Positions 1 through 64,000 of a DNA stretch of 64,000 nucleotides are shown in pieces; position 1 is the first letter of the stretch, and every line of letters starts with the position of its first letter. The DNA is from Fidelibacterota bacterium (GTDB lineage: Bacteria; Fidelibacterota; Marinisomatia; Marinisomatales; TCS55): the NCBI GenBank assembly GCA_016845785.1, contig JAERSH010000042.1, positions 1-64,000 on the forward strand, given 5' to 3'. Both the position numbers and the translations under genes were made by a program. A model generated the notes under the pieces. It was not told the DNA's origin. It searched no databases and worked only from the letters and a program-made list of their open reading frames with translations.

Positions 1-770
1 GCAATATCGTTGGTAATACTGGCAGCACCAATCCCCAATGTGGCGGTGTGGCGAATGCCGCCATCAAAATAGACCACAATGTCGGTGGTGGTGGCACCAA
101 TATCTACACATGCAACACCCAAATTCTTCTCGTCTTCTACAAGGGTTGCCACACTGGAAGCCAAGCCTTGGTAAACAATGCCATCTACAGTTACACCCAA
201 TTCTTCTGCACAACTGGCTAAGTTGGTTGCTGCGGTTGTGGCGACAGTGATGAGATGAACACGAGCTTCTAATCTTCGACCGGTTAATCCAACAGGATCT
301 TTAATGGAATCCATGGTGTCTATCACAAATTCTTGGGGCAGCACATGCAGAATATCTCTATCCACCGGGAGGGATATGGCTTTCGCCAATTCCAAAACGC
401 TACTTACATCAGAATTGGTGATTTCATGCTGTACTGGCACGTTGGACCCATTATTACCACCTATGGCGATGGCACCTTGCGTATTAATCCCGCGGATGTG
501 ATCGCCTGAAATGCCTAGGGAGAGACTTTGTACCGTGATATTGGCCATCAGCTGGGCTTCTTGCAATGCATGATCCATTTCATCAATGAGTTGATCTCGG
601 TGGGTAATAGATCCTTTTTTAATCCCGGTAGCGGGGGAGGTGCCGATGCCCAATAATTTTACCGTATCGGCATTCGGGTCAATCTCTAAAATGGCGCAAC
701 AGATTTTATTGGACCCCACATCCAATCCAGTCTGTATGTATTTGTCTTGATTACGGGTGGGCCGTATCAT
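1..770 (-). CDS. ftsA: Cell division protein FtsA (3' part missing)
   Basis: FtsA is the actin-like protein that anchors FtsZ rings to the membrane. The first 256 codons are visible and the gene runs off the left edge; the family is usually about 400-450 residues. The N-terminal phosphate loop reads GLDVGSNKICCAILE (residues 15-29), followed by a KKGSITH stretch and ISGDHI at the start of the FtsA-specific 1C domain. The second phosphate motif, VDIGATTTDIVVYFDGG, starts near residue 222; most homologues have DIGGGTTD, so the A-T pair is slightly unusual. The ATG (768-770) overlaps the ftsQ stop as ATGA, which indicates translational coupling at the distal end of the dcw operon. ftsZ would be expected just beyond the edge. 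Confidence 0.93.
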   Translation of the reverse strand, partial: MIRPTRNQDKYIQTGLDVGSNKICCAILEIDPNADTVKLLGIGTSPATGIKKGSITHRDQLIDEMDHALQEAQLMANITVQSLSLGISGDHIRGINTQGAIAIGGNNGSNVPVQHEITNSDVSSVLELAKAISLPVDRDILHVLPQEFVIDTMDSIKDPVGLTGRRLEARVHLITVATTAATNLASCAEELGVTVDGIVYQGLASSVATLVEDEKNLGVACVDIGATTTDIVVYFDGGIRHTATLGIGAASITNDI

Positions 771-1528
771 GTCCACTCCCGCGCTACCAGTTGTTTTTTA
801 TACCGCATATCCAGCAACCGAAAATCGGTTAACTGACGTTGTCCTAAAGCTGCATCAAAATTTTTCAAAATATTCAATTTGGTAATAATGTCATCTTTCC
901 CGAGGACAACCCGTGTAGGACGATCCGAGAGAATAATCACATATTCATCATCATTATTCAAGGTGAGTTCAGAAATATTTTCATATAATTCAGGATATCC
1001 ATTTGATAGTTGATTTAATATGGAGACTGCCTCTTTCACTTTGACTGAAAATGTTAGTTCGCCATGTGGATATAGATCAGTTGATGGATTAAATCCGGAT
1101 AATATTGGAATCAATGCTTCATTACTATAGGGATGATCGGGCAATACAACACCATCACCATCAATCATCAATTTTTCTGTGAGGTTTATGATGGCCAATG
1201 GATTTCTTTCTACAATATTAATGGTCATTTTATTAGGGAAATGACGACTGACTTGAGCGGCCTTCACAAATGGATTATCTTCAATTGCTTTGGCCATTTC
1301 ACCCAGATTGGCTTGATGGATGGATGAGACCTCAAATGTGCTGAGTATGGATTCATAGGTAGATGTTTCTAGAATCTGGTTTCCTGATATTTTTATATCA
1401 CTCACCTCGAAAGATTGGCGGAAGTTTGCCCACTTTACGGCACCTATTAATGTAATAAAGAACAGAATAGATAAACCAACCCCAATGATGGTTCTCAAGG
1501 ATAGTTTTTGTTTTTTCTTTTTACTCAT
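767..1528 (-). CDS. ftsQ: Cell division protein FtsQ/DivIB
   Basis: This is a bitopic division protein that joins FtsL and the septal synthase to the divisome in the periplasm. The 253 residues fit the family. A lysine-rich cytoplasmic tail (KKKKQK) precedes one membrane helix at about residues 12-32. A POTRA domain follows (about 38-105, beginning FEVSDIKISGNQI and containing the NIVERNPLA segment), and then the FtsQ beta domain. Its ATG overlaps the murB stop and its stop overlaps the ftsA start, both as ATGA. Sequence conservation in this family is low, so the call rests on topology, POTRA signature and gene order. Confidence 0.9.
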   Translation of the reverse strand: MSKKKKQKLSLRTIIGVGLSILFFITLIGAVKWANFRQSFEVSDIKISGNQILETSTYESILSTFEVSSIHQANLGEMAKAIEDNPFVKAAQVSRHFPNKMTINIVERNPLAIINLTEKLMIDGDGVVLPDHPYSNEALIPILSGFNPSTDLYPHGELTFSVKVKEAVSILNQLSNGYPELYENISELTLNNDDEYVIILSDRPTRVVLGKDDIITKLNILKNFDAALGQRQLTDFRLLDMRYKKQLVAREWT

Positions 1529-2442
1529 ACGTCAAATGTCCCCGGGGTAAATCCCAATGTTTTTACTTCTAATTCAAGCATAATGCCATATTGCTTATAG
1601 ACCGTTTCCCTTGCCAATCGAATGAGTGATACCAAATCTTGTGCTTTTGCTTGGCCATGGTTCACAAAGAAATTGGCGTGATGTTCAGAAATTTCAGCAT
1701 CACCTACTTTGGTGCCTTTGAGACCGGCTTGATCGATAAAATATCCTGCAGCCCCTTCTTCCGGATTTTTGAAAACACTCCCGGCAGAACGAAATTTTAA
1801 TGGTTGTGTTTTTTTCCGTCCACCACTGGCAACCGCTCGTTTTTCCATGACTGTGGCTTCATCGCTTTGTATCAATTCAAATTCAGCGCTCATGACAATT
1901 TCATCAGAGGGGAAGGTGGAGTGACGATAGCTGAATTCAATCTCTCCCGGCATATAAATCTTTTCTTCTCCTGCCATGGTCATGACAGTCACATGTTTCA
2001 AATAATTGGAAATTTCTCCGCCAAAAGCGCCTGCATTCATGACCAATGCACCGCCCAAGGTTCCCGGCACACCAATTAAACTTTCTACACCGGATAAATG
2101 TCTGCCAATGCATTCTTTTACCATTTTACCCAGCATCACGCCGGATTCAGCATTCACAGTTGCACCATTGATTTCGAGATAATTAAAGGACTTACCCAAT
2201 GTGATGACCAGTCCGTCAATGCCTTCATCTGACACCAAAAGGTTTGAACCAGATCCGACAAAATATGTGGGCAAATTATGCTGATGCGCAAATTGCAAAA
2301 TTTGAGACAAGTCCCCCTTATCCTTTGGCGTAATATAAGCTTTTGCCGGACCGCCAATCCCATAGGAGGTACGACGCGCCATAGACTCATTTCTCAACAT
2401 TGAGCCCGTGATCATATTGTTTAATGTATCCATGAGATCCAC
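1525..2442 (-). CDS. murB: UDP-N-acetylenolpyruvoylglucosamine reductase MurB
   Basis: MurB reduces UDP-GlcNAc-enolpyruvate to UDP-MurNAc with NADPH and FAD in the cytoplasm. At 305 residues it has the length of the shorter type II enzymes. The FAD site YFVGSGSNLLVSDEG is at residues 60-74, with GVPGTLGGALVMNAGAFGGE in the middle domain. The catalytic serine is probably in SAGSVFKNP, with DQAGLKG following it. An upstream TSYGIGGPA segment matches the N-terminal FAD-binding domain. It lies one base after murC and overlaps ftsQ. The ATG at 2442 is used; an in-frame ATG nine bases further in is also possible. Confidence 0.96.
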   Translation of the reverse strand: MDLMDTLNNMITGSMLRNESMARRTSYGIGGPAKAYITPKDKGDLSQILQFAHQHNLPTYFVGSGSNLLVSDEGIDGLVITLGKSFNYLEINGATVNAESGVMLGKMVKECIGRHLSGVESLIGVPGTLGGALVMNAGAFGGEISNYLKHVTVMTMAGEEKIYMPGEIEFSYRHSTFPSDEIVMSAEFELIQSDEATVMEKRAVASGGRKKTQPLKFRSAGSVFKNPEEGAAGYFIDQAGLKGTKVGDAEISEHHANFFVNHGQAKAQDLVSLIRLARETVYKQYGIMLELEVKTLGFTPGTFDV

Positions 2443-2443
2443 C

Positions 2444-3835
2444 TTAGGCGGCCGCCTCCTGGCTATTTAAATGATCGAAATAAGATTGCCCATAACGCCA
2501 AATGGTTCCGGCACCGATGGTAATGACCATATCATTCTCATCAACGATTTGATCAAGTTCCTTCTGGAGATCATCTAGATTTGGAATATAGTAGGCATTT
2601 TTATGCCCCATGGATCGGGCTGCATCAAATACCAATGCTCCCGTTACACCATCAATGGGTTTTTCTCGTGCTGGGTATATATCCGTTACAACCAACACAT
2701 CGCTATCCATAAATGCAGCGGCAAATTCTTTATAAAATGATTGGGTCCGAGAATAAAGATGAGGCTGAAAAACGGCCACGATGCGTCGATCCCATCCATC
2801 TCTCGCTGCTTGCAACGTTGCAGCCACTTCAGTGGGATGATGGGCATAGTCATCTACCACCATAATGTCTCTGGCCACACCCTTGAGTTCAAACCGACGA
2901 CGAACGCCCCCATAACTGCTGATGCCATTGATAATGGTTTCTGTATCCAATCCCATTTCAAATCCAATAGCAGCGGCTGCTAAAGAGTTCAACACATTAT
3001 GCTTCCCGGGAACGTGGACCGTAACATCACCGCATTTTGAATTATTTCGATAAAGGGAATAGGTGGTGTCCATTTCATTGAATCGAATTTTCTTTGCGCT
3101 GATTTCCGCTTGAGATGAAAGTCCGTATGTAATGACAGGCCGTTTTACTTGAGGAAGAATTTTCTGCACGCCGGGGGAATCGAGACAGGCGATAAGTGCG
3201 CCATAGAAAGGAACTGAATTGGCAAATTGAGCGAATGAATTATGAAGATCTTCTAAATCATCGTAGCAATCCATATGCTCTTTTTCAATGTTTGTGATGA
3301 CTGAAATAGTGGGCTTTAATTGGAGGAAGCTTTTATCATATTCATCCGCCTCCACCACGATTAAATCACCGGAACCCAATTGTGAATTCGTGTCCAAATT
3401 TTGAACCAATCCGCCAACAACCAAAGTTGGATCCAACTTTGCAGAGGATAATAATGCACCCACCATGGATGAAGTAGATGTTTTTCCGTGGGTGCCGCCC
3501 ACGCCAATACTGGTTTGTTTGAGTGCAATCAATTCACCCAACATTTCAGCACGTTTAATGATGGGAATATTCTTTTCTTGAGCTGCAAGTAACTCCGGGT
3601 TGTCTTTTGGTACTGCACTAGAATAGACCAATACTTCACAATCAGCGATGTTTTTGGCATGATGGCCTTCAAAAAAAGTCGCCCCTTTATCTTTCAAATT
3701 TTGGATGATTTCTGAATCATTTAAATCTGATCCACTGACGTTAAATCCAAGATTAATGAGGAGTTCTGCAATCCCGCTCATGCCAATACCGCCAATACCG
3801 ACGAAATGTACTTTATTCACTTTGCGAAACATCAT
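2444..3835 (-). CDS. murC: UDP-N-acetylmuramate--L-alanine ligase MurC
   Basis: MurC adds L-alanine to UDP-MurNAc, the first amino acid of the peptidoglycan stem. The 463-residue protein has the Mur N-terminal motif HFVGIGGIGMSG (10-21), the ATP-binding loop GVGGTHGKTSTSS (111-123), EADEYDKSFL in the central domain, and DDYAHHPTEV plus FQPHLYSRT near the C-terminus. All of these are typical of MurC rather than MurD/E/F. It begins with two consecutive ATG codons; the first overlaps the murG stop (ATGA), and either could be used. Confidence 0.97.
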   Translation of the reverse strand: MMFRKVNKVHFVGIGGIGMSGIAELLINLGFNVSGSDLNDSEIIQNLKDKGATFFEGHHAKNIADCEVLVYSSAVPKDNPELLAAQEKNIPIIKRAEMLGELIALKQTSIGVGGTHGKTSTSSMVGALLSSAKLDPTLVVGGLVQNLDTNSQLGSGDLIVVEADEYDKSFLQLKPTISVITNIEKEHMDCYDDLEDLHNSFAQFANSVPFYGALIACLDSPGVQKILPQVKRPVITYGLSSQAEISAKKIRFNEMDTTYSLYRNNSKCGDVTVHVPGKHNVLNSLAAAAIGFEMGLDTETIINGISSYGGVRRRFELKGVARDIMVVDDYAHHPTEVAATLQAARDGWDRRIVAVFQPHLYSRTQSFYKEFAAAFMDSDVLVVTDIYPAREKPIDGVTGALVFDAARSMGHKNAYYIPNLDDLQKELDQIVDENDMVITIGAGTIWRYGQSYFDHLNSQEAAA

Positions 3836-4929
3836 GATATGATTTCCATGGCTTGATTGACGATTTCGGATGTGGCATTCGGTTTCCCCAATGATTTACT
3901 GGCAGAAGCCATTTTTTCTAATTGAGATGAATTATCCAATAAACTTTGAATCATTGCTGCTAGTTTTTCCGGATTTAAATCTTGCTCATTCACTAAGGCG
4001 GCGGCACCATATTTTGCCAATGTATCTGCATTTTTGGTTTGATGATCTGCAGCCGCGCCGGGGAAGGGTATTAAAATGGATGGTTTTCCGCATACTGTCA
4101 ATTCTGAGCAAGTAATCGCTCCGGATCGGCTTAATACCAAATCACTAGCGGCATAAGCATTGGCCATATCATCAATAAATGGGACAACCCGAGTCGTATC
4201 ATTTTCATGATGACTGTATGCACTATGGAGGGTTTTCCCGGTTTGCCAAATCACCTGAATATTGGCGATTGAAAAATGGGATATCATTTTATCCATGGCC
4301 TGATTTAATGCCAATGATCCTTGACTGCCCCCAAATAGAAAAAGCGTTTTTTTATTATCGTCAAAGCCATATTGAGATAACCCTGAGGACCGATTGCCTG
4401 TATTGATTTCTTTTCTCACAGGATTACCAGCCAAAATGCACTTTTTTTTTATGAATGATTGGGCTTCTTCAAATGCTATACACACGCTGTTTGCCTTTTC
4501 TGCAAACCACCTCGTAGTGACCCCCGGATATGAATTTTGCTCTTGAATTAATGTGGGTATGTTCCGCCGAATACTTTCTCTTAATGGGAGTGCAGCTGCA
4601 TAACCGCCTGTACCAATCACCAAATCGGGGTTTAAATCATTAAACAGGGATTTAACCTTGGCAATGGATGACAACAGGCGACCGGGGAGAAGTAGGTTTA
4701 TTCCAATACTGCCAAGATTCATACTTCTTTGCAATCCACGAATGGGAAGTAAAGAATGGGCTACATTTTTCACCGGCAATACATCTTTTTCAATACCAAA
4801 GGAGGAACCGATATAGTGTACAATCGTGTCAGGACGTCGCTCCATTATTTCATCACCAATGGCCAGCGCAGGGAAGAGGTGCCCTCCAGTACCTCCTCCC
4901 GTCATGATGATTTTCATCGGGCTAGCCAT
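3832..4929 (-). CDS. murG: Lipid II synthase MurG (UDP-GlcNAc transferase)
   Basis: MurG transfers GlcNAc to lipid I at the inner face of the membrane, giving lipid II. The 365-residue GT28 protein shows the glycine loop MTGGGTGGHLFPALAI (9-24), VIGTGGYAA, LIQEQNSYPG, LFLFGGSQGS and the nucleotide-sugar site SRSGAITCSEL followed by PFPGAAADHQ. The first ATG (4927-4929) overlaps ftsW by eight bases. A second in-frame ATG four codons later (4915-4917) would begin MKIIMTGGG, a more usual MurG N-terminus, so the start is uncertain by four codons. Confidence 0.97.
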   Translation of the reverse strand: MASPMKIIMTGGGTGGHLFPALAIGDEIMERRPDTIVHYIGSSFGIEKDVLPVKNVAHSLLPIRGLQRSMNLGSIGINLLLPGRLLSSIAKVKSLFNDLNPDLVIGTGGYAAALPLRESIRRNIPTLIQEQNSYPGVTTRWFAEKANSVCIAFEEAQSFIKKKCILAGNPVRKEINTGNRSSGLSQYGFDDNKKTLFLFGGSQGSLALNQAMDKMISHFSIANIQVIWQTGKTLHSAYSHHENDTTRVVPFIDDMANAYAASDLVLSRSGAITCSELTVCGKPSILIPFPGAAADHQTKNADTLAKYGAAALVNEQDLNPEKLAAMIQSLLDNSSQLEKMASASKSLGKPNATSEIVNQAMEIIS

Positions 4930-6094
4930 TTAAAACCGGTCTCCAGCCTGCGCTGTGACTTACACTGCGCTTGGCTTGACTAATATTGAGTAAAATGCCT
5001 AAACAGGCCAAATTCATGACCAAACTGCTGCCGCCATGACTAATCAATGGCATGGGCAATCCAGTAACAGGGAATATCCCTGTTACAACAGCCACATTAA
5101 TAAAGGCATAAATAATGATACTGAAAGAAATGCCTACGGTAAGCATGACGCCAAAAGGATCGGTGGTTTCTTTTGCAATTTTAATGCCCCGTTGAAAAAT
5201 AAATAAAAAGAGTGTTATGACAAAAAGAGCACCGAGGAGCCCAAGTTCTTCTCCAATGATAGCAAAAATAAAATCCGTATGAGGTGTGGGGAGGAAGAGG
5301 TTTTTTTCTAAACTATTTCCAAGTCCAAGCCCCCAAAATCCACCATTGCCGAGACTTATAAGAGACTGCTGCGCTTGATAGCCTACCACTTCTTGATCTG
5401 CGCCGCCTGAAAACCCAAAGACTGATCCAAGCCAATATATGACTCGTTTCATCCGATAGGAACGCATAAGCATTACAGGAATCATAACGACAATCGAAAT
5501 GGCGCCGGTTGTGATGATATGGGGCAATCGTGCACCGCCAATGAATAACATGGCAAAACCAATAAAACCAATTACTGCTGCCGTACTGAAGTCAGGCTGA
5601 ATAACGATAGTGGCTAAAATGGCAACCATAAGGACGATTGGGGGAATAAACCCTTCATAAAAATCTTTAATTTTATCCCGTTTTTTATCAATATAATATG
5701 CGAGATACACGATAAGGGAAAATCGCGCCAAATCAGAAGTTTGAACAGTCAACAGTCCTAAATCTAACCACCGAGCAGGGAAGGTAATGCCTTTTGCCAT
5801 ATAAGTGATTTTGGTGGCGAGCAATAATATGATGGACCCAATCATTAAATAAGGGGCCACTGTTTTCAATTTTCTATAATCCATGAAAATGAAAAAGAAC
5901 ATAACCATCATACCCACAATGAGCCGTTTCAAATGGGATCGCAAAAATAATGTATCGGTCACACCACTGGTCTCATTTAAAGAGAGGGAAGAACTGGCGC
6001 TGTAAAGCATGACTGTTCCAACCACACATAGAAGAATGATTAAGACCAATAATATTTGATCGTATTTTTTGGTAATAATATCTAGATGCTTCAT
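4922..6094 (-). CDS. ftsW: Septal peptidoglycan polymerase FtsW (SEDS family)
   Basis: FtsW is the SEDS glycosyltransferase that polymerises lipid II at the septum together with the class B PBP (FtsI). The 390-residue protein has about ten hydrophobic helices. Family landmarks include LYSASSS after helix 1, the ARWLDLG segment, QPDFSTAAVI with the catalytic-region aspartate, YQAQQSLISLGNGGFWGLGLG, LPTPHTDFIFAIIGEELG and GLPMPLISHGGSS. It lies between murD (ATGA overlap) and murG, its normal dcw position; this favours FtsW over RodA. Confidence 0.95.
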   Translation of the reverse strand: MKHLDIITKKYDQILLVLIILLCVVGTVMLYSASSSLSLNETSGVTDTLFLRSHLKRLIVGMMVMFFFIFMDYRKLKTVAPYLMIGSIILLLATKITYMAKGITFPARWLDLGLLTVQTSDLARFSLIVYLAYYIDKKRDKIKDFYEGFIPPIVLMVAILATIVIQPDFSTAAVIGFIGFAMLFIGGARLPHIITTGAISIVVMIPVMLMRSYRMKRVIYWLGSVFGFSGGADQEVVGYQAQQSLISLGNGGFWGLGLGNSLEKNLFLPTPHTDFIFAIIGEELGLLGALFVITLFLFIFQRGIKIAKETTDPFGVMLTVGISFSIIIYAFINVAVVTGIFPVTGLPMPLISHGGSSLVMNLACLGILLNISQAKRSVSHSAGWRPVLNG

Positions 6095-7470
6095 GATGCA
6101 GCCATATCAGTAACTATGGATTTAAATGTATCTCCCCGTTCTTCAAAATTTTCAAATTGATCAAAACTGGCGCAGCCCGGCGATAATAAAACAATATCAC
6201 CGGAAACTGCGCGCAGATGACAGATCTCAATTGCATCTCTTAAACTGGAAACACATTCCAGATTTACCGCATCCCCGAGTGCGTTTGAGATCATTTCACC
6301 CGCTTGACCATAGGCAACAATTTCCTTCACTTTGTTTTGGGCATGTGGAAGGAGTTGTGAGAATTCCCCGCCTTTGTCCTTGCCACCGAGGATGAGATGA
6401 ATGTCGTTTTCGAAACTATCCAGTGCCACCTTGACCGCATCCACATTGGTGGCTTTAGAGTCATTAAAATAGGTGACACCATTCATTTCAATAACGCGTT
6501 CCAATCGATGTGGAACACCATTAAAGGATGACATGACTTGGGTGATTCGTGAATTGGGAACGCCCATGACTTTCGCTGCGGTAGCAGCTGCAAGGGCATT
6601 CGCCAGATTATGCCGCCCGGGCAGAGCGAGTTGATCCAATTGAATCAGCGTGGCGTGCGCTTCATCGTAGATTTTGGTGGCATTCATAGTGAACATGGTT
6701 TTGCCTGTCCCCGCTAGACTGAAGGCATGTGTTTTGGGGGAGATGCCATTAAATTTTTTGCAAAGCACTGAATCATCCGCATTAAACACAACATGATCAT
6801 TTTCATTTTGATTTTGAATCATATTGAGTTTGGCTTGTATATATTCATCCATGGATGGATAACGATCCAAATGATCTGGTGTAATATTTAAAAAGACCGA
6901 TATGAATGGTTTGAAATGGACGATTTGCTCCATTTGGAAACTGGAAATTTCTAAAACATATACTCGATCTGGTGGCGTATTCTCTAAATCATTTAAAATC
7001 GTTTCCGAAAAGGCATTTCCTACATTTCCGGCCAAAGCAGGAGAGAGATCGTCTGTTTTACACATTTCAAATAGAATATTTACTGTGGTGGTTTTTCCGT
7101 TAGAACCGGTTACACCAATGATGGGAGCATGAGTGTACCAACTGGCAAATTCAATTTCACTCACCACGGGAATATTCCTGGATTTTGCTTCTATCACAAT
7201 TGGGGCATCTTGGGCAATCCCGGGAGAAATGATCCATAAATCCGCTTCGTAAATACGACCGGTATGTCCGCCCAATTCAACTTGTATGCCTGCTTCTATT
7301 AAGGCATCTCCTTGCGACACCATATCCTCGTTAGACTTACTATCGCTAATCAGTACATGGGCACCACATTGATGGGCCAATCGGGCTGCGCCCATACCGC
7401 TGCGTCCCATTCCGATCACCGTAATATTAGCCTTCTGGATATCGATCTTATTTTTGTTTGAAATATCCAT
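6091..7470 (-). CDS. murD: UDP-N-acetylmuramoylalanine--D-glutamate ligase MurD
   Basis: MurD adds D-glutamate to UDP-MurNAc-L-Ala. The 459 residues begin with a Rossmann-like segment (TVIGMGRSGMGAA, 17-29). The ATP loop is GVTGSNGKTTTVN (119-131), with NITPDHLDRY in the central domain, LPGRHNLANALAA, FNDSKATNVDAV and the C-terminal LSPGCASFDQFENFEERG, a strong MurD signature. Its stop overlaps the ftsW start, and its ATG shares one base with the end of mraY. Confidence 0.97.
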   Translation of the reverse strand: MDISNKNKIDIQKANITVIGMGRSGMGAARLAHQCGAHVLISDSKSNEDMVSQGDALIEAGIQVELGGHTGRIYEADLWIISPGIAQDAPIVIEAKSRNIPVVSEIEFASWYTHAPIIGVTGSNGKTTTVNILFEMCKTDDLSPALAGNVGNAFSETILNDLENTPPDRVYVLEISSFQMEQIVHFKPFISVFLNITPDHLDRYPSMDEYIQAKLNMIQNQNENDHVVFNADDSVLCKKFNGISPKTHAFSLAGTGKTMFTMNATKIYDEAHATLIQLDQLALPGRHNLANALAAATAAKVMGVPNSRITQVMSSFNGVPHRLERVIEMNGVTYFNDSKATNVDAVKVALDSFENDIHLILGGKDKGGEFSQLLPHAQNKVKEIVAYGQAGEMISNALGDAVNLECVSSLRDAIEICHLRAVSGDIVLLSPGCASFDQFENFEERGDTFKSIVTDMAAS

Positions 7471-8573
7471 TAGCGAATTTTAAATGTACTTAATGTGAGC
7501 AGTGCCAGGAGGAGTCCCATAATCCAAAATCGGATAACCACTCTAGATTCGGGCCACCCCTTTAATTCAAAATGATGGTGAAATGGGGCCATTCTAAATA
7601 ACTTTTTAGGCTCGCCATACTTTTTCTTTGTGTACCGAAAATATCCCACTTGAAGAATGACGGAAACGGCTTCAGCCACAAATACGCCACCAACAATGAC
7701 CAATAAAAATTCTTTTTTCAACAATATGGCCAATGTACCCAAAGCTGCGCCAGTAGATAAGGAACCCACATCACCCATAAACACTTCGGCAGGAGCAGCA
7801 TTATACCATAAATATCCTATACAAGCCCCTACGCAAGCTGCAGTGAAAATTGTCAATTCACCGGCGCCGGGTAGGTAAATAATATTGAGGTAATCAGAGA
7901 AGTCTACACGGCCACTGATATAGGTAATAAATGCAAAAACCGTGAATGAAATAGCCAATAATCCAGCCGCGAGGCCATCGAGGCCATCCGTTAAATTAAC
8001 CGCATTGGATGTACCCGTGACCACCAATACAATCATGAGTGGGTATAGCATGCCAAAATCCACCACCGTATCTTTAAAGAAGGGGAGGGAAGTAACGGTT
8101 CTAAAATTATCCCATGCCGGTGTATTGTAAATCCAAAATGTGATGATGACTCCCAATAAAATTTGTCCCGCCAGTTTATACCGAGCCACCAATCCCTTTT
8201 TCATTTTCTTAATGGATTTAAGGTAGTCATCGATGAAACCAATCATGCCCATCCACACCGTAGAAATCAAAAGGATTTGCACAAATGGATTGGTGAGATC
8301 TGCCAAAAGAATTGTGGGGAGGATAATGGCGGTGAGTATAATTATCCCCCCCATAGTTGGCGTGCCTTTTTTCTTATGATGGCTCGCCGGGCCATGCTCA
8401 CGAATTTCTTCACCAATTTGAAATTGACGAAGTTTTCGAATAATGGCCGGTCCGAGGATGAAACTGATTAGCAATGCCAGAATGGCAGCGCTGGCACTTC
8501 TAAATGTGATGTATTGAAACACATTGAATGGTGAAAATATTTCTCGAAGCGGGTATAATAAGTGGTAAAGCAT
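7470..8573 (-). CDS. mraY: Phospho-N-acetylmuramoyl-pentapeptide transferase MraY
   Basis: MraY moves phospho-MurNAc-pentapeptide from UDP to undecaprenyl phosphate, forming lipid I in the inner membrane. The 367-residue polytopic protein has the hallmarks HHKKKGTPTMGG, the aspartate pair FIDDYLKSIKK, NAVNLTDGLDGLAAG, EVFMGDVGSLSTGA and the histidine-rich loop APFHHHFELKGW. About ten membrane helices are predicted by eye. It abuts murF upstream and overlaps murD by one base. Confidence 0.97.
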   Translation of the reverse strand: MLYHLLYPLREIFSPFNVFQYITFRSASAAILALLISFILGPAIIRKLRQFQIGEEIREHGPASHHKKKGTPTMGGIIILTAIILPTILLADLTNPFVQILLISTVWMGMIGFIDDYLKSIKKMKKGLVARYKLAGQILLGVIITFWIYNTPAWDNFRTVTSLPFFKDTVVDFGMLYPLMIVLVVTGTSNAVNLTDGLDGLAAGLLAISFTVFAFITYISGRVDFSDYLNIIYLPGAGELTIFTAACVGACIGYLWYNAAPAEVFMGDVGSLSTGAALGTLAILLKKEFLLVIVGGVFVAEAVSVILQVGYFRYTKKKYGEPKKLFRMAPFHHHFELKGWPESRVVIRFWIMGLLLALLTLSTFKIR

Positions 8574-9913
8574 CAGTTCGCCAACAATGCCTCCACGACT
8601 GTTTCCATTTGCATGCCCCGAGATCCTTTGACTAATATTTTATCTTCGTCTTGGATATTGGTTTTTAGTGCATCAACCAATGCGTCTTTATTATCAAAAT
8701 GTTCATGGTATTCTATATTTAGGATGGCACCATCGGTGGCAATGGTTTCTGTGCCCACAGTATAAACAGCAGATAATTCTGCCTCATTGCATTTTTCACC
8801 CACAGCTTTGTGCTGTTCGATGGAGGATTCACCTAATTCGAACATATCTCCAAATACAAAAATTCTCTGCCCGTTTCCGCTGAATGCTTTCAAATAATCT
8901 ATGGCAGCAATGGCTGATTCCAAATTGGCATTATACGTATCATCAATAATCGTGATGGACCCATTGTTTTTCACTTCGCACCGTCCCTTTGGCGGTTGAA
9001 ATGTGGTAATTCGATCAGTGATGGCTTCCCAGTCAAGACCCAATTCTCGTGCAATTGCCGAACAGGCGATCACATTTTTTGCAAAAGATAAATTCACTGA
9101 ATGTGTTGGGACTTCAACAGAATCAATAGTGAGGGTTATGGTACCATCCTCTTCGTGATGAATATCAGCAGGGTAATCGCAATCAGGGGATAATCCAAAT
9201 GAGATTGATTCGCCTTTGATGGGTAAATCCATTACGCGATGATCTGCCGTATTTACAAACGCCACACCATCAGATAAACTTTCAAACATGGCTCCTTTGG
9301 TTTGGGCCACTGCTTCAATGGTACCGAACCCTTCGAGATGGGCAGGTGCAATATTGGTTATCAATCCATGGGACGGTTTTCCGATTTGGCATAATTCTTT
9401 TATATCTCCGGGCTGATTTGCGCCCATTTCTAAAATGGATGCGCCATGAAAAGATGTGAGCTGAAGCAGGGTGAGGGGGAGGCCAATGGATGTATTATAA
9501 TTCCCCTCCGTGGCATGGATATCAAACTTGGCAGATAAAATATGTTTGAGCAATTCTTTGGTGGATGTTTTCCCATTCGATCCCGTAATGCCGATAACAG
9601 GCAGATCAAATTGGTCTCGCCATGCAGTAGAGACACTTCCAATTGCTTTTACCGGGTCATCTACAAGGATTTGCTCGCCTACTAATTCATCATTTACTGT
9701 ATTCACTAAGGCGGCAACTGCCCCTGCATCATAACTGTTTTTAAGAAATGAATGGCCATCCACCCGTTCGCCGGGGATTGCGATATATAAATCGCCTTTT
9801 TGCACCTCGCGACTGTCTGTAACCACACCCGTCACCTCAGTGTGGATCGGGCGGTTCAAAGCCGCTTCAAATACTTTTGCAAATTGGGTGGAATTGGGTA
9901 GATCAATTCGCAT
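8573..9913 (-). CDS. murF: UDP-N-acetylmuramoyl-tripeptide--D-Ala-D-Ala ligase MurF
   Basis: MurF adds the D-Ala-D-Ala dipeptide to complete the stem pentapeptide. I place the start at ATG 9911-9913 (MRIDLPNSTQ), giving 446 residues and an 11-base overlap with murE. The reading frame stays open further upstream to 9964, but the extra 17 residues are unlike MurF and would overlap murE by about 60 bases. Motifs are DSREVQKGDLYIAIPGERVDGH, the ATP loop GITGSNGKTSTKE (108-120), NIAPAHLEGFG, DDTYNANLES and FGDMFELGE. No ddl gene for making the dipeptide is in the window. Confidence 0.95.
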   Translation of the reverse strand: MRIDLPNSTQFAKVFEAALNRPIHTEVTGVVTDSREVQKGDLYIAIPGERVDGHSFLKNSYDAGAVAALVNTVNDELVGEQILVDDPVKAIGSVSTAWRDQFDLPVIGITGSNGKTSTKELLKHILSAKFDIHATEGNYNTSIGLPLTLLQLTSFHGASILEMGANQPGDIKELCQIGKPSHGLITNIAPAHLEGFGTIEAVAQTKGAMFESLSDGVAFVNTADHRVMDLPIKGESISFGLSPDCDYPADIHHEEDGTITLTIDSVEVPTHSVNLSFAKNVIACSAIARELGLDWEAITDRITTFQPPKGRCEVKNNGSITIIDDTYNANLESAIAAIDYLKAFSGNGQRIFVFGDMFELGESSIEQHKAVGEKCNEAELSAVYTVGTETIATDGAILNIEYHEHFDNKDALVDALKTNIQDEDKILVKGSRGMQMETVVEALLAN

Positions 9914-11354
9914 GGGATACCGCTTCAATAATCTCAATATCTGAGTAGGGGAGGATTTCACCATTTATTTCTTGGCCATTTTCACGACCTTTCCCGAGCA
10001 CTACCAAAATATCTGATGATCCTAATTGAGAAATAGCTTTATTCAATCCTTCACCGCGATCATCTACAATGCAAAATTGATCTGTACGCAATCCGGATAG
10101 GATTTCTGCATTAATATCCGATACAGATTCTGACCGGGGGTTATCAGGTGTAATCCATAAATAATCTGAATATTGTTCTGCAATTCGTCCCATTTCTGGT
10201 CGTTTGGATGCATCCCGATCTCCGCCGCAACCAAATAAGACATAAAGTTTTCCTGAATCCGATTTCATCCTGGAAATGGTTTCTAAAACTTTTTCATAAG
10301 CATCGGGGGTATGGGCATAATCCACAATAATGGTGCCCCCATTTTCCATATTGAAAATTTCCATTCGGCCTTCCACAGAATCACATGCGGATACCCCAGA
10401 ATGGATGACGTCGGGTTCAATTCCTAAAGAAAGGGCGACACTCACAGCAGAGAGGATGTTTTCAACATTAAATTCTCCCACCATGGGAGAATTGATACGG
10501 ACTTCGTGCTCGCCCGCCTTTATAACACCTTGTATTCCATGAATCGTTTGAGATAATTCTGAAAAATAAATATCGGCACCGCCATTTTTTGAAATTCTCA
10601 CTACAGGCGCTTGTGATTCCTTCGCTATAGCTTTCCCTCGCGGATCATCAAAATTGATAATGGATGTACCTGTGATGGGGAGGGCGTGAAACAATTTAGA
10701 TTTGGCATGGAAATATTCATCCATGGTATGGTGGTAATCTAAATGATCCGGAGATAAGTTCGTAAAAACGGCAATATCAAATTCCACATCGGCTACGCGC
10801 AATTGATCCAATGCATGAGACGAAACCTCCATCACGATATGGGTGATGCCACGGTCAAGAAAATCTCTAAATGTTTTTTGAAGATTAATGGGATCAGGCG
10901 TCGTTAGGGATTTTTCGGATGTAAATCCATCAGCAACAATCCCCAGTGTGCCCAGTTGGGCAGATTTCATGCCATTGGCTTTCAAAATAGAGTGAACAAT
11001 GGATGCAGTTGTTGTTTTTCCATTGGTGCCTGTAATCCCAATCACCGTCATATCTTTAGTGGGATTTCCATAATAGGTTGCGGCCACACGGCTGACAGCC
11101 AATCGTGGGTTGGCCACTTTAATATTAGGGACAGAAAGATTTCCCATATCCCGACCATTGGATATGACAGCAGCGGCCCCATTATCAATCGCTTGATTTA
11201 TAAAATCGTGTCCGTCAAAGGAGGATCCATATACGGCGACGAACAAACTCCCATCTGAAGCGTCTCCCGAATGCGTGCAAAGATGAGAAATATCCACGGA
11301 TGGAATGGAAAACCCATCTTGGACGATATCTTGTACTAATTGCTTTAATTCCAT
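9903..11354 (-). CDS. murE: UDP-MurNAc-L-Ala-D-Glu--meso-diaminopimelate ligase MurE
   Basis: MurE adds the third residue of the stem peptide. The 483-residue protein has the ATP loop GITGTNGKTTTASIV (106-120), LTTPDPINL for the UDP-sugar, EVSSHALDQ, TNLSPDHLDYH and YAHTPDAYEKVL. The substrate-selectivity motif DNPR at residues 404-407 (TPDNPRSE) is the version known to bind meso-diaminopimelate rather than lysine, so a Gram-negative-type DAP cell wall is inferred. It lies two bases after ftsI and overlaps murF by 11 bases. Confidence 0.97.
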   Translation of the reverse strand: MELKQLVQDIVQDGFSIPSVDISHLCTHSGDASDGSLFVAVYGSSFDGHDFINQAIDNGAAAVISNGRDMGNLSVPNIKVANPRLAVSRVAATYYGNPTKDMTVIGITGTNGKTTTASIVHSILKANGMKSAQLGTLGIVADGFTSEKSLTTPDPINLQKTFRDFLDRGITHIVMEVSSHALDQLRVADVEFDIAVFTNLSPDHLDYHHTMDEYFHAKSKLFHALPITGTSIINFDDPRGKAIAKESQAPVVRISKNGGADIYFSELSQTIHGIQGVIKAGEHEVRINSPMVGEFNVENILSAVSVALSLGIEPDVIHSGVSACDSVEGRMEIFNMENGGTIIVDYAHTPDAYEKVLETISRMKSDSGKLYVLFGCGGDRDASKRPEMGRIAEQYSDYLWITPDNPRSESVSDINAEILSGLRTDQFCIVDDRGEGLNKAISQLGSSDILVVLGKGRENGQEINGEILPYSDIEIIEAVSHAN

Positions 11355-11355
11355 G

Positions 11356-13323
11356 TTAATTCAATCCCATGGTGCATATAGACCCGGGTAACTTTTTTGT
11401 TCCCGGCTTCGGGCTTTGCCAGACCACATGGCCTGACCCGGTAAAGTCAGCCCGCAAATTTGCTGAAATTAAAATTTGTTTTGCTTTGCGAATACTCATG
11501 CCACGCACATCCGGCACGATGGTATATCCATCCTGATAGGCAGGGTAGGGGCTTACTGTATTTAATGCAGGGATAGAAACAGGCATGGCCACATTTTGAT
11601 TTTCTGCAATCACAGTATTAAACCGTTTGGGTTTTGGTTTGTGATATTGGATTGAATCATCCATATTAATGATTCGTTGCGCAACGCGACGAAATACAGG
11701 CGCTGCCCCATAGCCACCCCAATGGAGGCCATATTTTGGTTCATCTAAAATGATGACACCTACCACTTGAGGATTCTCTGCGGGAAAGAATCCGGCAAAA
11801 TTGGAAATGTATTTATCGGAATAACTGCCATCCATAAATTTGTGGGCAGTCCCCGTTTTACCGGCAACAGACCAACCTTGGATGCGTGCTTTTGTACCTG
11901 TTCCGGTTTTGACCACCTCTACGAGCATGTCTTTCACTGTTTCCATAATTTCAGGATCAGCAACTTTACGGATGACTTCCGGTTTTTCTGTATATACCAC
12001 ATTTCCATTTTGTGCGAGAATTTGCTTCACTAAGCGTGGCCTAAGTAAAAAACCACCATTGGCAATGGCAGCGTATGCTGAAGCCATTTGAAGGGCAGTC
12101 ACACCCACTTCATAACCGATAGATACTTCAGCCAGTGAAATTTCACTCCAGTCTTTGGTTTGTCGCAAAGTACCTTGTGTTTCGCCGGGGAACCGGATGC
12201 CTGTTAATGTGCCGAATCCAAAATCTCTAGAATATCGATAAAGTGGATTTCGCCCCAATTGTTGTGCAATTTTTATGGTGCCTACATTGCTGGAATGGGC
12301 GATGATTTGAGGAAAAGTGAGGAGCCCAAATTTTTCATGATCTGAAATGGTTTTTCCCGCCACGGTAAATTGACCATCTTCACAATAGAACTCGTCATAG
12401 AGTGAAACAGTTTGGGTGGCTACCGCGGCAGTTGCGGCGACAATTTTATAGGTTGAACCCGGTTCAAATTGGTCGGTAATGGCTCTGTTCTTTTGGTTCT
12501 CGACAGGTGAACCGCTCGGCCGGTTAGGGTCATAATCCGGGAGGGAAGCCATGGCGAGGATTGCTCCTGTCTGTGGATCCATAAGTACACCCATGGCACC
12601 TTTGGCATTGGACTCATTAACGCGACGAGCCAATTCTTCTTGCAGAATACTCTGATATTCCAAATCAAGGGTGAGCTGTATATTGGCCCCATCCACCGGT
12701 GGTTTCATAGGGAAGCTGGTTTTGAACTGAGATCGGCCTTCACCGTTTACTTGTTTTACCACCCACCCCGGCGTGCCGGATAATTGGGTATTAAATTCTT
12801 TCTCCACTCCGATCAGACCTTTGTCATCCACATCGGTAAAGCCTACAATTTGTGCTGCCACATTGCTGTGGGGGTAGGATCGTCTGGATTTGCGCTCAAG
12901 GACGAGCCCGGGGATTCGCGTGCCAAGAATAGGCTCAACTTTGTCTCGACGAAGGTTCCGATCCAAATAAACAAAATCGGATTTTGATTCCAATTTACTT
13001 ACATAATATGCCGCATCACGGCCGGTGGACTCGGCAATCCTTTCGGAGAATGATTGCTTATCTTTTATTTTTGATGGGTGGGCGCCCAAAGAATAATGGA
13101 TAATGTTTCGCGTGAGGGGGCGATCGTGCCGGTCATAAATATTCCCGCGAACGGCCAGCAGTTTTTCATTTTTCTGACTTTGACGGAAACCTTGTTCTCG
13201 ATAAGCAGCGCTATCGATTACCATGATCTGAAATAGACGCGCAGTGAGGCCTACCCATGCAAATATGAGGAAGCATGAAAGCACGGTCACCCGCGATCGA
13301 AATTTCAGATAGGTTTTAGTCAA
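11356..13323 (-). CDS. ftsI: Septal transpeptidase FtsI / PBP3 with a C-terminal PASTA domain
   Basis: This class B penicillin-binding protein cross-links septal peptidoglycan in the periplasm as partner of FtsW. A short cytoplasmic tail precedes a membrane helix at about 12-34. The PBP dimerisation domain (about 55-210) contains RGNIYDRHDRPLTRN. The transpeptidase domain has the three active-site motifs S290-TYK-293, S344-SN-346 and KTGT at 489-492. The last 60 or so residues (VPDVRGMSIRKAKQILI and onward) form one PASTA repeat, as in many FCB and Gram-positive FtsI proteins. Total length is 655. The start overlaps the ftsL stop as ATGA. Confidence 0.96.
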   Translation of the reverse strand: MTKTYLKFRSRVTVLSCFLIFAWVGLTARLFQIMVIDSAAYREQGFRQSQKNEKLLAVRGNIYDRHDRPLTRNIIHYSLGAHPSKIKDKQSFSERIAESTGRDAAYYVSKLESKSDFVYLDRNLRRDKVEPILGTRIPGLVLERKSRRSYPHSNVAAQIVGFTDVDDKGLIGVEKEFNTQLSGTPGWVVKQVNGEGRSQFKTSFPMKPPVDGANIQLTLDLEYQSILQEELARRVNESNAKGAMGVLMDPQTGAILAMASLPDYDPNRPSGSPVENQKNRAITDQFEPGSTYKIVAATAAVATQTVSLYDEFYCEDGQFTVAGKTISDHEKFGLLTFPQIIAHSSNVGTIKIAQQLGRNPLYRYSRDFGFGTLTGIRFPGETQGTLRQTKDWSEISLAEVSIGYEVGVTALQMASAYAAIANGGFLLRPRLVKQILAQNGNVVYTEKPEVIRKVADPEIMETVKDMLVEVVKTGTGTKARIQGWSVAGKTGTAHKFMDGSYSDKYISNFAGFFPAENPQVVGVIILDEPKYGLHWGGYGAAPVFRRVAQRIINMDDSIQYHKPKPKRFNTVIAENQNVAMPVSIPALNTVSPYPAYQDGYTIVPDVRGMSIRKAKQILISANLRADFTGSGHVVWQSPKPGTKKLPGSICTMGLN

Positions 13324-13658
13324 TGGGAATCCGCCAGTGCATTCTCATCAATGTAGATCATCAATGTTTCCGGTTCAGCCGGCACCATATTCAATTCTGT
13401 CCGGGCGACATAAGAAATCCGATCACCTCTGGATAGTTGGGCAATATCCATTTTGAGCTCTTTTACAGAATTCTCCAATTCTTGAGATACTTGGTTTTGC
13501 ACCTCAATAGCCAGCATGGTTTCATCCACTTCTGTATAGACCCAAAGATAGACAATGAGTCCTGCAATAGATAGGATGGTGGTTGAAAAGAAAAGCAAGG
13601 TTTGGAGGAATTCCCGATTCTTTTTTGATCGGCGTTTTTTCCGTCTTTTCACCGGCAT
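13320..13658 (-). CDS. ftsL: FtsL-like divisome protein
   Basis: This small bitopic protein of 112 residues has a very basic N-terminus (KRRKKRRSKKNR), one membrane helix at about residues 18-40, and a heptad-rich periplasmic segment (about 45-85) expected to form a coiled coil with DivIC/FtsB. The family is too divergent for firm sequence recognition. The call depends on topology and on the fixed position between rsmH and ftsI, with overlaps at both ends. Confidence 0.82.
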   Translation of the reverse strand: MPVKRRKKRRSKKNREFLQTLLFFSTTILSIAGLIVYLWVYTEVDETMLAIEVQNQVSQELENSVKELKMDIAQLSRGDRISYVARTELNMVPAEPETLMIYIDENALADSH

Positions 13659-14557
13659 TAGGCGATCCTTTCTGCTGCCCGCAGTTTGGCACTGCGGGAC
13701 CGACTGTTTTGGGCTTGCTCATCTGCTGAAGGGACGATGGGCTTTTTGGTCAACACATTCAATATCCCTGCCTGTTTTAATGCACGAAACGTATGCTTGA
13801 CCATTCGATCTTCCAGGGAATGGTAAGACATGATCACTACCCGACCATTAATGGATAAGTAATCCATGAATACATCGAGAAAGGATTTGAGCTTGTCCAG
13901 CTCGCCGTTAACGGCAATGCGTAGGGCTTGGAATACGCGAGCCAGGGATTTGTGTCGTTGTTGTGGAGGGGTAGACCGGCGGATAGCCTCTTTGAGGTCC
14001 GCTACTGTGGTCATGGTTTTCATGGCTTTAATGGAACGGGCAATTTTCCGCGAATGCCGCTCCTCGCCGTATTGAAAAATTATATCAGCCAATTCTTCGT
14101 CAGAAGCATTGGAAATAAGTTCTGATGCAGTTTTTCCACTTTCACTGTTAAATCGCATATCCAGATCACCTTCAGATTCGAACGCAAATCCACGGGTATC
14201 TGAATCCAGTTGCATAGAAGAAAGCCCAAGGTCTAGAAGAATGCCATTCACGGCAGGCACTTCCATTTTTTGGAGGATTTCAGGGAATCGGTGGTAAGAT
14301 AACTGGTGCGTAGAGATGGGACGTGCGGAGGCACCAAAACGGTGGTTGCAAATGTCCAGTGCCTCCGCATCCCGATCAAGTCCTATCAGCCTTCCGTTGG
14401 ACGAAAGGTGGTCTAGGATCTGTGTGGCGTGCCCGCCAGCGCCAACGGTACCATCGAGGTACACGCCATCGCGCTGCAGGTTTAAGTATTGGATCACTTC
14501 CGATGGCATCACAGGAATATGGGGTTGATCGTAATCCTGTGGCATCGACGTGGTCAT
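13658..14557 (-). CDS. rsmH: 16S rRNA (cytosine1402-N4)-methyltransferase RsmH
   Basis: RsmH (MraW) methylates N4 of C1402 in 16S rRNA using S-adenosylmethionine. The 299 residues start with HIPVMPSEVIQYLNL. The SAM-binding motif is LDGTVGAGGHATQIL, followed by GLDRDAEAL, GILLDLGLSSMQLD, GFAFESEGDLDMRF, and the C-terminal SYHSLEDRMVKHTFR. It is the second gene of the dcw operon; its ATG overlaps the mraZ stop by one base (TGATG). Confidence 0.97.
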   Translation of the reverse strand: MTTSMPQDYDQPHIPVMPSEVIQYLNLQRDGVYLDGTVGAGGHATQILDHLSSNGRLIGLDRDAEALDICNHRFGASARPISTHQLSYHRFPEILQKMEVPAVNGILLDLGLSSMQLDSDTRGFAFESEGDLDMRFNSESGKTASELISNASDEELADIIFQYGEERHSRKIARSIKAMKTMTTVADLKEAIRRSTPPQQRHKSLARVFQALRIAVNGELDKLKSFLDVFMDYLSINGRVVIMSYHSLEDRMVKHTFRALKQAGILNVLTKKPIVPSADEQAQNSRSRSAKLRAAERIA

Positions 14558-15021
14558 CAGAGAATAATTTGATTGGCCAATTCATCAAATTCAGATGATT
14601 CAATTTCTTGAGATGCTTGATCTGCCGCATCCAGTAGGGCAGGATTCCAAATTTCAATTTTATTTACCATGCCTATGATAAGGGCTTCTTTTTCTAATTC
14701 GGCATAAGAAGTGAGGTTGGGGGTAAGGGCGATGCGGCCTTGCTTGTCATATTGGACTGTGGATGCATATCGAACTGTGCTTCTGACAAATGATCGATTG
14801 ATCCGGGAGAGTGAAGAAAGTTTTCTTAATTCATCTTCGATGGCTTGCCAAACGATGACGGGATAAACCCAGATGCACGCATCCATGCCTCGCGTAATTA
14901 CGAAAGTATGTTCGTTATCATCGGTAAGCCCATTCCGAAATTTCGCCGGAATATTGACGCGGCCCTTCACATCCAATGAATAAGAAAATTCGCCAGTAAA
15001 TGTATTTTGATTTAAAGTCAT
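14557..15021 (-). CDS. mraZ: Transcriptional regulator MraZ
   Basis: MraZ is a double SpoVT/AbrB-fold DNA-binding protein that in other bacteria represses the dcw operon it heads. The 154 residues contain two copies of the fold: FSYSLDVKGRVNIPAKFR near the N-terminus and VQYDKQGRIALTPNL in the second half. I use the ATG at 15019-15021; an in-frame TTG two codons upstream is also open. No clear Shine-Dalgarno sequence is visible. TGGG-type boxes that MraZ probably binds lie just upstream. Confidence 0.95.
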   Translation of the reverse strand: MTLNQNTFTGEFSYSLDVKGRVNIPAKFRNGLTDDNEHTFVITRGMDACIWVYPVIVWQAIEDELRKLSSLSRINRSFVRSTVRYASTVQYDKQGRIALTPNLTSYAELEKEALIIGMVNKIEIWNPALLDAADQASQEIESSEFDELANQIIL

Positions 15022-15043
15022 GCCCAAATGTTAGGGATTATTA

Positions 15044-15088
15044 CCCACAACTACCCACAATGTATCTATTATCCCCCACAGGTGTCAA
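15044..15088 (-). promoter_or_regulatory. dcw promoter with MraZ-type operator repeats
   Basis: Read on the minus strand, a consensus -35 box TTGACA (15083-15088) is followed after 18 bases by a weaker -10 box TACATT (15059-15064). Just downstream are two TGGGT boxes in tandem (15053-15057 and 15043-15047) with a 5-base spacer, and a further TGGGG lies in the promoter spacer (15074-15078). MraZ of other bacteria is known to bind TGGGN repeats separated by 5 bases. Autoregulation of the cell wall and division operon is inferred from this match. Confidence 0.7.
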
Positions 15089-15164
15089 TATATTTTATGA
15101 AAAAATTATACGATCCCCACTGTAGATGGGGCGATTGACTAAAGGATGACTTTAAAGTTTGGGG

Positions 15165-15995
15165 TCAGATCTTCGGAGCGAAGTGCTGAATGGTGACTGT
15201 ATTATCTACAGTCGAGAGAGAGATTTTGACTGGATTTTGTGATGACTCAAAAGAGTTTAGGGCTAATCCATTCAAGTAGAGGTTTAAACCTTTTGTATGT
15301 TTAAACAATATTTTAAGCGAATCACCAAATTCAATGAGTCGATTATCGCCGATTGGGAGAACTGCTTCTGACGGTGAAAGTGTATCTGATTGGGTCCGAT
15401 ACCACACCCGTTCTGCGGTGGCCAGCTTCAATGTATATGGCGCTTCCGCTTCTAAAATTTGGGTGGATTGGGTCAAAACATCATAATCATTTTGAAGCAT
15501 TTGATCTGTAATGGGGCCTTCTTCTTCAAATTCGCTGGGATATTCTATGGGGGCCTTTGCCGCTTCTTCAGCATTAATCACGCGAATGATGTAAATGGCA
15601 AATATGGATATGGCCACCAATATGATGCCTGTAACCATATCCTTCCGCATACTTTTTGCAGATCGGTTTGGCGCAGAAAGATCTGCAGATTCAGATTCGG
15701 TTAGCGGTGCCGGCTCAGGTGATTCCGGCTCAACATCTTTCTGAGGAGTAGTCGGTTCGGGTTGATTACCAAGAAATGATTCTAGCTGTGCTAACGTTTC
15801 TTCTGCATCCGCACCAATTTCTGTGGCGTAAGCACGAACAAACAATCGCATATAAGTGTGCGGCAGCTGACTGAATTGTCCATTTTCAATGGCATTGAGT
15901 GATGCTATGCTAATTTTCGTGCGATGATGAATCTCTTCGAGATCAATACCCCGTTCTTCCCGGAGTGCTTTCAATTCTGTATAAAACTCAGACAT
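15165..15995 (-). CDS. RodZ-like HTH membrane protein
   Basis: The 276-residue protein has a Cro/CI-type helix-turn-helix at about 5-62 (LREERGIDLEEIHHRTKISI), an acidic proline-rich linker (about 78-112), one membrane helix at about 120-140, and a periplasmic C-terminal domain resembling DUF4115. This is the RodZ layout, in which the HTH binds MreB and the protein guides cell elongation. It lies next to the dcw operon but has its own upstream region. The name RodZ is by architecture; the family is diverse and some members act as transcription regulators. Confidence 0.82.
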   Translation of the reverse strand: MSEFYTELKALREERGIDLEEIHHRTKISIASLNAIENGQFSQLPHTYMRLFVRAYATEIGADAEETLAQLESFLGNQPEPTTPQKDVEPESPEPAPLTESESADLSAPNRSAKSMRKDMVTGIILVAISIFAIYIIRVINAEEAAKAPIEYPSEFEEEGPITDQMLQNDYDVLTQSTQILEAEAPYTLKLATAERVWYRTQSDTLSPSEAVLPIGDNRLIEFGDSLKILFKHTKGLNLYLNGLALNSFESSQNPVKISLSTVDNTVTIQHFAPKI

Positions 15996-16054
15996 AAGGG
16001 CGGAAAAGTTACATGAAGGATTTCCATGAGAAAAACCCTTTTATGATCACTATT

Positions 16055-16627
16055 TCATTTATTTTGATGGGAGGTGAAGTGCTGATAAAATTGAGAAAGC
16101 GGAAACCCCATTACATTATAAAAACAGCCGTCGATTCCATGAACGCATACAGAGAACCAATCTTGAATACCGTAACTACCTGCTTTATCAAAAGGTTTGT
16201 AGGTATCTATATAATAGGTAATATCATGATCAGATAAAGTATTAAATGTAACGTTTGTTTTGCAATGAAAGGTGTCATTAATCTTTTTAGAAAGGCATTG
16301 AATGGATACACCCGTATATACGGAATGGGTATTCCCGGATAAGTTGGATAGCATCCGGAAACTATCTTCTCTGTCTTTGGGTTTCCCCAAAATATTTCCA
16401 TCAAATACAACCACTGTATCAGCGCCCACAACAAATTGATCCGGATAGTCTTGGGCCACATCCAACGCTTTGGCTTTGGCATAGTGTTCTACAAAATCAG
16501 GGGGATTGAGTCTAATGGAAAAATCTTCATCCACTTGGCTCGGCACCACCTCAAATGAAAAGTCAATTTGTGCTAATAATTGTTTTCGCCTCGGCGAAGC
16601 GGATGCAAGTATGATAGATTTATTCAT
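16055..16627 (-). CDS. maf: Maf family nucleoside triphosphate pyrophosphatase
   Basis: Maf proteins hydrolyse dTTP, UTP or modified nucleotides to monophosphates, which helps nucleotide-pool sanitation, and some affect septum formation. The 190 residues show the N-terminal motif ILASASPRRKQLL (6-18), VDEDF, the catalytic GADTVVVFDGNILGKPKD and DKAGSYGIQ near the C-terminus. Substrate subtype (YhdE- or YceF-like) cannot be settled by eye. Its start overlaps the stop of the upstream C25 peptidase gene by four bases, so both are probably cotranscribed. Confidence 0.93.
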   Translation of the reverse strand: MNKSIILASASPRRKQLLAQIDFSFEVVPSQVDEDFSIRLNPPDFVEHYAKAKALDVAQDYPDQFVVGADTVVVFDGNILGKPKDREDSFRMLSNLSGNTHSVYTGVSIQCLSKKINDTFHCKTNVTFNTLSDHDITYYIDTYKPFDKAGSYGIQDWFSVCVHGIDGCFYNVMGFPLSQFYQHFTSHQNK

Positions 16628-19600
16628 CTGTATATGGCGAGCCTCCCAATATGATTAATTTTTTGCCCCTCATTTTCAGCTGTCATTTTATATAAATAAA
16701 CACCATTGGCCAAACGATTGCCAAATTCATCTCGTCCATCCCATGGAATGCGGTGATATCCCAATGCAAATTGTTCCGGATAAAAAGATTTAATCCGCCG
16801 ACCTTCAAGCGTATATACATTGATGGACACCTTCGCGGATGCGGTGACTTCAAACGTAAATTGTGTATCATTGGCGAATGGGTTGGGGAAATTGAGGACA
16901 TGGAGCAAGTCCAGTTTTTTGGATTTAAGCAATAATAAGTCAATCTGAATTTCAGTCGGATTATTGGCATTATCCCATGCACTAATTCCTATCGACAAGG
17001 CATCTTCTTCAGAATCAATGGGGAAATGAATCGTACCAGTATTAAGGCTGTTTTTATCATAGATAAATTGATCGACTGCATTTGTTTTCGATTCTGTTAT
17101 TGGGTCAATAATCCACAGTTCGTGTCCTTTTTCTCCTGTGAGATTTATGCCTAAGGGATCCGATAACCGAATAACCAGTGTTTCATCCATGGGAATATGA
17201 TCGCCGGAACGAAGCATACGACCATTTTGGGTTTCAAATGTAATGATGGGACCTTCCGTATCTGTCGATGGTGTGCCCAATGTAAGTGGAATCTCAGAAA
17301 CGGCGCCTAGGGCTTCTCCCGTATTTCCATCTGAAATATTGAATCGTAATTTTGCATTATGTTTAGAATAAGTAATATCCTTCGGTACTCGAAATTGAGG
17401 AGACAAACTGCCATTCGAAAATGTGAAGGCGCCCCTGAAAAGGGTGGGGCCATTTTCTAAATAGGCCATGGTTTCTTGTTTAGAGGCAAATAGAAATGAT
17501 TGTGTTTTTTCGGTAGCCCCATCATCAAATACAAGATACCCTTCGCCGGATTCAAAGGGAGCCTCCCCTGATAATGTACCCACTTCGAGCGTGGCCAAAG
17601 TATCGGGTGAAACCGATGCGGACCGAACCAATGTTGAAGGTATGGGCAAGGGCATAGCCGGATCGCCAAACAGGTGAAATAATTCCCCATCGCTGCCACC
17701 GGTTTTCACCGATTGAAGCAAGGTGCCTAATGTGGCATGTGAAACGGAGTCGCCTTTAAAAAATTGCCCAAATATGGATTCTAAATAATGAATATTGCTG
17801 GATACGGTTATTCCACGGGTGGTGGTAATAATTGCAGATGCACCATCCATTTCTTTTCGAATTAATTCTTCTGCAAAGGATTCACGGTCAATGGCATCGA
17901 AATGTCCCCAATTGCAAGTCCCCGCAAGCCAAATGGGCAATTTCATATTGGTCTGAATATGATCAACATCATTTCTGGATTCATTAATAATGAGCAATTT
18001 TTCTTGGGCCCATTGGGTTGGATTCCCATGCCCAATATAATTGATAAGGGATGTACCGGTGGAAAGTTGATCAAATAGAGCTTGGGTAGCTGCCGGTTTT
18101 GTGACACCAAAAACAGATCCATCATTTTCTTCAGGATATGCCACCATATAAAGTTTTTTCACTTCCATAAAGTCCGGAATTGATTTGGCCAATCGTTCTG
18201 AATTCAACGTATGGCTTTTGCCTACATACAATTCGTAGGATTCTTTTTCGGGCCTGGCCGGATCATCTGCTACGAGGGTAACCCGTTGTTTCCACAAGCC
18301 TTTTGGCATATCTGTTTCAAAGGCAATGATCTTTTCTACAAATGCAGTTACTTCTTCTGAGGAACGAGCCGGAAATCGACCGGTGGCCATCTCAGGGATG
18401 ATGCCATTGAAGGCGACCAAGCGATCATCGGTAGCGTGTGAATAATTTGTACCCACTTCAATTGTGGGCACTTGAATTTTAGATTGCAAGGTGATATTGC
18501 GGTAATCATAATCCGCATCACCCATAAACAGAACTGTGGTCGGTTTTTGAGTCCAGTTTTCTTGGGTCCATTGGAGAAAATGACGTATGGCGATGGGATC
18601 TTTACTACCACCGGAAAATTCAAGATAGATTTGATCCAAATCGGCATATATAGTTTGTGGACGATGATCGACTAATGGTTGAGAAGCAGATGAAAATGAT
18701 TTTGGCCCCACTATAATATGGTTTGCGCCCAGTGTTGTATTTCGCAATTGATTCCATTTTATAGGACCTATGGATTCAATATTTGATACCATGGAGACAT
18801 CATTCAAATTAAAAACCGTAAATCGCTGTAATGTATCTGCTGGGAGTGTGACGCGCATTTCAGTTTTATCGCCTACAGTTTTTACAGGCACATTCTCCGG
18901 ATGGAGTGGGTGGGTGATATTCCAGACCTTTAGTGCATTGCCGGTTATTGAAAATGTCATATCATTAGATGTAACCGAAGAATAGAAATTAAATGGGGCG
19001 GTGTAGATTAATTTTCTTGTATAGGTCAAAGTGAAGAAATCATAAAAGGGTTCTGAATTGGGGTTATCAGAATTGTTCGTAATTTGAAAAGAATTAATAT
19101 CATTTTTTAGTAGTCCTGCCGGAATGCTAAACTGAGTCGATTTCAATCCCAGATGAAACCATTGGAGGGTGGACAAATCTGAATTGGATAACGACAGATT
19201 CATTTCATGTTTTGTATTTCCATAGCGTGTATCCACTGACTCATGGCCAATAAACCCAATTGAACCGGAGGCAGTGGTTGAAGATACTGAATGATTCAAT
19301 TCAACAGGTTGGGTGTATGGAGCCCCTTGGCGCATTTCGGTGGTTCCCCAAGCCAATCCTGATTCATGTGGATTGATTTTATCCGATTCAAAATGGAGGT
19401 ATGAAAGACCATAGTCCACACTCAGGGGGCCATCTTCCACGATATTCCCCGTTTCAATTCTTTTCCCTCGCAATGTATTATCGTCCGGAATGAGCAGCCA
19501 ATAAACGGATTGATTAAAATAGAGGTTTTGATGCCAGGATACTTCTGCCACATTTTGCTCAAATCCGCTGGGACCTTGTGCATAAAAAAACAACATATCG

Positions 19601-20355
19601 GTTTCTGCCAAATTGCCATCGGATTCGCCTTGAATGGAGATGGGTAATTCCACCAAATTTTCCGGAATAGCAACATTGGCCGTGATTTTTTGGGTGAGGT
19701 CATAGGTGCGATCACGTCCAAAGGCGGTACCGGAAAAAAGCATAATACTCCGAGGGTCAAAATTACTGGCATTACCCACATATTTTAATAATTCCTCACC
19801 GGTAATTTTGACCATACCATTTGCTGGAATTTGCATTTTAATCCAATGGCCTTCAGGAATGGTGCTTGTTTTATGTAGCGCTCGCTTTTGGGGCTCAATC
19901 CAATTTTTGGCCCATTTCCAATTGATTATTTTCGGTGCCAATAATTGCGCATGTACTGATGAGACTCTTCGTGTGGTTTTTGGAATCGATTGAAACCGGA
20001 TTGTTATTTTTTGATCTTTGATATAGGAGCCATCTTGATCCACGGGACTTATTTGTAATGTCCCCGTTTGGAGTCCGTTCACGATCTGTTGATTAATCCA
20101 CTTGGTTGCTGACGACTTTACATTCTTAAACGAATGAGGGGATGAAGGGCCTTGATTAACGGTAATCCCCGGCAGATCATTGTTGGGTAATCCAATCAGT
20201 ACATGAAAGGGTGCTAAGTCGTCTGCCGTATTCGGTTTTGCTGTAACTTTGAGTACCAATTCATTCTCATTCTCAAATAATAACCGCAATTGTGTCTGGG
20301 CCACCATTAATTGAGATGTGGTGAAAAGGAGAAGAAGAATTTGAGTGCGTCTCAT
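16624..20355 (-). CDS. PorU-like C25 (gingipain-fold) peptidase with FlgD-like C-terminal domain
   Basis: The 1243-residue secreted protein starts with a signal peptide (RTQILLLLFTTSQLMVAQ). A long N-terminal beta-rich region precedes a caspase-like C25 domain with both catalytic landmarks: His776 in NYIGHGNPTQW and Cys814 in AGTCNWGHFD, with GDADYDY and ATGRFPARSS upstream. The C-terminus has NFPNPFANDTQF, WDGRDEFGNRLANGVYLYK and ends GRLAIYR, a FlgD-Ig/type IX sorting domain. In Porphyromonas, PorU is the cell-surface sortase that cleaves sorting domains and attaches cargo to lipopolysaccharide. Length, domain order and intact His/Cys pair fit PorU better than a free gingipain. The sortase role is inferred. 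Confidence 0.82.
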   Translation of the reverse strand: MRRTQILLLLFTTSQLMVAQTQLRLLFENENELVLKVTAKPNTADDLAPFHVLIGLPNNDLPGITVNQGPSSPHSFKNVKSSATKWINQQIVNGLQTGTLQISPVDQDGSYIKDQKITIRFQSIPKTTRRVSSVHAQLLAPKIINWKWAKNWIEPQKRALHKTSTIPEGHWIKMQIPANGMVKITGEELLKYVGNASNFDPRSIMLFSGTAFGRDRTYDLTQKITANVAIPENLVELPISIQGESDGNLAETDMLFFYAQGPSGFEQNVAEVSWHQNLYFNQSVYWLLIPDDNTLRGKRIETGNIVEDGPLSVDYGLSYLHFESDKINPHESGLAWGTTEMRQGAPYTQPVELNHSVSSTTASGSIGFIGHESVDTRYGNTKHEMNLSLSNSDLSTLQWFHLGLKSTQFSIPAGLLKNDINSFQITNNSDNPNSEPFYDFFTLTYTRKLIYTAPFNFYSSVTSNDMTFSITGNALKVWNITHPLHPENVPVKTVGDKTEMRVTLPADTLQRFTVFNLNDVSMVSNIESIGPIKWNQLRNTTLGANHIIVGPKSFSSASQPLVDHRPQTIYADLDQIYLEFSGGSKDPIAIRHFLQWTQENWTQKPTTVLFMGDADYDYRNITLQSKIQVPTIEVGTNYSHATDDRLVAFNGIIPEMATGRFPARSSEEVTAFVEKIIAFETDMPKGLWKQRVTLVADDPARPEKESYELYVGKSHTLNSERLAKSIPDFMEVKKLYMVAYPEENDGSVFGVTKPAATQALFDQLSTGTSLINYIGHGNPTQWAQEKLLIINESRNDVDHIQTNMKLPIWLAGTCNWGHFDAIDRESFAEELIRKEMDGASAIITTTRGITVSSNIHYLESIFGQFFKGDSVSHATLGTLLQSVKTGGSDGELFHLFGDPAMPLPIPSTLVRSASVSPDTLATLEVGTLSGEAPFESGEGYLVFDDGATEKTQSFLFASKQETMAYLENGPTLFRGAFTFSNGSLSPQFRVPKDITYSKHNAKLRFNISDGNTGEALGAVSEIPLTLGTPSTDTEGPIITFETQNGRMLRSGDHIPMDETLVIRLSDPLGINLTGEKGHELWIIDPITESKTNAVDQFIYDKNSLNTGTIHFPIDSEEDALSIGISAWDNANNPTEIQIDLLLLKSKKLDLLHVLNFPNPFANDTQFTFEVTASAKVSINVYTLEGRRIKSFYPEQFALGYHRIPWDGRDEFGNRLANGVYLYKMTAENEGQKINHIGRLAIYR

Positions 20356-20537
20356 GGGGATAAAATTTATAGTATATAATTGATGGGAAATGAATGGCTT
20401 TTCAATTTTTTTTACAATCCCGCTTTTCTAACCTGTATTGAAATTGTATCCGACGGCAGATCGATGTAATTTCTCTTTCATTTTATCACCTATTTTACTG
20501 TTGATATGAACCCACGCTTAATTAATAAGGATTTCAT

Positions 20538-22799
20538 GTGTTTGACCTAAATATGATCAAAGCCCTTTATGACCGAATGCCCGGCAGAATTTCGATTGCC
20601 AGAAATGTAGTTGGTCGCCCACTCACATTGGCTGAAAAAGTTTTATATAGTCACCTTTCTGAGGGGGAAGCCTCTCAACCCTATCAACGTGGAGAATCTT
20701 ATGTGGATTTTGATCCTGACCGTGTGGCCATGCAGGATGCCACGGCACAGATGGCCCTGCTCCAATTTATGATGGCGGGGAAAGAAAAAGTGGCAGTACC
20801 ATCAACCGCTCACTGTGACCATTTGATTCAAGCCAAAGTCGGCGCTGAAACCGATTTGGATGTGGCCAAAGATGTAAATAGCGAAGTCTATAATTTCCTC
20901 GAATCTGTATCCAATAAGTATGGTGTTGGTTTCTGGAAGCCCGGCGCAGGGATTATTCATCAAGTTGTATTAGAAAATTATGCATTCCCCGGTGGCATGA
21001 TGATTGGCACGGACAGCCATACCGTCAACGCCGGCGGACTGGGCATGGTGGCCATTGGTGTAGGCGGTGCCGATGCTGTGGACGTCATGGCAGGCATGCC
21101 CTGGGAATTGAAATTCCCTAAACTCATCGGTGTAAAACTCACAGGAGAAATGAGCGGTTGGACCTCTGCTAAGGATGTAATCCTAAAAGTGGCAGGAATT
21201 CTCACGGTAAAAGGTGGGACCGGTGCTATAGTAGAATATTTTGGTGAAGGTGCTGATAAAATGTCCTGCACCGGCAAAGGTACTATTTGCAATATGGGTG
21301 CGGAAATTGGCGCCACCACATCTATGTTTGGATATGATGAACATATGGCCAACTATCTTAAAGCCACAGGGCGTGCAGAAGTGGCTGATTTGGCTGATGG
21401 TATTGCGGAACATTTAAAAGCAGATCCTGAAGTGTATGCGGATCCTGATTCGTATTTTGATCAAGTGATCGAAATCAATCTTTCAGAATTGGAACCCCAT
21501 TTGAATGGACCTTTTACACCGGATCGTGCCACACCTATATCTGAGATGGCCGAAGCAGCCGCAGAAAATGATTGGCCCACTGATGTTAAAGTCGGACTGA
21601 TCGGGTCCTGTACCAATTCATCCTATGAAGATATTTCTCGATCCGCATCTATCGCCCAACAGGCAGTGGATAGGGGATTGAAAACAAAAGCGAAATTCAC
21701 CATCACCCCTGGCTCGGAGCAGGTGCGCTATACGATTGAGAGGGATGGCTTCATTGATACCTTTAATGAATTGGGCGCCAGTGTATTTGCCAATGCTTGC
21801 GGACCATGCATTGGTCAATGGTCTAGAGACGGTGCTGAGAAAGAAGAGAAGAATACCATTGTTCATTCTTTCAACCGGAATTTTGCTAAACGGGCCGACG
21901 GCAACCCAAATACCCACGCTTTTGTCGGTTCCCCGGAATTGGTAACAGCCATTGCGATTGCAGGGGATTTAACTTTTAATCCCGCCACGGATACACTTAC
22001 AAATGAAAATGGGGAAGCAATTAAATTGGAAGTACCAACCGGTCACGATCTTCCGGAAAAAGGATTCGATGTAGAAGATCTAGGATTTCAAGCCCCGGCT
22101 GAGGATGGCTCAGGTGTTGAGGTGATTATTGACCCCAAATCTGAAAGACTACAATTTTTAGAACCCTTTGACCCCTGGGATGGGAAAAATATTTCAGGGG
22201 CTAAATTGCTCATCAAAGCCAAAGGGAAGTGCACAACAGATCATATTTCTATGGCGGGACCTTGGCTTCGACTTCGTGGGCATTTGGATAATATTTCAAA
22301 CAACCTGTTGATTGGCGCTATGAATGCCTATAATGATAAAACCAATGCTGTCAAAAATCAATTGAATGGTGAATATGGCCCTGTTCCGGATGTACAGCGT
22401 GATTATAAATTTAATGGCATACCTACTGTGGTCGTTGGAGATGAAAATTATGGAGAAGGATCATCAAGAGAGCATGCGGCTATGGAGCCACGATTTCTTG
22501 GGGTAAGAGCGGTTTTGGTTCGTTCATTTGCCCGTATCCATGAAACGAATTTGAAAAAACAAGGCATGTTGGCTCTTACTTTTGCGTATAAAAGTGATTA
22601 TGATAATATCCAGGAAGATGACAGTTTTGATTTTGTTGACCTGGACCAGTTCTCTGAGGGGCAGCCGCTCACTATTATAGCGAACCACGCTGATGGTTCA
22701 TCGGACAAAATTCTCTGCAACCACACCTATAACGAAGCGCAAATTGAATGGTTCAAAGCTGGTTCGGCTTTAAATCTCATCCGTGCACAGCAAGGGTAA
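20538..22799 (+). CDS. acn: Aconitate hydratase (mitochondrial-type)
   Basis: Aconitase interconverts citrate and isocitrate in the TCA cycle using a [4Fe-4S] cluster. The 753-residue protein has the three cluster cysteines: Cys358 in [10 protein letters not shown], and Cys421 and Cys424 in [11 protein letters not shown]. It also has [34 protein letters not shown], and in the swivel domain [12 protein letters not shown] and [12 protein letters not shown]. The start is GTG at 20538: AAGGA lies six bases upstream and an in-frame stop lies just before it. The length and N-terminus ([16 protein letters not shown]) match the aconitase group of mitochondria and Bacteroidota rather than E. coli AcnA or AcnB. 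Confidence 0.96.
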
Positions 22800-22805
22800 T
22801 TTTTA

Positions 22806-24380
22806 ATGAAAATCCTCGTATCTGATCCCATAACAGAAAGCGGTATGGCCGTTCTTACAAACGCCAATTTTGATGTGGTGCAATTACCCAATGGAACTCC
22901 AAAAGAAAAAGCAGAGGCTTGCAAGGATGTCCATGGTTGGGTAATTCGAAGTGGAACAAAAGTGACGACTGAAATGATCGAAGGGGCAGAAAAACTTCAA
23001 GTGATTGGCCGTGCCGGTGTGGGTGTGGATAATATTGATATTCCTGCCGCGACTCGAAAAGGGGTTGTAGTCATGAATACACCGGATGTAAATACCATTT
23101 CTGCTGCTGAACATACGGTGGCCATCATGCTGACTCTCTCCCGAAATATTGCCATTGGTGATTCAGGGATGAAGCAAGGTGAATGGAACCGCCATGCCCT
23201 CGTCGGTTCAGAGCTGAGAAATAAGACATTGGGCATTGTAGGGATGGGTAAGATTGGCCGTGAAGTCATGGCCCGTTGTCGTTCATTCGGGATGAACATT
23301 CTTGGGTTTGATCCTTATATGAGCCAAGACATGTTTAATCCAGAAGAAGTCAAAATTGTAGACTTGGATGAATTGACGGCCAATTCAGATTATATCACCG
23401 TTCATGTACCTCTGACTGATGCCACTCGCGATCTTTTTGATTATGACCGATTATCCGCCATGAAACCTTCTGCTCGAATTGTGAATGTGGCCCGAGGCGG
23501 TATTATCAATGAAGCGGATTTAGCCAAAGCTTTGTCCGATGGAAAAATCGCCGGGGCGGCTATCGATGTGTTCACGTCTGAACCGGTGGATGAATCCAAC
23601 CCCTTGGTAAATGCACCAAATATCGTTTTAACGCCACACCTAGGTGCTTCAACACAGGAAGCTAAAGAAGGGGTGAGTATGGCCGTATGCGAACAGGTGC
23701 GGGATTATCTAATCCATGAAAAATTAAACAATGCACTCAATATGCCCATTTCGGATTTGGCTAAATTGAAAGAAATTCAGATAAACTTGGATTTAGCGGA
23801 GCTAATGGGCAACTTACAGGGACAGTTAAACCCCGGTGTGATTAAACGTGTCCAAGTGGAATGTTCCGGTACCATGGATGAAGCCAAACCGGCAGCATTG
23901 GCATTTTTGAAAGGACTACTTCAATCCCGAGTTCCTGATCGGGTGAATTATATCAATGCCGAAACGTTGGCAGTGGATTTGGGCATCAGTATTGAACATA
24001 GCTATACGAATGACAGTGGTTCATATACGAATCTGATTCGTACACGTGTTAAAGGAGAATCTGAACCGACGCGCATTGCAGGCAGTGTGTTCGAGGGAGA
24101 TCGAATCCGTTTAGTAAATATCCTGGGATATGAAATGGATGTAACTCCTTACGGCACCATGTTATTCACCAAAAATAAAGACGTCCCCGGTGTAATTGGC
24201 CAAGTGGGAACCATGCTCGGTGAAGCCAATGTGAATATTGGTGGATATTTGTTAAGCAGACAAATGAATGATGGGGAAGCTTTTGCAGTGGTTCGGGTAG
24301 ATAATCCCATCCCCGATGACGTCTTAAACCAATTGTTGGATTTGCCTGAAATCGTATCCGTACAACAACTCCATTGTTGA
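22806..24380 (+). CDS. serA: D-3-phosphoglycerate dehydrogenase
   Basis: SerA oxidises 3-phosphoglycerate to 3-phosphohydroxypyruvate, the first step of serine synthesis. The 524-residue long-type enzyme has the NAD loop GIVGMGKIGREV (143-154) and the catalytic Arg231 (NVARGGIINE), Glu260 and His279 (TPHLGAST). An intervening allosteric domain follows, and a C-terminal ACT domain (about 450-524, with NKDVPGVIGQVGTMLGE) that in relatives senses serine. It starts six bases after aconitase, so the pair is probably one operon, and its end overlaps the next reading frame. Confidence 0.96.
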   Translation: MKILVSDPITESGMAVLTNANFDVVQLPNGTPKEKAEACKDVHGWVIRSGTKVTTEMIEGAEKLQVIGRAGVGVDNIDIPAATRKGVVVMNTPDVNTISAAEHTVAIMLTLSRNIAIGDSGMKQGEWNRHALVGSELRNKTLGIVGMGKIGREVMARCRSFGMNILGFDPYMSQDMFNPEEVKIVDLDELTANSDYITVHVPLTDATRDLFDYDRLSAMKPSARIVNVARGGIINEADLAKALSDGKIAGAAIDVFTSEPVDESNPLVNAPNIVLTPHLGASTQEAKEGVSMAVCEQVRDYLIHEKLNNALNMPISDLAKLKEIQINLDLAELMGNLQGQLNPGVIKRVQVECSGTMDEAKPAALAFLKGLLQSRVPDRVNYINAETLAVDLGISIEHSYTNDSGSYTNLIRTRVKGESEPTRIAGSVFEGDRIRLVNILGYEMDVTPYGTMLFTKNKDVPGVIGQVGTMLGEANVNIGGYLLSRQMNDGEAFAVVRVDNPIPDDVLNQLLDLPEIVSVQQLHC

Positions 24381-24388
24381 TTTGTAAA

Positions 24389-25447
24389 GTGGGAGAATCT
24401 TCCAAAACAATTAAAATCGCAGGTGGTGGAATTGCAGGTCTAACAGCTGCAATCCAATTAAAAAAATCAGGATTGGATCCTATTATTTTCGAGAAAGAAT
24501 CACAAATTGGCGGCAACCGCCATGGGGATTATGAGGGACTTGAAAATTGGATTTTCGATCAATCCATGAATGAATTCTTTGGGCAATCCGGTTTTGATTT
24601 TAGTCAGATTACTTCTATCCCAATAAACCGATTTAGAGTTCACACTTCCACATCTTCATCCTTTATGATTCATCATCACCGACCGTTTTTTCATATGGTA
24701 AAACGGGGAAGTGGGAAAACAGATTTAGATACGGCATTATATCGCCAATGCCGGTTCGCCGGTGTTCAATTTGAAATGGGTAATTCAGCCCCAAATGACT
24801 GTGATATAATTGCAACCGGCACGACCAAAGCGGCTGCATATATTCGTGGTATAAATTTTGATACATCATTGTCCGATCAAGTCCATTTATTATTGGGCCA
24901 TGAGTTTGCACCCAAGGGTTATGCATATCTGATCATCCTCGATGGAAAAGGGACATTGGCTACTGCTTATAAAAAACCAGGTGATAACCAAGTGGACCCC
25001 CTTCAAAACAGTAAGGATTATTTTAAGGAATATGGCATAACGATTTCTGATGGAAATCCATTTGGGAGTCGAGGCAGTTTTTCACTTCCATTTGGCGGAT
25101 TGAAATATCCATATAAAATTGGAGAAGCAGGGGGCTTTCAAGATTATTTATTTGGATTTGGGATACGCATGTCCATGGCATCAGGTGGCGGAGCAGCTCT
25201 GTCTATACTTGGAAGGCATAAGGAAGCAAAACGGGTTATGAAAGACTTAAATCGAATGCGACGCCTTTCCTTTGTAAATCGAATGCTCTATGAAAGATTA
25301 AATGACCATCAAATGGCAGCCTTTGCGAAAAAGCTTTCTGAAGTTTCAGATCCATTGACTATTTTATCCGGTGCCTATTCGTGGAACTTTAAAAATATCC
25401 GACGTTGGATTACTATGAAAAACCGATATGAAGTACGTCCTACTTAG
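24389..25447 (+). CDS. FAD-dependent NAD(P)-binding oxidoreductase (amine-oxidase/desaturase-like)
   Basis: An FAD dinucleotide-binding motif lies at the extreme N-terminus (IAGGGIAGLTAAIQL, then FEKESQIGGN), which points to the protoporphyrinogen oxidase/phytoene desaturase/amine oxidase superfamily. I see no substrate-specific motif. The C-terminal part (RMSMASGGGAALSIL) fits the second FAD-contact region, followed by a basic tail. The start is uncertain: there is no ATG, and TTG (24374, 24377) and GTG (24389) are possible. I choose GTG, which places the dinucleotide motif about 10 residues in. It follows serA directly and may be cotranscribed with it. Confidence 0.75.
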   Translation: MGESSKTIKIAGGGIAGLTAAIQLKKSGLDPIIFEKESQIGGNRHGDYEGLENWIFDQSMNEFFGQSGFDFSQITSIPINRFRVHTSTSSSFMIHHHRPFFHMVKRGSGKTDLDTALYRQCRFAGVQFEMGNSAPNDCDIIATGTTKAAAYIRGINFDTSLSDQVHLLLGHEFAPKGYAYLIILDGKGTLATAYKKPGDNQVDPLQNSKDYFKEYGITISDGNPFGSRGSFSLPFGGLKYPYKIGEAGGFQDYLFGFGIRMSMASGGGAALSILGRHKEAKRVMKDLNRMRRLSFVNRMLYERLNDHQMAAFAKKLSEVSDPLTILSGAYSWNFKNIRRWITMKNRYEVRPT

Positions 25448-25592
25448 AAGCATTCAAGTTGTGGCCATGGTTATATTATTATCGGGCCTCATTTGGGGCA
25501 TCCGAGATAATAATGTGATATTGGAGCTCAATGCATTGATCATCGGATCAGGAATATTTTATATCGCAAATATGTTGTTGAAGAAAAATTAA
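25428..25592 (+). CDS. Small two-helix membrane protein (hypothetical)
   Basis: A 54-residue reading frame starts with ATG at 25428, overlaps the end of the FAD oxidoreductase by 20 bases in another frame, and ends with TAA at 25590-25592. It has two hydrophobic segments, about residues 9-24 (QVVAMVILLSGLIWGI) and 33-50 (LNALIIGSGIFYIANMLL), with a basic tail KKN. The codon pattern looks coding, and the gene fills an otherwise empty gap. No family is recognised. It could be a membrane partner of the preceding oxidoreductase, but only position suggests this. Confidence 0.55.
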   Translation: MKYVLLRSIQVVAMVILLSGLIWGIRDNNVILELNALIIGSGIFYIANMLLKKN

Positions 25593-25636
25593 TCATTCAA
25601 ATTCCAATATAATTATAACGCAAAAGCGAGGGGACT

Positions 25637-26044
25637 ATGTCAAAACTTTGGGATGACCTAAAACACAATATGAAAGACTGGAGCAACGCCGCCATTGAAA
25701 AAGCGGAAGAAGTGAGTAAGGTTGCAGTCGCCAAAACAGAAGAACTAACAAAGATTAGCAAAATCAAATTGGAGATCCATCAATTGCAGAGGGATCGCCG
25801 TAAAGAGCGGGAAGGATTGGGCCGACTCGCTTATGATCAGGCCAAAGAAGCAAATATGGTGAACTTTACCGGTAACGCAGAATTTTTTGCTCATATTGAA
25901 AAAATTGATGCAATATCCGAGAATATACAGACTAAAACTGCAGAAATTGAACGCATCAAAACCGAATATAATATTCAAGAAGAAGAAGTCAGTGAAGTCA
26001 TTGAGGTGGCGCCTGAATCAGTAGAAGAGTCCACTTCTGAATAA
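25637..26044 (+). CDS. Coiled-coil protein (hypothetical)
   Basis: The 135-residue hydrophilic protein is preceded by a good ribosome-binding sequence (GCGAGGGGACT just before the ATG). It has an amphipathic N-terminal part (KLWDDLKHNMKDWSNAAIEKAEE), a long helix rich in Lys, Glu and Arg, and an acidic C-terminal tail. No signal peptide or membrane segment is seen. The region about residues 30-70 resembles small bacterial coiled-coil proteins of unknown function. It sits directly ahead of the sigma factor gene, and the end of this gene is where the sigma frame opens. Confidence 0.7.
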   Translation: MSKLWDDLKHNMKDWSNAAIEKAEEVSKVAVAKTEELTKISKIKLEIHQLQRDRRKEREGLGRLAYDQAKEANMVNFTGNAEFFAHIEKIDAISENIQTKTAEIERIKTEYNIQEEEVSEVIEVAPESVEESTSE

Positions 26045-26058
26045 AATTTCCTGGATTT

Positions 26059-26898
26059 ATTTCGCCCAAACCCCCTAAACCCAATACTGCTTTAAACCAA
26101 TATCTCCAGGAGATTAAACACCTGGAGCCCCTTTCTAACGAACAGGAAGTGCATCTCGCCCAGCTGGCCAAATCAGGGGATATGGATGCGGTAAATGAAT
26201 TGGTTACACATAATCTGCGATTTGTTGTTGCAGTCGCCAAAAAATTTCAAAAATACGGTATCCCTTTAGAAGATTTAATCAATGAAGGAAACCTGGGATT
26301 AATTAAAGCGGTACAACGGTTTGACGAAACGCGCGGATTTAGATTCATTTCTTATGCCGTTTGGTGGATTTCTCAAAGTATCCGTCAGGCGATCAATAAA
26401 ACAGGACGCACCATTCGGTTGCCATCCAATGTAACAGATCAAATGGGCAAATTATACCGCCAATCCTTAGAATGGGAACAGGCCAATGAAAGGGAACCTT
26501 CATCAGAAGAAATGGCCGAAATATCCAATACCACCATTTCATGGATCGAGGGGTTAATCCAATCCTATAGCAGTACCTATTCTTTAGATGAACCGATGGA
26601 AGATTCAAAATCAACTCGTCTTGATTTTCTCGAATCAGATGATGATCGGCCTGAGACAAAAATTTATATCGAATCCTTAAAGCAGGAAATTCGTGGTGTT
26701 CTGGATCAACTAGAAGATCGTGAAAAAGAGGTGCTCTTACTTTATTTTGGATTGTCGGGAGAGGAACCAAAAAATTTAGAGGAAATCGGCAGCAATATGG
26801 GATTATCAGGAGAACGAATTCGCCAAATAAAAAATCAAGCCCTTCAACGGTTACGCCACAATACACGATCCCATATGCTAAAAATATACCTCAAATGA
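26059..26898 (+). CDS. rpoD: Primary-type sigma-70 factor (RpoD/SigA-like), start codon unusual
   Basis: A sigma-70 factor of about 280 residues with regions 1.2, 2, 3 and 4 but no region 1.1, the compact form common in the FCB group. Region 2 has HNLRFVVAVAKKFQ, LEDLINEGNLGLIKAV and FRFISYAVWWISQSIRQA. Region 4 has LEDREKEVLLLYFG and the helix-turn-helix LEEIGSNMGLSGERIRQIK. Conserved region 1.2 (TALNQYLQEIKHLEPLSNEQ) is encoded from about 26086, upstream of the first ordinary start codon (GTG 26149). The frame upstream has no ATG, GTG or TTG before the stop at 26038, so I place the start at ATT 26059. If GTG 26149 is used instead, the protein has 249 residues and lacks most of region 1.2. 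Confidence 0.9.
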   Translation: MSPKPPKPNTALNQYLQEIKHLEPLSNEQEVHLAQLAKSGDMDAVNELVTHNLRFVVAVAKKFQKYGIPLEDLINEGNLGLIKAVQRFDETRGFRFISYAVWWISQSIRQAINKTGRTIRLPSNVTDQMGKLYRQSLEWEQANEREPSSEEMAEISNTTISWIEGLIQSYSSTYSLDEPMEDSKSTRLDFLESDDDRPETKIYIESLKQEIRGVLDQLEDREKEVLLLYFGLSGEEPKNLEEIGSNMGLSGERIRQIKNQALQRLRHNTRSHMLKIYLK

Positions 26899-26957
26899 TC
26901 TATTTGGGGGATTGGGAGTTGAATCAGTAAATTCTAGGATATATCTAGGGGACAAAA

Positions 26958-27896
26958 ATGTTCCGTCGCAAAAAAAATACGAACCAATATCATAACTATA
27001 TCATTGTATCCGAGCGGGATACCGGTGCAAAGCATATGCACTTTTCACGTCGACGTTTGTTGGCTGTGACAGGTGTGGCTGTTGTCGTTCTATCCGGTGT
27101 CTTATTTTTTAGCGCGGATGCCATCACCGGTCTACTGTATAAAGCGAAGATGAAAGATTTTCAGGCCAACTATGATCATTTAACAGAAACACTGGTCACC
27201 TTACAAACACAGTTAAATGATGTATCCACTCAAATGGGACAAATTGAAGAAAAAGATCAAGCAATTCGTACCTATGCAGGATTGCCACAAATTGATCAGG
27301 ATGTGCGGCAATTGGGTGTGGGTGGTACTCACAATAATTCCAAAAATTTTGCAGGTGTACCGGAAAATGTGGTGAATACAATTTCTGAAATTGAAATGAA
27401 TGTGGATGCCCTCTCTCGAAAAGTGAAATTAGAATTAAGCAGTTATAATTCTCTTGCCGATAAAGTGCGGAATCATTCTGATGAATTAAAAGTGATTCCA
27501 TCTATTCGTCCTGTTCGAGAAGGTTATCTGGGTTCAGGGTTTGGTTATCGTGATGACCCATTTACCGGAAAAGTTAGATTTCATTATGGCCAAGATTTTG
27601 CGGTGAATACTGGAACCAAGATTTATGCACCAGCAGACGGTAAAGTTAAATTTGCCCAAAATCAGGGTGGATATGGCAAAGTAGTTAAAATTGATCATGG
27701 GAATGGGTTTAGGACCATCTATGCTCATTTGTCTAAAATCAAGGTGAAGTATGGTGCAAAAGTCCAACGGGGAGATCTCATTGCCATCTCTGGAAACACC
27801 GGCCGATCGGCTGGACCCCACCTCCATTATGAAGTCCACCAATACGGTGCACCTCAAAATCCATTAGATTATTTTTTCTCAGGCTATTTGAAGTAA
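26958..27896 (+). CDS. M23 family murein endopeptidase (LytM/NlpD type)
   Basis: The 312-residue protein has a membrane anchor at about 34-53, a coiled-coil stretch (about 65-105 and 140-180), and a C-terminal LytM domain (about 185-312). The zinc and catalytic residues are present: His209 and Asp213 in FHYGQDF, His257 in IYAHLSK, and His288/His290 in GPHLHYEVH. Members cut peptide cross-links in peptidoglycan, and this one is inferred to act in the periplasm while anchored in the inner membrane. The intact active site argues against an EnvC-type regulator without activity. Confidence 0.92.
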   Translation: MFRRKKNTNQYHNYIIVSERDTGAKHMHFSRRRLLAVTGVAVVVLSGVLFFSADAITGLLYKAKMKDFQANYDHLTETLVTLQTQLNDVSTQMGQIEEKDQAIRTYAGLPQIDQDVRQLGVGGTHNNSKNFAGVPENVVNTISEIEMNVDALSRKVKLELSSYNSLADKVRNHSDELKVIPSIRPVREGYLGSGFGYRDDPFTGKVRFHYGQDFAVNTGTKIYAPADGKVKFAQNQGGYGKVVKIDHGNGFRTIYAHLSKIKVKYGAKVQRGDLIAISGNTGRSAGPHLHYEVHQYGAPQNPLDYFFSGYLK

Positions 27897-27942
27897 GCCT
27901 TTTTTCCTCTACTTCCCTCTCAGTAATTTTCAAGTTCAATTA

Positions 27943-29271
27943 ATGCATAAATCTTATTTCATAGAGACCTATGGCTGCCAAATGAATGTGGCCGATTCGG
28001 AGTTGGTTTCCGGATTGCTTACCAATGAAGGCTATAAAGAAACCGATGATATCCATGACGCGGATGCTATATTTGTAAATACATGTGCCATTCGAGAACA
28101 TGCTGAAGATAAAGTTCATTCTCGATTGGGATTTTATCACCAGATAAAACGGAAAAAACCTGATACTATTATTGGTGTACTTGGCTGTATGGCCCAAAAT
28201 TTGAAGGAAGATATCCTTGAGTCAAAACCCTATGTGGATATTGTATTGGGGCCTGATTCCTACCGCCTTCTACCGGATATGATTAAAGAAAGGTCGGGAG
28301 AATCTGCCCATTTGGTGGATACAAAACTATCCCGATTTGAAGTCTATAATGATATGTTCCCCAGCCGGAATGAAGGTATCAATGCATGGATATCCATCAT
28401 GCGGGGCTGCGATAAGTTTTGCACATTCTGTATTGTTCCATTTACACGGGGTAGAGAACGATCCAGAAGTATTGAAGGTATTGTAGCGGAGGCGACCCAA
28501 GCTATACATGATGGATTTTTAGAAATTACTCTTCTGGGCCAAAATGTAAATTCATATTATCATGAAGGCCAGGGATTCCACGAATTGTTGGATGCAGTTG
28601 CTCAAATCCCCGGTATAAAACGGGTGCGATACACATCCCCCCATCCACAAGATATGACTCAGGATGTACTCGATGTAATGGCCAAACACGATACCATTTG
28701 TAATTATGTGCACTTACCCCTTCAAGCGGGGAATGACCGGGTGTTAAAACGAATGAATCGTACCTATACTCAATCCGAATTCATTGCATTGGCAACCCAA
28801 ATCCGTAAAACGTTACCCGGTGTAGGTATTTCCACGGATATTATTGTTGGGTTCCCCGGAGAAAATGAAGCAGAATTTTTAGAAACATTAGATGTCATGG
28901 AAGCCGTCCAGTTTGATTCTGCATATACATTTAAATATTCATCACGTCCAGGTACGAAAGCGGCTGAATATGAAGATCATGTTTCTGAAGAAGAAAAACA
29001 GGATCGTCTGGAGCGAGTAATTGAATTGCAAAAGCATCAAACATTGCTCCAGAATCAAAAGCGAGTGGGGCAGATTGAAATGGTTCTTGTGGAAAAAGAG
29101 AGCAAACGATCTGCGGCACAATGGGCGGGGAGAACCGATTCAAATAAATGGGTTATATTTGATAAAGAAAATGCACAAATACGAGATGTAATTCCTGTGA
29201 AAATTAATGATGCAAAAGGAATTACTTTACGGGGTGAAATAGTTCAAATTCATGAAATGGAGGCAGCTTAA
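27943..29271 (+). CDS. miaB: tRNA-2-methylthio-N6-dimethylallyladenosine synthase MiaB
   Basis: MiaB is a radical-SAM methylthiotransferase that modifies i6A37 of tRNAs reading UNN codons. The 442-residue protein shows the auxiliary cluster cysteines Cys12 (YGCQMNVADSE), Cys48 (NTCAIREHAEDK) and Cys82 (GCMAQ). The radical-SAM triad is Cys156, Cys160 and Cys163 in RGCDKFCTFCIVPFTRGRE. A C-terminal TRAM domain binds tRNA (GQIEMVLVEKESKRS onwards). NTCAIREHAEDK and LLGQNVNSY favour MiaB over MtaB or RimO. It overlaps the next gene by one base (TAATG). Confidence 0.97.
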   Translation: MHKSYFIETYGCQMNVADSELVSGLLTNEGYKETDDIHDADAIFVNTCAIREHAEDKVHSRLGFYHQIKRKKPDTIIGVLGCMAQNLKEDILESKPYVDIVLGPDSYRLLPDMIKERSGESAHLVDTKLSRFEVYNDMFPSRNEGINAWISIMRGCDKFCTFCIVPFTRGRERSRSIEGIVAEATQAIHDGFLEITLLGQNVNSYYHEGQGFHELLDAVAQIPGIKRVRYTSPHPQDMTQDVLDVMAKHDTICNYVHLPLQAGNDRVLKRMNRTYTQSEFIALATQIRKTLPGVGISTDIIVGFPGENEAEFLETLDVMEAVQFDSAYTFKYSSRPGTKAAEYEDHVSEEEKQDRLERVIELQKHQTLLQNQKRVGQIEMVLVEKESKRSAAQWAGRTDSNKWVIFDKENAQIRDVIPVKINDAKGITLRGEIVQIHEMEAA

Positions 29272-29588
29272 TGAAATTAGTAAAAATTTTTGGCGGATTG
29301 GTCGTTATGATCTTAGTGCTGTTCTTTTTAATGCGAAATACGAGTATGGTTTCAGTCGATCTCGTATTTGCACAATATGAAAGTGTTCAGGTCGCAGTGG
29401 TGATGTTGGGTGCATTGGCTATTGGTATGATGATTGGATATGGTGTTGCCGTGACCAATATTCTATCCGGGAAAGCAGAGTTGCGATCTTTACGGACTAA
29501 AAATAGACGATTATCCGATGAATTAAATGATTTGCGAAATGTTGCCATCGATGAAGGCATTTATGATTCGGAAGACGGAGTCGATTAA
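29271..29588 (+). CDS. LapA-like membrane protein (DUF1049)
   Basis: The 105-residue protein has two membrane helices (about 5-21 and 38-60) around a short loop with NTSMVSVDLVFAQYESVQV, then a basic coiled-coil tail (LRTKNRRLSDELNDL). This is the LapA (YciS) layout. It overlaps miaB and stands immediately before a LapB-like TPR gene, the same pairing as lapA-lapB in Proteobacteria, where the proteins help control lipopolysaccharide synthesis. Family membership is well supported by pattern; the role is inferred from the pairing. Confidence 0.8.
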   Translation: MKLVKIFGGLVVMILVLFFLMRNTSMVSVDLVFAQYESVQVAVVMLGALAIGMMIGYGVAVTNILSGKAELRSLRTKNRRLSDELNDLRNVAIDEGIYDSEDGVD

Positions 29589-29590
29589 CC

Positions 29591-30637
29591 TTGGATTGGA
29601 TTTTATGGATTGCGTTGGTTCTCTTGGGTGCCGGCGGTTTTGTCTTTTATTACTACCGTCCTAAAAAACAGGCACGGACAGAGTCCATTTATACCCATGC
29701 ATTGAATGCGATGGTCCGGGGAGATACACGCACGGCGTTGAATCACCTTCGGGATGTGGTCAAACAAGACACAAATCATATTGATGCCTATTTACAAATG
29801 GGTGATATCCTGCGAGAAGAGGGGAATGCACAGGCTGCAGTGAAAATCCATCAATCTCTCACCGTAAGACCAAATCTCTCTACTGACATCAATGGGGATA
29901 TTCATAAATCATTGGCACTCGATTTTGAACAGTTAGGGCAATTTGCAAAAGCAAGACGCGAGGCAGAGTTTGTATTAAAACTGGATAAAAGGAATCTCTG
30001 GGCAAATGAATTTTTATTGAACATTTTTGAGCAACAGCGAGATTGGGAAAAAGCCACACAAACATCTAAGACTATTCAAAAAATAAAACAGTCCAAAGAT
30101 CCAAATCAAATTGCACGGTTTTTGGTCTATCAAGGGATGGATAAACTGGAAAAAGGTCAACAGAATGAAGCCATTACTGTTTTCCAGAAAGCATTAAAAA
30201 CAGCACCGGACTTTGGTTTACCCTATTTACGATTAGGTGATCTATATGCAGAAACAAGGGATTTAGTCAAAGCCATCGAAAATTGGGAAAAATTTGCACT
30301 ATTAAATCCGGAAGAAGGGCGACGGGTGTATTCAAAAATAGAATCGGCTTTATTTGATTTGGGTCGATTCAGTGAAGTTGAAAAATTTTATGAACGCATT
30401 TTAGAAAAAGATTCATCTAACTTGAGTGCATTGGCCAAATTGGCCAACGTATTGGAGGAAAAAGGCGAACATAATAATGCCATCTCACTGGTTGAAGATG
30501 CATTATCTAAAAATGAATCTTCTGTCCATGCCCATTTGATGAAATTAAAGTTGTCTCTCCATGTATCTAAGCCCCATGAGTTATCCAATCAAATTGATGA
30601 CATTATACAACTATTAAGTCAGCCCGTGGAAAAATGA
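29591..30637 (+). CDS. LapB-like tetratricopeptide protein, no rubredoxin domain
   Basis: The 348-residue protein starts with TTG two bases after the LapA-like gene. A membrane helix (about 3-20, WILWIALVLLGAGGFVFYYY) is followed by cytoplasmic TPR repeats, for example LNAMVRGDTRTALNHLRDV, LDFEQLGQFAKARREAEFVL and TVFQKALKTAPDFGLPYLRLGDLYAE. Size and topology match LapB (YciM), which in E. coli promotes LpxC degradation. The rubredoxin-type CxxC...CxxC zinc domain at the end of E. coli LapB is absent here. A LapB role is therefore probable from neighbourhood but not certain. Confidence 0.78.
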   Translation: MDWILWIALVLLGAGGFVFYYYRPKKQARTESIYTHALNAMVRGDTRTALNHLRDVVKQDTNHIDAYLQMGDILREEGNAQAAVKIHQSLTVRPNLSTDINGDIHKSLALDFEQLGQFAKARREAEFVLKLDKRNLWANEFLLNIFEQQRDWEKATQTSKTIQKIKQSKDPNQIARFLVYQGMDKLEKGQQNEAITVFQKALKTAPDFGLPYLRLGDLYAETRDLVKAIENWEKFALLNPEEGRRVYSKIESALFDLGRFSEVEKFYERILEKDSSNLSALAKLANVLEEKGEHNNAISLVEDALSKNESSVHAHLMKLKLSLHVSKPHELSNQIDDIIQLLSQPVEK

Positions 30638-31479
30638 TCATCCGGTTGATTATATTATCTATTTTATGGCTGGGCCAACCATTAATCGCTCAAAATATTG
30701 ATCTATATTTAACCTTACTTGAAAAAGGCAGAATAGATGAAGTGAAGGATAATTTGCCCGAGCTTTTAGATAGATACCCTGACGAAGCGGGTGTCTATTT
30801 CTTGCAGGCACTGGTCAATGATGATGGCGATGGTTCATTGGCGCAATTTCAAGCGATTATTGAAAAGTTTCCTCAATCTAAATTTGCTGCAGAATCAGAA
30901 ATGAAAATTGGAGAATATCTATTCGCCCGTGGATTGTATTCTCAATCCAGTGTGCAGTTCAAAAAAACCATATATAAATATCCCAATGGTCAGCATCATC
31001 AGCGGGCAATGGATTTGATGGTAAACGGTTATATGGCAACAGGAGAAAGTGATTCTGCCCGCGTTGCTCTGAAAACCATGAAACTATTATATCCCAGTTT
31101 GAAATATGATCATTATGGGTTTGAAGGATTAGATAATTCAAGTCGAGAAGCAAGGCTGGTTCGGTTGGATCCAAATGTGACCAGCGGAAAAATCAAAGCG
31201 AGAAAATCATCGCGAAAAATTACCATTTCTAAACCCATCCCAAAACCATGGGTAATTCAAGTGGGTGCTTTTGGGAAATATGAAAATGCCAATCGACTAA
31301 AAAAACAACTTCAAGGTCACGGTTATGGGACGGAAGTGCATACGGTAAACTCCAATGGAAAAAGGCTCCATGCCGTACGAATTGTCCGCTACGAAACGAA
31401 AGATGAAGCAGATAAAATTGGGAAGAAACTCAAAAAGAAATTTGGATTAGATTTCCGGGTTATAAACAACCCCGAATAA
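30634..31479 (+). CDS. Secreted TPR-SPOR protein
   Basis: The 281-residue protein has a signal peptide (IIRLIILSILWLGQPLIAQ), periplasmic TPR-like repeats (LLDRYPDEAGVYFLQAL, IIEKFPQSKFAAESEMKIGEYLF, FKKTIYKYPNGQHHQRAM), a basic linker, and a C-terminal SPOR domain (about 208-278, PWVIQVGAFGKYENANRLKK). SPOR domains bind denuded glycan strands at division sites. A role in septal or envelope organisation is therefore inferred. It overlaps the previous TPR gene by four bases, so lapA-like, lapB-like and this gene form one operon after miaB. Confidence 0.88.
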   Translation: MIIRLIILSILWLGQPLIAQNIDLYLTLLEKGRIDEVKDNLPELLDRYPDEAGVYFLQALVNDDGDGSLAQFQAIIEKFPQSKFAAESEMKIGEYLFARGLYSQSSVQFKKTIYKYPNGQHHQRAMDLMVNGYMATGESDSARVALKTMKLLYPSLKYDHYGFEGLDNSSREARLVRLDPNVTSGKIKARKSSRKITISKPIPKPWVIQVGAFGKYENANRLKKQLQGHGYGTEVHTVNSNGKRLHAVRIVRYETKDEADKIGKKLKKKFGLDFRVINNPE

Positions 31480-31556
31480 GGGGGTTTGACAATAAGAATG
31501 CAAAGAATCACTAGTAATATAAACGTATCTTTGCATGGTTGGCGAATTTAAAAATT

Positions 31557-31649
31557 GGGAATGATTAGGCGGCTGGTGCCCCTCGCGGTCTTCAACACCG
31601 TTGTCCTGCCGATAAAGCAGGAGTTGGGTTCGATTCCCAAGCGTTCCCG
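31557..31649 (+). tRNA. selC: tRNA-Sec (anticodon UCA), selenocysteine tRNA
   Basis: A 93-base tRNA with an extra-long variable arm. The acceptor arm pairs GGGAATG with the 3' strand CGTTCCC plus one A-G mismatch, giving the 8-pair length typical of bacterial tRNA-Sec. The D arm is long (AGG-GGC with GCC-CCT, one bulged C, loop TGGT). The anticodon loop is CTTCAAC with TCA at 31592-31594. The variable arm is TCCTGC/GCAGGA, and the T arm is TTGGG/CCCAA with loop TTCGATT. The discriminator is G and CCA is not encoded. The UCA anticodon with this fold indicates selenocysteine insertion at UGA. No selA, selB, selD or recognisable selenoprotein lies in the window. Confidence 0.93.
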
Positions 31650-31650
31650 C

Positions 31651-31723
31651 TAAAAACGGAAGCAGGTAAGGATTATCACACCTGTCCTTCGAAGTCCTAG
31701 GGGACGTAGATAGACGTTCCCGC
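31651..31723 (+). other. Structured segment after tRNA-Sec ending in a copy of its 3' end
   Basis: Between tRNA-Sec and the next gene lies a 73-base segment that can fold. GGGGACGT (31700-31707) pairs over 8 positions with ACGTTCCC (31714-31721) around a 6-base loop. Upstream, GCAGGT (31662-31667) can pair with ACCTGT (31680-31685), and TTCGAA sits at 31688-31693. The last nine bases CGTTCCCGC (31715-31723) repeat exactly the final bases of the tRNA (31642-31650). It may be a processing or termination element, a remnant of a second tRNA 3' end, or an old attachment-site duplication. No known RNA family was recognised. Confidence 0.45.
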
Positions 31724-31752
31724 AAAATTTAAATCATTTAAAAGGAAAGAAA

Positions 31753-32037
31753 ATGAATAAGAAACATAAGTTAGTCGCAAAGAAACATCGTCGGAATAGA
31801 GCAAGATTAAAAGCATTAAAACAGGCATCAATTGCCGACGGCGCAAAAAAAGCAGAAAAAGTTGCCCCTAAAACAGAAGCAAAAGCAGCACCGAAGAAAA
31901 CTGCTGCAAAAAAGACGGCAACCAAAGCAAAGGCAACAGCCAAAAAGCCTGCCGCTAAAAAAGCAGCAACAGCAAAGAAAAAACCTGCAGCGAAGAAGAC
32001 AACAAAGAAAACGACTGCAAAAAAATCTGACGCATGA
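31753..32037 (+). CDS. Histone H1-like lysine/alanine-rich protein
   Basis: The 94-residue protein has an AAAGGA ribosome-binding site just before its ATG. The first 26 residues are very basic (NKKHKLVAKKHRRNRARLK). The rest is a low-complexity run of Lys, Ala, Thr and Pro with repeated AAKK, KKTA and KPAAKK units, like the C-terminal tail of histone H1 and bacterial Hc1/AlgP-type proteins. Such proteins bind DNA or RNA without sequence specificity. The distinct N-terminus might be a small folded nucleic-acid or ribosome-binding part. Low complexity makes family assignment uncertain. Confidence 0.75.
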   Translation: MNKKHKLVAKKHRRNRARLKALKQASIADGAKKAEKVAPKTEAKAAPKKTAAKKTATKAKATAKKPAAKKAATAKKKPAAKKTTKKTTAKKSDA

Positions 32038-32249
32038 GTGGATTCTTGAATGATAAAAGCCGATTGGCCCTAGGCGTTGTACTTATTCTGGGTGCCATTG
32101 GCACATTTATCTATGGGTGGATTGAACGATCCAACGGTAATGACTTTAATCAAATTTGGATGTTGGCTGTAGTCATGCTTCTAGGCGCTTCAGTTCACTT
32201 ACAAAAAATTGGTGGTCAAAAACGCAAACGGGGGAAGAATGAATCGTAG
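32034..32249 (+). CDS. Small membrane protein with two helices (hypothetical)
   Basis: The 71-residue protein has two hydrophobic segments, about residues 11-29 (LALGVVLILGAIGTFIYGW) and 41-56 (IWMLAVVMLLGASVHL), and a basic tail (GGQKRKRGKNES). Its ATG overlaps the stop of the H1-like gene (ATGA), so it is translated from the same message. No family is recognised. Confidence 0.65.
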   Translation: MSGFLNDKSRLALGVVLILGAIGTFIYGWIERSNGNDFNQIWMLAVVMLLGASVHLQKIGGQKRKRGKNES

Positions 32250-32254
32250 GAATC

Positions 32255-32983
32255 ATGCGGTCAGTTGTATCTGATTATTTAAATACTTACGAACATTTTT
32301 CACTATTCGGGCCGTCCCATTGGGCGGCCATTTTTTTATTTTTATTTCTCGTATTTTGGCTTCCATGGTACGGGAAAAATCGCCTGAATCCCATTCAGCA
32401 AAAATGGGTGGGATGGATTCTGTGTGGACTAATTTTTATTAACTATCCGATTTGGGTATTATTGGAAATATTAGGCGGATCATTTGATATAAAACTACAC
32501 CTTCCATTTCATTTATGCCGATTTGCCAATTTGCTCATTCCTTTTGTATTGATTAAACGAAATGAATTTGTATTTCAAATCCTTTATTTCTGGGGATTAT
32601 CCGGTATGTTCCAAGGGATGGTTTCTCCTGATATTCTCCATGATTTTCCCCATTTTCATTATTTCCGATTTTTTATTGGCCATAATCTCATGGTGGTTGC
32701 ACTCATCTATGCAGTGATCGTGTATGATATGAAACCAACATTGACGGGATTAAAACATGCATTTATTGGATTGAATATGTTTCTGTTAATTTCATTCATC
32801 GTTAATATATCTCTGGATGCCAATTATTTCTGGATTATGGGTAAACCGCCCACTGGATCATTATTAGATTTTATGGGGCCCTGGCCTTGGTATATTTTGA
32901 CCGGAGAATTTGTGGCTTTAGCCCATTTTGGGATAGCCTATCTCATTTACTACTTCATAAAACAACACATTAAAAATGTCTGA
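32255..32983 (+). CDS. TIGR02206/TMEM164-like integral membrane protein
   Basis: The 242-residue protein has about six to seven membrane helices. It begins with a soluble N-terminus and the segment LFGPSHWAAIFLF. The middle part has LHLPFHLCRFANLLIPF, FWGLSGMFQGMVSPD and HFHYFRFFIGHNL, and the end has PWPWYILTGEF. The conserved histidine, tryptophan and proline pattern matches the YwaF/TIGR02206 family, whose function is not established. It starts six bases after the preceding small gene and overlaps the aldehyde dehydrogenase by eight bases. Confidence 0.78.
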   Translation: MRSVVSDYLNTYEHFSLFGPSHWAAIFLFLFLVFWLPWYGKNRLNPIQQKWVGWILCGLIFINYPIWVLLEILGGSFDIKLHLPFHLCRFANLLIPFVLIKRNEFVFQILYFWGLSGMFQGMVSPDILHDFPHFHYFRFFIGHNLMVVALIYAVIVYDMKPTLTGLKHAFIGLNMFLLISFIVNISLDANYFWIMGKPPTGSLLDFMGPWPWYILTGEFVALAHFGIAYLIYYFIKQHIKNV

Positions 32984-34349
32984 TCTCATTTCAATAAATC
33001 CGGCCAATGGGGAAACAGTCGGTACTTATCCTGAACTGAATTCTTCAGAAATCAAATCCGTATTATCCCAAACCCAAAATGCATTTCATCCTTGGCGTCA
33101 ATTGGATATTTCAAAACGATGTCAATTCTTCCGACAAATGGCTCAGGTGCTTAGGGCAAGGCAAAATGAGTTTGCGCGGTTAATGGCTTTAGAAATGGGA
33201 AAACCGTTGGCCCAAGGAAAAGCAGAAATAGAAAAATCTGCATTGGGTTGTGAGTATTATGCAGAAAATGGTCCGGAATTTTTAAAAGATAAGCATATTG
33301 AGACGGATGCAACGGAGAGCTATATATCCTTTCAACCCTTGGGTGTGGTGTTGGCGGTTATGCCTTGGAATTTTCCATTCTGGCAGGTATTTCGTTTTGC
33401 TGCCCCGGCGATGATTGCGGGCAATGTGGCCGTCTTGAAACATGCATCCAATGTGCAGGGATGTGCAGATGCAATTGAAGGATTATTCCTTGAAGCGGGC
33501 TTTCCGCAGAATGTATTCCGAAATCTCACCATTGGTTCATCCAAAGTGGCAGAGGTGATTGAGAATCCTATTGTTAAAGCGGTGACACTTACGGGCAGCA
33601 CGCCCGCAGGAAAAGCGGTTGCCCAGACTGCCGCATCCGTTTTAAAAAAGACTGTTTTGGAATTGGGTGGTAGTGATCCTTATGTGGTTCTGAAGGATGC
33701 AGACTTGGATCAAGCCGTATCCGCATGTGTTACGGGGCGGTTATTGAATTCCGGCCAAAGTTGTATTGCTGCCAAACGGTATATTGTTGATGAATCTATT
33801 CAATCTGAATTTGAACGTAAAATCGTCCAAGCCATGGAAAAGGAAATTGTAGGCGATCCATTTGCTGACACCTCTACTGTAGGTCCTATGGTTAACCATG
33901 CATCGAAGGATGAATTGGCTGGGCAAGTGGCATCCAGTTTAAATGGCGGTGCAAGGTTACTTTATAAAAGTAAAATTCCAGAATCAGATGAGGGTGCTTA
34001 TCATCCTGTTATTGTATTAACCGATGTAAAGCCCGGTGTGCCTGCATTTGATGAAGAATTATTTGGCCCTGTGGCTTCCATCATTTCTGCTCGAGATGAA
34101 GATGAAGCATTGACTTTGGCTAACCAAACACCTTTTGGGTTGGATGCAGCTGTTTTCACATCGGACATAAATAAAGGGCGAAAAATTGCAGAATCCCAAT
34201 TAGAAGCGGGCGCAGGGTTTGTGAATGATTTTGTCCGGTCAGATCCACGGTTGCCATTTGGCGGTGTAAAAGAATCGGGATATGGCAATGAACTTTCTCC
34301 ATATGGTATCTTGGAGTTCGTGAATATTAAAACGATTTATATTCGATGA
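32976..34349 (+). CDS. NAD(P)-dependent aldehyde dehydrogenase, succinate-semialdehyde type
   Basis: The 457-residue ALDH-superfamily protein has the NAD-binding segment LAVMPWNFPFWQVFR, TLTGSTPAGKAVAQ, the general-base glutamate in TVLELGGSDPYVVL, and the nucleophile Cys263 in NSGQSCIAAKR. The C-terminus has EELFGPVASI and PFGGVKESGYG. Length and motifs fit the GabD/YneI succinate-semialdehyde dehydrogenase branch, which lacks a long N-terminal extension. The true substrate cannot be fixed by eye, and no GABA or succinate-semialdehyde genes are adjacent. Confidence 0.9.
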   Translation: MSDLISINPANGETVGTYPELNSSEIKSVLSQTQNAFHPWRQLDISKRCQFFRQMAQVLRARQNEFARLMALEMGKPLAQGKAEIEKSALGCEYYAENGPEFLKDKHIETDATESYISFQPLGVVLAVMPWNFPFWQVFRFAAPAMIAGNVAVLKHASNVQGCADAIEGLFLEAGFPQNVFRNLTIGSSKVAEVIENPIVKAVTLTGSTPAGKAVAQTAASVLKKTVLELGGSDPYVVLKDADLDQAVSACVTGRLLNSGQSCIAAKRYIVDESIQSEFERKIVQAMEKEIVGDPFADTSTVGPMVNHASKDELAGQVASSLNGGARLLYKSKIPESDEGAYHPVIVLTDVKPGVPAFDEELFGPVASIISARDEDEALTLANQTPFGLDAAVFTSDINKGRKIAESQLEAGAGFVNDFVRSDPRLPFGGVKESGYGNELSPYGILEFVNIKTIYIR

Positions 34350-34849
34350 AACGATTTATGATATTATTGATGTTGATGACAGGATTATCCAGTCAGATTT
34401 TGGAGAAGCAAAATAAACTCCTCTGGGATGGAACCGATTGGGATAACATCCAGAAGCAAGTGAACCGTGATCCTGAAATGACATTTCGAATAAAGTCATC
34501 CTATCTCAGTGGTGTATTGGATGGCCGATTGTATTATTATCTCAAAGCATGGGGAGAAGCGCAGGCCTTTGCCGATAGTTTATATGGCGATCGAGTGGAT
34601 TATATGACCCGCCGGGAAACCATTCGTCAATTAGATCGATTTTATGAAGATCCATTGATGGATTATGTCCCCGTGGTTTCTGCAGTTATTATTGTGCATA
34701 TGCAGGCGGAACAAGTGCCAAAGCGAGTTGTGGACCGATATGTAGAAGAAACCAAACGATGGATCAACCAATTGACCTTGGATATGGAGAGCAGAGGGAT
34801 GCACGAATTGCTGAAGGAGAAGCAGGAGAAGCATATAAAACGAAACTGA
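34346..34849 (+). CDS. Secreted protein of unknown function
   Basis: The 167-residue protein begins with a signal peptide (KRFMILLMLMTGLSSQ). The mature part is helical and rich in charged and aromatic residues (LLWDGTDWDNIQKQVN, SYLSGVLDGRLYYYLKAWGEAQAFADSLYGD, TRRETIRQLDRFYEDPLMDYVPVVSA). It lacks cysteines and repeats. Its start overlaps the aldehyde dehydrogenase stop by four bases. No domain family is recognised; periplasmic location is inferred. Confidence 0.7.
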   Translation: MKRFMILLMLMTGLSSQILEKQNKLLWDGTDWDNIQKQVNRDPEMTFRIKSSYLSGVLDGRLYYYLKAWGEAQAFADSLYGDRVDYMTRRETIRQLDRFYEDPLMDYVPVVSAVIIVHMQAEQVPKRVVDRYVEETKRWINQLTLDMESRGMHELLKEKQEKHIKRN

Positions 34850-34898
34850 TTCCCCCTCCGATTGTTGTAATTTATAATTCACTTTTTCCTCATGAATC

Positions 34899-35978
34899 AT
34901 GACTGAAACCGAATTTCGAAATATTCTTAAAAAACTGGATGGACATTTTCGTCCTACTCAAGTCGGCTCCAATAAAGATGAATGGCTGGCTGTAGGCCAT
35001 TTGACCAATGATGCTGCCGAACGAGATTTGATCGCCATCCTAAAAAATGAATCCTGTGAATTCAACATTAAAACACAAATCGATCAAGTATATATTCGAA
35101 TCAAAGATGCCAAAGAACCGGTGATTTTACGAATTCCACATATACCGAGGATCCACTGGATATTATTTTTACTCACCATCCTAACCACACTCATGGCCGG
35201 TGCCATGATGGAAGGGGCACGGATTTGGGAGAATCCACTAGAAATTGTTAAAGGTATTCCCTTCTCATTAACGCTCATGCTGATTTTGGGGACCCATGAA
35301 TTCGGCCATTACTATTACGCCCAGAAGCATAAGGTGGATGCGACGCTTCCATACTTCATTCCAGCGCCCCCATTTCTATTTTTGATCGGCACTTTTGGTG
35401 CATTTATCAAAATGAAATCACCCATTTATAGAAAAGATGCGCTGCTCCAAATCGGTGCCGCTGGCCCTATAGCCGGCTTTGTGATTGCTGTTCCCGCATT
35501 AATTATCGGCCTTTTGCTTTCGGATGTGGTTGAAAAAGCGGATATCCAAGGGGCACTCATGTTGGGAGATTCCATCCTCATGAAAGTACTCACCTGGGGT
35601 ACCCATCCCGGTTTATTGGAGTCCCAAGATATCATGCTTCATCCCATAGCGTTCGCCGGTTGGATTGGTCTATTGGTCACCATGTTAAATTTATTACCCA
35701 TCGGACAATTGGATGGGGGCCACGTGGCCTATGCCATGCTTGGGCGTAAACATGATTTAATCGCAAAGGCATCATTATTGTCATTAATTCCCTTAAGCTT
35801 TTTATCATTAAACTGGCTGGTTTGGGGTGTGCTCATTATGGTGCTCATGCGGTCCGCAAAACATCCTCCAATCCAAGATATTAATATACCTCTATCAGAT
35901 GCAAATAAACGGGTTGGGTATATTTGTTTGGCGATTTTTGTACTTTGTTTTATTCCCGCACCATTTCAATTTTCATGA
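34899..35978 (+). CDS. Site-2-type M50 intramembrane metalloprotease
   Basis: The 359-residue membrane protein has a soluble N-terminal domain of about 85 residues followed by seven or so hydrophobic segments. The zinc site is HEFGH with His133, Glu134 and His137, and the third ligand is Asp272 in NLLPIGQLDGGH. Between them lie IPAPPFLFLIGTFGAFIKMKSP and AAGPIAGFVIAVPAL, which resemble the EGY1/slr-type M50 subfamily rather than RseP, since no PDZ domain is present. Such enzymes cut membrane-bound substrates. It overlaps the following PorZ-like gene by four bases. Confidence 0.9.
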   Translation: MTETEFRNILKKLDGHFRPTQVGSNKDEWLAVGHLTNDAAERDLIAILKNESCEFNIKTQIDQVYIRIKDAKEPVILRIPHIPRIHWILFLLTILTTLMAGAMMEGARIWENPLEIVKGIPFSLTLMLILGTHEFGHYYYAQKHKVDATLPYFIPAPPFLFLIGTFGAFIKMKSPIYRKDALLQIGAAGPIAGFVIAVPALIIGLLLSDVVEKADIQGALMLGDSILMKVLTWGTHPGLLESQDIMLHPIAFAGWIGLLVTMLNLLPIGQLDGGHVAYAMLGRKHDLIAKASLLSLIPLSFLSLNWLVWGVLIMVLMRSAKHPPIQDINIPLSDANKRVGYICLAIFVLCFIPAPFQFS

Positions 35979-38233
35979 AACGGTTATTCATTTTAATCAT
36001 GTGCGCAGGATTGTCGGCTCAAGTTCGGATAGGCGAAATGCGGTCCATAACATCATCTTTACATGTAAGAGATATGACGAAAGATGGGACCAACATTATA
36101 TTGGCCACTGGAGGTGGATTGGTGAATTATGAGTCAAATACCGGTGATTACACTGTCTATACGAAAGACGATGGATTCGCAGATACAGATCTTCAAACTG
36201 TACATATAGGCCCCAAAGGATTGGTATGGGTGGGGAGTAAAATGGGTGTACAAATTTGGGATTCGAAGACAGAATCCATTCGAGATTGGTTTCAATTAGA
36301 TATTGAAACCGTTTCCGGGTTTGCGACTTATCAGGATATGATTTATGGTGCGGTAAAAAATGATGGTCAATGGGGAATTATGGAGTTTATTCACGCGAAT
36401 GAAAAAATATATTACCGAGATTTCTATGGCCGATCCGATATTCAGTATATTGACGAAATTGTCACATTTGGCGATCAGTTATTGTTACGTACCGATTTAG
36501 GTTTAATCGGTGGAAATCCTCACCTCAAGCATCCAATCTATTGGGAAAAATCTTTCCAAAATATTAATGAAAAAGTATTAACTGTAGATGCCTCAGATAA
36601 AGTGTTGGCACTGGTGACAGATAAAGCCATTTATGCCGTGGAACTGGGAAAAGACCCCATTGCTTTAATCCGTGAGGACGACAATATTAGATCCATAAAA
36701 TCAATTTCAGTCATTGAGAATAATCGGTTTACGGCAATTTCAGATTCGATCATTTTTGATGTGGGGACAGATCGACTATCCCAAGGTTTCACAGATTCAG
36801 ACATGGTTTTTACGGAAATTATAACGGATCAATTTGGGATATGGGTTGGCAGTCATGTGGGATTTGGGCGGATAGATGGCCGTGAATTTGGAAGTCCATT
36901 AAATCATATTGCAGTAAATGGTCCATCGGTTCAATCGCCGGAAGCGATTCAGTTTATAGGAAATGACCAGTGGATAATGGCCAGTAAAAATGGATTGTCT
37001 CTCACAGGCTGGGCGAATTGGTCTTCCACATCCGTATCTACTAATTTGAATCCAAACCTAAATATTCAAAAAAGTCCCATATATTTAGGGAGAAATATTT
37101 CAAATATTGTACATCTAAATGGAAAAATACTTATTGGATTGAATTACTCATCCTCAGCGGGAATTGTCTCTGTTGATGTATCCAATGGACTCACATTAGA
37201 TCATCTTTATTATCCCAGAAAACTCTCTTTTGGTTTAGAAGAACTGTATGCCGTAAAAGGGATAGTTGTTGACAAAAAGGATAATATTTGGTCCATTTCC
37301 GAGAACAATGAAAATGAACCTCTATCCGTATTCAAAGGTGAGGATACGCGACACATTTCAATTGCCGAGAGTGGTGGCAAACTAAACAAAAATGTTAATG
37401 CAATTACTGTCGATAATTTTAATAGAATTTGGACCGGTTCACCTTCAGGGTTAGTCATGTATAAATATACGGGCGATGTGATGGATCCGACAGCAGAAGT
37501 ATGGGCGAATGAAATGGTGAATCCCGGCATGCCCAAACGCATACCATTGGCCATGAATGTATCGGACAAAAATCGGCTATGGATATTGACACCTGTTGGA
37601 TTGATATACAAAAATCTTCAAGTGTCCGAAACCAACCCTGTGACACAAACAGGGCCTCTAGGGAATAATAATGAATTATATCCCTATTTCCCCAATGGTT
37701 CATTCGATACACAATCTAAGATTCGATTTGACCCCAGAGGGAATGTATGGGTGACTTCCATTACAGATGGTGTGCACATTATCACTGAAAATGGTGAATA
37801 TTGGCCTGATATCAACGGACTCAATACTTCTAATAGTAACCTCCTGTCAAATCATGTAAATGATGTTACGTTTAATGGTAATGAAGGATTAGCATATATC
37901 GCCACAGATAAGGGGGTGTCTGTTATTCGGATTCCGTTTGCAGATAAAAAGGAATCCTTTTCATCAGTGGGTATCTTCCCCAGCCCATTTAGAATTCCCG
38001 ATGCCCAGCCCATGACGATTGAAGGGTTGAAAGATAATAGTTCGCTCATGATTATGACATTGAACGGACGTGTTATTCGAAAAATTCCCAATGCTGAAGT
38101 GCAAGGATATCAGGCTTTTTGGGATGGGCGAGATAGTCAAGGACGATTGGTTGGATCCGGCGTTTATCTCATTGCGATCTATGATCAAAAAGGTGCATCT
38201 TCTATGGAGAAAGTAGCGGTCATCCGAAAATGA
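35975..38233 (+). CDS. PorZ-like beta-propeller surface protein with type IX sorting domain
   Basis: I start at ATG 35975 (MKRLFILIMCAGLSAQ, a signal peptide), giving 752 residues. An in-frame ATG 17 codons earlier would add an unlikely N-terminus. Repeated blades read like two-component-regulator propeller units, for example TDLQTVHIGPKGLVWVGS, TVDNFNRIWTGSPSGLVMY and RFDPRGNVWVTSITDGVHI. The end is a FlgD-like domain: GIFPSPFRI, MTLNGRVIRKI, FWDGRDSQGRLVGSGVYLI and KVAVIRK. PorZ of Porphyromonas has two propellers plus such a domain at a similar length and belongs to the PorU-PorV-PorQ-PorZ attachment complex. The PorZ assignment is by layout. Confidence 0.75.
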   Translation: MKRLFILIMCAGLSAQVRIGEMRSITSSLHVRDMTKDGTNIILATGGGLVNYESNTGDYTVYTKDDGFADTDLQTVHIGPKGLVWVGSKMGVQIWDSKTESIRDWFQLDIETVSGFATYQDMIYGAVKNDGQWGIMEFIHANEKIYYRDFYGRSDIQYIDEIVTFGDQLLLRTDLGLIGGNPHLKHPIYWEKSFQNINEKVLTVDASDKVLALVTDKAIYAVELGKDPIALIREDDNIRSIKSISVIENNRFTAISDSIIFDVGTDRLSQGFTDSDMVFTEIITDQFGIWVGSHVGFGRIDGREFGSPLNHIAVNGPSVQSPEAIQFIGNDQWIMASKNGLSLTGWANWSSTSVSTNLNPNLNIQKSPIYLGRNISNIVHLNGKILIGLNYSSSAGIVSVDVSNGLTLDHLYYPRKLSFGLEELYAVKGIVVDKKDNIWSISENNENEPLSVFKGEDTRHISIAESGGKLNKNVNAITVDNFNRIWTGSPSGLVMYKYTGDVMDPTAEVWANEMVNPGMPKRIPLAMNVSDKNRLWILTPVGLIYKNLQVSETNPVTQTGPLGNNNELYPYFPNGSFDTQSKIRFDPRGNVWVTSITDGVHIITENGEYWPDINGLNTSNSNLLSNHVNDVTFNGNEGLAYIATDKGVSVIRIPFADKKESFSSVGIFPSPFRIPDAQPMTIEGLKDNSSLMIMTLNGRVIRKIPNAEVQGYQAFWDGRDSQGRLVGSGVYLIAIYDQKGASSMEKVAVIRK

Positions 38234-38436
38234 AACCTGTCATCGATATTCTTAAAGTCATCGCCGGTGTGATTCTGATCATTATCGGACTCATCGGCGG
38301 ATTGATTCCCATTTTTCAGGGATGGATGTTTGGCATCCCGGGATTAATGTTATTGGGGAGTGTATTTCCACCGGTGAAAAAGTGGACACATGATATGCTT
38401 GAAAAAGCGAAGAAAAAAATGAAGCGCAAAGTATGA
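38230..38436 (+). CDS. PGPGW-type small membrane protein
   Basis: The 68-residue protein has two close hydrophobic segments with the glycine/proline pattern GLIGGLIPIFQGWMFGIPGLMLLGS followed by a basic tail (EKAKKKMKRKV). This resembles the putative transmembrane PGPGW family, whose function is unknown. Its start overlaps the PorZ-like gene by four bases (ATGA). It is the last gene of the long plus-strand block before the convergent intergenic region. Confidence 0.7.
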   Translation: MKPVIDILKVIAGVILIIIGLIGGLIPIFQGWMFGIPGLMLLGSVFPPVKKWTHDMLEKAKKKMKRKV

Positions 38437-38439
38437 TCA

Positions 38440-38528
38440 AACCTTACGAAAGTTTCCTTCCTCTCAATTAACTTTGCCCGAATAATTTTTTCTTTGGGTA
38501 AGAAGACATCTTTAACTTTGGTAAGGTT
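38440..38528. repeat. Inverted repeat with nested hairpin in convergent intergenic region
   Basis: The arms AACCTTACGAAAGTT (38440-38454) and AACTTTGGTAAGGTT (38514-38528) are inverted copies that differ at one position, with 59 bases between them. Inside, TTTGCCC near 38474 can pair with GGGTAA near 38496 around an A/T-rich loop. AACTTTG occurs twice in direct orientation as well. Position between convergent genes suggests a bidirectional terminator or a structured transcript end. There is no clean T-run directly after the outer arm. Confidence 0.5.
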
Positions 38529-38550
38529 CTACTAAAGATCGAATCGAGGC

Positions 38551-39813
38551 TTAGATTTTTGACAGTGCTTGTTCTAAATCCCAAATTATATCGTCAGCAT
38601 TTTCTACTCCCACCGATAAACGGATCATTTTTTCTGTAATGCCCATGGCTTGTTTTTGGTCCACGGGCACATCGGCGTGGGTCATGGTATAGGGGTGTTC
38701 CGCTAAGGATTCAGTCCCGCCGAGGCTCACAGCTAACTGGATCAGTTTCAAATTATTTAATACCTTAAAGGCTTCCGCTTCCCCACCCACAACATCAAAA
38801 CTCAACATGGCCCCTGCCGAAGAATACTGTTTTTTATAAATCTCATATTGGGAAGTACCTTCCGGTATAAAACCAAGATAAAACACCTTTTCCACTTTAT
38901 CATGATTAATAAGGAAATCTGCAACTTTTACCGCATTATTCATTTGAATTTCCATCCGGGCTTTCAACGTTTCTAAACTGCGCATCAGGAGCCATCCCGT
39001 CCAGGGGCCGGTCATATTGCCCAAAAACGTACGCAATCCCTTTATTCGCCCGATTATTTCATTGGATCCGAGGACAGCCCCGGCAATGAGGTCACTGTGA
39101 CCGCCAATGTATTTTGTAGCAGAATAGATAACGATATCAGCCCCATGTTCCAATGGGTGGGACCAGAGGGGGCCCATGTATGTGTTATCCACTGCGATTT
39201 GAACACGATGATTTTCGTTTGAGAATTGATCGGCTATTTTTCTGCACATGGCAATATCCATGAGGGCGTTGGTGGGGTTCGCCGGCGTTTCCATATAGAT
39301 TACGCCTAACTTATCTTGTAATCCCGAAGATTCAATTTTCTCTATGATTTCCTCTTGGGTATGATCCGCATGGATACCAATTACAGTGATACCGTACTTG
39401 GTTAAAAAATGATTGATGAAATGGTCCGTACCCCCATAAAGCGGTTTGCTGTAAAGCAGGAGATCACCGGGCTGAAGGTATTCCAAAAGAACCGTGGCGA
39501 TAGCGGACATGCCACTTTCGAATACAGCACAGGCTTCAGATTTATCCCACAGGCAGAGGCGGTTTTCCAAAATTTCCAGATCTGGATTATTCAGCCGGCT
39601 GTAAATGAGGCCCAGATTTTCGTCGGGCTTTTTTTCTCGTAACCCGTAAGCCACTTCGAAGAAAGCTTTCCCATCTTCGGCGGATTTAAAAGCAAAGGTG
39701 GAGGTCTGAAATATAGGGCACTTGACGGCACCTTCTGACCACTCAGATTGATATCCGTAAGACATCATTAAACTTTCCGGTTTGATATTCTTGGGCAGGT
39801 CTTTTTTAATCAT
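38551..39813 (-). CDS. Cys/Met-metabolism PLP enzyme (cystathionine gamma-synthase/methionine gamma-lyase family)
   Basis: The 420-residue fold-type I PLP enzyme has YSRLNNPDLEILENRL, FESGMSAIATVLLEYL, the PLP aspartate in IAVDNTYMGPLWSHPLEHG, and the Schiff-base lysine in YSATKYIGGHSD. The C-terminal SLGGTESLAEHP and IRLSVGVENADDIIWDLEQAL are typical of this family. Whether it acts as a gamma-synthase, gamma-lyase or beta-lyase cannot be told by eye. In an operon with an oligopeptide transporter and adenosine deaminase, breakdown of sulfur amino acids is plausible. Confidence 0.88.
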   Translation of the reverse strand: MIKKDLPKNIKPESLMMSYGYQSEWSEGAVKCPIFQTSTFAFKSAEDGKAFFEVAYGLREKKPDENLGLIYSRLNNPDLEILENRLCLWDKSEACAVFESGMSAIATVLLEYLQPGDLLLYSKPLYGGTDHFINHFLTKYGITVIGIHADHTQEEIIEKIESSGLQDKLGVIYMETPANPTNALMDIAMCRKIADQFSNENHRVQIAVDNTYMGPLWSHPLEHGADIVIYSATKYIGGHSDLIAGAVLGSNEIIGRIKGLRTFLGNMTGPWTGWLLMRSLETLKARMEIQMNNAVKVADFLINHDKVEKVFYLGFIPEGTSQYEIYKKQYSSAGAMLSFDVVGGEAEAFKVLNNLKLIQLAVSLGGTESLAEHPYTMTHADVPVDQKQAMGITEKMIRLSVGVENADDIIWDLEQALSKI

Positions 39814-39824
39814 GATATCCCCCC

Positions 39825-40886
39825 TTAGTTTCTTTCAATATATTCCGGCATAATACCGAATTCCGATTCCAGTTCATCGGCAATATTTTTAATCATATTC
39901 TTCCTGACTACATGGGGCAGAAAGGCTGCTTTCATAGCGATGATGGTTACTTCCCTAAAATCATGAAGTGTAAAGTTGAATAGATCGCGGGCCACACCAA
40001 ATTCTTTGGACAGGGTGGTATCGGACATGAGTCGATTATCTGTATTCAGTGTAACACGAATGCCTTGATCATAATAATACCTGAATGGATGCTGTTTTAG
40101 CGATCGCACTGAATAAGTATGCCAATTTGATGTGAGGCAGACTTCCATGGTAATCCGATGGTCCGTTACATATTGCATCAAATCTTTATCTTCTTTTAAA
40201 CGTGTCCCATGGCCAATACGGTGGGCACCGCAATAGTGGATCGCTTGATGAATTGAAGATGGACCAAATGCTTCTCCTGCATGGATGGTGGCATTAATGT
40301 TATGATTCAAAATCATATAAAAGGCTTCTCGGTGATCTTTCGCCGGGAAGTTTTCTTCCGCACCGGCCAAGTCAAAACCCACGACACCTTTGTTTTTATA
40401 TCGAACGCATAGGTCTGCCAATTTTAGGGAAGCTTCAGGAGAAATATGGCGAATACCGCAAACGATAATACCGGACTTTACACCAAAATCCTTCTCTCCC
40501 TGTTTGAGTCCCTCACGAACGGATTCAACCGCTTCTTCCAAGGTCATTCCTTTATTTGTATGAAGGATGGGTGAGTATCGTACCTCAATGTAGCGAACAT
40601 TTTCAGCTGCCACATCTTCGATCAATTCATAGGCGATTCGGGTGAGGGCGTCGGGCGTTTGCATCACACTGAGTGTAATGTCAAAACGGGCAATATATTC
40701 TTCTAATGTTCCCCGTTTTTTCCCAATGGAAAGGATCTTTTTTAGATTGATAGGATTGGATGCAGGCAGCGACACTTGGTGCCGCTGCGCCAAATCCAGA
40801 ATCGTTTGGATTCGCAGACAGCCGTCCAGGTGGCAGTGAAGCTCAACCTTGGGAAGTTTTTTCAGCAGGCTGTCTGAAATCTTCAT
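39825..40886 (-). CDS. add: Adenosine deaminase
   Basis: The enzyme deaminates adenosine or deoxyadenosine to inosine, using zinc. The 353-residue TIM-barrel protein has the metal pair HCHLDGCLR near the N-terminus, VVGFDLAGAEENFP, HAGEAFGPSSI with the third histidine and catalytic glutamate, HRIGHGTRL and the zinc aspartate in LNTDNRLMSDT. The NTDN form instead of NTDD is common in one bacterial branch and not a defect. It lies 11 bases upstream of the PLP enzyme and 4 bases after the transporter, so all three form one operon. Confidence 0.92.
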   Translation of the reverse strand: MKISDSLLKKLPKVELHCHLDGCLRIQTILDLAQRHQVSLPASNPINLKKILSIGKKRGTLEEYIARFDITLSVMQTPDALTRIAYELIEDVAAENVRYIEVRYSPILHTNKGMTLEEAVESVREGLKQGEKDFGVKSGIIVCGIRHISPEASLKLADLCVRYKNKGVVGFDLAGAEENFPAKDHREAFYMILNHNINATIHAGEAFGPSSIHQAIHYCGAHRIGHGTRLKEDKDLMQYVTDHRITMEVCLTSNWHTYSVRSLKQHPFRYYYDQGIRVTLNTDNRLMSDTTLSKEFGVARDLFNFTLHDFREVTIIAMKAAFLPHVVRKNMIKNIADELESEFGIMPEYIERN

Positions 40887-40890
40887 CCGG

Positions 40891-42756
40891 TTATTTTCTC
40901 GATACGGATTTATATAACCAGTACATCATACCCATAAACAGAATTGGTCCAACCCAATTCATACCGCCAAAATGAGGCCACCAGTCTTTTTGTCCTGTTA
41001 GGAATATCGGCACAGCAACCATGATGCCCATGAGAGCCTCTCCCGTGATAAAACCGGATGACATGAGTAATCCACGTTTTTCAGATGATTCAGATCCGCC
41101 GGCTTTTTTGCCCAAGTGATTAATCATTCCCCCAATGAAAATGGGTACGGTTAATGTAATGGGTAGGTATATCCCAACGGCTACGGCCAACACGGGTACT
41201 CTGAAATCAGCGCCAAGTTTTTCCTGCCTCAAATCAATAAGGATAAGTGCGACGGCAATAGCACCACCAATGTAAACAAATGTCCATGGCAGATTGCCCG
41301 TGAATACACCATCTGCAACTGATTTCATCAATGTGGCTTGTGGGGCAGACAAAGTTGGTGATCCGATGGTATATGCAGTGTGTAAAATATCCAATACGAG
41401 TCCGAGGACTACGGCTGCAGATACGGTCCCGACAATTTGCATGACTTGCTGTTTCCAGGGGGTGGCACCGACAATATGGCCCGCTTTCAGATCTTGGAGG
41501 TTATCACCACCAATGGCAGCAGCACAGCAGACAACCGCACCCACCATAATAGCACTGGCAGCACCTACACCAGACCCTGTTCCTAAAATGGCCAACAAGA
41601 GTAGGGAAGCAAAAAGGATAGTTGCAATGGTTACGCCAGAAATGGGGTTGTTTGATGATCCCACCACCCCGGCCATATAGGCAGCAACGGCGGAGAACAA
41701 AAATCCAAACACCATCATGACTACCGCAAGGAGGGCTGCAATACCCACAGACCCAATAATATCCAAATAAAGAAGGAATACGGGTACAAGGAGTGCAATT
41801 AAAGCAATTCCAACATAATTGATAGGCATATCCTGTTCTTCTAAAGGCACATCTTTATCGGAAGATTGATGTTTTACTGCAGCTAAACTGGCTTTTACGC
41901 CTTCTATTAATGGCTTAAATAATTTGATCAAAGACCAAACACCACCAACCACCATGGCACCGACTCCGAGATAACGGATTTTTGAATTCCAGATGCCCCA
42001 TGCCGCATCCAGAGGATCGCCTTCAAATCCAACCATTGCAGAATAAATCGGGATTGCAATGGCCCATGAAATCAATCCACCGCCTACAACGAGAATGCCG
42101 ATATTTCGGCCTACAATGTATCCTACAGAAATCAAGGCGGGAGAGAGGTCAGTACCCAATCCGAATATGGATCGGCCCACGGTTGTAGCACCGGCCATTT
42201 CTGCATGCCATGCGCCAAATCCTTGTTGAAATAATTTCATGACACCACCTGCGAGACCGGTTAATCCAATGGTTTTTAATCCTCCGGATCCATCATCGGC
42301 AGCACCTTTTCGCGCTTCATCACCAGCGCGCAAAACTTCGGCCGTTGCCACACCTTCCGGATATTTCAATTTAGCAGTAACAATTAATGCGCGTCGTAAC
42401 GGCACTGTAAAAAGGACACCAATGACACCACCAATGGCAGCAATTTTTGCCACTTCCACATAATCAAATGTGTCCCAATAGCCCAATAGGACCAATGCAG
42501 GAATAGTGAATATGACACCAGCAGCTAATGATTCACCTGCTGATGCAGCTGTTTGCACAATGTTGTTTTCTAAAATATTTGATTTTTTGAATAAGGAGAG
42601 TACCCCCATGGAAATCACTGCAGCAGGGATGGATGCAGATACGGTCATCCCGGCGAATAAGCCAAGATAAGCATTGGCTCCGGCAAGGACCATGGATAAG
42701 ACTACACCGAGAAAAAGGGCTTTTACGGTAATTTCCGGTAATTGGTTATTTGACAT
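40891..42756 (-). CDS. OPT family oligopeptide transporter
   Basis: The 621-residue polytopic membrane protein has about 14-16 hydrophobic segments. OPT features include LGVVLSMVLAGANAYLGLFAGMTVSASIPAA near the N-terminus, NIVQTAASAGESLAAGV, RRALIVTAKLKYPEGVATAEVL, GGDNLQDLKAGHIVGATPWKQ and VGIYLPITLTVPIFIGG. Family members import small peptides or metal chelates by proton symport. It is the first gene of the peptide/nucleoside operon and is divergent from the riboswitch-controlled TonB receptor. Confidence 0.92.
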   Translation of the reverse strand: MSNNQLPEITVKALFLGVVLSMVLAGANAYLGLFAGMTVSASIPAAVISMGVLSLFKKSNILENNIVQTAASAGESLAAGVIFTIPALVLLGYWDTFDYVEVAKIAAIGGVIGVLFTVPLRRALIVTAKLKYPEGVATAEVLRAGDEARKGAADDGSGGLKTIGLTGLAGGVMKLFQQGFGAWHAEMAGATTVGRSIFGLGTDLSPALISVGYIVGRNIGILVVGGGLISWAIAIPIYSAMVGFEGDPLDAAWGIWNSKIRYLGVGAMVVGGVWSLIKLFKPLIEGVKASLAAVKHQSSDKDVPLEEQDMPINYVGIALIALLVPVFLLYLDIIGSVGIAALLAVVMMVFGFLFSAVAAYMAGVVGSSNNPISGVTIATILFASLLLLAILGTGSGVGAASAIMVGAVVCCAAAIGGDNLQDLKAGHIVGATPWKQQVMQIVGTVSAAVVLGLVLDILHTAYTIGSPTLSAPQATLMKSVADGVFTGNLPWTFVYIGGAIAVALILIDLRQEKLGADFRVPVLAVAVGIYLPITLTVPIFIGGMINHLGKKAGGSESSEKRGLLMSSGFITGEALMGIMVAVPIFLTGQKDWWPHFGGMNWVGPILFMGMMYWLYKSVSRK

Positions 42757-42832
42757 GATTTTCCTTGAATTTTATGGGGACGAAGGTAGGGAAATTCGAC
42801 TCAAATTTACAAGTATGTTGGCAAAGCATCAG

Positions 42833-42862
42833 TTGGCATCCTTTGTTGAATATCCCTAATTT
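42833..42862 (+). promoter_or_regulatory. Putative promoter for the riboswitch transcript
   Basis: TTGGCA (42833-42838, five of six matches to the -35 consensus) is followed after 18 bases by TAATTT (42857-42862), a weak -10 match that also resembles the TAnnTTTG element of Bacteroidota. A transcript starting about eight bases downstream would begin just at the TPP aptamer. No other promoter-like pair was evident. Confidence 0.35.
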
Positions 42863-42871
42863 CGCACCGCA

Positions 42872-42953
42872 TTTGGGGTGCTGTTTTGAACCAGATCGAA
42901 ATGGCTGAGAATAGACCCAAGAACCTGATCTGGATAATGCCAGCGTAGGAAAA
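42872..42953 (+). promoter_or_regulatory. TPP riboswitch (THI element)
   Basis: The conserved parts of the thiamine pyrophosphate aptamer occur in order: GGGGTGCT (42875-42882), GGCTGAGA (42903-42910), GACCC (42914-42918), ACCTGATCTGGATAATGCCA (42923-42942) and GCGTAGGAAAA (42943-42953). CTGG and CCAG around ATAATG form the P5 hairpin. The aptamer ends only eight bases before the ATG of the TonB receptor, and AGGA at 42947-42950 lies in its 3' strand. Ligand binding probably hides the ribosome-binding site, giving repression when thiamine is plentiful. The motif is clear; the mode of control is inferred. Confidence 0.92.
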
Positions 42954-42960
42954 CCTAAAC

Positions 42961-45258
42961 ATGAAAAAAATACGCTTTTTAAGTTTATTGCTGTTTTCCA
43001 CTATTCATGCCCAAACTATTGAAGTTACAGGGTTAGTTGTGGATGGTGAATCGCACACACCTTTAGTGGGTGTCAACATTATGTCGGGAGAAACAGGAAC
43101 CGTTTCTGATCTCTCAGGTACGTTTCAACTTAACGTAGATGAAGGTGCAGAAATCACCTTCTCCTTTATTGGATATACATCCATCACCACGTTAGCCAAA
43201 CCCAGCATGACGATCTTGATGCATCCAACCGTGCTTCAAGGGGATGAAGTGCATGTCAGTGCCACCCGTGCTGTTGCCGGAATTACACCGGTTTCATTCT
43301 CGAATTTGACTGCAGCAGAGATTGAAACCAGAAATACAGCACAAGATGTGCCGATGATTCTAGGATCAGAGCCGGGGGTTTGGGCATACAGTGAGAGTGG
43401 AAATGGCACAGGATATTCATATGTATCTATTCGAGGATTTGACCAAAGCCGCATCGGTGTCATGATTGATGGTGTGCCCCTCAATGATAACGAAAGTCAT
43501 CAGGTCTATTGGGTGGATCATGGTGATTTATTAGCAGATGCACGAGATGTACAAATCCAACGGGGAATTGGAAACAGTTTATACGGTTCCTCTGCTTTTG
43601 GGGGATCCATTAATGTGAATACACAAATTGTCAGCGACAAAAGAGAAATTGGTTTATCCTATGGATCGGGAGATTGGAATACAAATAAAACCCGTGTCCG
43701 ATATCGATCCGGGAATGATCTTGGAAAAGATTTGAGCTTGACCGTTCGGGCTTCTCAAATCAATTCAGATGGATACCGTGAAAACCATAATTCTAAACAA
43801 AATGGTATGTTCTTTGGATTGGAACATCGCGGCAAACGATTCACCAACCAATTCCGGGCACTCATCGGTTATGAAAATACCCAGTTGCTTTGGGATGGTA
43901 TTTATATGACGGATATTGATGATCGTACTAAACGTCGCGCAGGGTATAAAGCATATACAGATGACTTTCTGCAACAGATCTATTCCGTCAATACGAAAGG
44001 TCGGATTCGAGATGATCTTTACTTCCGAAATGTGAGTTACCTCGTGTTGGGTAAGGGGTATTATGAGGTCGCCAAATCCGGTCGAGATTTTTATGCCTAT
44101 AACTTGGATATCAATAATGAATATACGGATGCCCAAGAACAAAATATGTCCACCGATCTTCTTAGGAGAAAATGGATCGATAATAATTATTTTGGCGTAG
44201 TCCCGACCTTGACGTGGAACAATAAAGAAATTCGCGCAGATATTGGTGGTGAAATTCGATTTTACACTGGAGATCATTACGGTGAGGTATCTCAATTTTC
44301 TAATGCCGGTTTAGCAGCCCATTTCGGCGATAAATGGCATCGGTATTATCGATATGTAGGGAAAAAGAACTCCATCACTGCATTTGCCCATTTTGTATGG
44401 AGCCCTGAAGGACAGCCTTTTACACTCATGGCCGATTTCCAAAATCAGAATCACAATTGGACATTGGATCAAGAATCCATTGGTCATGCGGCTGGGCATC
44501 AGCTTTCTGCCGATTGGAATTTTTTCAATCCACGGATGGGGATGATTTGGGAATTTAGTGATTCAATGCATGTATTTGTGAATTGGGGCAAAGCCCAAAA
44601 AGAACCGGCCGACAATCAGATTATTGATGCGGATGATGTATGGAGTAAACCGGTCATGGCTGCGGCAGAGGTCATTTCAGATTTAGAGTGGGGAATCGAT
44701 TTTACCTTCGGAAAAGGTCGCGCCCGATTTAACGGATATCACATCAAATACCTGAATGAACAATTGAAAAATATTGATGTAGAGCAAGAAGGTGAGTACG
44801 ATTACTATTCAGCGGACTCCACCGATCACATGGGCTTCGAATGGGAAGCGGGATTTACATTCAATAAAAAATGGAGCACTTCTGCCAATGGCGCATTGGT
44901 CATGAATTATTTTTCTGATGGAAAAAGTTTACCCAATATTCCATCCACATTATTCAATATGTCAGTGAATTATCGTCCCATGAAAAATACATTATTATTC
45001 CTCCATTGGCGGCGTGTAGGACATATGTATGTAGATAAGGCCAACACTGATCCTGCAGGTTTGATCGATCCATATGGGTTATGGAATGTTGGTGCCCAAT
45101 ACCGATGGAAGGGATTGGAAGTCATGGTCAAAGTGAACAATATTTTTGATAAGCTTTATGAAACCTATGGGTATGGTTATGAATGGGATGGATACCATGC
45201 CTATTTCTGGCCCGGCGCACCCAGAAACTCCTTCATCAATATTTCATATACATTCTAA
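42961..45258 (+). CDS. TonB-dependent receptor, probably for thiamine or a precursor
   Basis: The 765-residue outer-membrane receptor has a signal peptide (KKIRFLSLLLFSTIHAQ), a carboxypeptidase-D-like domain (about 20-95, VTGLVVDGESHTPLVGVNI), a plug domain (about 120-230, with SYVSIRGFDQSRIGVMIDGV and QIQRGIGNSLYGSSAFGGSI), and a 22-strand-type barrel ending in FINISYTF. The preceding TPP riboswitch indicates thiamine-repressed expression. Import of thiamine, its phosphates or pyrimidine/thiazole precursors is inferred from that control alone. An inner-membrane thiamine transporter is not adjacent. Confidence 0.9.
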   Translation: MKKIRFLSLLLFSTIHAQTIEVTGLVVDGESHTPLVGVNIMSGETGTVSDLSGTFQLNVDEGAEITFSFIGYTSITTLAKPSMTILMHPTVLQGDEVHVSATRAVAGITPVSFSNLTAAEIETRNTAQDVPMILGSEPGVWAYSESGNGTGYSYVSIRGFDQSRIGVMIDGVPLNDNESHQVYWVDHGDLLADARDVQIQRGIGNSLYGSSAFGGSINVNTQIVSDKREIGLSYGSGDWNTNKTRVRYRSGNDLGKDLSLTVRASQINSDGYRENHNSKQNGMFFGLEHRGKRFTNQFRALIGYENTQLLWDGIYMTDIDDRTKRRAGYKAYTDDFLQQIYSVNTKGRIRDDLYFRNVSYLVLGKGYYEVAKSGRDFYAYNLDINNEYTDAQEQNMSTDLLRRKWIDNNYFGVVPTLTWNNKEIRADIGGEIRFYTGDHYGEVSQFSNAGLAAHFGDKWHRYYRYVGKKNSITAFAHFVWSPEGQPFTLMADFQNQNHNWTLDQESIGHAAGHQLSADWNFFNPRMGMIWEFSDSMHVFVNWGKAQKEPADNQIIDADDVWSKPVMAAAEVISDLEWGIDFTFGKGRARFNGYHIKYLNEQLKNIDVEQEGEYDYYSADSTDHMGFEWEAGFTFNKKWSTSANGALVMNYFSDGKSLPNIPSTLFNMSVNYRPMKNTLLFLHWRRVGHMYVDKANTDPAGLIDPYGLWNVGAQYRWKGLEVMVKVNNIFDKLYETYGYGYEWDGYHAYFWPGAPRNSFINISYTF

Positions 45259-45267
45259 AAAGATTGT

Positions 45268-45295
45268 AGGGGGTTTGCCAGTTGGCGGATCCCCT
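45268..45295 (+). terminator. Hairpin after the TonB receptor gene
   Basis: Ten bases after the TonB receptor stop codon, AGGGGG and TCCCCT flank an inner GCC/GGC pair, forming a stem with loop AGTT. No run of T follows, so this is at best a weak intrinsic terminator or an RNA-stabilising hairpin. It lies between convergent genes. Confidence 0.45.
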
Positions 45296-45354
45296 GCCTT
45301 ATCAACTTAGAAGCAAGCTTACAGACCTATCCGTTCGATTCTGATGCCGTCCTT

Positions 45355-45771
45355 TTAGGTAAAGGGGTTCACTGTTTCCACAAACCCATATTTTTGTCCA
45401 GCGTTTAAATCTTCTGTATACAAAATAGAGGCCAAACTCGTTTCTGCTGCCTGGAGGATTAGCGCATCCCAAAATGATAATCCGAATTTGGTTTGTTTTC
45501 TCACCGCTTCTTTTATCATTTCTGGGGATACGGTAATAATGTTCAGCGCGCTGATTGATTCTATAGCCGTGAGGGCCATTTCCGGTTCTATCCCTAATTT
45601 TTTAGTGGCAACAACATAGAACTCCTGTAAAACCTGGGTCGAAATTTGTCCCTTTCCCGATCCCATGGCTTCAGCAATAATCGCTTTTGCGATTTCCTGT
45701 TTATTTTTGGCGGCTCTGTCAAAAGCATAAACTAAAATATTGGTGTCGAAGAAGACATTTTTAGATGTCAT
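45355..45771 (-). CDS. vapC: PIN-domain toxin (VapC-like ribonuclease)
   Basis: The 138-residue protein is read from ATG 45771 (MTSKNVFFDTNILVYAFDRA). The longer frame to 45825 would overlap the antitoxin by 65 bases and has no PIN homology. PIN acidic residues are visible: Asp in FFDTNILVYA, Glu in STQVLQEFYVVA, Asp in SFWDALILQAA and Asp in LYTEDLNAGQ. PIN toxins of type II systems are RNases that cut tRNA or rRNA. The upstream overlapping ribbon-helix-helix gene is the expected antitoxin. Confidence 0.88.
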   Translation of the reverse strand: MTSKNVFFDTNILVYAFDRAAKNKQEIAKAIIAEAMGSGKGQISTQVLQEFYVVATKKLGIEPEMALTAIESISALNIITVSPEMIKEAVRKQTKFGLSFWDALILQAAETSLASILYTEDLNAGQKYGFVETVNPFT

Positions 45772-45985
45772 AAAGTTCTTCTCTTTTCCAGGGTTTTTCT
45801 TCGGAATCGCCTTCCAAGCGGTCAATGGTGTTCATGAAAAAATCAATATCGCTTTTATTTTCAGATTCAGACACAACCGATTCCAGAAATGCGCGAACCA
45901 TTTTATTTAATGATGAATTGTGCTCTTTGGCATATTCCCGGGCTTTTTCAATCAATTTTTCATTTGCCGATAAGGTAATATTCAT
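45761..45985 (-). CDS. vapB: Ribbon-helix-helix antitoxin (VapB-like)
   Basis: The 74-residue protein from ATG 45985 has an MNITLSANEKLIEKAREYA strand-helix start followed by NSSLNKMVRAFLESV, a ribbon-helix-helix DNA-binding unit. The acidic C-terminal part (ENKSDIDFFMNTIDRLEGD) is likely to wrap the toxin. AGGAGA six bases upstream supports this start over the TTG five codons earlier. Its stop overlaps the toxin ATG by 11 bases. A perfect palindrome in its promoter suggests autoregulation. Confidence 0.85.
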   Translation of the reverse strand: MNITLSANEKLIEKAREYAKEHNSSLNKMVRAFLESVVSESENKSDIDFFMNTIDRLEGDSEEKPWKREELYDI

Positions 45986-46005
45986 AGTCTCTCCTATCAA
46001 GTGTG

Positions 46006-46037
46006 CACATAATATGTGTAAATAATAAGAATTGCAA
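46006..46037 (-). promoter_or_regulatory. Toxin-antitoxin promoter with palindromic operator
   Basis: On the minus strand TTGCAA (46032-46037) and TATTAT (46009-46014) form a -35/-10 pair with 17-base spacing. The -10 box lies inside the perfect palindrome CACATA-T-TATGTG (46006-46018). Binding of the antitoxin or the complex there would block transcription. This is the usual form of control for VapBC systems and is inferred from position. Confidence 0.6.
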
Positions 46038-46110
46038 CTTAAATTTTCAAAATTATAAAATGATTCAAATTCAATTTAAATCGACACCAATGGATTCGAT
46101 AATGCATATC

Positions 46111-47187
46111 CTACATCATAAATCTTGACGCAATCCGCTTGGCCAGGCTGTTCAGATTCCCACCATTTCCTGAGTTGACCAAAATAGCCACAGTCACATT
46201 TCTTCCAGGATAGTGGATCAGCATGGCCCGACCACCAGTGGACCCACCGGAATGACCAATAATTTCATTTCGCCAATCATCCTGTTGGTGTCGCCATCCC
46301 AAACCATAATTCGTTGATTTACCATTATTAAGATTAAGGGGTTTTTGCAATTCAGCTAATGCTGATGTAGATAAGAATGATGAACCATAAATGTTATGGA
46401 TAAAGTTCACCATATCGGTTGTAGTGCCCACAAATCCGCCCCCGGCCCATTTATAGCTATTATCCACTTTTGGCGCTAATACGGGATTTCCATTTTTGAT
46501 ATTATAAAAAGAGGCAATAGGAGATAGGGTTGAATCTCGATGTTCACCCATCATGGTTTCTAAGCTTAAAGCCGTAAACACGGTGTCTTCCATATAAGAA
46601 AGGAAGTCGATTCCGGATGCCCCTTCTATAACTGCACTAACGAGATTCCATCCATAACTGCTATACCTGTATTTTGAACCAGGAGGATGGAGGAGGGTGT
46701 CTTGATCGAAAATTGAAAGGCCACTCTTCACATCAGGATAAAATGTATCACTCAACATTTCCTGTCCCCGATAATGACGAATGCCTGCCAAATGTCCCAT
46801 GGATTGCCGCGTGGTGATGGGCCAACGTTTTTTTGGAAAGGCGGGGACGTAGGTTTGAACCTCAGCGTCCAAATTCAATTTATTTTGATCTATAAGCCGA
46901 CCGACCGCCGCGGATGTGACTGTTTTAGATACACTGCCAATTCGAAATCGTGTGTCTGTGGTGACGGGAATATTGTCATCCACATCAGCCAATCCAAATC
47001 CTTCTCGCCAAACCATTCCATCATCTTTACCAACAGCGATAGAAAGTCCAGGCATTTTATGGTCATCCATAAACTGTTGAATCATTCTTGTTGCACGATT
47101 TTCAGGATTGTTCCCGGTGACATATTTCCCGCCCACTGCAAGAATGAACAGCAGAATAAGGATGTAGATTTGTTTTAGTTTTTCCAT
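46111..47187 (-). CDS. Serine hydrolase of the beta-lactamase/PBP4* family
   Basis: I start at ATG 47187 (MEKLKQIYILILLFILAVGG, a signal or anchor sequence), giving 358 residues. The frame is open 28 codons further upstream but would overlap rlmH. The family S-x-x-K motif is Ser85-V-S-Lys88 in RIGSVSKTV, a tyrosine motif lies in YRYSSYGWNLV, and the third motif region reads GHSGGSTGG. These class C-like proteins include D-Ala-D-Ala carboxypeptidases, esterases and peptidases. The substrate is unknown. It follows rlmH by one base. Confidence 0.88.
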   Translation of the reverse strand: MEKLKQIYILILLFILAVGGKYVTGNNPENRATRMIQQFMDDHKMPGLSIAVGKDDGMVWREGFGLADVDDNIPVTTDTRFRIGSVSKTVTSAAVGRLIDQNKLNLDAEVQTYVPAFPKKRWPITTRQSMGHLAGIRHYRGQEMLSDTFYPDVKSGLSIFDQDTLLHPPGSKYRYSSYGWNLVSAVIEGASGIDFLSYMEDTVFTALSLETMMGEHRDSTLSPIASFYNIKNGNPVLAPKVDNSYKWAGGGFVGTTTDMVNFIHNIYGSSFLSTSALAELQKPLNLNNGKSTNYGLGWRHQQDDWRNEIIGHSGGSTGGRAMLIHYPGRNVTVAILVNSGNGGNLNSLAKRIASRFMM

Positions 47188-47188
47188 A

Positions 47189-47623
47189 TTAGACCTTATG
47201 GTATTTTCTGTTTTTGATGATAGAAATGGCACGATAAATCTGTTCGAGTAAAAAGGCTTTTGCCATCTCATGGGTAAAAGTCATTGAAGATAGGGAAAGG
47301 ATCATATTTGTTTTATCTTTTACAGTAGATGACAATCCGTCGGGACCACCAATAAGGAATGTAATGGGTTCATTCCTTGATCTGAGTAAAAGGGCCAACC
47401 CCTGAGAAGTGATGGGATCACCCTCCTCGCTAAGGGCGATATGGAATCCCGGATGTTTGGATATATGATCGCCTAATTTTTCACCTTCAGTAGTTTTATT
47501 ACTATCTTTAATGGAGACGAAATCAAGCTTAGCATCATGGGTAATTCGTTTTGAAAAGTCATCACAAATATCACGAAGGCTTTTGTCTTTCACCTTCCCC
47601 ACAGAAAGAATTTTTAATTTCAC
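47189..47623 (-). CDS. rlmH: 23S rRNA (pseudouridine1915-N3)-methyltransferase RlmH
   Basis: RlmH is a SPOUT methyltransferase that modifies pseudouridine 1915 in helix 69 of 23S rRNA. The 144-residue protein has the N-terminal MKLKILSVGKVKDKSL, the SAM knot FLIGGPDGLSSTV, and the C-terminal signature AKAFLLEQIYRAISI with NRKYHKV. It is about ten residues shorter than E. coli RlmH, within family range. It overlaps the preceding flavoprotein gene by four bases. Confidence 0.94.
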   Translation of the reverse strand: MKLKILSVGKVKDKSLRDICDDFSKRITHDAKLDFVSIKDSNKTTEGEKLGDHISKHPGFHIALSEEGDPITSQGLALLLRSRNEPITFLIGGPDGLSSTVKDKTNMILSLSSMTFTHEMAKAFLLEQIYRAISIIKNRKYHKV

Positions 47624-48252
47624 TTCAAATAATCAGGGATGGGTATAGAATCAGGCAAAACGGGGTCCGGTATTAATTCACCTTTTTCGAGGGAAAGGGG
47701 AAGCACGCCTGCCCAAATGGGAAGTGCATAATCTTCATCATCATCTCCCGGTGGACCTTTACGCAATTTTGCCGATGCTTCATTTAATGGAATAGCAATG
47801 ACCGTGGTGGCATCCATTTCTTTTTGAGTGGGTTGGCGTGCATCTTCCCATCGGCCGGGAATTAAATGATCGCTCACCACTTTTAAAGCATTCCATTTTT
47901 CTTCAGGATCATCTACGATTTTTCCCGGACCGAAAATCACCACGGATCGGTAATTCATAGAATGATGAAATGCGGAACGGGCCAAAACAATGCCATCCAT
48001 AAGTGTAATCGTGATGCAAATATTTTGTTGACCCGGAATGGTTTTCAACATTCGACTGGCAGCAGATCCATGAATGTATAAAGTATCTCCATCTCTCGCA
48101 TGAATGGTGGGGATGACCACAGGGTTGTTTTCGTGGACAATGCCTACGTGACAAATCAAAGCTTCATCAATTATCGGATAAATTGTATCTTTATCGTAGT
48201 GCCCTCTGTCGGGGATTCGTTTGACTCGTGTGCGTTCTGATTTGAAAGTCAT
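47620..48252 (-). CDS. Pyridoxamine 5'-phosphate oxidase-like flavoprotein (NimA-like)
   Basis: The 210-residue split-barrel protein has RTRVKRIPDRGHYDKDTIYPIIDEA, a start typical of the NimA-like FMN-binding family, then VVIPTIHARDGDTLYIHGSAAS and SVVIFGPGKIVDDPEEKWNAL. Relatives bind FMN or heme and include nitroimidazole reductases, but most are uncharacterised. Four-base overlaps on both sides place it in the operon of the M6 peptidase, RlmH and serine hydrolase. Enzymatic role is unknown. Confidence 0.87.
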   Translation of the reverse strand: MTFKSERTRVKRIPDRGHYDKDTIYPIIDEALICHVGIVHENNPVVIPTIHARDGDTLYIHGSAASRMLKTIPGQQNICITITLMDGIVLARSAFHHSMNYRSVVIFGPGKIVDDPEEKWNALKVVSDHLIPGRWEDARQPTQKEMDATTVIAIPLNEASAKLRKGPPGDDDEDYALPIWAGVLPLSLEKGELIPDPVLPDSIPIPDYLK

Positions 48253-50486
48253 TTCATTAATACCATTTTTATAACTTGGGTTGACTGAGCCGATTCCAGT
48301 TTCGCTAGATATACACCGGATGCATACTGACCACCATTCCAGGTGATTTGATGGATACCGGGTTTCGCCGTCTGATCGGCCAATGTTTCTACAAGCCTTC
48401 CTTGAATGTCATAAATATTTAAACGAATTAGTTGACCAATTCCTTCTTCGCCAACCATATAGATCAATGTCGTCTTTGGATTAAAGGGATTGGGATAATT
48501 CTGTTTCAACGTGAAATATTCAGGCAGTATGATTTCATCTTCCACAGCCAAATCAATACTGACTGTATCCATTCTTGCGCGGATATTGATATCGCCGCTT
48601 GAGCCAATGCTGGCGCTCCAATTCAATCCATTGGTAGATGAATAAGATCGGTAAGTGGTTTCACCAAATTTATCAAAAGAGATGGGATAAGTTTGATTAA
48701 TTACCTTGTAGGAAATAAAAATATCACTTCCTTCACGGAGGACTATTTTTGGTTCGGAAGGGAAGGAATAAGAATGCCATCCTCTCTCAGTGATGGAATC
48801 CTTCATGGTAAGGATTAAGTTTTCAGTTTTGAATGATTTAAACTTTTCAAAAACTTGTATTTCAACAGCATAATTATCCCGGCGGAAGCCGATATCAATT
48901 CCCGATAATAAACCGGGACTGGGCGCTGTAAATCGAACACCACCCCAATAATCTTTCGCCGTACTGGATCCCCAACCCCATCCGGAAATGCCCTGTTCAT
49001 CATAAGCAATCATGTAACCGACATTGTCACGGATTTCAATATCGGCTGTCATTTCATCACCGCTATCAGAAATATTAATCACTTTTACATAGGTCGATTT
49101 ATCATCATAATCTTTAGAGTTTGGATTGGAATTATCCCAAAAGTTCCGATTGACGGAAGTTCCCGGCCAAGGATCGCCCGCATCACCACGGTTTTCATGC
49201 AAGTCCATATGGCCTGCACCATCAGCCGCTTCCACATCAATCAACTTTCGGTTTTCATCATTGTTGTTCGGTCCGCTATTATATTTATACGAACCCCAAC
49301 TGCGATTTTGATCAACATGATAAATCATTAATCCTGCACCATTCAGATAGGTATCAAATCCCTTTTTCTGGCGGTTTTCAATGAGGAAATACCGTGCCCC
49401 TGTAAAGCCGTCTTCCCATAGTAAATAGGCTTCCGGGTTGGACTTCGATTCTTTCACCTTTAAATTTTTCTGATCGGATAACAGAATGGTAGGTGTGATC
49501 CATCCCATCTGGATTTTGCTCCAGGCGGTCAAATGGGATGGTTTATAACTATGTTTACCATCACCGCCCCATGATCCACTGGCCATGAGTCCCCATTCGC
49601 CAATACCATTGGAATCATCATAATCCGGCCCTTCTGTATCATCGGTCCTGTCATATAGATCGGGTAATCCGATTATGTGCCCAAATTCGTGGGCGAAGAC
49701 CCCGATTGCCCTAATGCCCCCATTGGCATGCTTCTCCGGTGCGACAAAATAATTAGAAACAATGATGCCTTCATGAGAGGTGTATTCGTTGGATGAGCCC
49801 AAACTGCTTTTATGGGGCCAAAGATTGGTGCCTGTGGTTGCACGTTCATCAGTACCGGATCCCTGGTAAACAATGCAGACTGCATCTACATAGCCATCAT
49901 CATCGCCGGAGTTTGGAATGCCATCAGGGCCGTCATTATCATATTTTGTAAAATCGATGGCCGCGTCGGCGGCTTCAATAATGCTTCGCACAAATCCTTT
50001 ACTGTTGGCAGGATAATTGCTATTGGACCCATTATTGTCGCTGGTATAATATGATTTTGTATTGCCCGCTGTAAAGGGGCCGTATACAGATCCGGTAACC
50101 ACAAATTGGTCGTAAGATACTTCTTTAAAATAATCCGTGAGGTTACCTTGTTTATTATTCCCAAAGAGAAGTGAATCAAAATCCGCAACCTTATATGACA
50201 ATTGTGTATCGGAATAATTGGCAATAATGACAGGTAAAGAAAATTTGGCCGTATCCAACCGTACCTTTGATCGTTTATTCAACGCCATTTCCATTCGCAC
50301 TTGTCGGCGCTGTTCCATCCGATGCGTCCAAGCAGTGGGACTATAATCCAATATGTCTGGGTTATTTCGAATTATGGTCCAATATCCTTTGGGAAACCGA
50401 TGGCCTTTTTCCGGAGGGTTATTTCCCAAAAGAATCGTTAAGCTCATTAAACATATAATAAATAATTTTGTTTTGAATGGGTGCAT
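48249..50486 (-). CDS. Secreted M6 family metalloprotease with type IX sorting domain
   Basis: The 745-residue protein has a signal peptide (KTKLFIICLMSLTILLG), a propeptide region, and an immune inhibitor A-type catalytic domain with the zinc motif HEFGHIIGLPDLYD (His266, Glu267, His270) and the later GLMASGSWGGDGKH. A beta-sandwich region follows, and the C-terminal FlgD-like sorting domain has LKQNYPNPFNPKTTL, YDIQGRLVETLAD and NGGQYASGVYLAKL. It is therefore a likely cargo of the type IX pathway represented here by the PorU- and PorZ-like proteins. It is the first gene of a minus-strand operon divergent from polA. Confidence 0.92.
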   Translation of the reverse strand: MHPFKTKLFIICLMSLTILLGNNPPEKGHRFPKGYWTIIRNNPDILDYSPTAWTHRMEQRRQVRMEMALNKRSKVRLDTAKFSLPVIIANYSDTQLSYKVADFDSLLFGNNKQGNLTDYFKEVSYDQFVVTGSVYGPFTAGNTKSYYTSDNNGSNSNYPANSKGFVRSIIEAADAAIDFTKYDNDGPDGIPNSGDDDGYVDAVCIVYQGSGTDERATTGTNLWPHKSSLGSSNEYTSHEGIIVSNYFVAPEKHANGGIRAIGVFAHEFGHIIGLPDLYDRTDDTEGPDYDDSNGIGEWGLMASGSWGGDGKHSYKPSHLTAWSKIQMGWITPTILLSDQKNLKVKESKSNPEAYLLWEDGFTGARYFLIENRQKKGFDTYLNGAGLMIYHVDQNRSWGSYKYNSGPNNNDENRKLIDVEAADGAGHMDLHENRGDAGDPWPGTSVNRNFWDNSNPNSKDYDDKSTYVKVINISDSGDEMTADIEIRDNVGYMIAYDEQGISGWGWGSSTAKDYWGGVRFTAPSPGLLSGIDIGFRRDNYAVEIQVFEKFKSFKTENLILTMKDSITERGWHSYSFPSEPKIVLREGSDIFISYKVINQTYPISFDKFGETTYRSYSSTNGLNWSASIGSSGDINIRARMDTVSIDLAVEDEIILPEYFTLKQNYPNPFNPKTTLIYMVGEEGIGQLIRLNIYDIQGRLVETLADQTAKPGIHQITWNGGQYASGVYLAKLESAQSTQVIKMVLMK

Positions 50487-50651
50487 AGTTAATCCTGCCT
50501 TGATATTTAATGATTCGTCCCCCGATCTTACCCGATAGAATATAAATGCATATTGGAAAGCAAAAAAGGGGGAACCCTGATTAAAGAAATGATGAAATAT
50601 TGAATTTCATGGTTCGTGGATTTCTATCTATCGTCTTAACTTTAATGCTTC

Positions 50652-53369
50652 ATGTCAGATCAGAAATCCACAAGAAAACGCCTCTTTCTTATTGATGGCT
50701 ATGCCATGCTTTATCGCGCCCATTTTGCTATGATTCGAAATCCCTTGATAAATAGCAAGGGGATGCATACATCTGCATTGTTTGGATTTACAAATCAAGT
50801 GCTGAAATTGCTTCGGCAAGAAAAACCCGATTACCTCATGGCTGCATTTGATTCATCCAAAAAGACATTTCGTCATGATAGGTATCCTGAATACAAAGCA
50901 ACGCGTGAAAAAATGCCGGATGAAATGCGTGAACAATTGCCTTACCTGTGGCAATTGATGGAAGCCATGCGTATCCCAACCATGGAATCCCCCGGATTCG
51001 AAGCGGACGATATTATCGGTACATTGGCAAAACAGGGTGAAGCAGAGGGCTATGATATTTACATCGTTAGTGGTGATAAAGATTTTATGCAATTGGTCAA
51101 TGAAAACATATTCCTCTATTCACCTTCAGGCCGTCAAGCGGAATTAAAAATATATGATCGGGATGGTGTAGAGGAAAAATGGGGGGTGCCACCAGAAAAA
51201 ATAATTGATCTTTTAGGCCTCATGGGAGATTCATCCGATAACGTACCCGGTGTGATGGGTGTAGGTGAAAAGACGGCTGTAAAGCTTTTAAATGAATATG
51301 GCACCTTAGTCAATGCACTTGATCATGCAGATGAAGTGAAAAATAAGCGGGCGAGAGAAGGACTTCAAAATTGCAGAGAAGAAGCCATTCTCAGTCAGGA
51401 ATTGGTCACGATCAAAACAGATATGGATCTGGACACCAATTTTGATGATATGGCCACAGACGGTTTTGATGTGAATGCACTGGACGCCCTATTCAGAGAA
51501 TTGGAATTTCAGGCCCTACAAACGCAACTTAATGCATTCCATGGGGAAGTGCCTACCCAAGAAAAACGACCAGAAAAAGATTATAGAGCCCTTGTAGAAT
51601 TGAATGAGATTCAATCCTATGTAAATGAAGTCAAAGAAGGGGAGTGGCTGTCATTTGATTTAGAAACGACTTCGGTTGAACCCATGCGGTGTGATATTGT
51701 GGGTCTATCATTTTCTACGACAGAAAATTCCGGTGTTTATATCCCAATCCATTATAAAGAAAAAACGTCAGATTTATTTGATGATCATTTGACGAAGGTG
51801 TTGGAATTACTACGACCCATGATGGAAAATGATAAAATTCCCAAAACAGGTCAGAATGTAAAATTTGACGCATTGATTCTTCGTAAACATGGTGTCAAAG
51901 TAAATGGAATCAAATTCGACACCTTATTGGCTGCTCACTTGTTGAAGCCGGAATCCAGAAATCTCAAACTGGATAATTTGAGCATGGAACATTTGGAATA
52001 CAGAATGGTCCCCATCACCGATCTCATCGGAAAAGGGAGAAATCAGATTTCAATGGCAGAGGTGGAATTAGAAAAAGCCACATATTATGCGGCAGAAGAT
52101 GCAGATATTGCCCTTCAATTAACCCATATTTTTGAAGCGGAATTGAAGAAAGAAGGCCTGGATGGCTTCTTCAATGATATCGAATTACCTTTATTGCCAG
52201 TTCTCCTTGAAATGGAGTTCAATGGCATGTTTGTGGATGGAGAAATGTTATCCACCATGTCGGATACATTGGGTAAAAAGATTGATGCATTGGTAGCGAA
52301 TATCCAGAAAGAAGCAGGGACGGAGTTCAACGTAAACTCCACCCAGCAATTGGCCAATATTCTGTTTGATATTAAGGGACTGCCCGAAATCAAAAAGCGA
52401 TCCACTGCTGAGGATGTACTTCAACGGTTGAAAAATGAACATCCCATTCCGGAACTGGTATTAGAATACCGAAAGCTGAATAAATTAAAAAATACATATA
52501 TTGATGCATTGCCGGCCTTGATTCACCCGGAGACAAAGCGGATTCATTCCACATTCAGCCAGACAGTGGCGGCCACAGGCAGATTGTCTTCCCGTGATCC
52601 CAATTTTCAAAATATTCCTATTCGAACCGAAGAAGGACGTGCCATTCGAAAGGCATTTCGATCCTATGAAAAGGATTGGGTCATTTTTTCTGCCGATTAT
52701 TCCCAGATTGAACTGCGGATTATGGCGCATCTCAGCAAGGATCCTGCTTTGGTAGAGGCATTCAACAAGGGTGAAGATATTCATACCCGAACGGCGGCGG
52801 ATGTATTTAATGTAGCTATGGAAGATGTGATCCCCGAAATGCGGCGAACGGCCAAAATAGTCAATTTCGGATTGCTTTATGGCGCAGGACCATTTCGTAT
52901 GAGCCAAGAGTTAGGCATCCCGCAAAAAGAAGCCAAATCTATTATTGAAGCCTATTTTGAACGGTATGCCGGCATTAAAAACTATATTGAATCTACTGTC
53001 GAAAAAGCCAGAGAATCCCAATATGTTGAAACCATGCTGGGCCGACGTCGTCCTGTTTGGGATATCGACAGCAAAAACCATCTCCACAGAGAGGCGGCCA
53101 AGCGGATGGCCATCAATATGCCCATCCAAGGCACCAATGCTGAAATGATTAAATTGGCTATGATTGCCATTCAATCCCAAATTGAAGCAGATGGGATGGC
53201 CTCAAAAATGATTAGTCAAGTTCACGATGAATTGGTATTTGAAGGACCAATAACAGAATTAACAGATCTCCAAACTTTGGTGGTTGATCAAATGGAAAAA
53301 GCATTGCCCTTATCCGTACCCATTATTGTGGATTGCGGATACGGTGAATCCTGGTATGAGGCCCATTAA
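50652..53369 (+). CDS. polA: DNA polymerase I
   Basis: The 905-residue protein has all three PolA domains. The 5' nuclease (about 1-295) has FLIDGYAMLYRAHFA, EADDIIGTLA, VSGDKDFMQLV and LMGDSSDNVPGVMGVGEKTA. The 3'-5' exonuclease (about 310-490) keeps its acidic residues in LSFDLETTSVEP, QNVKFDALIL and AAEDADIALQL, so proofreading is probably active. The polymerase (about 520-905) has TGRLSSRDPNFQNIP, FSADYSQIELRIMAHLS, RRTAKIVNFGLLYG and QVHDELVFE. It acts in Okazaki fragment processing and repair. Its stop overlaps the next ATG (TAATG). Confidence 0.97.
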   Translation: MSDQKSTRKRLFLIDGYAMLYRAHFAMIRNPLINSKGMHTSALFGFTNQVLKLLRQEKPDYLMAAFDSSKKTFRHDRYPEYKATREKMPDEMREQLPYLWQLMEAMRIPTMESPGFEADDIIGTLAKQGEAEGYDIYIVSGDKDFMQLVNENIFLYSPSGRQAELKIYDRDGVEEKWGVPPEKIIDLLGLMGDSSDNVPGVMGVGEKTAVKLLNEYGTLVNALDHADEVKNKRAREGLQNCREEAILSQELVTIKTDMDLDTNFDDMATDGFDVNALDALFRELEFQALQTQLNAFHGEVPTQEKRPEKDYRALVELNEIQSYVNEVKEGEWLSFDLETTSVEPMRCDIVGLSFSTTENSGVYIPIHYKEKTSDLFDDHLTKVLELLRPMMENDKIPKTGQNVKFDALILRKHGVKVNGIKFDTLLAAHLLKPESRNLKLDNLSMEHLEYRMVPITDLIGKGRNQISMAEVELEKATYYAAEDADIALQLTHIFEAELKKEGLDGFFNDIELPLLPVLLEMEFNGMFVDGEMLSTMSDTLGKKIDALVANIQKEAGTEFNVNSTQQLANILFDIKGLPEIKKRSTAEDVLQRLKNEHPIPELVLEYRKLNKLKNTYIDALPALIHPETKRIHSTFSQTVAATGRLSSRDPNFQNIPIRTEEGRAIRKAFRSYEKDWVIFSADYSQIELRIMAHLSKDPALVEAFNKGEDIHTRTAADVFNVAMEDVIPEMRRTAKIVNFGLLYGAGPFRMSQELGIPQKEAKSIIEAYFERYAGIKNYIESTVEKARESQYVETMLGRRRPVWDIDSKNHLHREAAKRMAINMPIQGTNAEMIKLAMIAIQSQIEADGMASKMISQVHDELVFEGPITELTDLQTLVVDQMEKALPLSVPIIVDCGYGESWYEAH

Positions 53370-54295
53370 TGGAAGCCAGTATTACCCTTAAAAAAGTTGG
53401 CAAATTGATTGGGGATAAAACCATCCTCGCCAGTTTAACTTTTGGAATTGAACGGGGATCTCTGGTGGCGGTTATCGGAGATAATGAGGCAGGAAAATCC
53501 ATGTTGCTAAAGGTGATTTCCGGCATTGAATATCAGGAGTATGGTCAAGTATTTATTAATGGATTGGACGCTCAAAAACGCCGGTTAGAAGTGATGTCAT
53601 CCATTGGGTTTGTGCCCCATGAAGTAGATCTGGATCCGTGGTTAACTCTGGAACAAAATATTCAATTTATGGGAAAGCTTTACGGTGTGGATACGGAAAC
53701 AGTGAATACTCGAATGGTACAGCTGGCCCGTGAACTTCATATTATTCCTTATTTAAAAAGGATGGCGGGCGAAATATCACCGGGGATTGTGAAAAAAGGC
53801 ATGGTCTTAAGAGCGCTCATCCACGATCCTGAAATTTTAATTATGGATGATCCTACAGCCTTTATGGATGCAGAATCTTACCGCCATACATGGGATTTAT
53901 TACTCCGATTGCGGGGACAAAAAACCATTTTATACGTGAGTCAATCACTCCAAGAAGTCGAAGAAGCACACGATCGAATTTTGGTATTGGAAGATGGTCG
54001 AATTGCCTTGGACGGCAGTTTGGATAAATTGTTGGGCAGTACATTCGAATTCCATCAATTCCAGATTGAATTTGAAGAACTTTCAGATGATCTATTTAAG
54101 GCATTATCCAAGTTGCCAAAAGTGAAAAACCCATCCCGAATTGGAAACAGCATTCACTTTTATGGCCGAGAACGAAATGTATTTTTTGATGTATTGAATG
54201 CTGCATCTGCCGCCGTGATGAAAGATATCAGCGTTCAAAAATTAGGGCTTCAAGACTTGATGGATGCAAAATATGCAAAGGATGGCATCCATTGA
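53369..54295 (+). CDS. ABC transporter ATP-binding protein with degenerate motifs
   Basis: The 308-residue ABC ATPase has a Walker A loop GDNEAGKSM that fits the GxxxxGKS pattern. The signature region reads EISPGIVKKG where LSGGQ-like sequence is expected. Walker B is ILIMDDPTAF, with Asp in place of the usual catalytic Glu, and the switch-region histidine appears replaced in LYVSQSLQEVEE. ATP binding looks possible, but hydrolysis may be slow or absent. A C-terminal extension of about 90 residues follows. It overlaps polA by one base and the permease gene by four. Confidence 0.85.
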   Translation: MEASITLKKVGKLIGDKTILASLTFGIERGSLVAVIGDNEAGKSMLLKVISGIEYQEYGQVFINGLDAQKRRLEVMSSIGFVPHEVDLDPWLTLEQNIQFMGKLYGVDTETVNTRMVQLARELHIIPYLKRMAGEISPGIVKKGMVLRALIHDPEILIMDDPTAFMDAESYRHTWDLLLRLRGQKTILYVSQSLQEVEEAHDRILVLEDGRIALDGSLDKLLGSTFEFHQFQIEFEELSDDLFKALSKLPKVKNPSRIGNSIHFYGRERNVFFDVLNAASAAVMKDISVQKLGLQDLMDAKYAKDGIH

Positions 54296-55041
54296 TAAAG
54301 GCATTGTTATTGAGAAGAGTATGGTTAATTCGCCACCGTTTCATGACCACCTTGGCATTTATGATTCTACTGCCACTCATGCTCCATGTATCCATTACCA
54401 TGGTGATGAAAAATATACTCGTTAATTCACTCGGCAATATCCCTTACGATATATGGGTCTTCCCGGGCATCATTTTGTTAATTGCTGTATCCTCTACATT
54501 TGCCATGATCTACAGGGATTTATTTGATCTGCGGATTCATAAAAAATCCTTTATACCCATCACCATGGCACCCTATAGTAAGTTTCATCTTGTGGTAGGA
54601 TTTTTAACCACCTCGATCATTGAATCTCTAATATATGTCATTTTCGCCATGAGTATTCTCACACTATTACTTTCATCGCCTCTCCCATGGATGGCCTATT
54701 TGATCATACCCATTTTCACATTTTTATATTCCTTTTTATTGGGAAATCTCATGATCACATTTTCTATGCTGACTGACAGAATTTCCACATATCTATCCAT
54801 TTCAGTCATCATGTTTTTATTTATCATTTTCGGCACAGGTGTTTTGGTTGAATTTGACTTCTATCCAAAGACCATTGGGACCATTCTATCTTACAATCCA
54901 TTAAGTATTGTATTGACCCAATTACGGCAAATTCTTTTTGAAGGCTCCATCCAAGGGGAATTATTGGCCATACCCATTGTCACATCCTTGATATGGACAT
55001 GGCTGAATGGCATCCTGTTAAAACGGAGACTTAAACAATGA
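54292..55041 (+). CDS. ABC-2 type transporter permease
   Basis: The 249-residue protein starts with TTG overlapping the stop of the ATPase gene. It has six hydrophobic segments in the ABC-2 arrangement, with the segment FAMIYRDLFDLRIHKKSFIPITMAPYSKFHLVVG between helices 2 and 3 and SYNPLSIVLTQLRQILFEG before the last helix, both typical of drug, polysaccharide or lipid exporters. Substrate is unknown. With the preceding ATPase it would form one exporter. Confidence 0.83.
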   Translation: MIKALLLRRVWLIRHRFMTTLAFMILLPLMLHVSITMVMKNILVNSLGNIPYDIWVFPGIILLIAVSSTFAMIYRDLFDLRIHKKSFIPITMAPYSKFHLVVGFLTTSIIESLIYVIFAMSILTLLLSSPLPWMAYLIIPIFTFLYSFLLGNLMITFSMLTDRISTYLSISVIMFLFIIFGTGVLVEFDFYPKTIGTILSYNPLSIVLTQLRQILFEGSIQGELLAIPIVTSLIWTWLNGILLKRRLKQ

Positions 55042-55499
55042 GAGCTTATCTTTCCGGCGCCATGGAATATGCCCATGATGAAGGGGCCGGATGGCGTGAA
55101 ATGATGACCGCATGGTTGGATGAATCCTTCGGACACACGGTTTATAATCCGGTAATTGAATCTCAAAATCTCATCGAATCTTATGGCGCGGAAGATTATC
55201 GTGAATGGAAGCAAACCGATCCAAAGCGATACGCAGATTTTATTCGCGTATGCGTGGATCGAGATATCGACACTGTCCGTCATGGGGTGGATTATATCAT
55301 TTGTCTCTGGGATGATTATGTATTGAAAGGGGCCGGCACTCATGCGGAAGTCACATTGGCTTATGATATTAAAAAACCGGTTTACTTGATCAATCAATTA
55401 TCCAATGGTGATATGAGTGGGTGGATTATGGCATGCAGTACAGAAATATTTTCTGACTTTGATTCACTTAAATCTTTTTTATTAAAAACCTATTCCTGA
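55038..55499 (+). CDS. Nucleoside 2-deoxyribosyltransferase-like protein
   Basis: The 153-residue protein begins RAYLSGAMEYAHDEGAGWRE, the start of a Rossmann-like deoxyribosyltransferase fold. It has YNPVIESQNL, DRDIDTVRHGVDYIICLWDDY, and the segment GAGTHAEVTLAYDIKKPVYLI, in which the glutamate corresponds to the family nucleophile. Related proteins cut or exchange the base of nucleosides; many in this superfamily are of unknown role. It overlaps the permease gene by four bases and lies six bases before alr. Confidence 0.72.
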   Translation: MRAYLSGAMEYAHDEGAGWREMMTAWLDESFGHTVYNPVIESQNLIESYGAEDYREWKQTDPKRYADFIRVCVDRDIDTVRHGVDYIICLWDDYVLKGAGTHAEVTLAYDIKKPVYLINQLSNGDMSGWIMACSTEIFSDFDSLKSFLLKTYS

Positions 55500-55505
55500 T
55501 ATCTC

Positions 55506-56612
55506 ATGCGCGGACCGAAAGCAACTATTCATCTTGATCGATTAGCGGCGAACTATAACCGAGTGAAAAACAGAGTGGATCATAAACCCATTATGGCCGT
55601 GGTTAAAGCCAATGGATATGGTCATGGTGCTGTGGCTTGTGCCCAAAAACTTGAATCCCAGGGATGCCAATTTTTTGGCGTATTTACACCTGAAGAGGGA
55701 TTCGCACTTCGGGATGGGGGCATCCATTCGGATATATTAGTATTCAGTCGAATGGATCCTGAACAATTGGATGGAGCCATTCAAAATAATTTTACTTTAG
55801 ATGTTTCAGATCCTTCTGATGTGAATACCTTGATTGCATATCATAAAAACAATGGCCAATCTCCGAAATTTCATTTAAAAGTAGAGACGGGCATGACCCG
55901 TTTGGGCATCGATATGGATGCAATGGATAAAGTGATTCAGCAATTGGTTGATCACCCAGAATTGAATTGTTATGGTATTTATTCTCATTTTGCCACGGCG
56001 GATGAAGGGGATTTAACCTATGCATTGGCACAAGAGGCAAAATTTAAATCAATATTGGTGTTGGCAAACCAAAAGGGTATTCAATTTAAATATATCCATT
56101 TTTCAAATAGTGGTGCCGTTTTAAATATGGATCAAAGTGAATATAATTTAGTTCGGGTTGGAATGCTTCTTTATGGCGCATATCCTTCTGATGAAGTCCC
56201 TCAGGATTTAGACATTCAACCGGTCATGACATTCACTGCACCGATTGTATCTGTGCGCCACGTTCCTCAAGATACTGCCGTGAGTTATGGGGGTGTTTAC
56301 CATACCAAAACGGACACAAATATTGGTGTGATTCAGTGCGGATTTTCCGATGGGTTACCGCGATCGTGGTATGTGGATGGATATGTATCTTATCGAGGGA
56401 ATTACCACCCCATTGCCGGGCGGATTTGCATGGATCAATTCATGGTAGATTTTGGCAATACAAATCCCACAGAAGGAGAAGATGTATTGCTCATGGGTAA
56501 AAGGGGCGAAGATGAAATCACCATGGAAACTGTCGCTAAATCCATCAATTCTACCCCCTATGTTTTATCCACGGCCATTGGTGGCCGAACCGAGCGAATC
56601 TATCAGGATTAA
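55506..56612 (+). CDS. alr: Alanine racemase
   Basis: The PLP enzyme makes D-alanine for peptidoglycan. The 368-residue protein has the Schiff-base lysine at Lys34 in MAVVKANGYGHG, HLKVETGMTRLG, YGIYSHFATADE, the opposing-face catalytic tyrosine in AVSYGGVYHT, and PIAGRICMDQFMVD near the C-terminus. It precedes the NamZ-like muramidase by 32 bases. With the dcw genes at the other end of the window it supplies the D-Ala used by Ddl and MurF. Confidence 0.96.
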   Translation: MRGPKATIHLDRLAANYNRVKNRVDHKPIMAVVKANGYGHGAVACAQKLESQGCQFFGVFTPEEGFALRDGGIHSDILVFSRMDPEQLDGAIQNNFTLDVSDPSDVNTLIAYHKNNGQSPKFHLKVETGMTRLGIDMDAMDKVIQQLVDHPELNCYGIYSHFATADEGDLTYALAQEAKFKSILVLANQKGIQFKYIHFSNSGAVLNMDQSEYNLVRVGMLLYGAYPSDEVPQDLDIQPVMTFTAPIVSVRHVPQDTAVSYGGVYHTKTDTNIGVIQCGFSDGLPRSWYVDGYVSYRGNYHPIAGRICMDQFMVDFGNTNPTEGEDVLLMGKRGEDEITMETVAKSINSTPYVLSTAIGGRTERIYQD

Positions 56613-56644
56613 TTCCCTGAAACTGTATTAGATTTTCCCCGGAA

Positions 56645-57949
56645 ATGATTCGAGGAAATCCAGTCCACACCCTATTTACTAAAGCCGCAATTTGGCTTTC
56701 ACTTGCCTTTGGGCAATCCTTTAATCACAGTACAGTGATGCCCGTCCCGGACCTTTCATTCCATCCATCCATTTTCTATGGGTTGGATGTGTTGGAACAA
56801 ATGGATTTTAAACCGCTCTACGGTAAAACAATTGGCGTCTTTACCAATCAAACAGCTGTAAACCGTCAAGGTACACATCTACTGGATTTGTTGAAGGCTC
56901 ACCCCAAAATAGATGTAGAAATTATTTTTACACCACAATATGGATTATTTGCCCAGCAGAATGAGCGATTCAAAATTCAAGGAGATCAAAAGTACGATCC
57001 CATTTATAATGCACGAATCGTAGAAGTATTTGGCCGAAATGTGAAACCACCGGAATGGGCCATGCGCGGGTTAGATCTCATTCTAATTGACATTCAAGAT
57101 ACTGGTGTGCGGTATTCCACCTATGTGGCCACCACAACAAAAATTATGGAAGTGGCCAGTGAATGGGATACACCTGTCATGCTTTTAGATCGGCCCAATC
57201 CACTGAGAGGCGATCGGGTGGATGGTCCTGTCGTCCGCCCCCAATTTCAATCATTTGAAGGGTATCATTTGGTGCCCATTCGTCATGGAATGACCATGGG
57301 AGAAATGGCCATTATGGCCAATGAAATGGGGTGGATAAAAAATTTAAAACGGGTGAATCTGACGGTCATCCCCATGGCCAATTGGAAACGGTCTTACTGG
57401 TTGGATCAATCGGAACATCCATGGATTAAACCTCAGCCTAAAATTAATTCGTTACGAACCAACTTAGCTTATGTGGGATTTGGATTATTAGAAGGGACAA
57501 ACCTTAACGATGGACGCGGTACCAATCGCCCTTACATGCGTGCAGGTGCCCCTTGGCTATCCGGATCTCATTTGGTGGAAAAGTTATCGGCACTAGATCT
57601 TCCGGGGGTAGAATTTCGAATCGTTGAATATATCCCCAGAAAAAAGCCCGAAGATAAAGTCGTTCCCATGCATGTCAATACAGTGTGTAGTGGTGTGGAT
57701 ATTTATATAACCGATGCGAATCGATATGATCCATTGGCAACGGCCACGGCGATTATGGTATTGGCCTATCAACTCTATCCACGGCAATTCCAATGGGATG
57801 AAGTCAATCGAATTGATATGTTGTATGGTCACAGACAATTAAGGGTATTTGCTGCCCAGGGAAAACCGGCCAATTATCTGCCGCCATTATGGCTGAAGGA
57901 TGTGCTGAAATTCAATGAATTTCGCCAGCAATTTTTCCTGTATCAATAA
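56645..57949 (+). CDS. NamZ-like exo-beta-N-acetylmuramidase (DUF1343)
   Basis: The 434-residue exported protein has an N-terminal hydrophobic signal (FTKAAIWLSLAFGQS) and then the DUF1343 fold with LYGKTIGVFTNQTAVNRQG, IFTPQYGLFAQQNE, DLILIDIQDTGVRYSTYV, MLLDRPNPLRGDRVDGP and GLLEGTNLNDGRGTNRPY. Bacillus NamZ of this family removes non-reducing terminal MurNAc from peptidoglycan fragments (glycoside hydrolase family 171). The same recycling role is inferred. The PQYGLF segment differs slightly from the PEHGLRG form usual in the family. Confidence 0.88.
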   Translation: MIRGNPVHTLFTKAAIWLSLAFGQSFNHSTVMPVPDLSFHPSIFYGLDVLEQMDFKPLYGKTIGVFTNQTAVNRQGTHLLDLLKAHPKIDVEIIFTPQYGLFAQQNERFKIQGDQKYDPIYNARIVEVFGRNVKPPEWAMRGLDLILIDIQDTGVRYSTYVATTTKIMEVASEWDTPVMLLDRPNPLRGDRVDGPVVRPQFQSFEGYHLVPIRHGMTMGEMAIMANEMGWIKNLKRVNLTVIPMANWKRSYWLDQSEHPWIKPQPKINSLRTNLAYVGFGLLEGTNLNDGRGTNRPYMRAGAPWLSGSHLVEKLSALDLPGVEFRIVEYIPRKKPEDKVVPMHVNTVCSGVDIYITDANRYDPLATATAIMVLAYQLYPRQFQWDEVNRIDMLYGHRQLRVFAAQGKPANYLPPLWLKDVLKFNEFRQQFFLYQ

Positions 57950-57952
57950 TTT

Positions 57953-59095
57953 ATGATTCGCAAATTTTTTCCTTTTTCCTTCTTTCTAATTACTTACTCC
58001 TTTTCCCAAACTCACTTTACCATTCCCCAAAATGTCTGGCGAATCAGTCTTCAGCAGGAGATAGCCAATGGCAAATGGAAAGGGCATGATGGGAAGGATG
58101 GATGGACTGATTATCAATATGTTTATAATGGCTCAGAATACACCCTTAATCAATATTGGAAACGGAATCTCAATACCCAATCCATTCAAATAGAATATGG
58201 TTTGACGGATCGATCCACTTTTAATATGATCATCCCGCGACACCCTAAATTTGAACAAACCCATACATGGACGATATCCGGTGGCGGCAGTCAAGCGGAT
58301 TTAGATAGTGTCATGGCATTTTATTTTCCGAAAAATAAATCCAATTCAGGGCTTGGTGATGTGACCATCGGCATGAATGTACTCATCATTGGCAATCCGG
58401 CTTGGCGTGGGGGCAAACAAAAATATTCATTGTATGGGGGGATTGACGCCACTTTTCCATTTGGTGAACGGTTGGAAAAATATTATCCCAAAGAAGTGGA
58501 TGCAAATGGGGTGCCGGATCAATTCAAACAATTACCTATTGGCAATGGACTCACTCGTTGGCGAGGTCGTGCATTCGGGGAATTATATCGAAAAGTGTGG
58601 GGTCGCCTCATCAATATCAATTGGTCTGCAAGTGGCGCAACGTATAGCCGTGAGGTTATCAACCCGTCTTACTCGTTCCTTTGGCATACAGAAACTCATA
58701 TTGATTCCGTTTCAGCAGCCATCGGTAAAGACGTTCTTCATGAACAGGGTTTTGAAATTGCAGGATCCATTCAAGGACAAATGGAAGCCATTCCACAGCG
58801 TTTATTTGTATCCACCGGAGTTAACTGGCTTTTTTCCGGACGGGATAAGTTTTCATCACGATCTGACTCGTGGAATAGTTGGATGGCATCCCGAAAAAAT
58901 TATGACACGAAACGAACAGCCGTATCTCAATATGTAAAAGTCAATATGCTCAATGTGGATCCATTCAAACAAATCGGCCCACTCCCGTTTGAATTGGAGG
59001 TAGGTGTGCAATGGTTCGTGCCATATTTGACCTATCATACCTTTGGTACTACATCCACATGGTTTCGGATTAGTTCTTACTTTCAGGCATGGTAA
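57953..59095 (+). CDS. Putative outer-membrane beta-barrel protein (unknown)
   Basis: The 380-residue protein has a signal peptide (IRKFFPFSFFLITYSFSQ). The mature part is made of alternating polar and aromatic stretches typical of beta strands (YTLNQYWKRNLNTQSIQIEYGL, RGRAFGELYRKVWGRLININW) and ends in an aromatic-rich strand (STWFRISSYFQAW). This is consistent with an outer-membrane barrel. It begins three bases after the NamZ-like gene, so they are probably coexpressed. No named family is recognised. Confidence 0.68.
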   Translation: MIRKFFPFSFFLITYSFSQTHFTIPQNVWRISLQQEIANGKWKGHDGKDGWTDYQYVYNGSEYTLNQYWKRNLNTQSIQIEYGLTDRSTFNMIIPRHPKFEQTHTWTISGGGSQADLDSVMAFYFPKNKSNSGLGDVTIGMNVLIIGNPAWRGGKQKYSLYGGIDATFPFGERLEKYYPKEVDANGVPDQFKQLPIGNGLTRWRGRAFGELYRKVWGRLININWSASGATYSREVINPSYSFLWHTETHIDSVSAAIGKDVLHEQGFEIAGSIQGQMEAIPQRLFVSTGVNWLFSGRDKFSSRSDSWNSWMASRKNYDTKRTAVSQYVKVNMLNVDPFKQIGPLPFELEVGVQWFVPYLTYHTFGTTSTWFRISSYFQAW

Positions 59096-59128
59096 TCGAT
59101 TAAATTAGATACTTCGACAAGCAACCAA

Positions 59129-60409
59129 ATGATTGATTCAAAAAAAACCATTCTCTCATGGTCTTTATATGATTGGGCCAACAGTGCTTTTTCCACAACT
59201 GTTATGGCAGGTTTCTTTCCCATATTCTTTGAGAAATATTGGTCCACCACTGAGTCCGTTACCTTAAGTACACTCTATTTAGGATTGGCCAATTCAATTG
59301 CGTCTATTATTGTTGCTGCTTTTGCGCCCTTTTTAGGTGCCATTGCAGATCGTGGCACGGCAAAAAAGAAATTTTTAACCCTATTTGCATTTTTAGGCAT
59401 AATTGGTACAGGCGCATTATGGATCGTAAAACAAGGTCAATGGCAAATGGCGGTCGTCTTTTATGTGGTGGCATCTGTTGGATTTTTAGGTGGAAATATA
59501 TTTTATGATTCGTTGTTGCCGGGTGTGGCATCAAAAAAGAAAATGGATTATACATCATCATTGGGATTTGCATTGGGCTATATCGGTGGTGGATTATTGT
59601 TTTTAATCAATGTACTTATGTACCAACAACCGGAATGGTTTGGCATTCCGGATGGATCCACAGCAATTCGGCTTTCTTTTTTATCTGTGGCAATATGGTG
59701 GGCGATTTTTTCAATTCCCATTCTCCTATTTGTAAAAGAACCAAAAATACATGAATCGTTGCCCATACATAAGGCTATTCGATCTGGATGGTTGCAGCTG
59801 GTTTCGACTTTTAATGATATCCGCCATCTAAAAGTAGTGGGTATGTTTCTGTTGGCTTATTGGCTATATATTGATGGGGTCGATACAATAATTCGGATGG
59901 CGGTAAAATATGGTACAAGTATTGGTTTTTCTTCCAGCTCTTTAATTATTGCCTTACTCCTCGTGCAGTTTGTGGCATTTCCTGCCACACTTGCCTATAA
60001 TTATTTTTCATCAAAAATCGGCATCAAAAATGCAATTTATACGGCAATATTTGGATATACCATCATCACCATATTTGGTGCACTCATGTCAAAGGAATGG
60101 CATTTTTATACCTTGGCAATTGGGATTGCCTGTTTTCAAGGCGGCATTCAAGCCTTGAGTCGATCCATGTATGCTCGGATAATTCCCAGTGAAAAAGCGG
60201 CGGAATTTTTTGGGTTTTACAATATGTTAGGCAAATTTGCAGCCATTATTGGACCACCTTTAATGGGATATGTGGGATTAGTGACCGGAAATCCACGCAT
60301 AGGCATTTTATCTTTGATTGTTTTATTTTTTGCCGGTGCCTATTGCTTATCTAAAGTAGATCTTGCCGAGGGAGAACGGATGGCAAAAACATATTTATCG
60401 AAGGATTGA
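59129..60409 (+). CDS. MFS transporter, UMF1/Atg22 family
   Basis: The 426-residue protein has about twelve membrane helices and the family start ILSWSLYDWANSAFSTTVMAGFFPIFF. Further landmarks are PFLGAIADRGTAKKKFL, NIFYDSLLPGVASKKKMDYTSSLGFALGYIGGGLLF and FQGGIQALSRSMYARIIP. These match the UMF1 branch of the major facilitator superfamily, related to yeast Atg22 amino-acid exporters. Its substrate is not known. It ends about 45 bases before the structured leader described next. Confidence 0.9.
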   Translation: MIDSKKTILSWSLYDWANSAFSTTVMAGFFPIFFEKYWSTTESVTLSTLYLGLANSIASIIVAAFAPFLGAIADRGTAKKKFLTLFAFLGIIGTGALWIVKQGQWQMAVVFYVVASVGFLGGNIFYDSLLPGVASKKKMDYTSSLGFALGYIGGGLLFLINVLMYQQPEWFGIPDGSTAIRLSFLSVAIWWAIFSIPILLFVKEPKIHESLPIHKAIRSGWLQLVSTFNDIRHLKVVGMFLLAYWLYIDGVDTIIRMAVKYGTSIGFSSSSLIIALLLVQFVAFPATLAYNYFSSKIGIKNAIYTAIFGYTIITIFGALMSKEWHFYTLAIGIACFQGGIQALSRSMYARIIPSEKAAEFFGFYNMLGKFAAIIGPPLMGYVGLVTGNPRIGILSLIVLFFAGAYCLSKVDLAEGERMAKTYLSKD

Positions 60410-60452
60410 AAAAAATCCTTGAAAATCATACCGGCTTAAAGATAAACTTTTT

Positions 60453-60528
60453 CCATGAAGCCCCGCAGGTGTGGCGTGCTCTTCAGGGAAAAAAGATTTT
60501 CTCGAGGGTGTATTTGCGGGGCTTTTTC
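60453..60528 (+). ncRNA. Structured leader or small RNA with a 10-bp closing stem
   Basis: AAGCCCCGCA (60458-60467) pairs perfectly with TGCGGGGCTT (60515-60524), enclosing a 47-base loop that can form a further hairpin (GGGAAAA with TTTTCTC). The right arm runs into TTTTTCTTTAT, so the whole could end transcription. Upstream, TTGAAA and TAAACT with 18-base spacing form a possible promoter whose start would fall near 60455. It ends 45 bases before the thioesterase start. This may be an attenuating leader or a free small RNA; no known riboswitch core was recognised. Confidence 0.5.
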
Positions 60529-60572
60529 TTTATACTGCCCTATGCATAGTTTTCAAGAAAGGAATTTGTAAA

Positions 60573-60968
60573 ATGTCAGGCGTTTCAGCTAAATATTCTC
60601 AATTTGTCATGCCGGATCACATTAATGTGGTGGGCACACTGTTTGGTGGTCAGATGATCGCCTGGGTGGACTTGGCTGCAGCCAAAGTGGCCCATCGGTT
60701 TTTAAAAGGTGCCAATGTGGATGGTGCCGTAACACGAACCATCGATCAAGTGGAATTTAAAGAACCGGTTTATCTGGGCGATTGGGTGAACTTTACAGCA
60801 ACAATTGTATCTGCCGGAACCACATCCTTTAAGATACAGGTGGACGCACACGCTGAAGGTCGAAATAGTGAACCACGACTTGCCTGTGTGGCAACAATCG
60901 TGATGGTTTCAGTGATGAAAGATGAAAAGGGACAGTATCATAAAACGCCCCATGGACAATCCAGCTAA
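60573..60968 (+). CDS. Acyl-CoA thioesterase (hotdog fold, YciA-like)
   Basis: The 131-residue protein starts at ATG 60573, with AAAGGAA about 10 bases upstream. The frame is open 34 codons further back, but that part crosses the structured leader and looks non-coding. Hotdog features are VMPDHINVVGTLFGGQMIAWVDLAAAKVAHR, with the acidic catalytic residue in the helix, and VDGAVTRTIDQVEFKEPVYLGDWV. Such enzymes hydrolyse acyl-CoA to free acid and CoA in the cytoplasm. Chain-length preference is unknown. It overlaps the next gene by 17 bases. Confidence 0.88.
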   Translation: MSGVSAKYSQFVMPDHINVVGTLFGGQMIAWVDLAAAKVAHRFLKGANVDGAVTRTIDQVEFKEPVYLGDWVNFTATIVSAGTTSFKIQVDAHAEGRNSEPRLACVATIVMVSVMKDEKGQYHKTPHGQSS

Positions 60969-61869
60969 AACCTTCCCATTTATTTTTTATTTTTTGCTCT
61001 TGGCTATAGGTTTGGGTCAGGAAGACTCAACCATTTTTGATCAAAAGATTCGGGTGCGAAAGCCCAATGAATCTAAAGTGGTTACCATCAATGCAACCGT
61101 GAATCCAATTGATGTATCTCCCACGGCATATCGCTTAAGTATATATCCGAGGAATCGGCCCGCAGAAACGCAAATTCAAAAAATATTTTTCCCGGGAGAA
61201 CCAATCCAAATCATTTTACCGGCAGATATTCTCAATTCAGATTCTCTGGGAAATATGGCCAAATTAGAGCCCATGGGAGATCATTATGTCCACCAGTATC
61301 GAATGTTTGACGCAGCATCAGGTGAAATCCATTTGACACCATTTGATGTGCACGTGCCCATGGATATAGTGAAACTCTATGTCATGGATGAAAAAACGGG
61401 AGATCCCATCCCTGAAAGTGATATTCGTGTTTCTCAGGATGGTGAGGTGCTTGTATCTACTCAACTGGATACATCCGGATATAAACGGGTGAGAATTACC
61501 ACGAAGCGAAAGTCGAAGGAACCGGTGTTATTTAACATTGATACAGAAGGGTATTATCCGCCATGGAAGGGGTGGATTACGGTTCCGGAGGGCCTATCAG
61601 AAAAGGTTGTTTATATCTCAGCGCTTGAGCCCGATTCAGGGGAAGCGGTTTATACCGTTCAAGAAGATTTAGCACCATTTCGTGTTGGACCGGAAAATGG
61701 TGCGGAAGTTCAATTTGTATTAATTGAGAAAGAACAGGTAGCCATCTCTAAAGTGGCCGGAGATCGCCTATATGGGAGAGTTCGAATTTTTATTGAATCT
61801 CATGATGCCTATCAAAATGTATTTGGATGGGTGTTAAGAAAATACCTATCAAGAAATGAAGAGAAATAA
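60952..61869 (+). CDS. Secreted protein with C-terminal SH3-like segment (unknown)
   Basis: I start at ATG 60952 (MDNPAKTFPFIFYFLLLAIGLGQ, a signal peptide), giving 305 residues. The frame is open ten codons further upstream. The middle part is beta-rich, with a carboxypeptidase-regulatory-like segment (KLYVMDEKTGDPIPESDIRV). The last 60 residues (VQEDLAPFRVGPENGAEV and VFGWVLRKYLSR) resemble an SH3-like module, which often binds cell wall. No catalytic motif is seen. It is translated from the thioesterase message. Confidence 0.68.
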   Translation: MDNPAKTFPFIFYFLLLAIGLGQEDSTIFDQKIRVRKPNESKVVTINATVNPIDVSPTAYRLSIYPRNRPAETQIQKIFFPGEPIQIILPADILNSDSLGNMAKLEPMGDHYVHQYRMFDAASGEIHLTPFDVHVPMDIVKLYVMDEKTGDPIPESDIRVSQDGEVLVSTQLDTSGYKRVRITTKRKSKEPVLFNIDTEGYYPPWKGWITVPEGLSEKVVYISALEPDSGEAVYTVQEDLAPFRVGPENGAEVQFVLIEKEQVAISKVAGDRLYGRVRIFIESHDAYQNVFGWVLRKYLSRNEEK

Positions 61870-61920
61870 TTATTTTCTTCCCTGTGGAATTGAAACAAAA
61901 ATCAGGTATAAGGGGGAATT

Positions 61921-63858
61921 ATGTCAGTGAAAGTATTTAATCCAACAAAATCGTTTTCTGCTGAAGCACATATAAAAGACTTAAATCAGTATCATGCAGA
62001 ATATGAGCGATCCATTACAGATCGTAATACATTTTGGGCGGAGAAAGCTGAACGGATATCTTGGGTTAAAAAATGGGATAGAGTCGGTGAATTTGATTAT
62101 GTGAATGCCAATATCAAATGGTTCGAAGGCGGGAAGCTGAATGTGAGTTACAACTGCCTCGATCGACATGTGGAAGCAGGGAACGGGAATCGAACCGCAC
62201 TGATTTGGGAAGGAAATAATCCGGAAGAAGACCGCCATTTCACTTATGCTGAATTACTAAAAAAAGTCCAAAAGTTTTCCAATGTTTTAAAAGGATTGGG
62301 CGTTGAAAAAGGAGACCGCGTCTGCATGTATATGCAAATGGTGCCCCAATTGCCCATAGCCATGTTAGCCTGCGCCCGAATCGGCGCAGTGCACTCCATC
62401 GTATTTGGTGCGTTTAGTCCTGATTCACTACGAGATCGTATTAACGATTCATCTTGTAAAATTTTAATTACCCAAGATACAGGTGTTCGTGGTACGAAGC
62501 AGAATATCCCCATGAAAGAGAATGCGGATAAAGCATTAGCTGAAACACCATCCATAGCGCACGTGGTTGTGGTGAAAAGAACGGGGGAGCCGGTAGATAT
62601 GGCAGAAGGACGAGACGTCTGGTGGCAGGATGAAATGATGAATGCTGATGCCGATTGTGCCCCGGAAGAAATGGATGCCGAAGATCCATTGTTCATTTTA
62701 TATACTTCCGGTTCAACAGGAAAGCCAAAGGGCGTACTCCATACCACAGGCGGATACATGGTGTACACCAACTATACATTTGAAAATATTTTTGATTACA
62801 AACAAGACGACATCTATTGGTGCACGGCTGATATCGGTTGGATCACAGGCCATTCATACATCGTCTATGGCCCCCTTTCCAATTGTGCCACTTCGGTCAT
62901 GTTTGAAGGGGTGCCTAATTATCCGGACTTTGGCCGATTCTGGGATGTGGTGGACAAACATAAGGTGAATATTTTTTACACAGCGCCAACGGCACTTCGC
63001 GCCCTCATGAAAGAAGGAAATGATTGGGTGGATTCCCATGATCTTTCTTCCTTACGATTGCTTGGTACAGTAGGCGAACCCATCAAAGAACCGGAATGGA
63101 TGTGGTACCATTCAATCGTGGGTAAAGAAAAATGTCCTGTTGTAGACACATGGTGGCAGACAGAAACAGGCGGCGTCATGATGTCCCCAATACCCGGCGC
63201 TACCCCTACCAAGCCCGGTTCAGCAACGTTTCCATTCTTTGGGATTGAACCTGTACTGCTGACAGAATCGGGAGAAGAAATAGAAGGAAATGATGTATCC
63301 GGATTATTGACCATTAAAGCATCCTGGCCGGGGCAGATGCGCTCCATTTACGGGGATCATGACCGTTTTGTAGAAACATACTTTTCACAATTCCCCGGAT
63401 ACTATTTCACCGGTGACGGTGCACGACGAGATGAAGATGGGTATTACTGGATTACGGGAAGGGTGGATGATGTATTGAATGTATCCGGTCATCGTATCGG
63501 TACGGCCGAAGTGGAAGGTGGCATTGGTAAAGCTGAAGGCGTAGCGGAAGCGGCCGTGGTGGGTTATCCTCACGATATTAAAGGTCAGGGCATTTATGCA
63601 TTTGTCACCCTCATGACCGGAGTGGAAGTGGATCCATCCATTGAAACAGATATCCGTGCCACCGTAACGCAGGAGATCGGCCCCCACGCCAAGCCGGATA
63701 AAATTCAATTCACACCCGCACTGCCCAAAACTCGGTCCGGAAAGATTATGCGGCGAATTTTAAGAAAAATTGCTGAAGGTGATTTGGATAATATGGGCGA
63801 TACATCCACATTGGCGGATCCAACAGTAGTGGATGAATTAGTCGAAGGGGCTGTTTAG
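61921..63858 (+). CDS. acs: Acetyl-CoA synthetase (AMP-forming)
   Basis: Acs activates acetate to acetyl-CoA via acetyl-AMP. The 645-residue protein has the full-length Acs architecture: FTYAELLKKVQKFSNVLKGLG, the AMP-binding loop ILYTSGSTGKPKGVLHTTGGY, WCTADIGWITGHSYIVYGPL, WWQTETGGVMMSP, YFTGDGARRDEDGYYWITGR, and the acetylatable lysine in KTRSGKIMRRILRK near the C-terminus. GGGGGAATT ahead of ATG 61921 gives a ribosome-binding site. A perfect hairpin follows the gene. Confidence 0.97.
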   Translation: MSVKVFNPTKSFSAEAHIKDLNQYHAEYERSITDRNTFWAEKAERISWVKKWDRVGEFDYVNANIKWFEGGKLNVSYNCLDRHVEAGNGNRTALIWEGNNPEEDRHFTYAELLKKVQKFSNVLKGLGVEKGDRVCMYMQMVPQLPIAMLACARIGAVHSIVFGAFSPDSLRDRINDSSCKILITQDTGVRGTKQNIPMKENADKALAETPSIAHVVVVKRTGEPVDMAEGRDVWWQDEMMNADADCAPEEMDAEDPLFILYTSGSTGKPKGVLHTTGGYMVYTNYTFENIFDYKQDDIYWCTADIGWITGHSYIVYGPLSNCATSVMFEGVPNYPDFGRFWDVVDKHKVNIFYTAPTALRALMKEGNDWVDSHDLSSLRLLGTVGEPIKEPEWMWYHSIVGKEKCPVVDTWWQTETGGVMMSPIPGATPTKPGSATFPFFGIEPVLLTESGEEIEGNDVSGLLTIKASWPGQMRSIYGDHDRFVETYFSQFPGYYFTGDGARRDEDGYYWITGRVDDVLNVSGHRIGTAEVEGGIGKAEGVAEAAVVGYPHDIKGQGIYAFVTLMTGVEVDPSIETDIRATVTQEIGPHAKPDKIQFTPALPKTRSGKIMRRILRKIAEGDLDNMGDTSTLADPTVVDELVEGAV

Positions 63859-63870
63859 ATATCAAGTCAA

Positions 63871-63890
63871 GGGATGCAATATTGCATCCC
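63871..63890. terminator. Perfect 20-base palindrome between convergent genes
   Basis: GGGATGCAAT and ATTGCATCCC form a 10-pair stem without a spacer, 13 bases after acs and 14 bases after the stop of the minus-strand gene. Neither side has a strong T-run, so a bidirectional intrinsic terminator is plausible but not certain. Confidence 0.55.
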
Positions 63891-63903
63891 CTACAAGATT
63901 TAA

Positions 63904-64000
63904 TTATATCCAGACATCATTTTCTGCAGTTTTGTCGCCACCGACGTCTCCCGTATTCACAACACCTTTCGGTTCAATGAGCATGATTTGGCATTCGGAT
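63904..64000 (-). CDS. Probable cupin-domain protein (only the C-terminal end)
   Basis: Only the last 32 codons are inside the window, ending with TAA at 63904-63906. They read [20 protein letters not shown] and continue to NDVWI. The segment resembles the final strand and tail of single-domain cupins related to mannose-6-phosphate isomerase, many of which contain IEPKG-NTG near the end. Too little is visible to be sure of family or function. Confidence 0.5.

Follow-up and report, generated by a model that had tools for sequence, protein, structure and literature searches.

The DNA analysed here is a 64,000-nt window (contig JAERSH010000042.1 of assembly GCA_016845785.1, positions 1 to 64,000, forward strand). 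A cmscan search revealed a match to the TPP riboswitch family RF00059 at 42864-42968 (+), with a score of 59.1 bits (E 4.9e-9 for the 64-kb window) compared to a gathering score of 54.3 bits. The alignment spans model positions 1-105, and all conserved blocks of the aptamer (GGGGUGC, GCUGAGA, ACCC and ACCUGAUCUGGAUAAUGCCAGCGUAGG) were found both in the sequence and in the cmscan alignment. By curated threshold and complete core, the element is a TPP riboswitch, as claimed by an earlier, sequence-only reading of this locus that had proposed the covariance-model search as a check. The last 12 RF00059 columns form a tail that overlaps the start codon of the following gene. A permissive scan of the whole window returned two Rfam matches in all, this aptamer and a selenocysteine tRNA, and no other TPP riboswitch was found in the genome (2.16 Mb, 93% complete). 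A GCACC/GGUGC hairpin at 42864-42881 occurs in this genome's copy and is absent from its relatives, and it was set aside.

The 3' strands of P4 and P1 occupy positions 42945-42956 (+), adjoining the start codon, and contain an AGGA sequence (42947-42950) that resembles a Shine-Dalgarno (SD) sequence and may be sequestered by the folded aptamer. The model places the end of P1 at 42956, 4 nt short of the receptor gene's ATG at 42961. The spacing of eight bases given by the sequence-only reading holds if the aptamer is considered to end at its conserved core (42952), not at the P1 end placed by the model. P1 is weak in this genus, with three of five model pairs in the alignment, which makes the firmness of site closure uncertain.

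The open reading frame downstream of the aptamer (42961-45258, +) encodes a protein of 765 residues with an N-terminal CarboxypepD_reg-like domain and a Plug domain (PF07715, 2e-17, Pfam). An AlphaFold2 model built from 21 relatives (mean pLDDT 82.7, pTM 0.77) resembles solved TonB-dependent transporters over its length, the best Foldseek match being PqqU (E 3.7e-39). The Plug and fold matches together point to a Plug within a 22-stranded barrel, the architecture predicted for a TonB-dependent outer-membrane receptor, and agree with what had been read from the open reading frame. Generic TonB models scored the protein below their own cut-offs, and as a single protein it had no match to PDB sequences at 1e-8, whereas profile and fold searches did match. 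PqqU (PDB 9c4o) is the closest solved fold and also a transporter of a small cofactor, but it shares only 16% identity with the window receptor and has another substrate; to our knowledge, no TPP riboswitch is associated with it. Relatives of the receptor are up to 91% identical and nearly all belong to Candidatus Neomarinimicrobiota (Marinimicrobia, SAR406), in keeping with the marine bacterium of the FCB group that had been proposed as the source of this DNA.

We read 148 TPP riboswitches in the phylum; a TonB receptor gene follows 139 of these, immediately so in 135 cases. Since orthologous receptor genes of other Marinimicrobia have the riboswitch in the same position, the pairing exceeds what chance would produce. 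In 133 of 137 relatives, the start codon is found between -4 and +7 nt from where P1 ends, and an SD-like sequence, usually GUAGGGAG of the aptamer itself, stands ahead of the start in 133 of 137. No intrinsic terminator was seen between the aptamer and the ATG in the window, where 4 nt leave no room for one. The position of the start codon at P1 across the phylum points to direct translational control, and the simplest reading of these sequences is an aptamer that, once closed, masks the ribosome-binding site by itself. High intracellular TPP would close the aptamer, rendering the 3' strands of P4 and P1, which contain AGGA and abut the AUG, inaccessible and leaving the receptor untranslated; at low TPP, these strands would open and the receptor would be made. 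TPP binding by this aptamer and the direction of control are predicted from the family.

Control at the level of transcription, Rho- or terminator-dependent, with the same sensor and the same substrate, seems unlikely to us. TPP riboswitches can work at either level (PMC5613172), but the distance between P1 and the ATG is too short for an intrinsic terminator and this spacing is kept across the phylum; a Rho-dependent mechanism may still apply. The OMthi transcript of Bacteroides thetaiotaomicron changes little with thiamine (PMC5613172), which fits translational control; the working of the TPP riboswitches of Bacteroidetes has been called uncertain (PMC5613172).

ThiC was absent from the window's genome and from 40 relatives (41 genomes searched), while a control search detected it in 13 of 14 reference genomes. 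ThiE scored below cut-off in the window's genome and exceeded it in only 1 of the 41 genomes, and ThiN was absent from the window's genome. A ThiG match of 22.6 bits over 50 positions of a 308-aa frame was rejected as a likely TIM-barrel cross-hit because the same model also matched in all 14 control genomes. Given the completeness of the assembly, an absent gene could be missing from it; ThiC, however, is missing from all relatives. Thiamin pyrophosphokinase (TPK) was found in the window's genome, as in 35 of the 41 genomes. Its gene (G000:C28, 397-1026) is followed 3 nt behind by a gene for a sodium:solute symporter (SSF, 1030-2403); this pair is located on another contig than the receptor gene and has no riboswitch of its own, and in most relatives the two genes are near neighbours. 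PnuT was rejected as the inner-membrane partner: the NMN_transporter model mostly matches over its C-terminal 60-80 positions, in frames of about 80 aa and in 8 of 41 genomes, and such partial matches do not represent a full PnuT. Judging from these searches, the organism seems unable to make vitamin B1, and its predicted gene set is that of a bacterium that imports thiamine and then pyrophosphorylates it.

A few Marinimicrobia carry extra TPP riboswitches upstream of THI4-, ThiD- or ThiE-like genes (L073 in G215, L085 in G023 and L110 in G007), suggesting that thiamine synthesis is kept in some lineages. Almost every other relative has one or two TPP riboswitch matches, but the whole genome of G062 yielded 12, three of which were read.

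A single operon in family f25 (L234 in G194) combines the riboswitch, a group A receptor like that of the window (see below), TPK and the SSF symporter, the ends of its genes overlapping. Furthermore, a symporter-like gene lies directly behind the riboswitch-controlled receptor in families f16 and f19. Pieces that are apart in the window's genome are thus assembled into one operon elsewhere. The locus displays two of the features by which omr1/OMthi systems are recognized: its TonB receptor gene is under a TPP riboswitch and, through the f25 operon, it is linked in the genome with TPK and a transporter of the inner membrane. The sequence-only reading had suggested vitamin B1 scavenging across the outer membrane, for which the lack of ThiC, ThiE and ThiN matches, the presence of TPK and the TPK-SSF pair argue. 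It had also left the choice between thiamine, a thiamine phosphate and a pyrimidine or thiazole precursor. In the absence of a TMP synthase a precursor could not become thiamine; hence the likely substrate is thiamine, or thiamine phosphate dephosphorylated on its way in. The receptor, energized by TonB, would bring thiamine into the periplasm, the SSF symporter would presumably carry it into the cytoplasm, and TPK would convert it to TPP, thereby closing the loop. Altogether, we hold it as highly probable that TPP represses this gene and that its product is a receptor for thiamine uptake, the TPP binding, translational OFF control, substrate and role of the symporter being predicted.

Import of a precursor (the pyrimidine HMP or the thiazole) instead of thiamine would agree with the assignment of the SSF transporter ThiV of SAR11 to pyrimidine uptake (PMC10881298) and with an NMT1/THI5-like gene found behind the riboswitch in G104. 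We nevertheless judge it quite improbable, because no ThiE or ThiN match would be available to join the two halves, TPK is present, and TPK resides inside the receptor operon in family f25. Finally, a decayed, non-functional aptamer in front of a receptor for a siderophore, cobalamin or another substrate, to which the only moderate excess of 59.1 bits over the gathering score, the weak P1 and the low scores of the generic TonB models would lend themselves, is very improbable given that the core is complete, that its position is kept in many genera while P3 stem sequences differ, and that the operon links the receptor to TPK and SSF.

Genes for an OPT-family transporter and an adenosine deaminase-like protein (window 39825-42756, -) adjoin the slot of the riboswitch and receptor. 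The OPT transporter was rejected as a target of the riboswitch because its gene is on the other strand and points away. Several families, and other classes of the phylum too, have both genes next to the slot (L049, 8802-11734; L059, 1557-4746), with a different order in L049, where receptor, SSF, OPT and deaminase genes are all on one strand. That they take part in thiamine use is only a guess.

The arrangement of riboswitch and receptor is of an already known type. In Bacteroidetes, a TPP riboswitch precedes the TonB-dependent receptor gene omr1/OMthi (Rodionov 2002; PMC5613172), and B. thetaiotaomicron requires about ten times as much thiamine once both OMthi and the biosynthetic operon are lost (PMC5613172). 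OMthi (BT2390) shares with the Marinimicrobia receptors the riboswitch and the link to an inner-membrane transporter and TPK, but its transporter is PnuT instead of an SSF symporter and Bacteroides also makes thiamine. The genetic evidence for thiamine uptake comes from Bacteroides, whereas the likeness of the Marinimicrobia receptors rests on arrangement and genome context. Caldithrix abyssi, a thiamine auxotroph, carries a TPP riboswitch, a TonB receptor, SSF and TPK (Cabys_3975-3977, PMC5317091), and sequence kinship of its receptor with BT2390 has been reported (PMC5317091). Its genes lie together and its riboswitch is reported to be 163 nt upstream; in contrast, the window's genome has TPK and SSF on another contig and a start codon that touches the aptamer. 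ThiV of SAR11 and others is likewise an SSF transporter linked to TPP riboswitches (PMC2211319, PMC10881298), but its assigned role is pyrimidine uptake and its hosts retain thiE, whereas the Marinimicrobia SSF adjoins TPK in genomes devoid of a ThiE match. In the literature searched, we found no earlier report of the arrangement in Marinimicrobia and no experiments on any Marinimicrobia copy. Two aspects look new, an exchange of unrelated receptor groups behind a resident riboswitch and a P3 loop motif of the window's order.

A tree of the riboswitch-preceded receptors, an analysis that the sequence-only reading had called for, resolved two groups, A (56 full-length rows, including the window receptor) and B (40), separated by a very long branch with full support. 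Both occur within genus g83, where the A receptor of G234 is 45% identical to the window receptor over its length and shares only 25% identity, over parts only, with the B receptor of G233. The slot is constant in this genus (thioredoxin, riboswitch, A or B, WecB-like gene), as it is in family f1 (adenosine deaminase and OPT in divergent orientation, riboswitch, A or B, DNA polymerase I). In the tree of the WecB-like neighbour, B-bearing genomes lie on one side of a single branch, consistent with one change (support 99/97). Nucleotide similarity between A- and B-bearing relatives reaches to about the end of the aptamer, then stops. The OPT tree of family f1 displayed four A/B changes; no exchange events were counted from it because the OPT row of G072 looks paralogous and long branches meet.

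Over 244 genomes, A was found in 103, B in 84 and both in 2, a deficit of co-occurrence with a hypergeometric probability of 1.7e-23 that ignores the shared descent of the genomes. The plain reading of these data is that A and B serve one and the same function and would replace each other while the riboswitch stays. G103 and G104 are 93% identical on both sides of the slot, but an additional segment of about 3.4 kb follows the riboswitch immediately in G104; this segment contains a B receptor and the NMT1/THI5-like gene and is followed by an A receptor without a riboswitch. It may have been gained in G104 or lost in G103. The NMT1/THI5-like gene (L013, 3965-4876, and at the same place in L254) lies between the B and A receptors and encodes a product without an obvious signal peptide; G104 is a genome without a ThiE match.

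The P3 loop of the window aptamer carries the motif ACCAGAUC (42890-42897, +), which is complementary to positions 42927-42933 at the end of the P4/P5 5' strand ACCUGAUCUGG (42923-42933, +), a part of the aptamer core by sequence and family alignment and a candidate partner of the loop. CCAGAUC of the loop can pair with GAUCUGG of the strand over 7 nt, with a predicted energy of -11.9 kcal/mol for this duplex compared to -7.9 for the P4/P5 hairpin. The motif is kept in the P3 loops of the order: CCAG or CAGG occurs in 17 of 33 genera (one sequence per genus), whereas shuffled loops gave 1.8 expected and at most 7 in 2000 draws. It was found in none of 75 riboswitches of other lineages, and the stem around it varies in sequence. 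When all 12-nt windows from -80 to +220 were compared, the best complement of the P3 loops was the P4/P5 5' strand (mean run 4.6 compared to a median of 3.1, rising to 5.6 for loops that bear the motif); riboswitches from outside the order lacked this effect. Furthermore, loops paired better with their own targets than with swapped ones (-6.12 vs -5.61 kcal/mol, one sequence per genus, 1.8% of swaps being as good), a difference not seen in three control segments. Loop and target are both changed in G031 (CCAGAG, CUCUGG). CCAG is present in 1 of 12 sequences whose P5 5' strand is not CUGG compared to 28 of 46 (p 0.002, descent ignored), with one clear exception to this association in G143. As the target is part of the TPP-binding core, it is nearly invariant, and covariation is thus thin. 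An ordinary nested fold of loop and strand is unfavoured by RNAfold in most sequences, which leaves only a kissing or strand-exchange form that lies outside what RNAfold models.

We tentatively propose, as an idea that has the odds against it, that the P3 loop in this order pairs with the P4/P5 5' strand during transcription and holds P4/P5 open, keeping the P4 3' strand and ribosome-binding sequence free until TPP closes P4/P5. Such an expression platform would lie upstream, inside the aptamer, allowing the switch to stay put while unrelated receptors are exchanged behind it. The alternative is a P3 loop conserved for a tertiary or protein contact.

Few of the SAR406 bacteria, which abound in the mesopelagic ocean, have been cultured. 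According to our results, many members of this group, and the window's organism with them, would be thiamine auxotrophs importing the intact vitamin through the TPP-regulated TonB receptor, SSF and TPK, which names a vitamin dependency in the dark ocean and a candidate addition to isolation media. Exchange of A and B would provide a natural experiment in which the receptor for a scarce vitamin changes while its regulation is preserved, and the P3 loop complementarity offers a testable idea of how a TPP riboswitch may work without a downstream expression platform. The window also contains a selenocysteine tRNA gene at 31557-31650 (+; RF01852, 66.3 bits; anticodon TCA by ARAGORN), so the organism probably makes selenoproteins.
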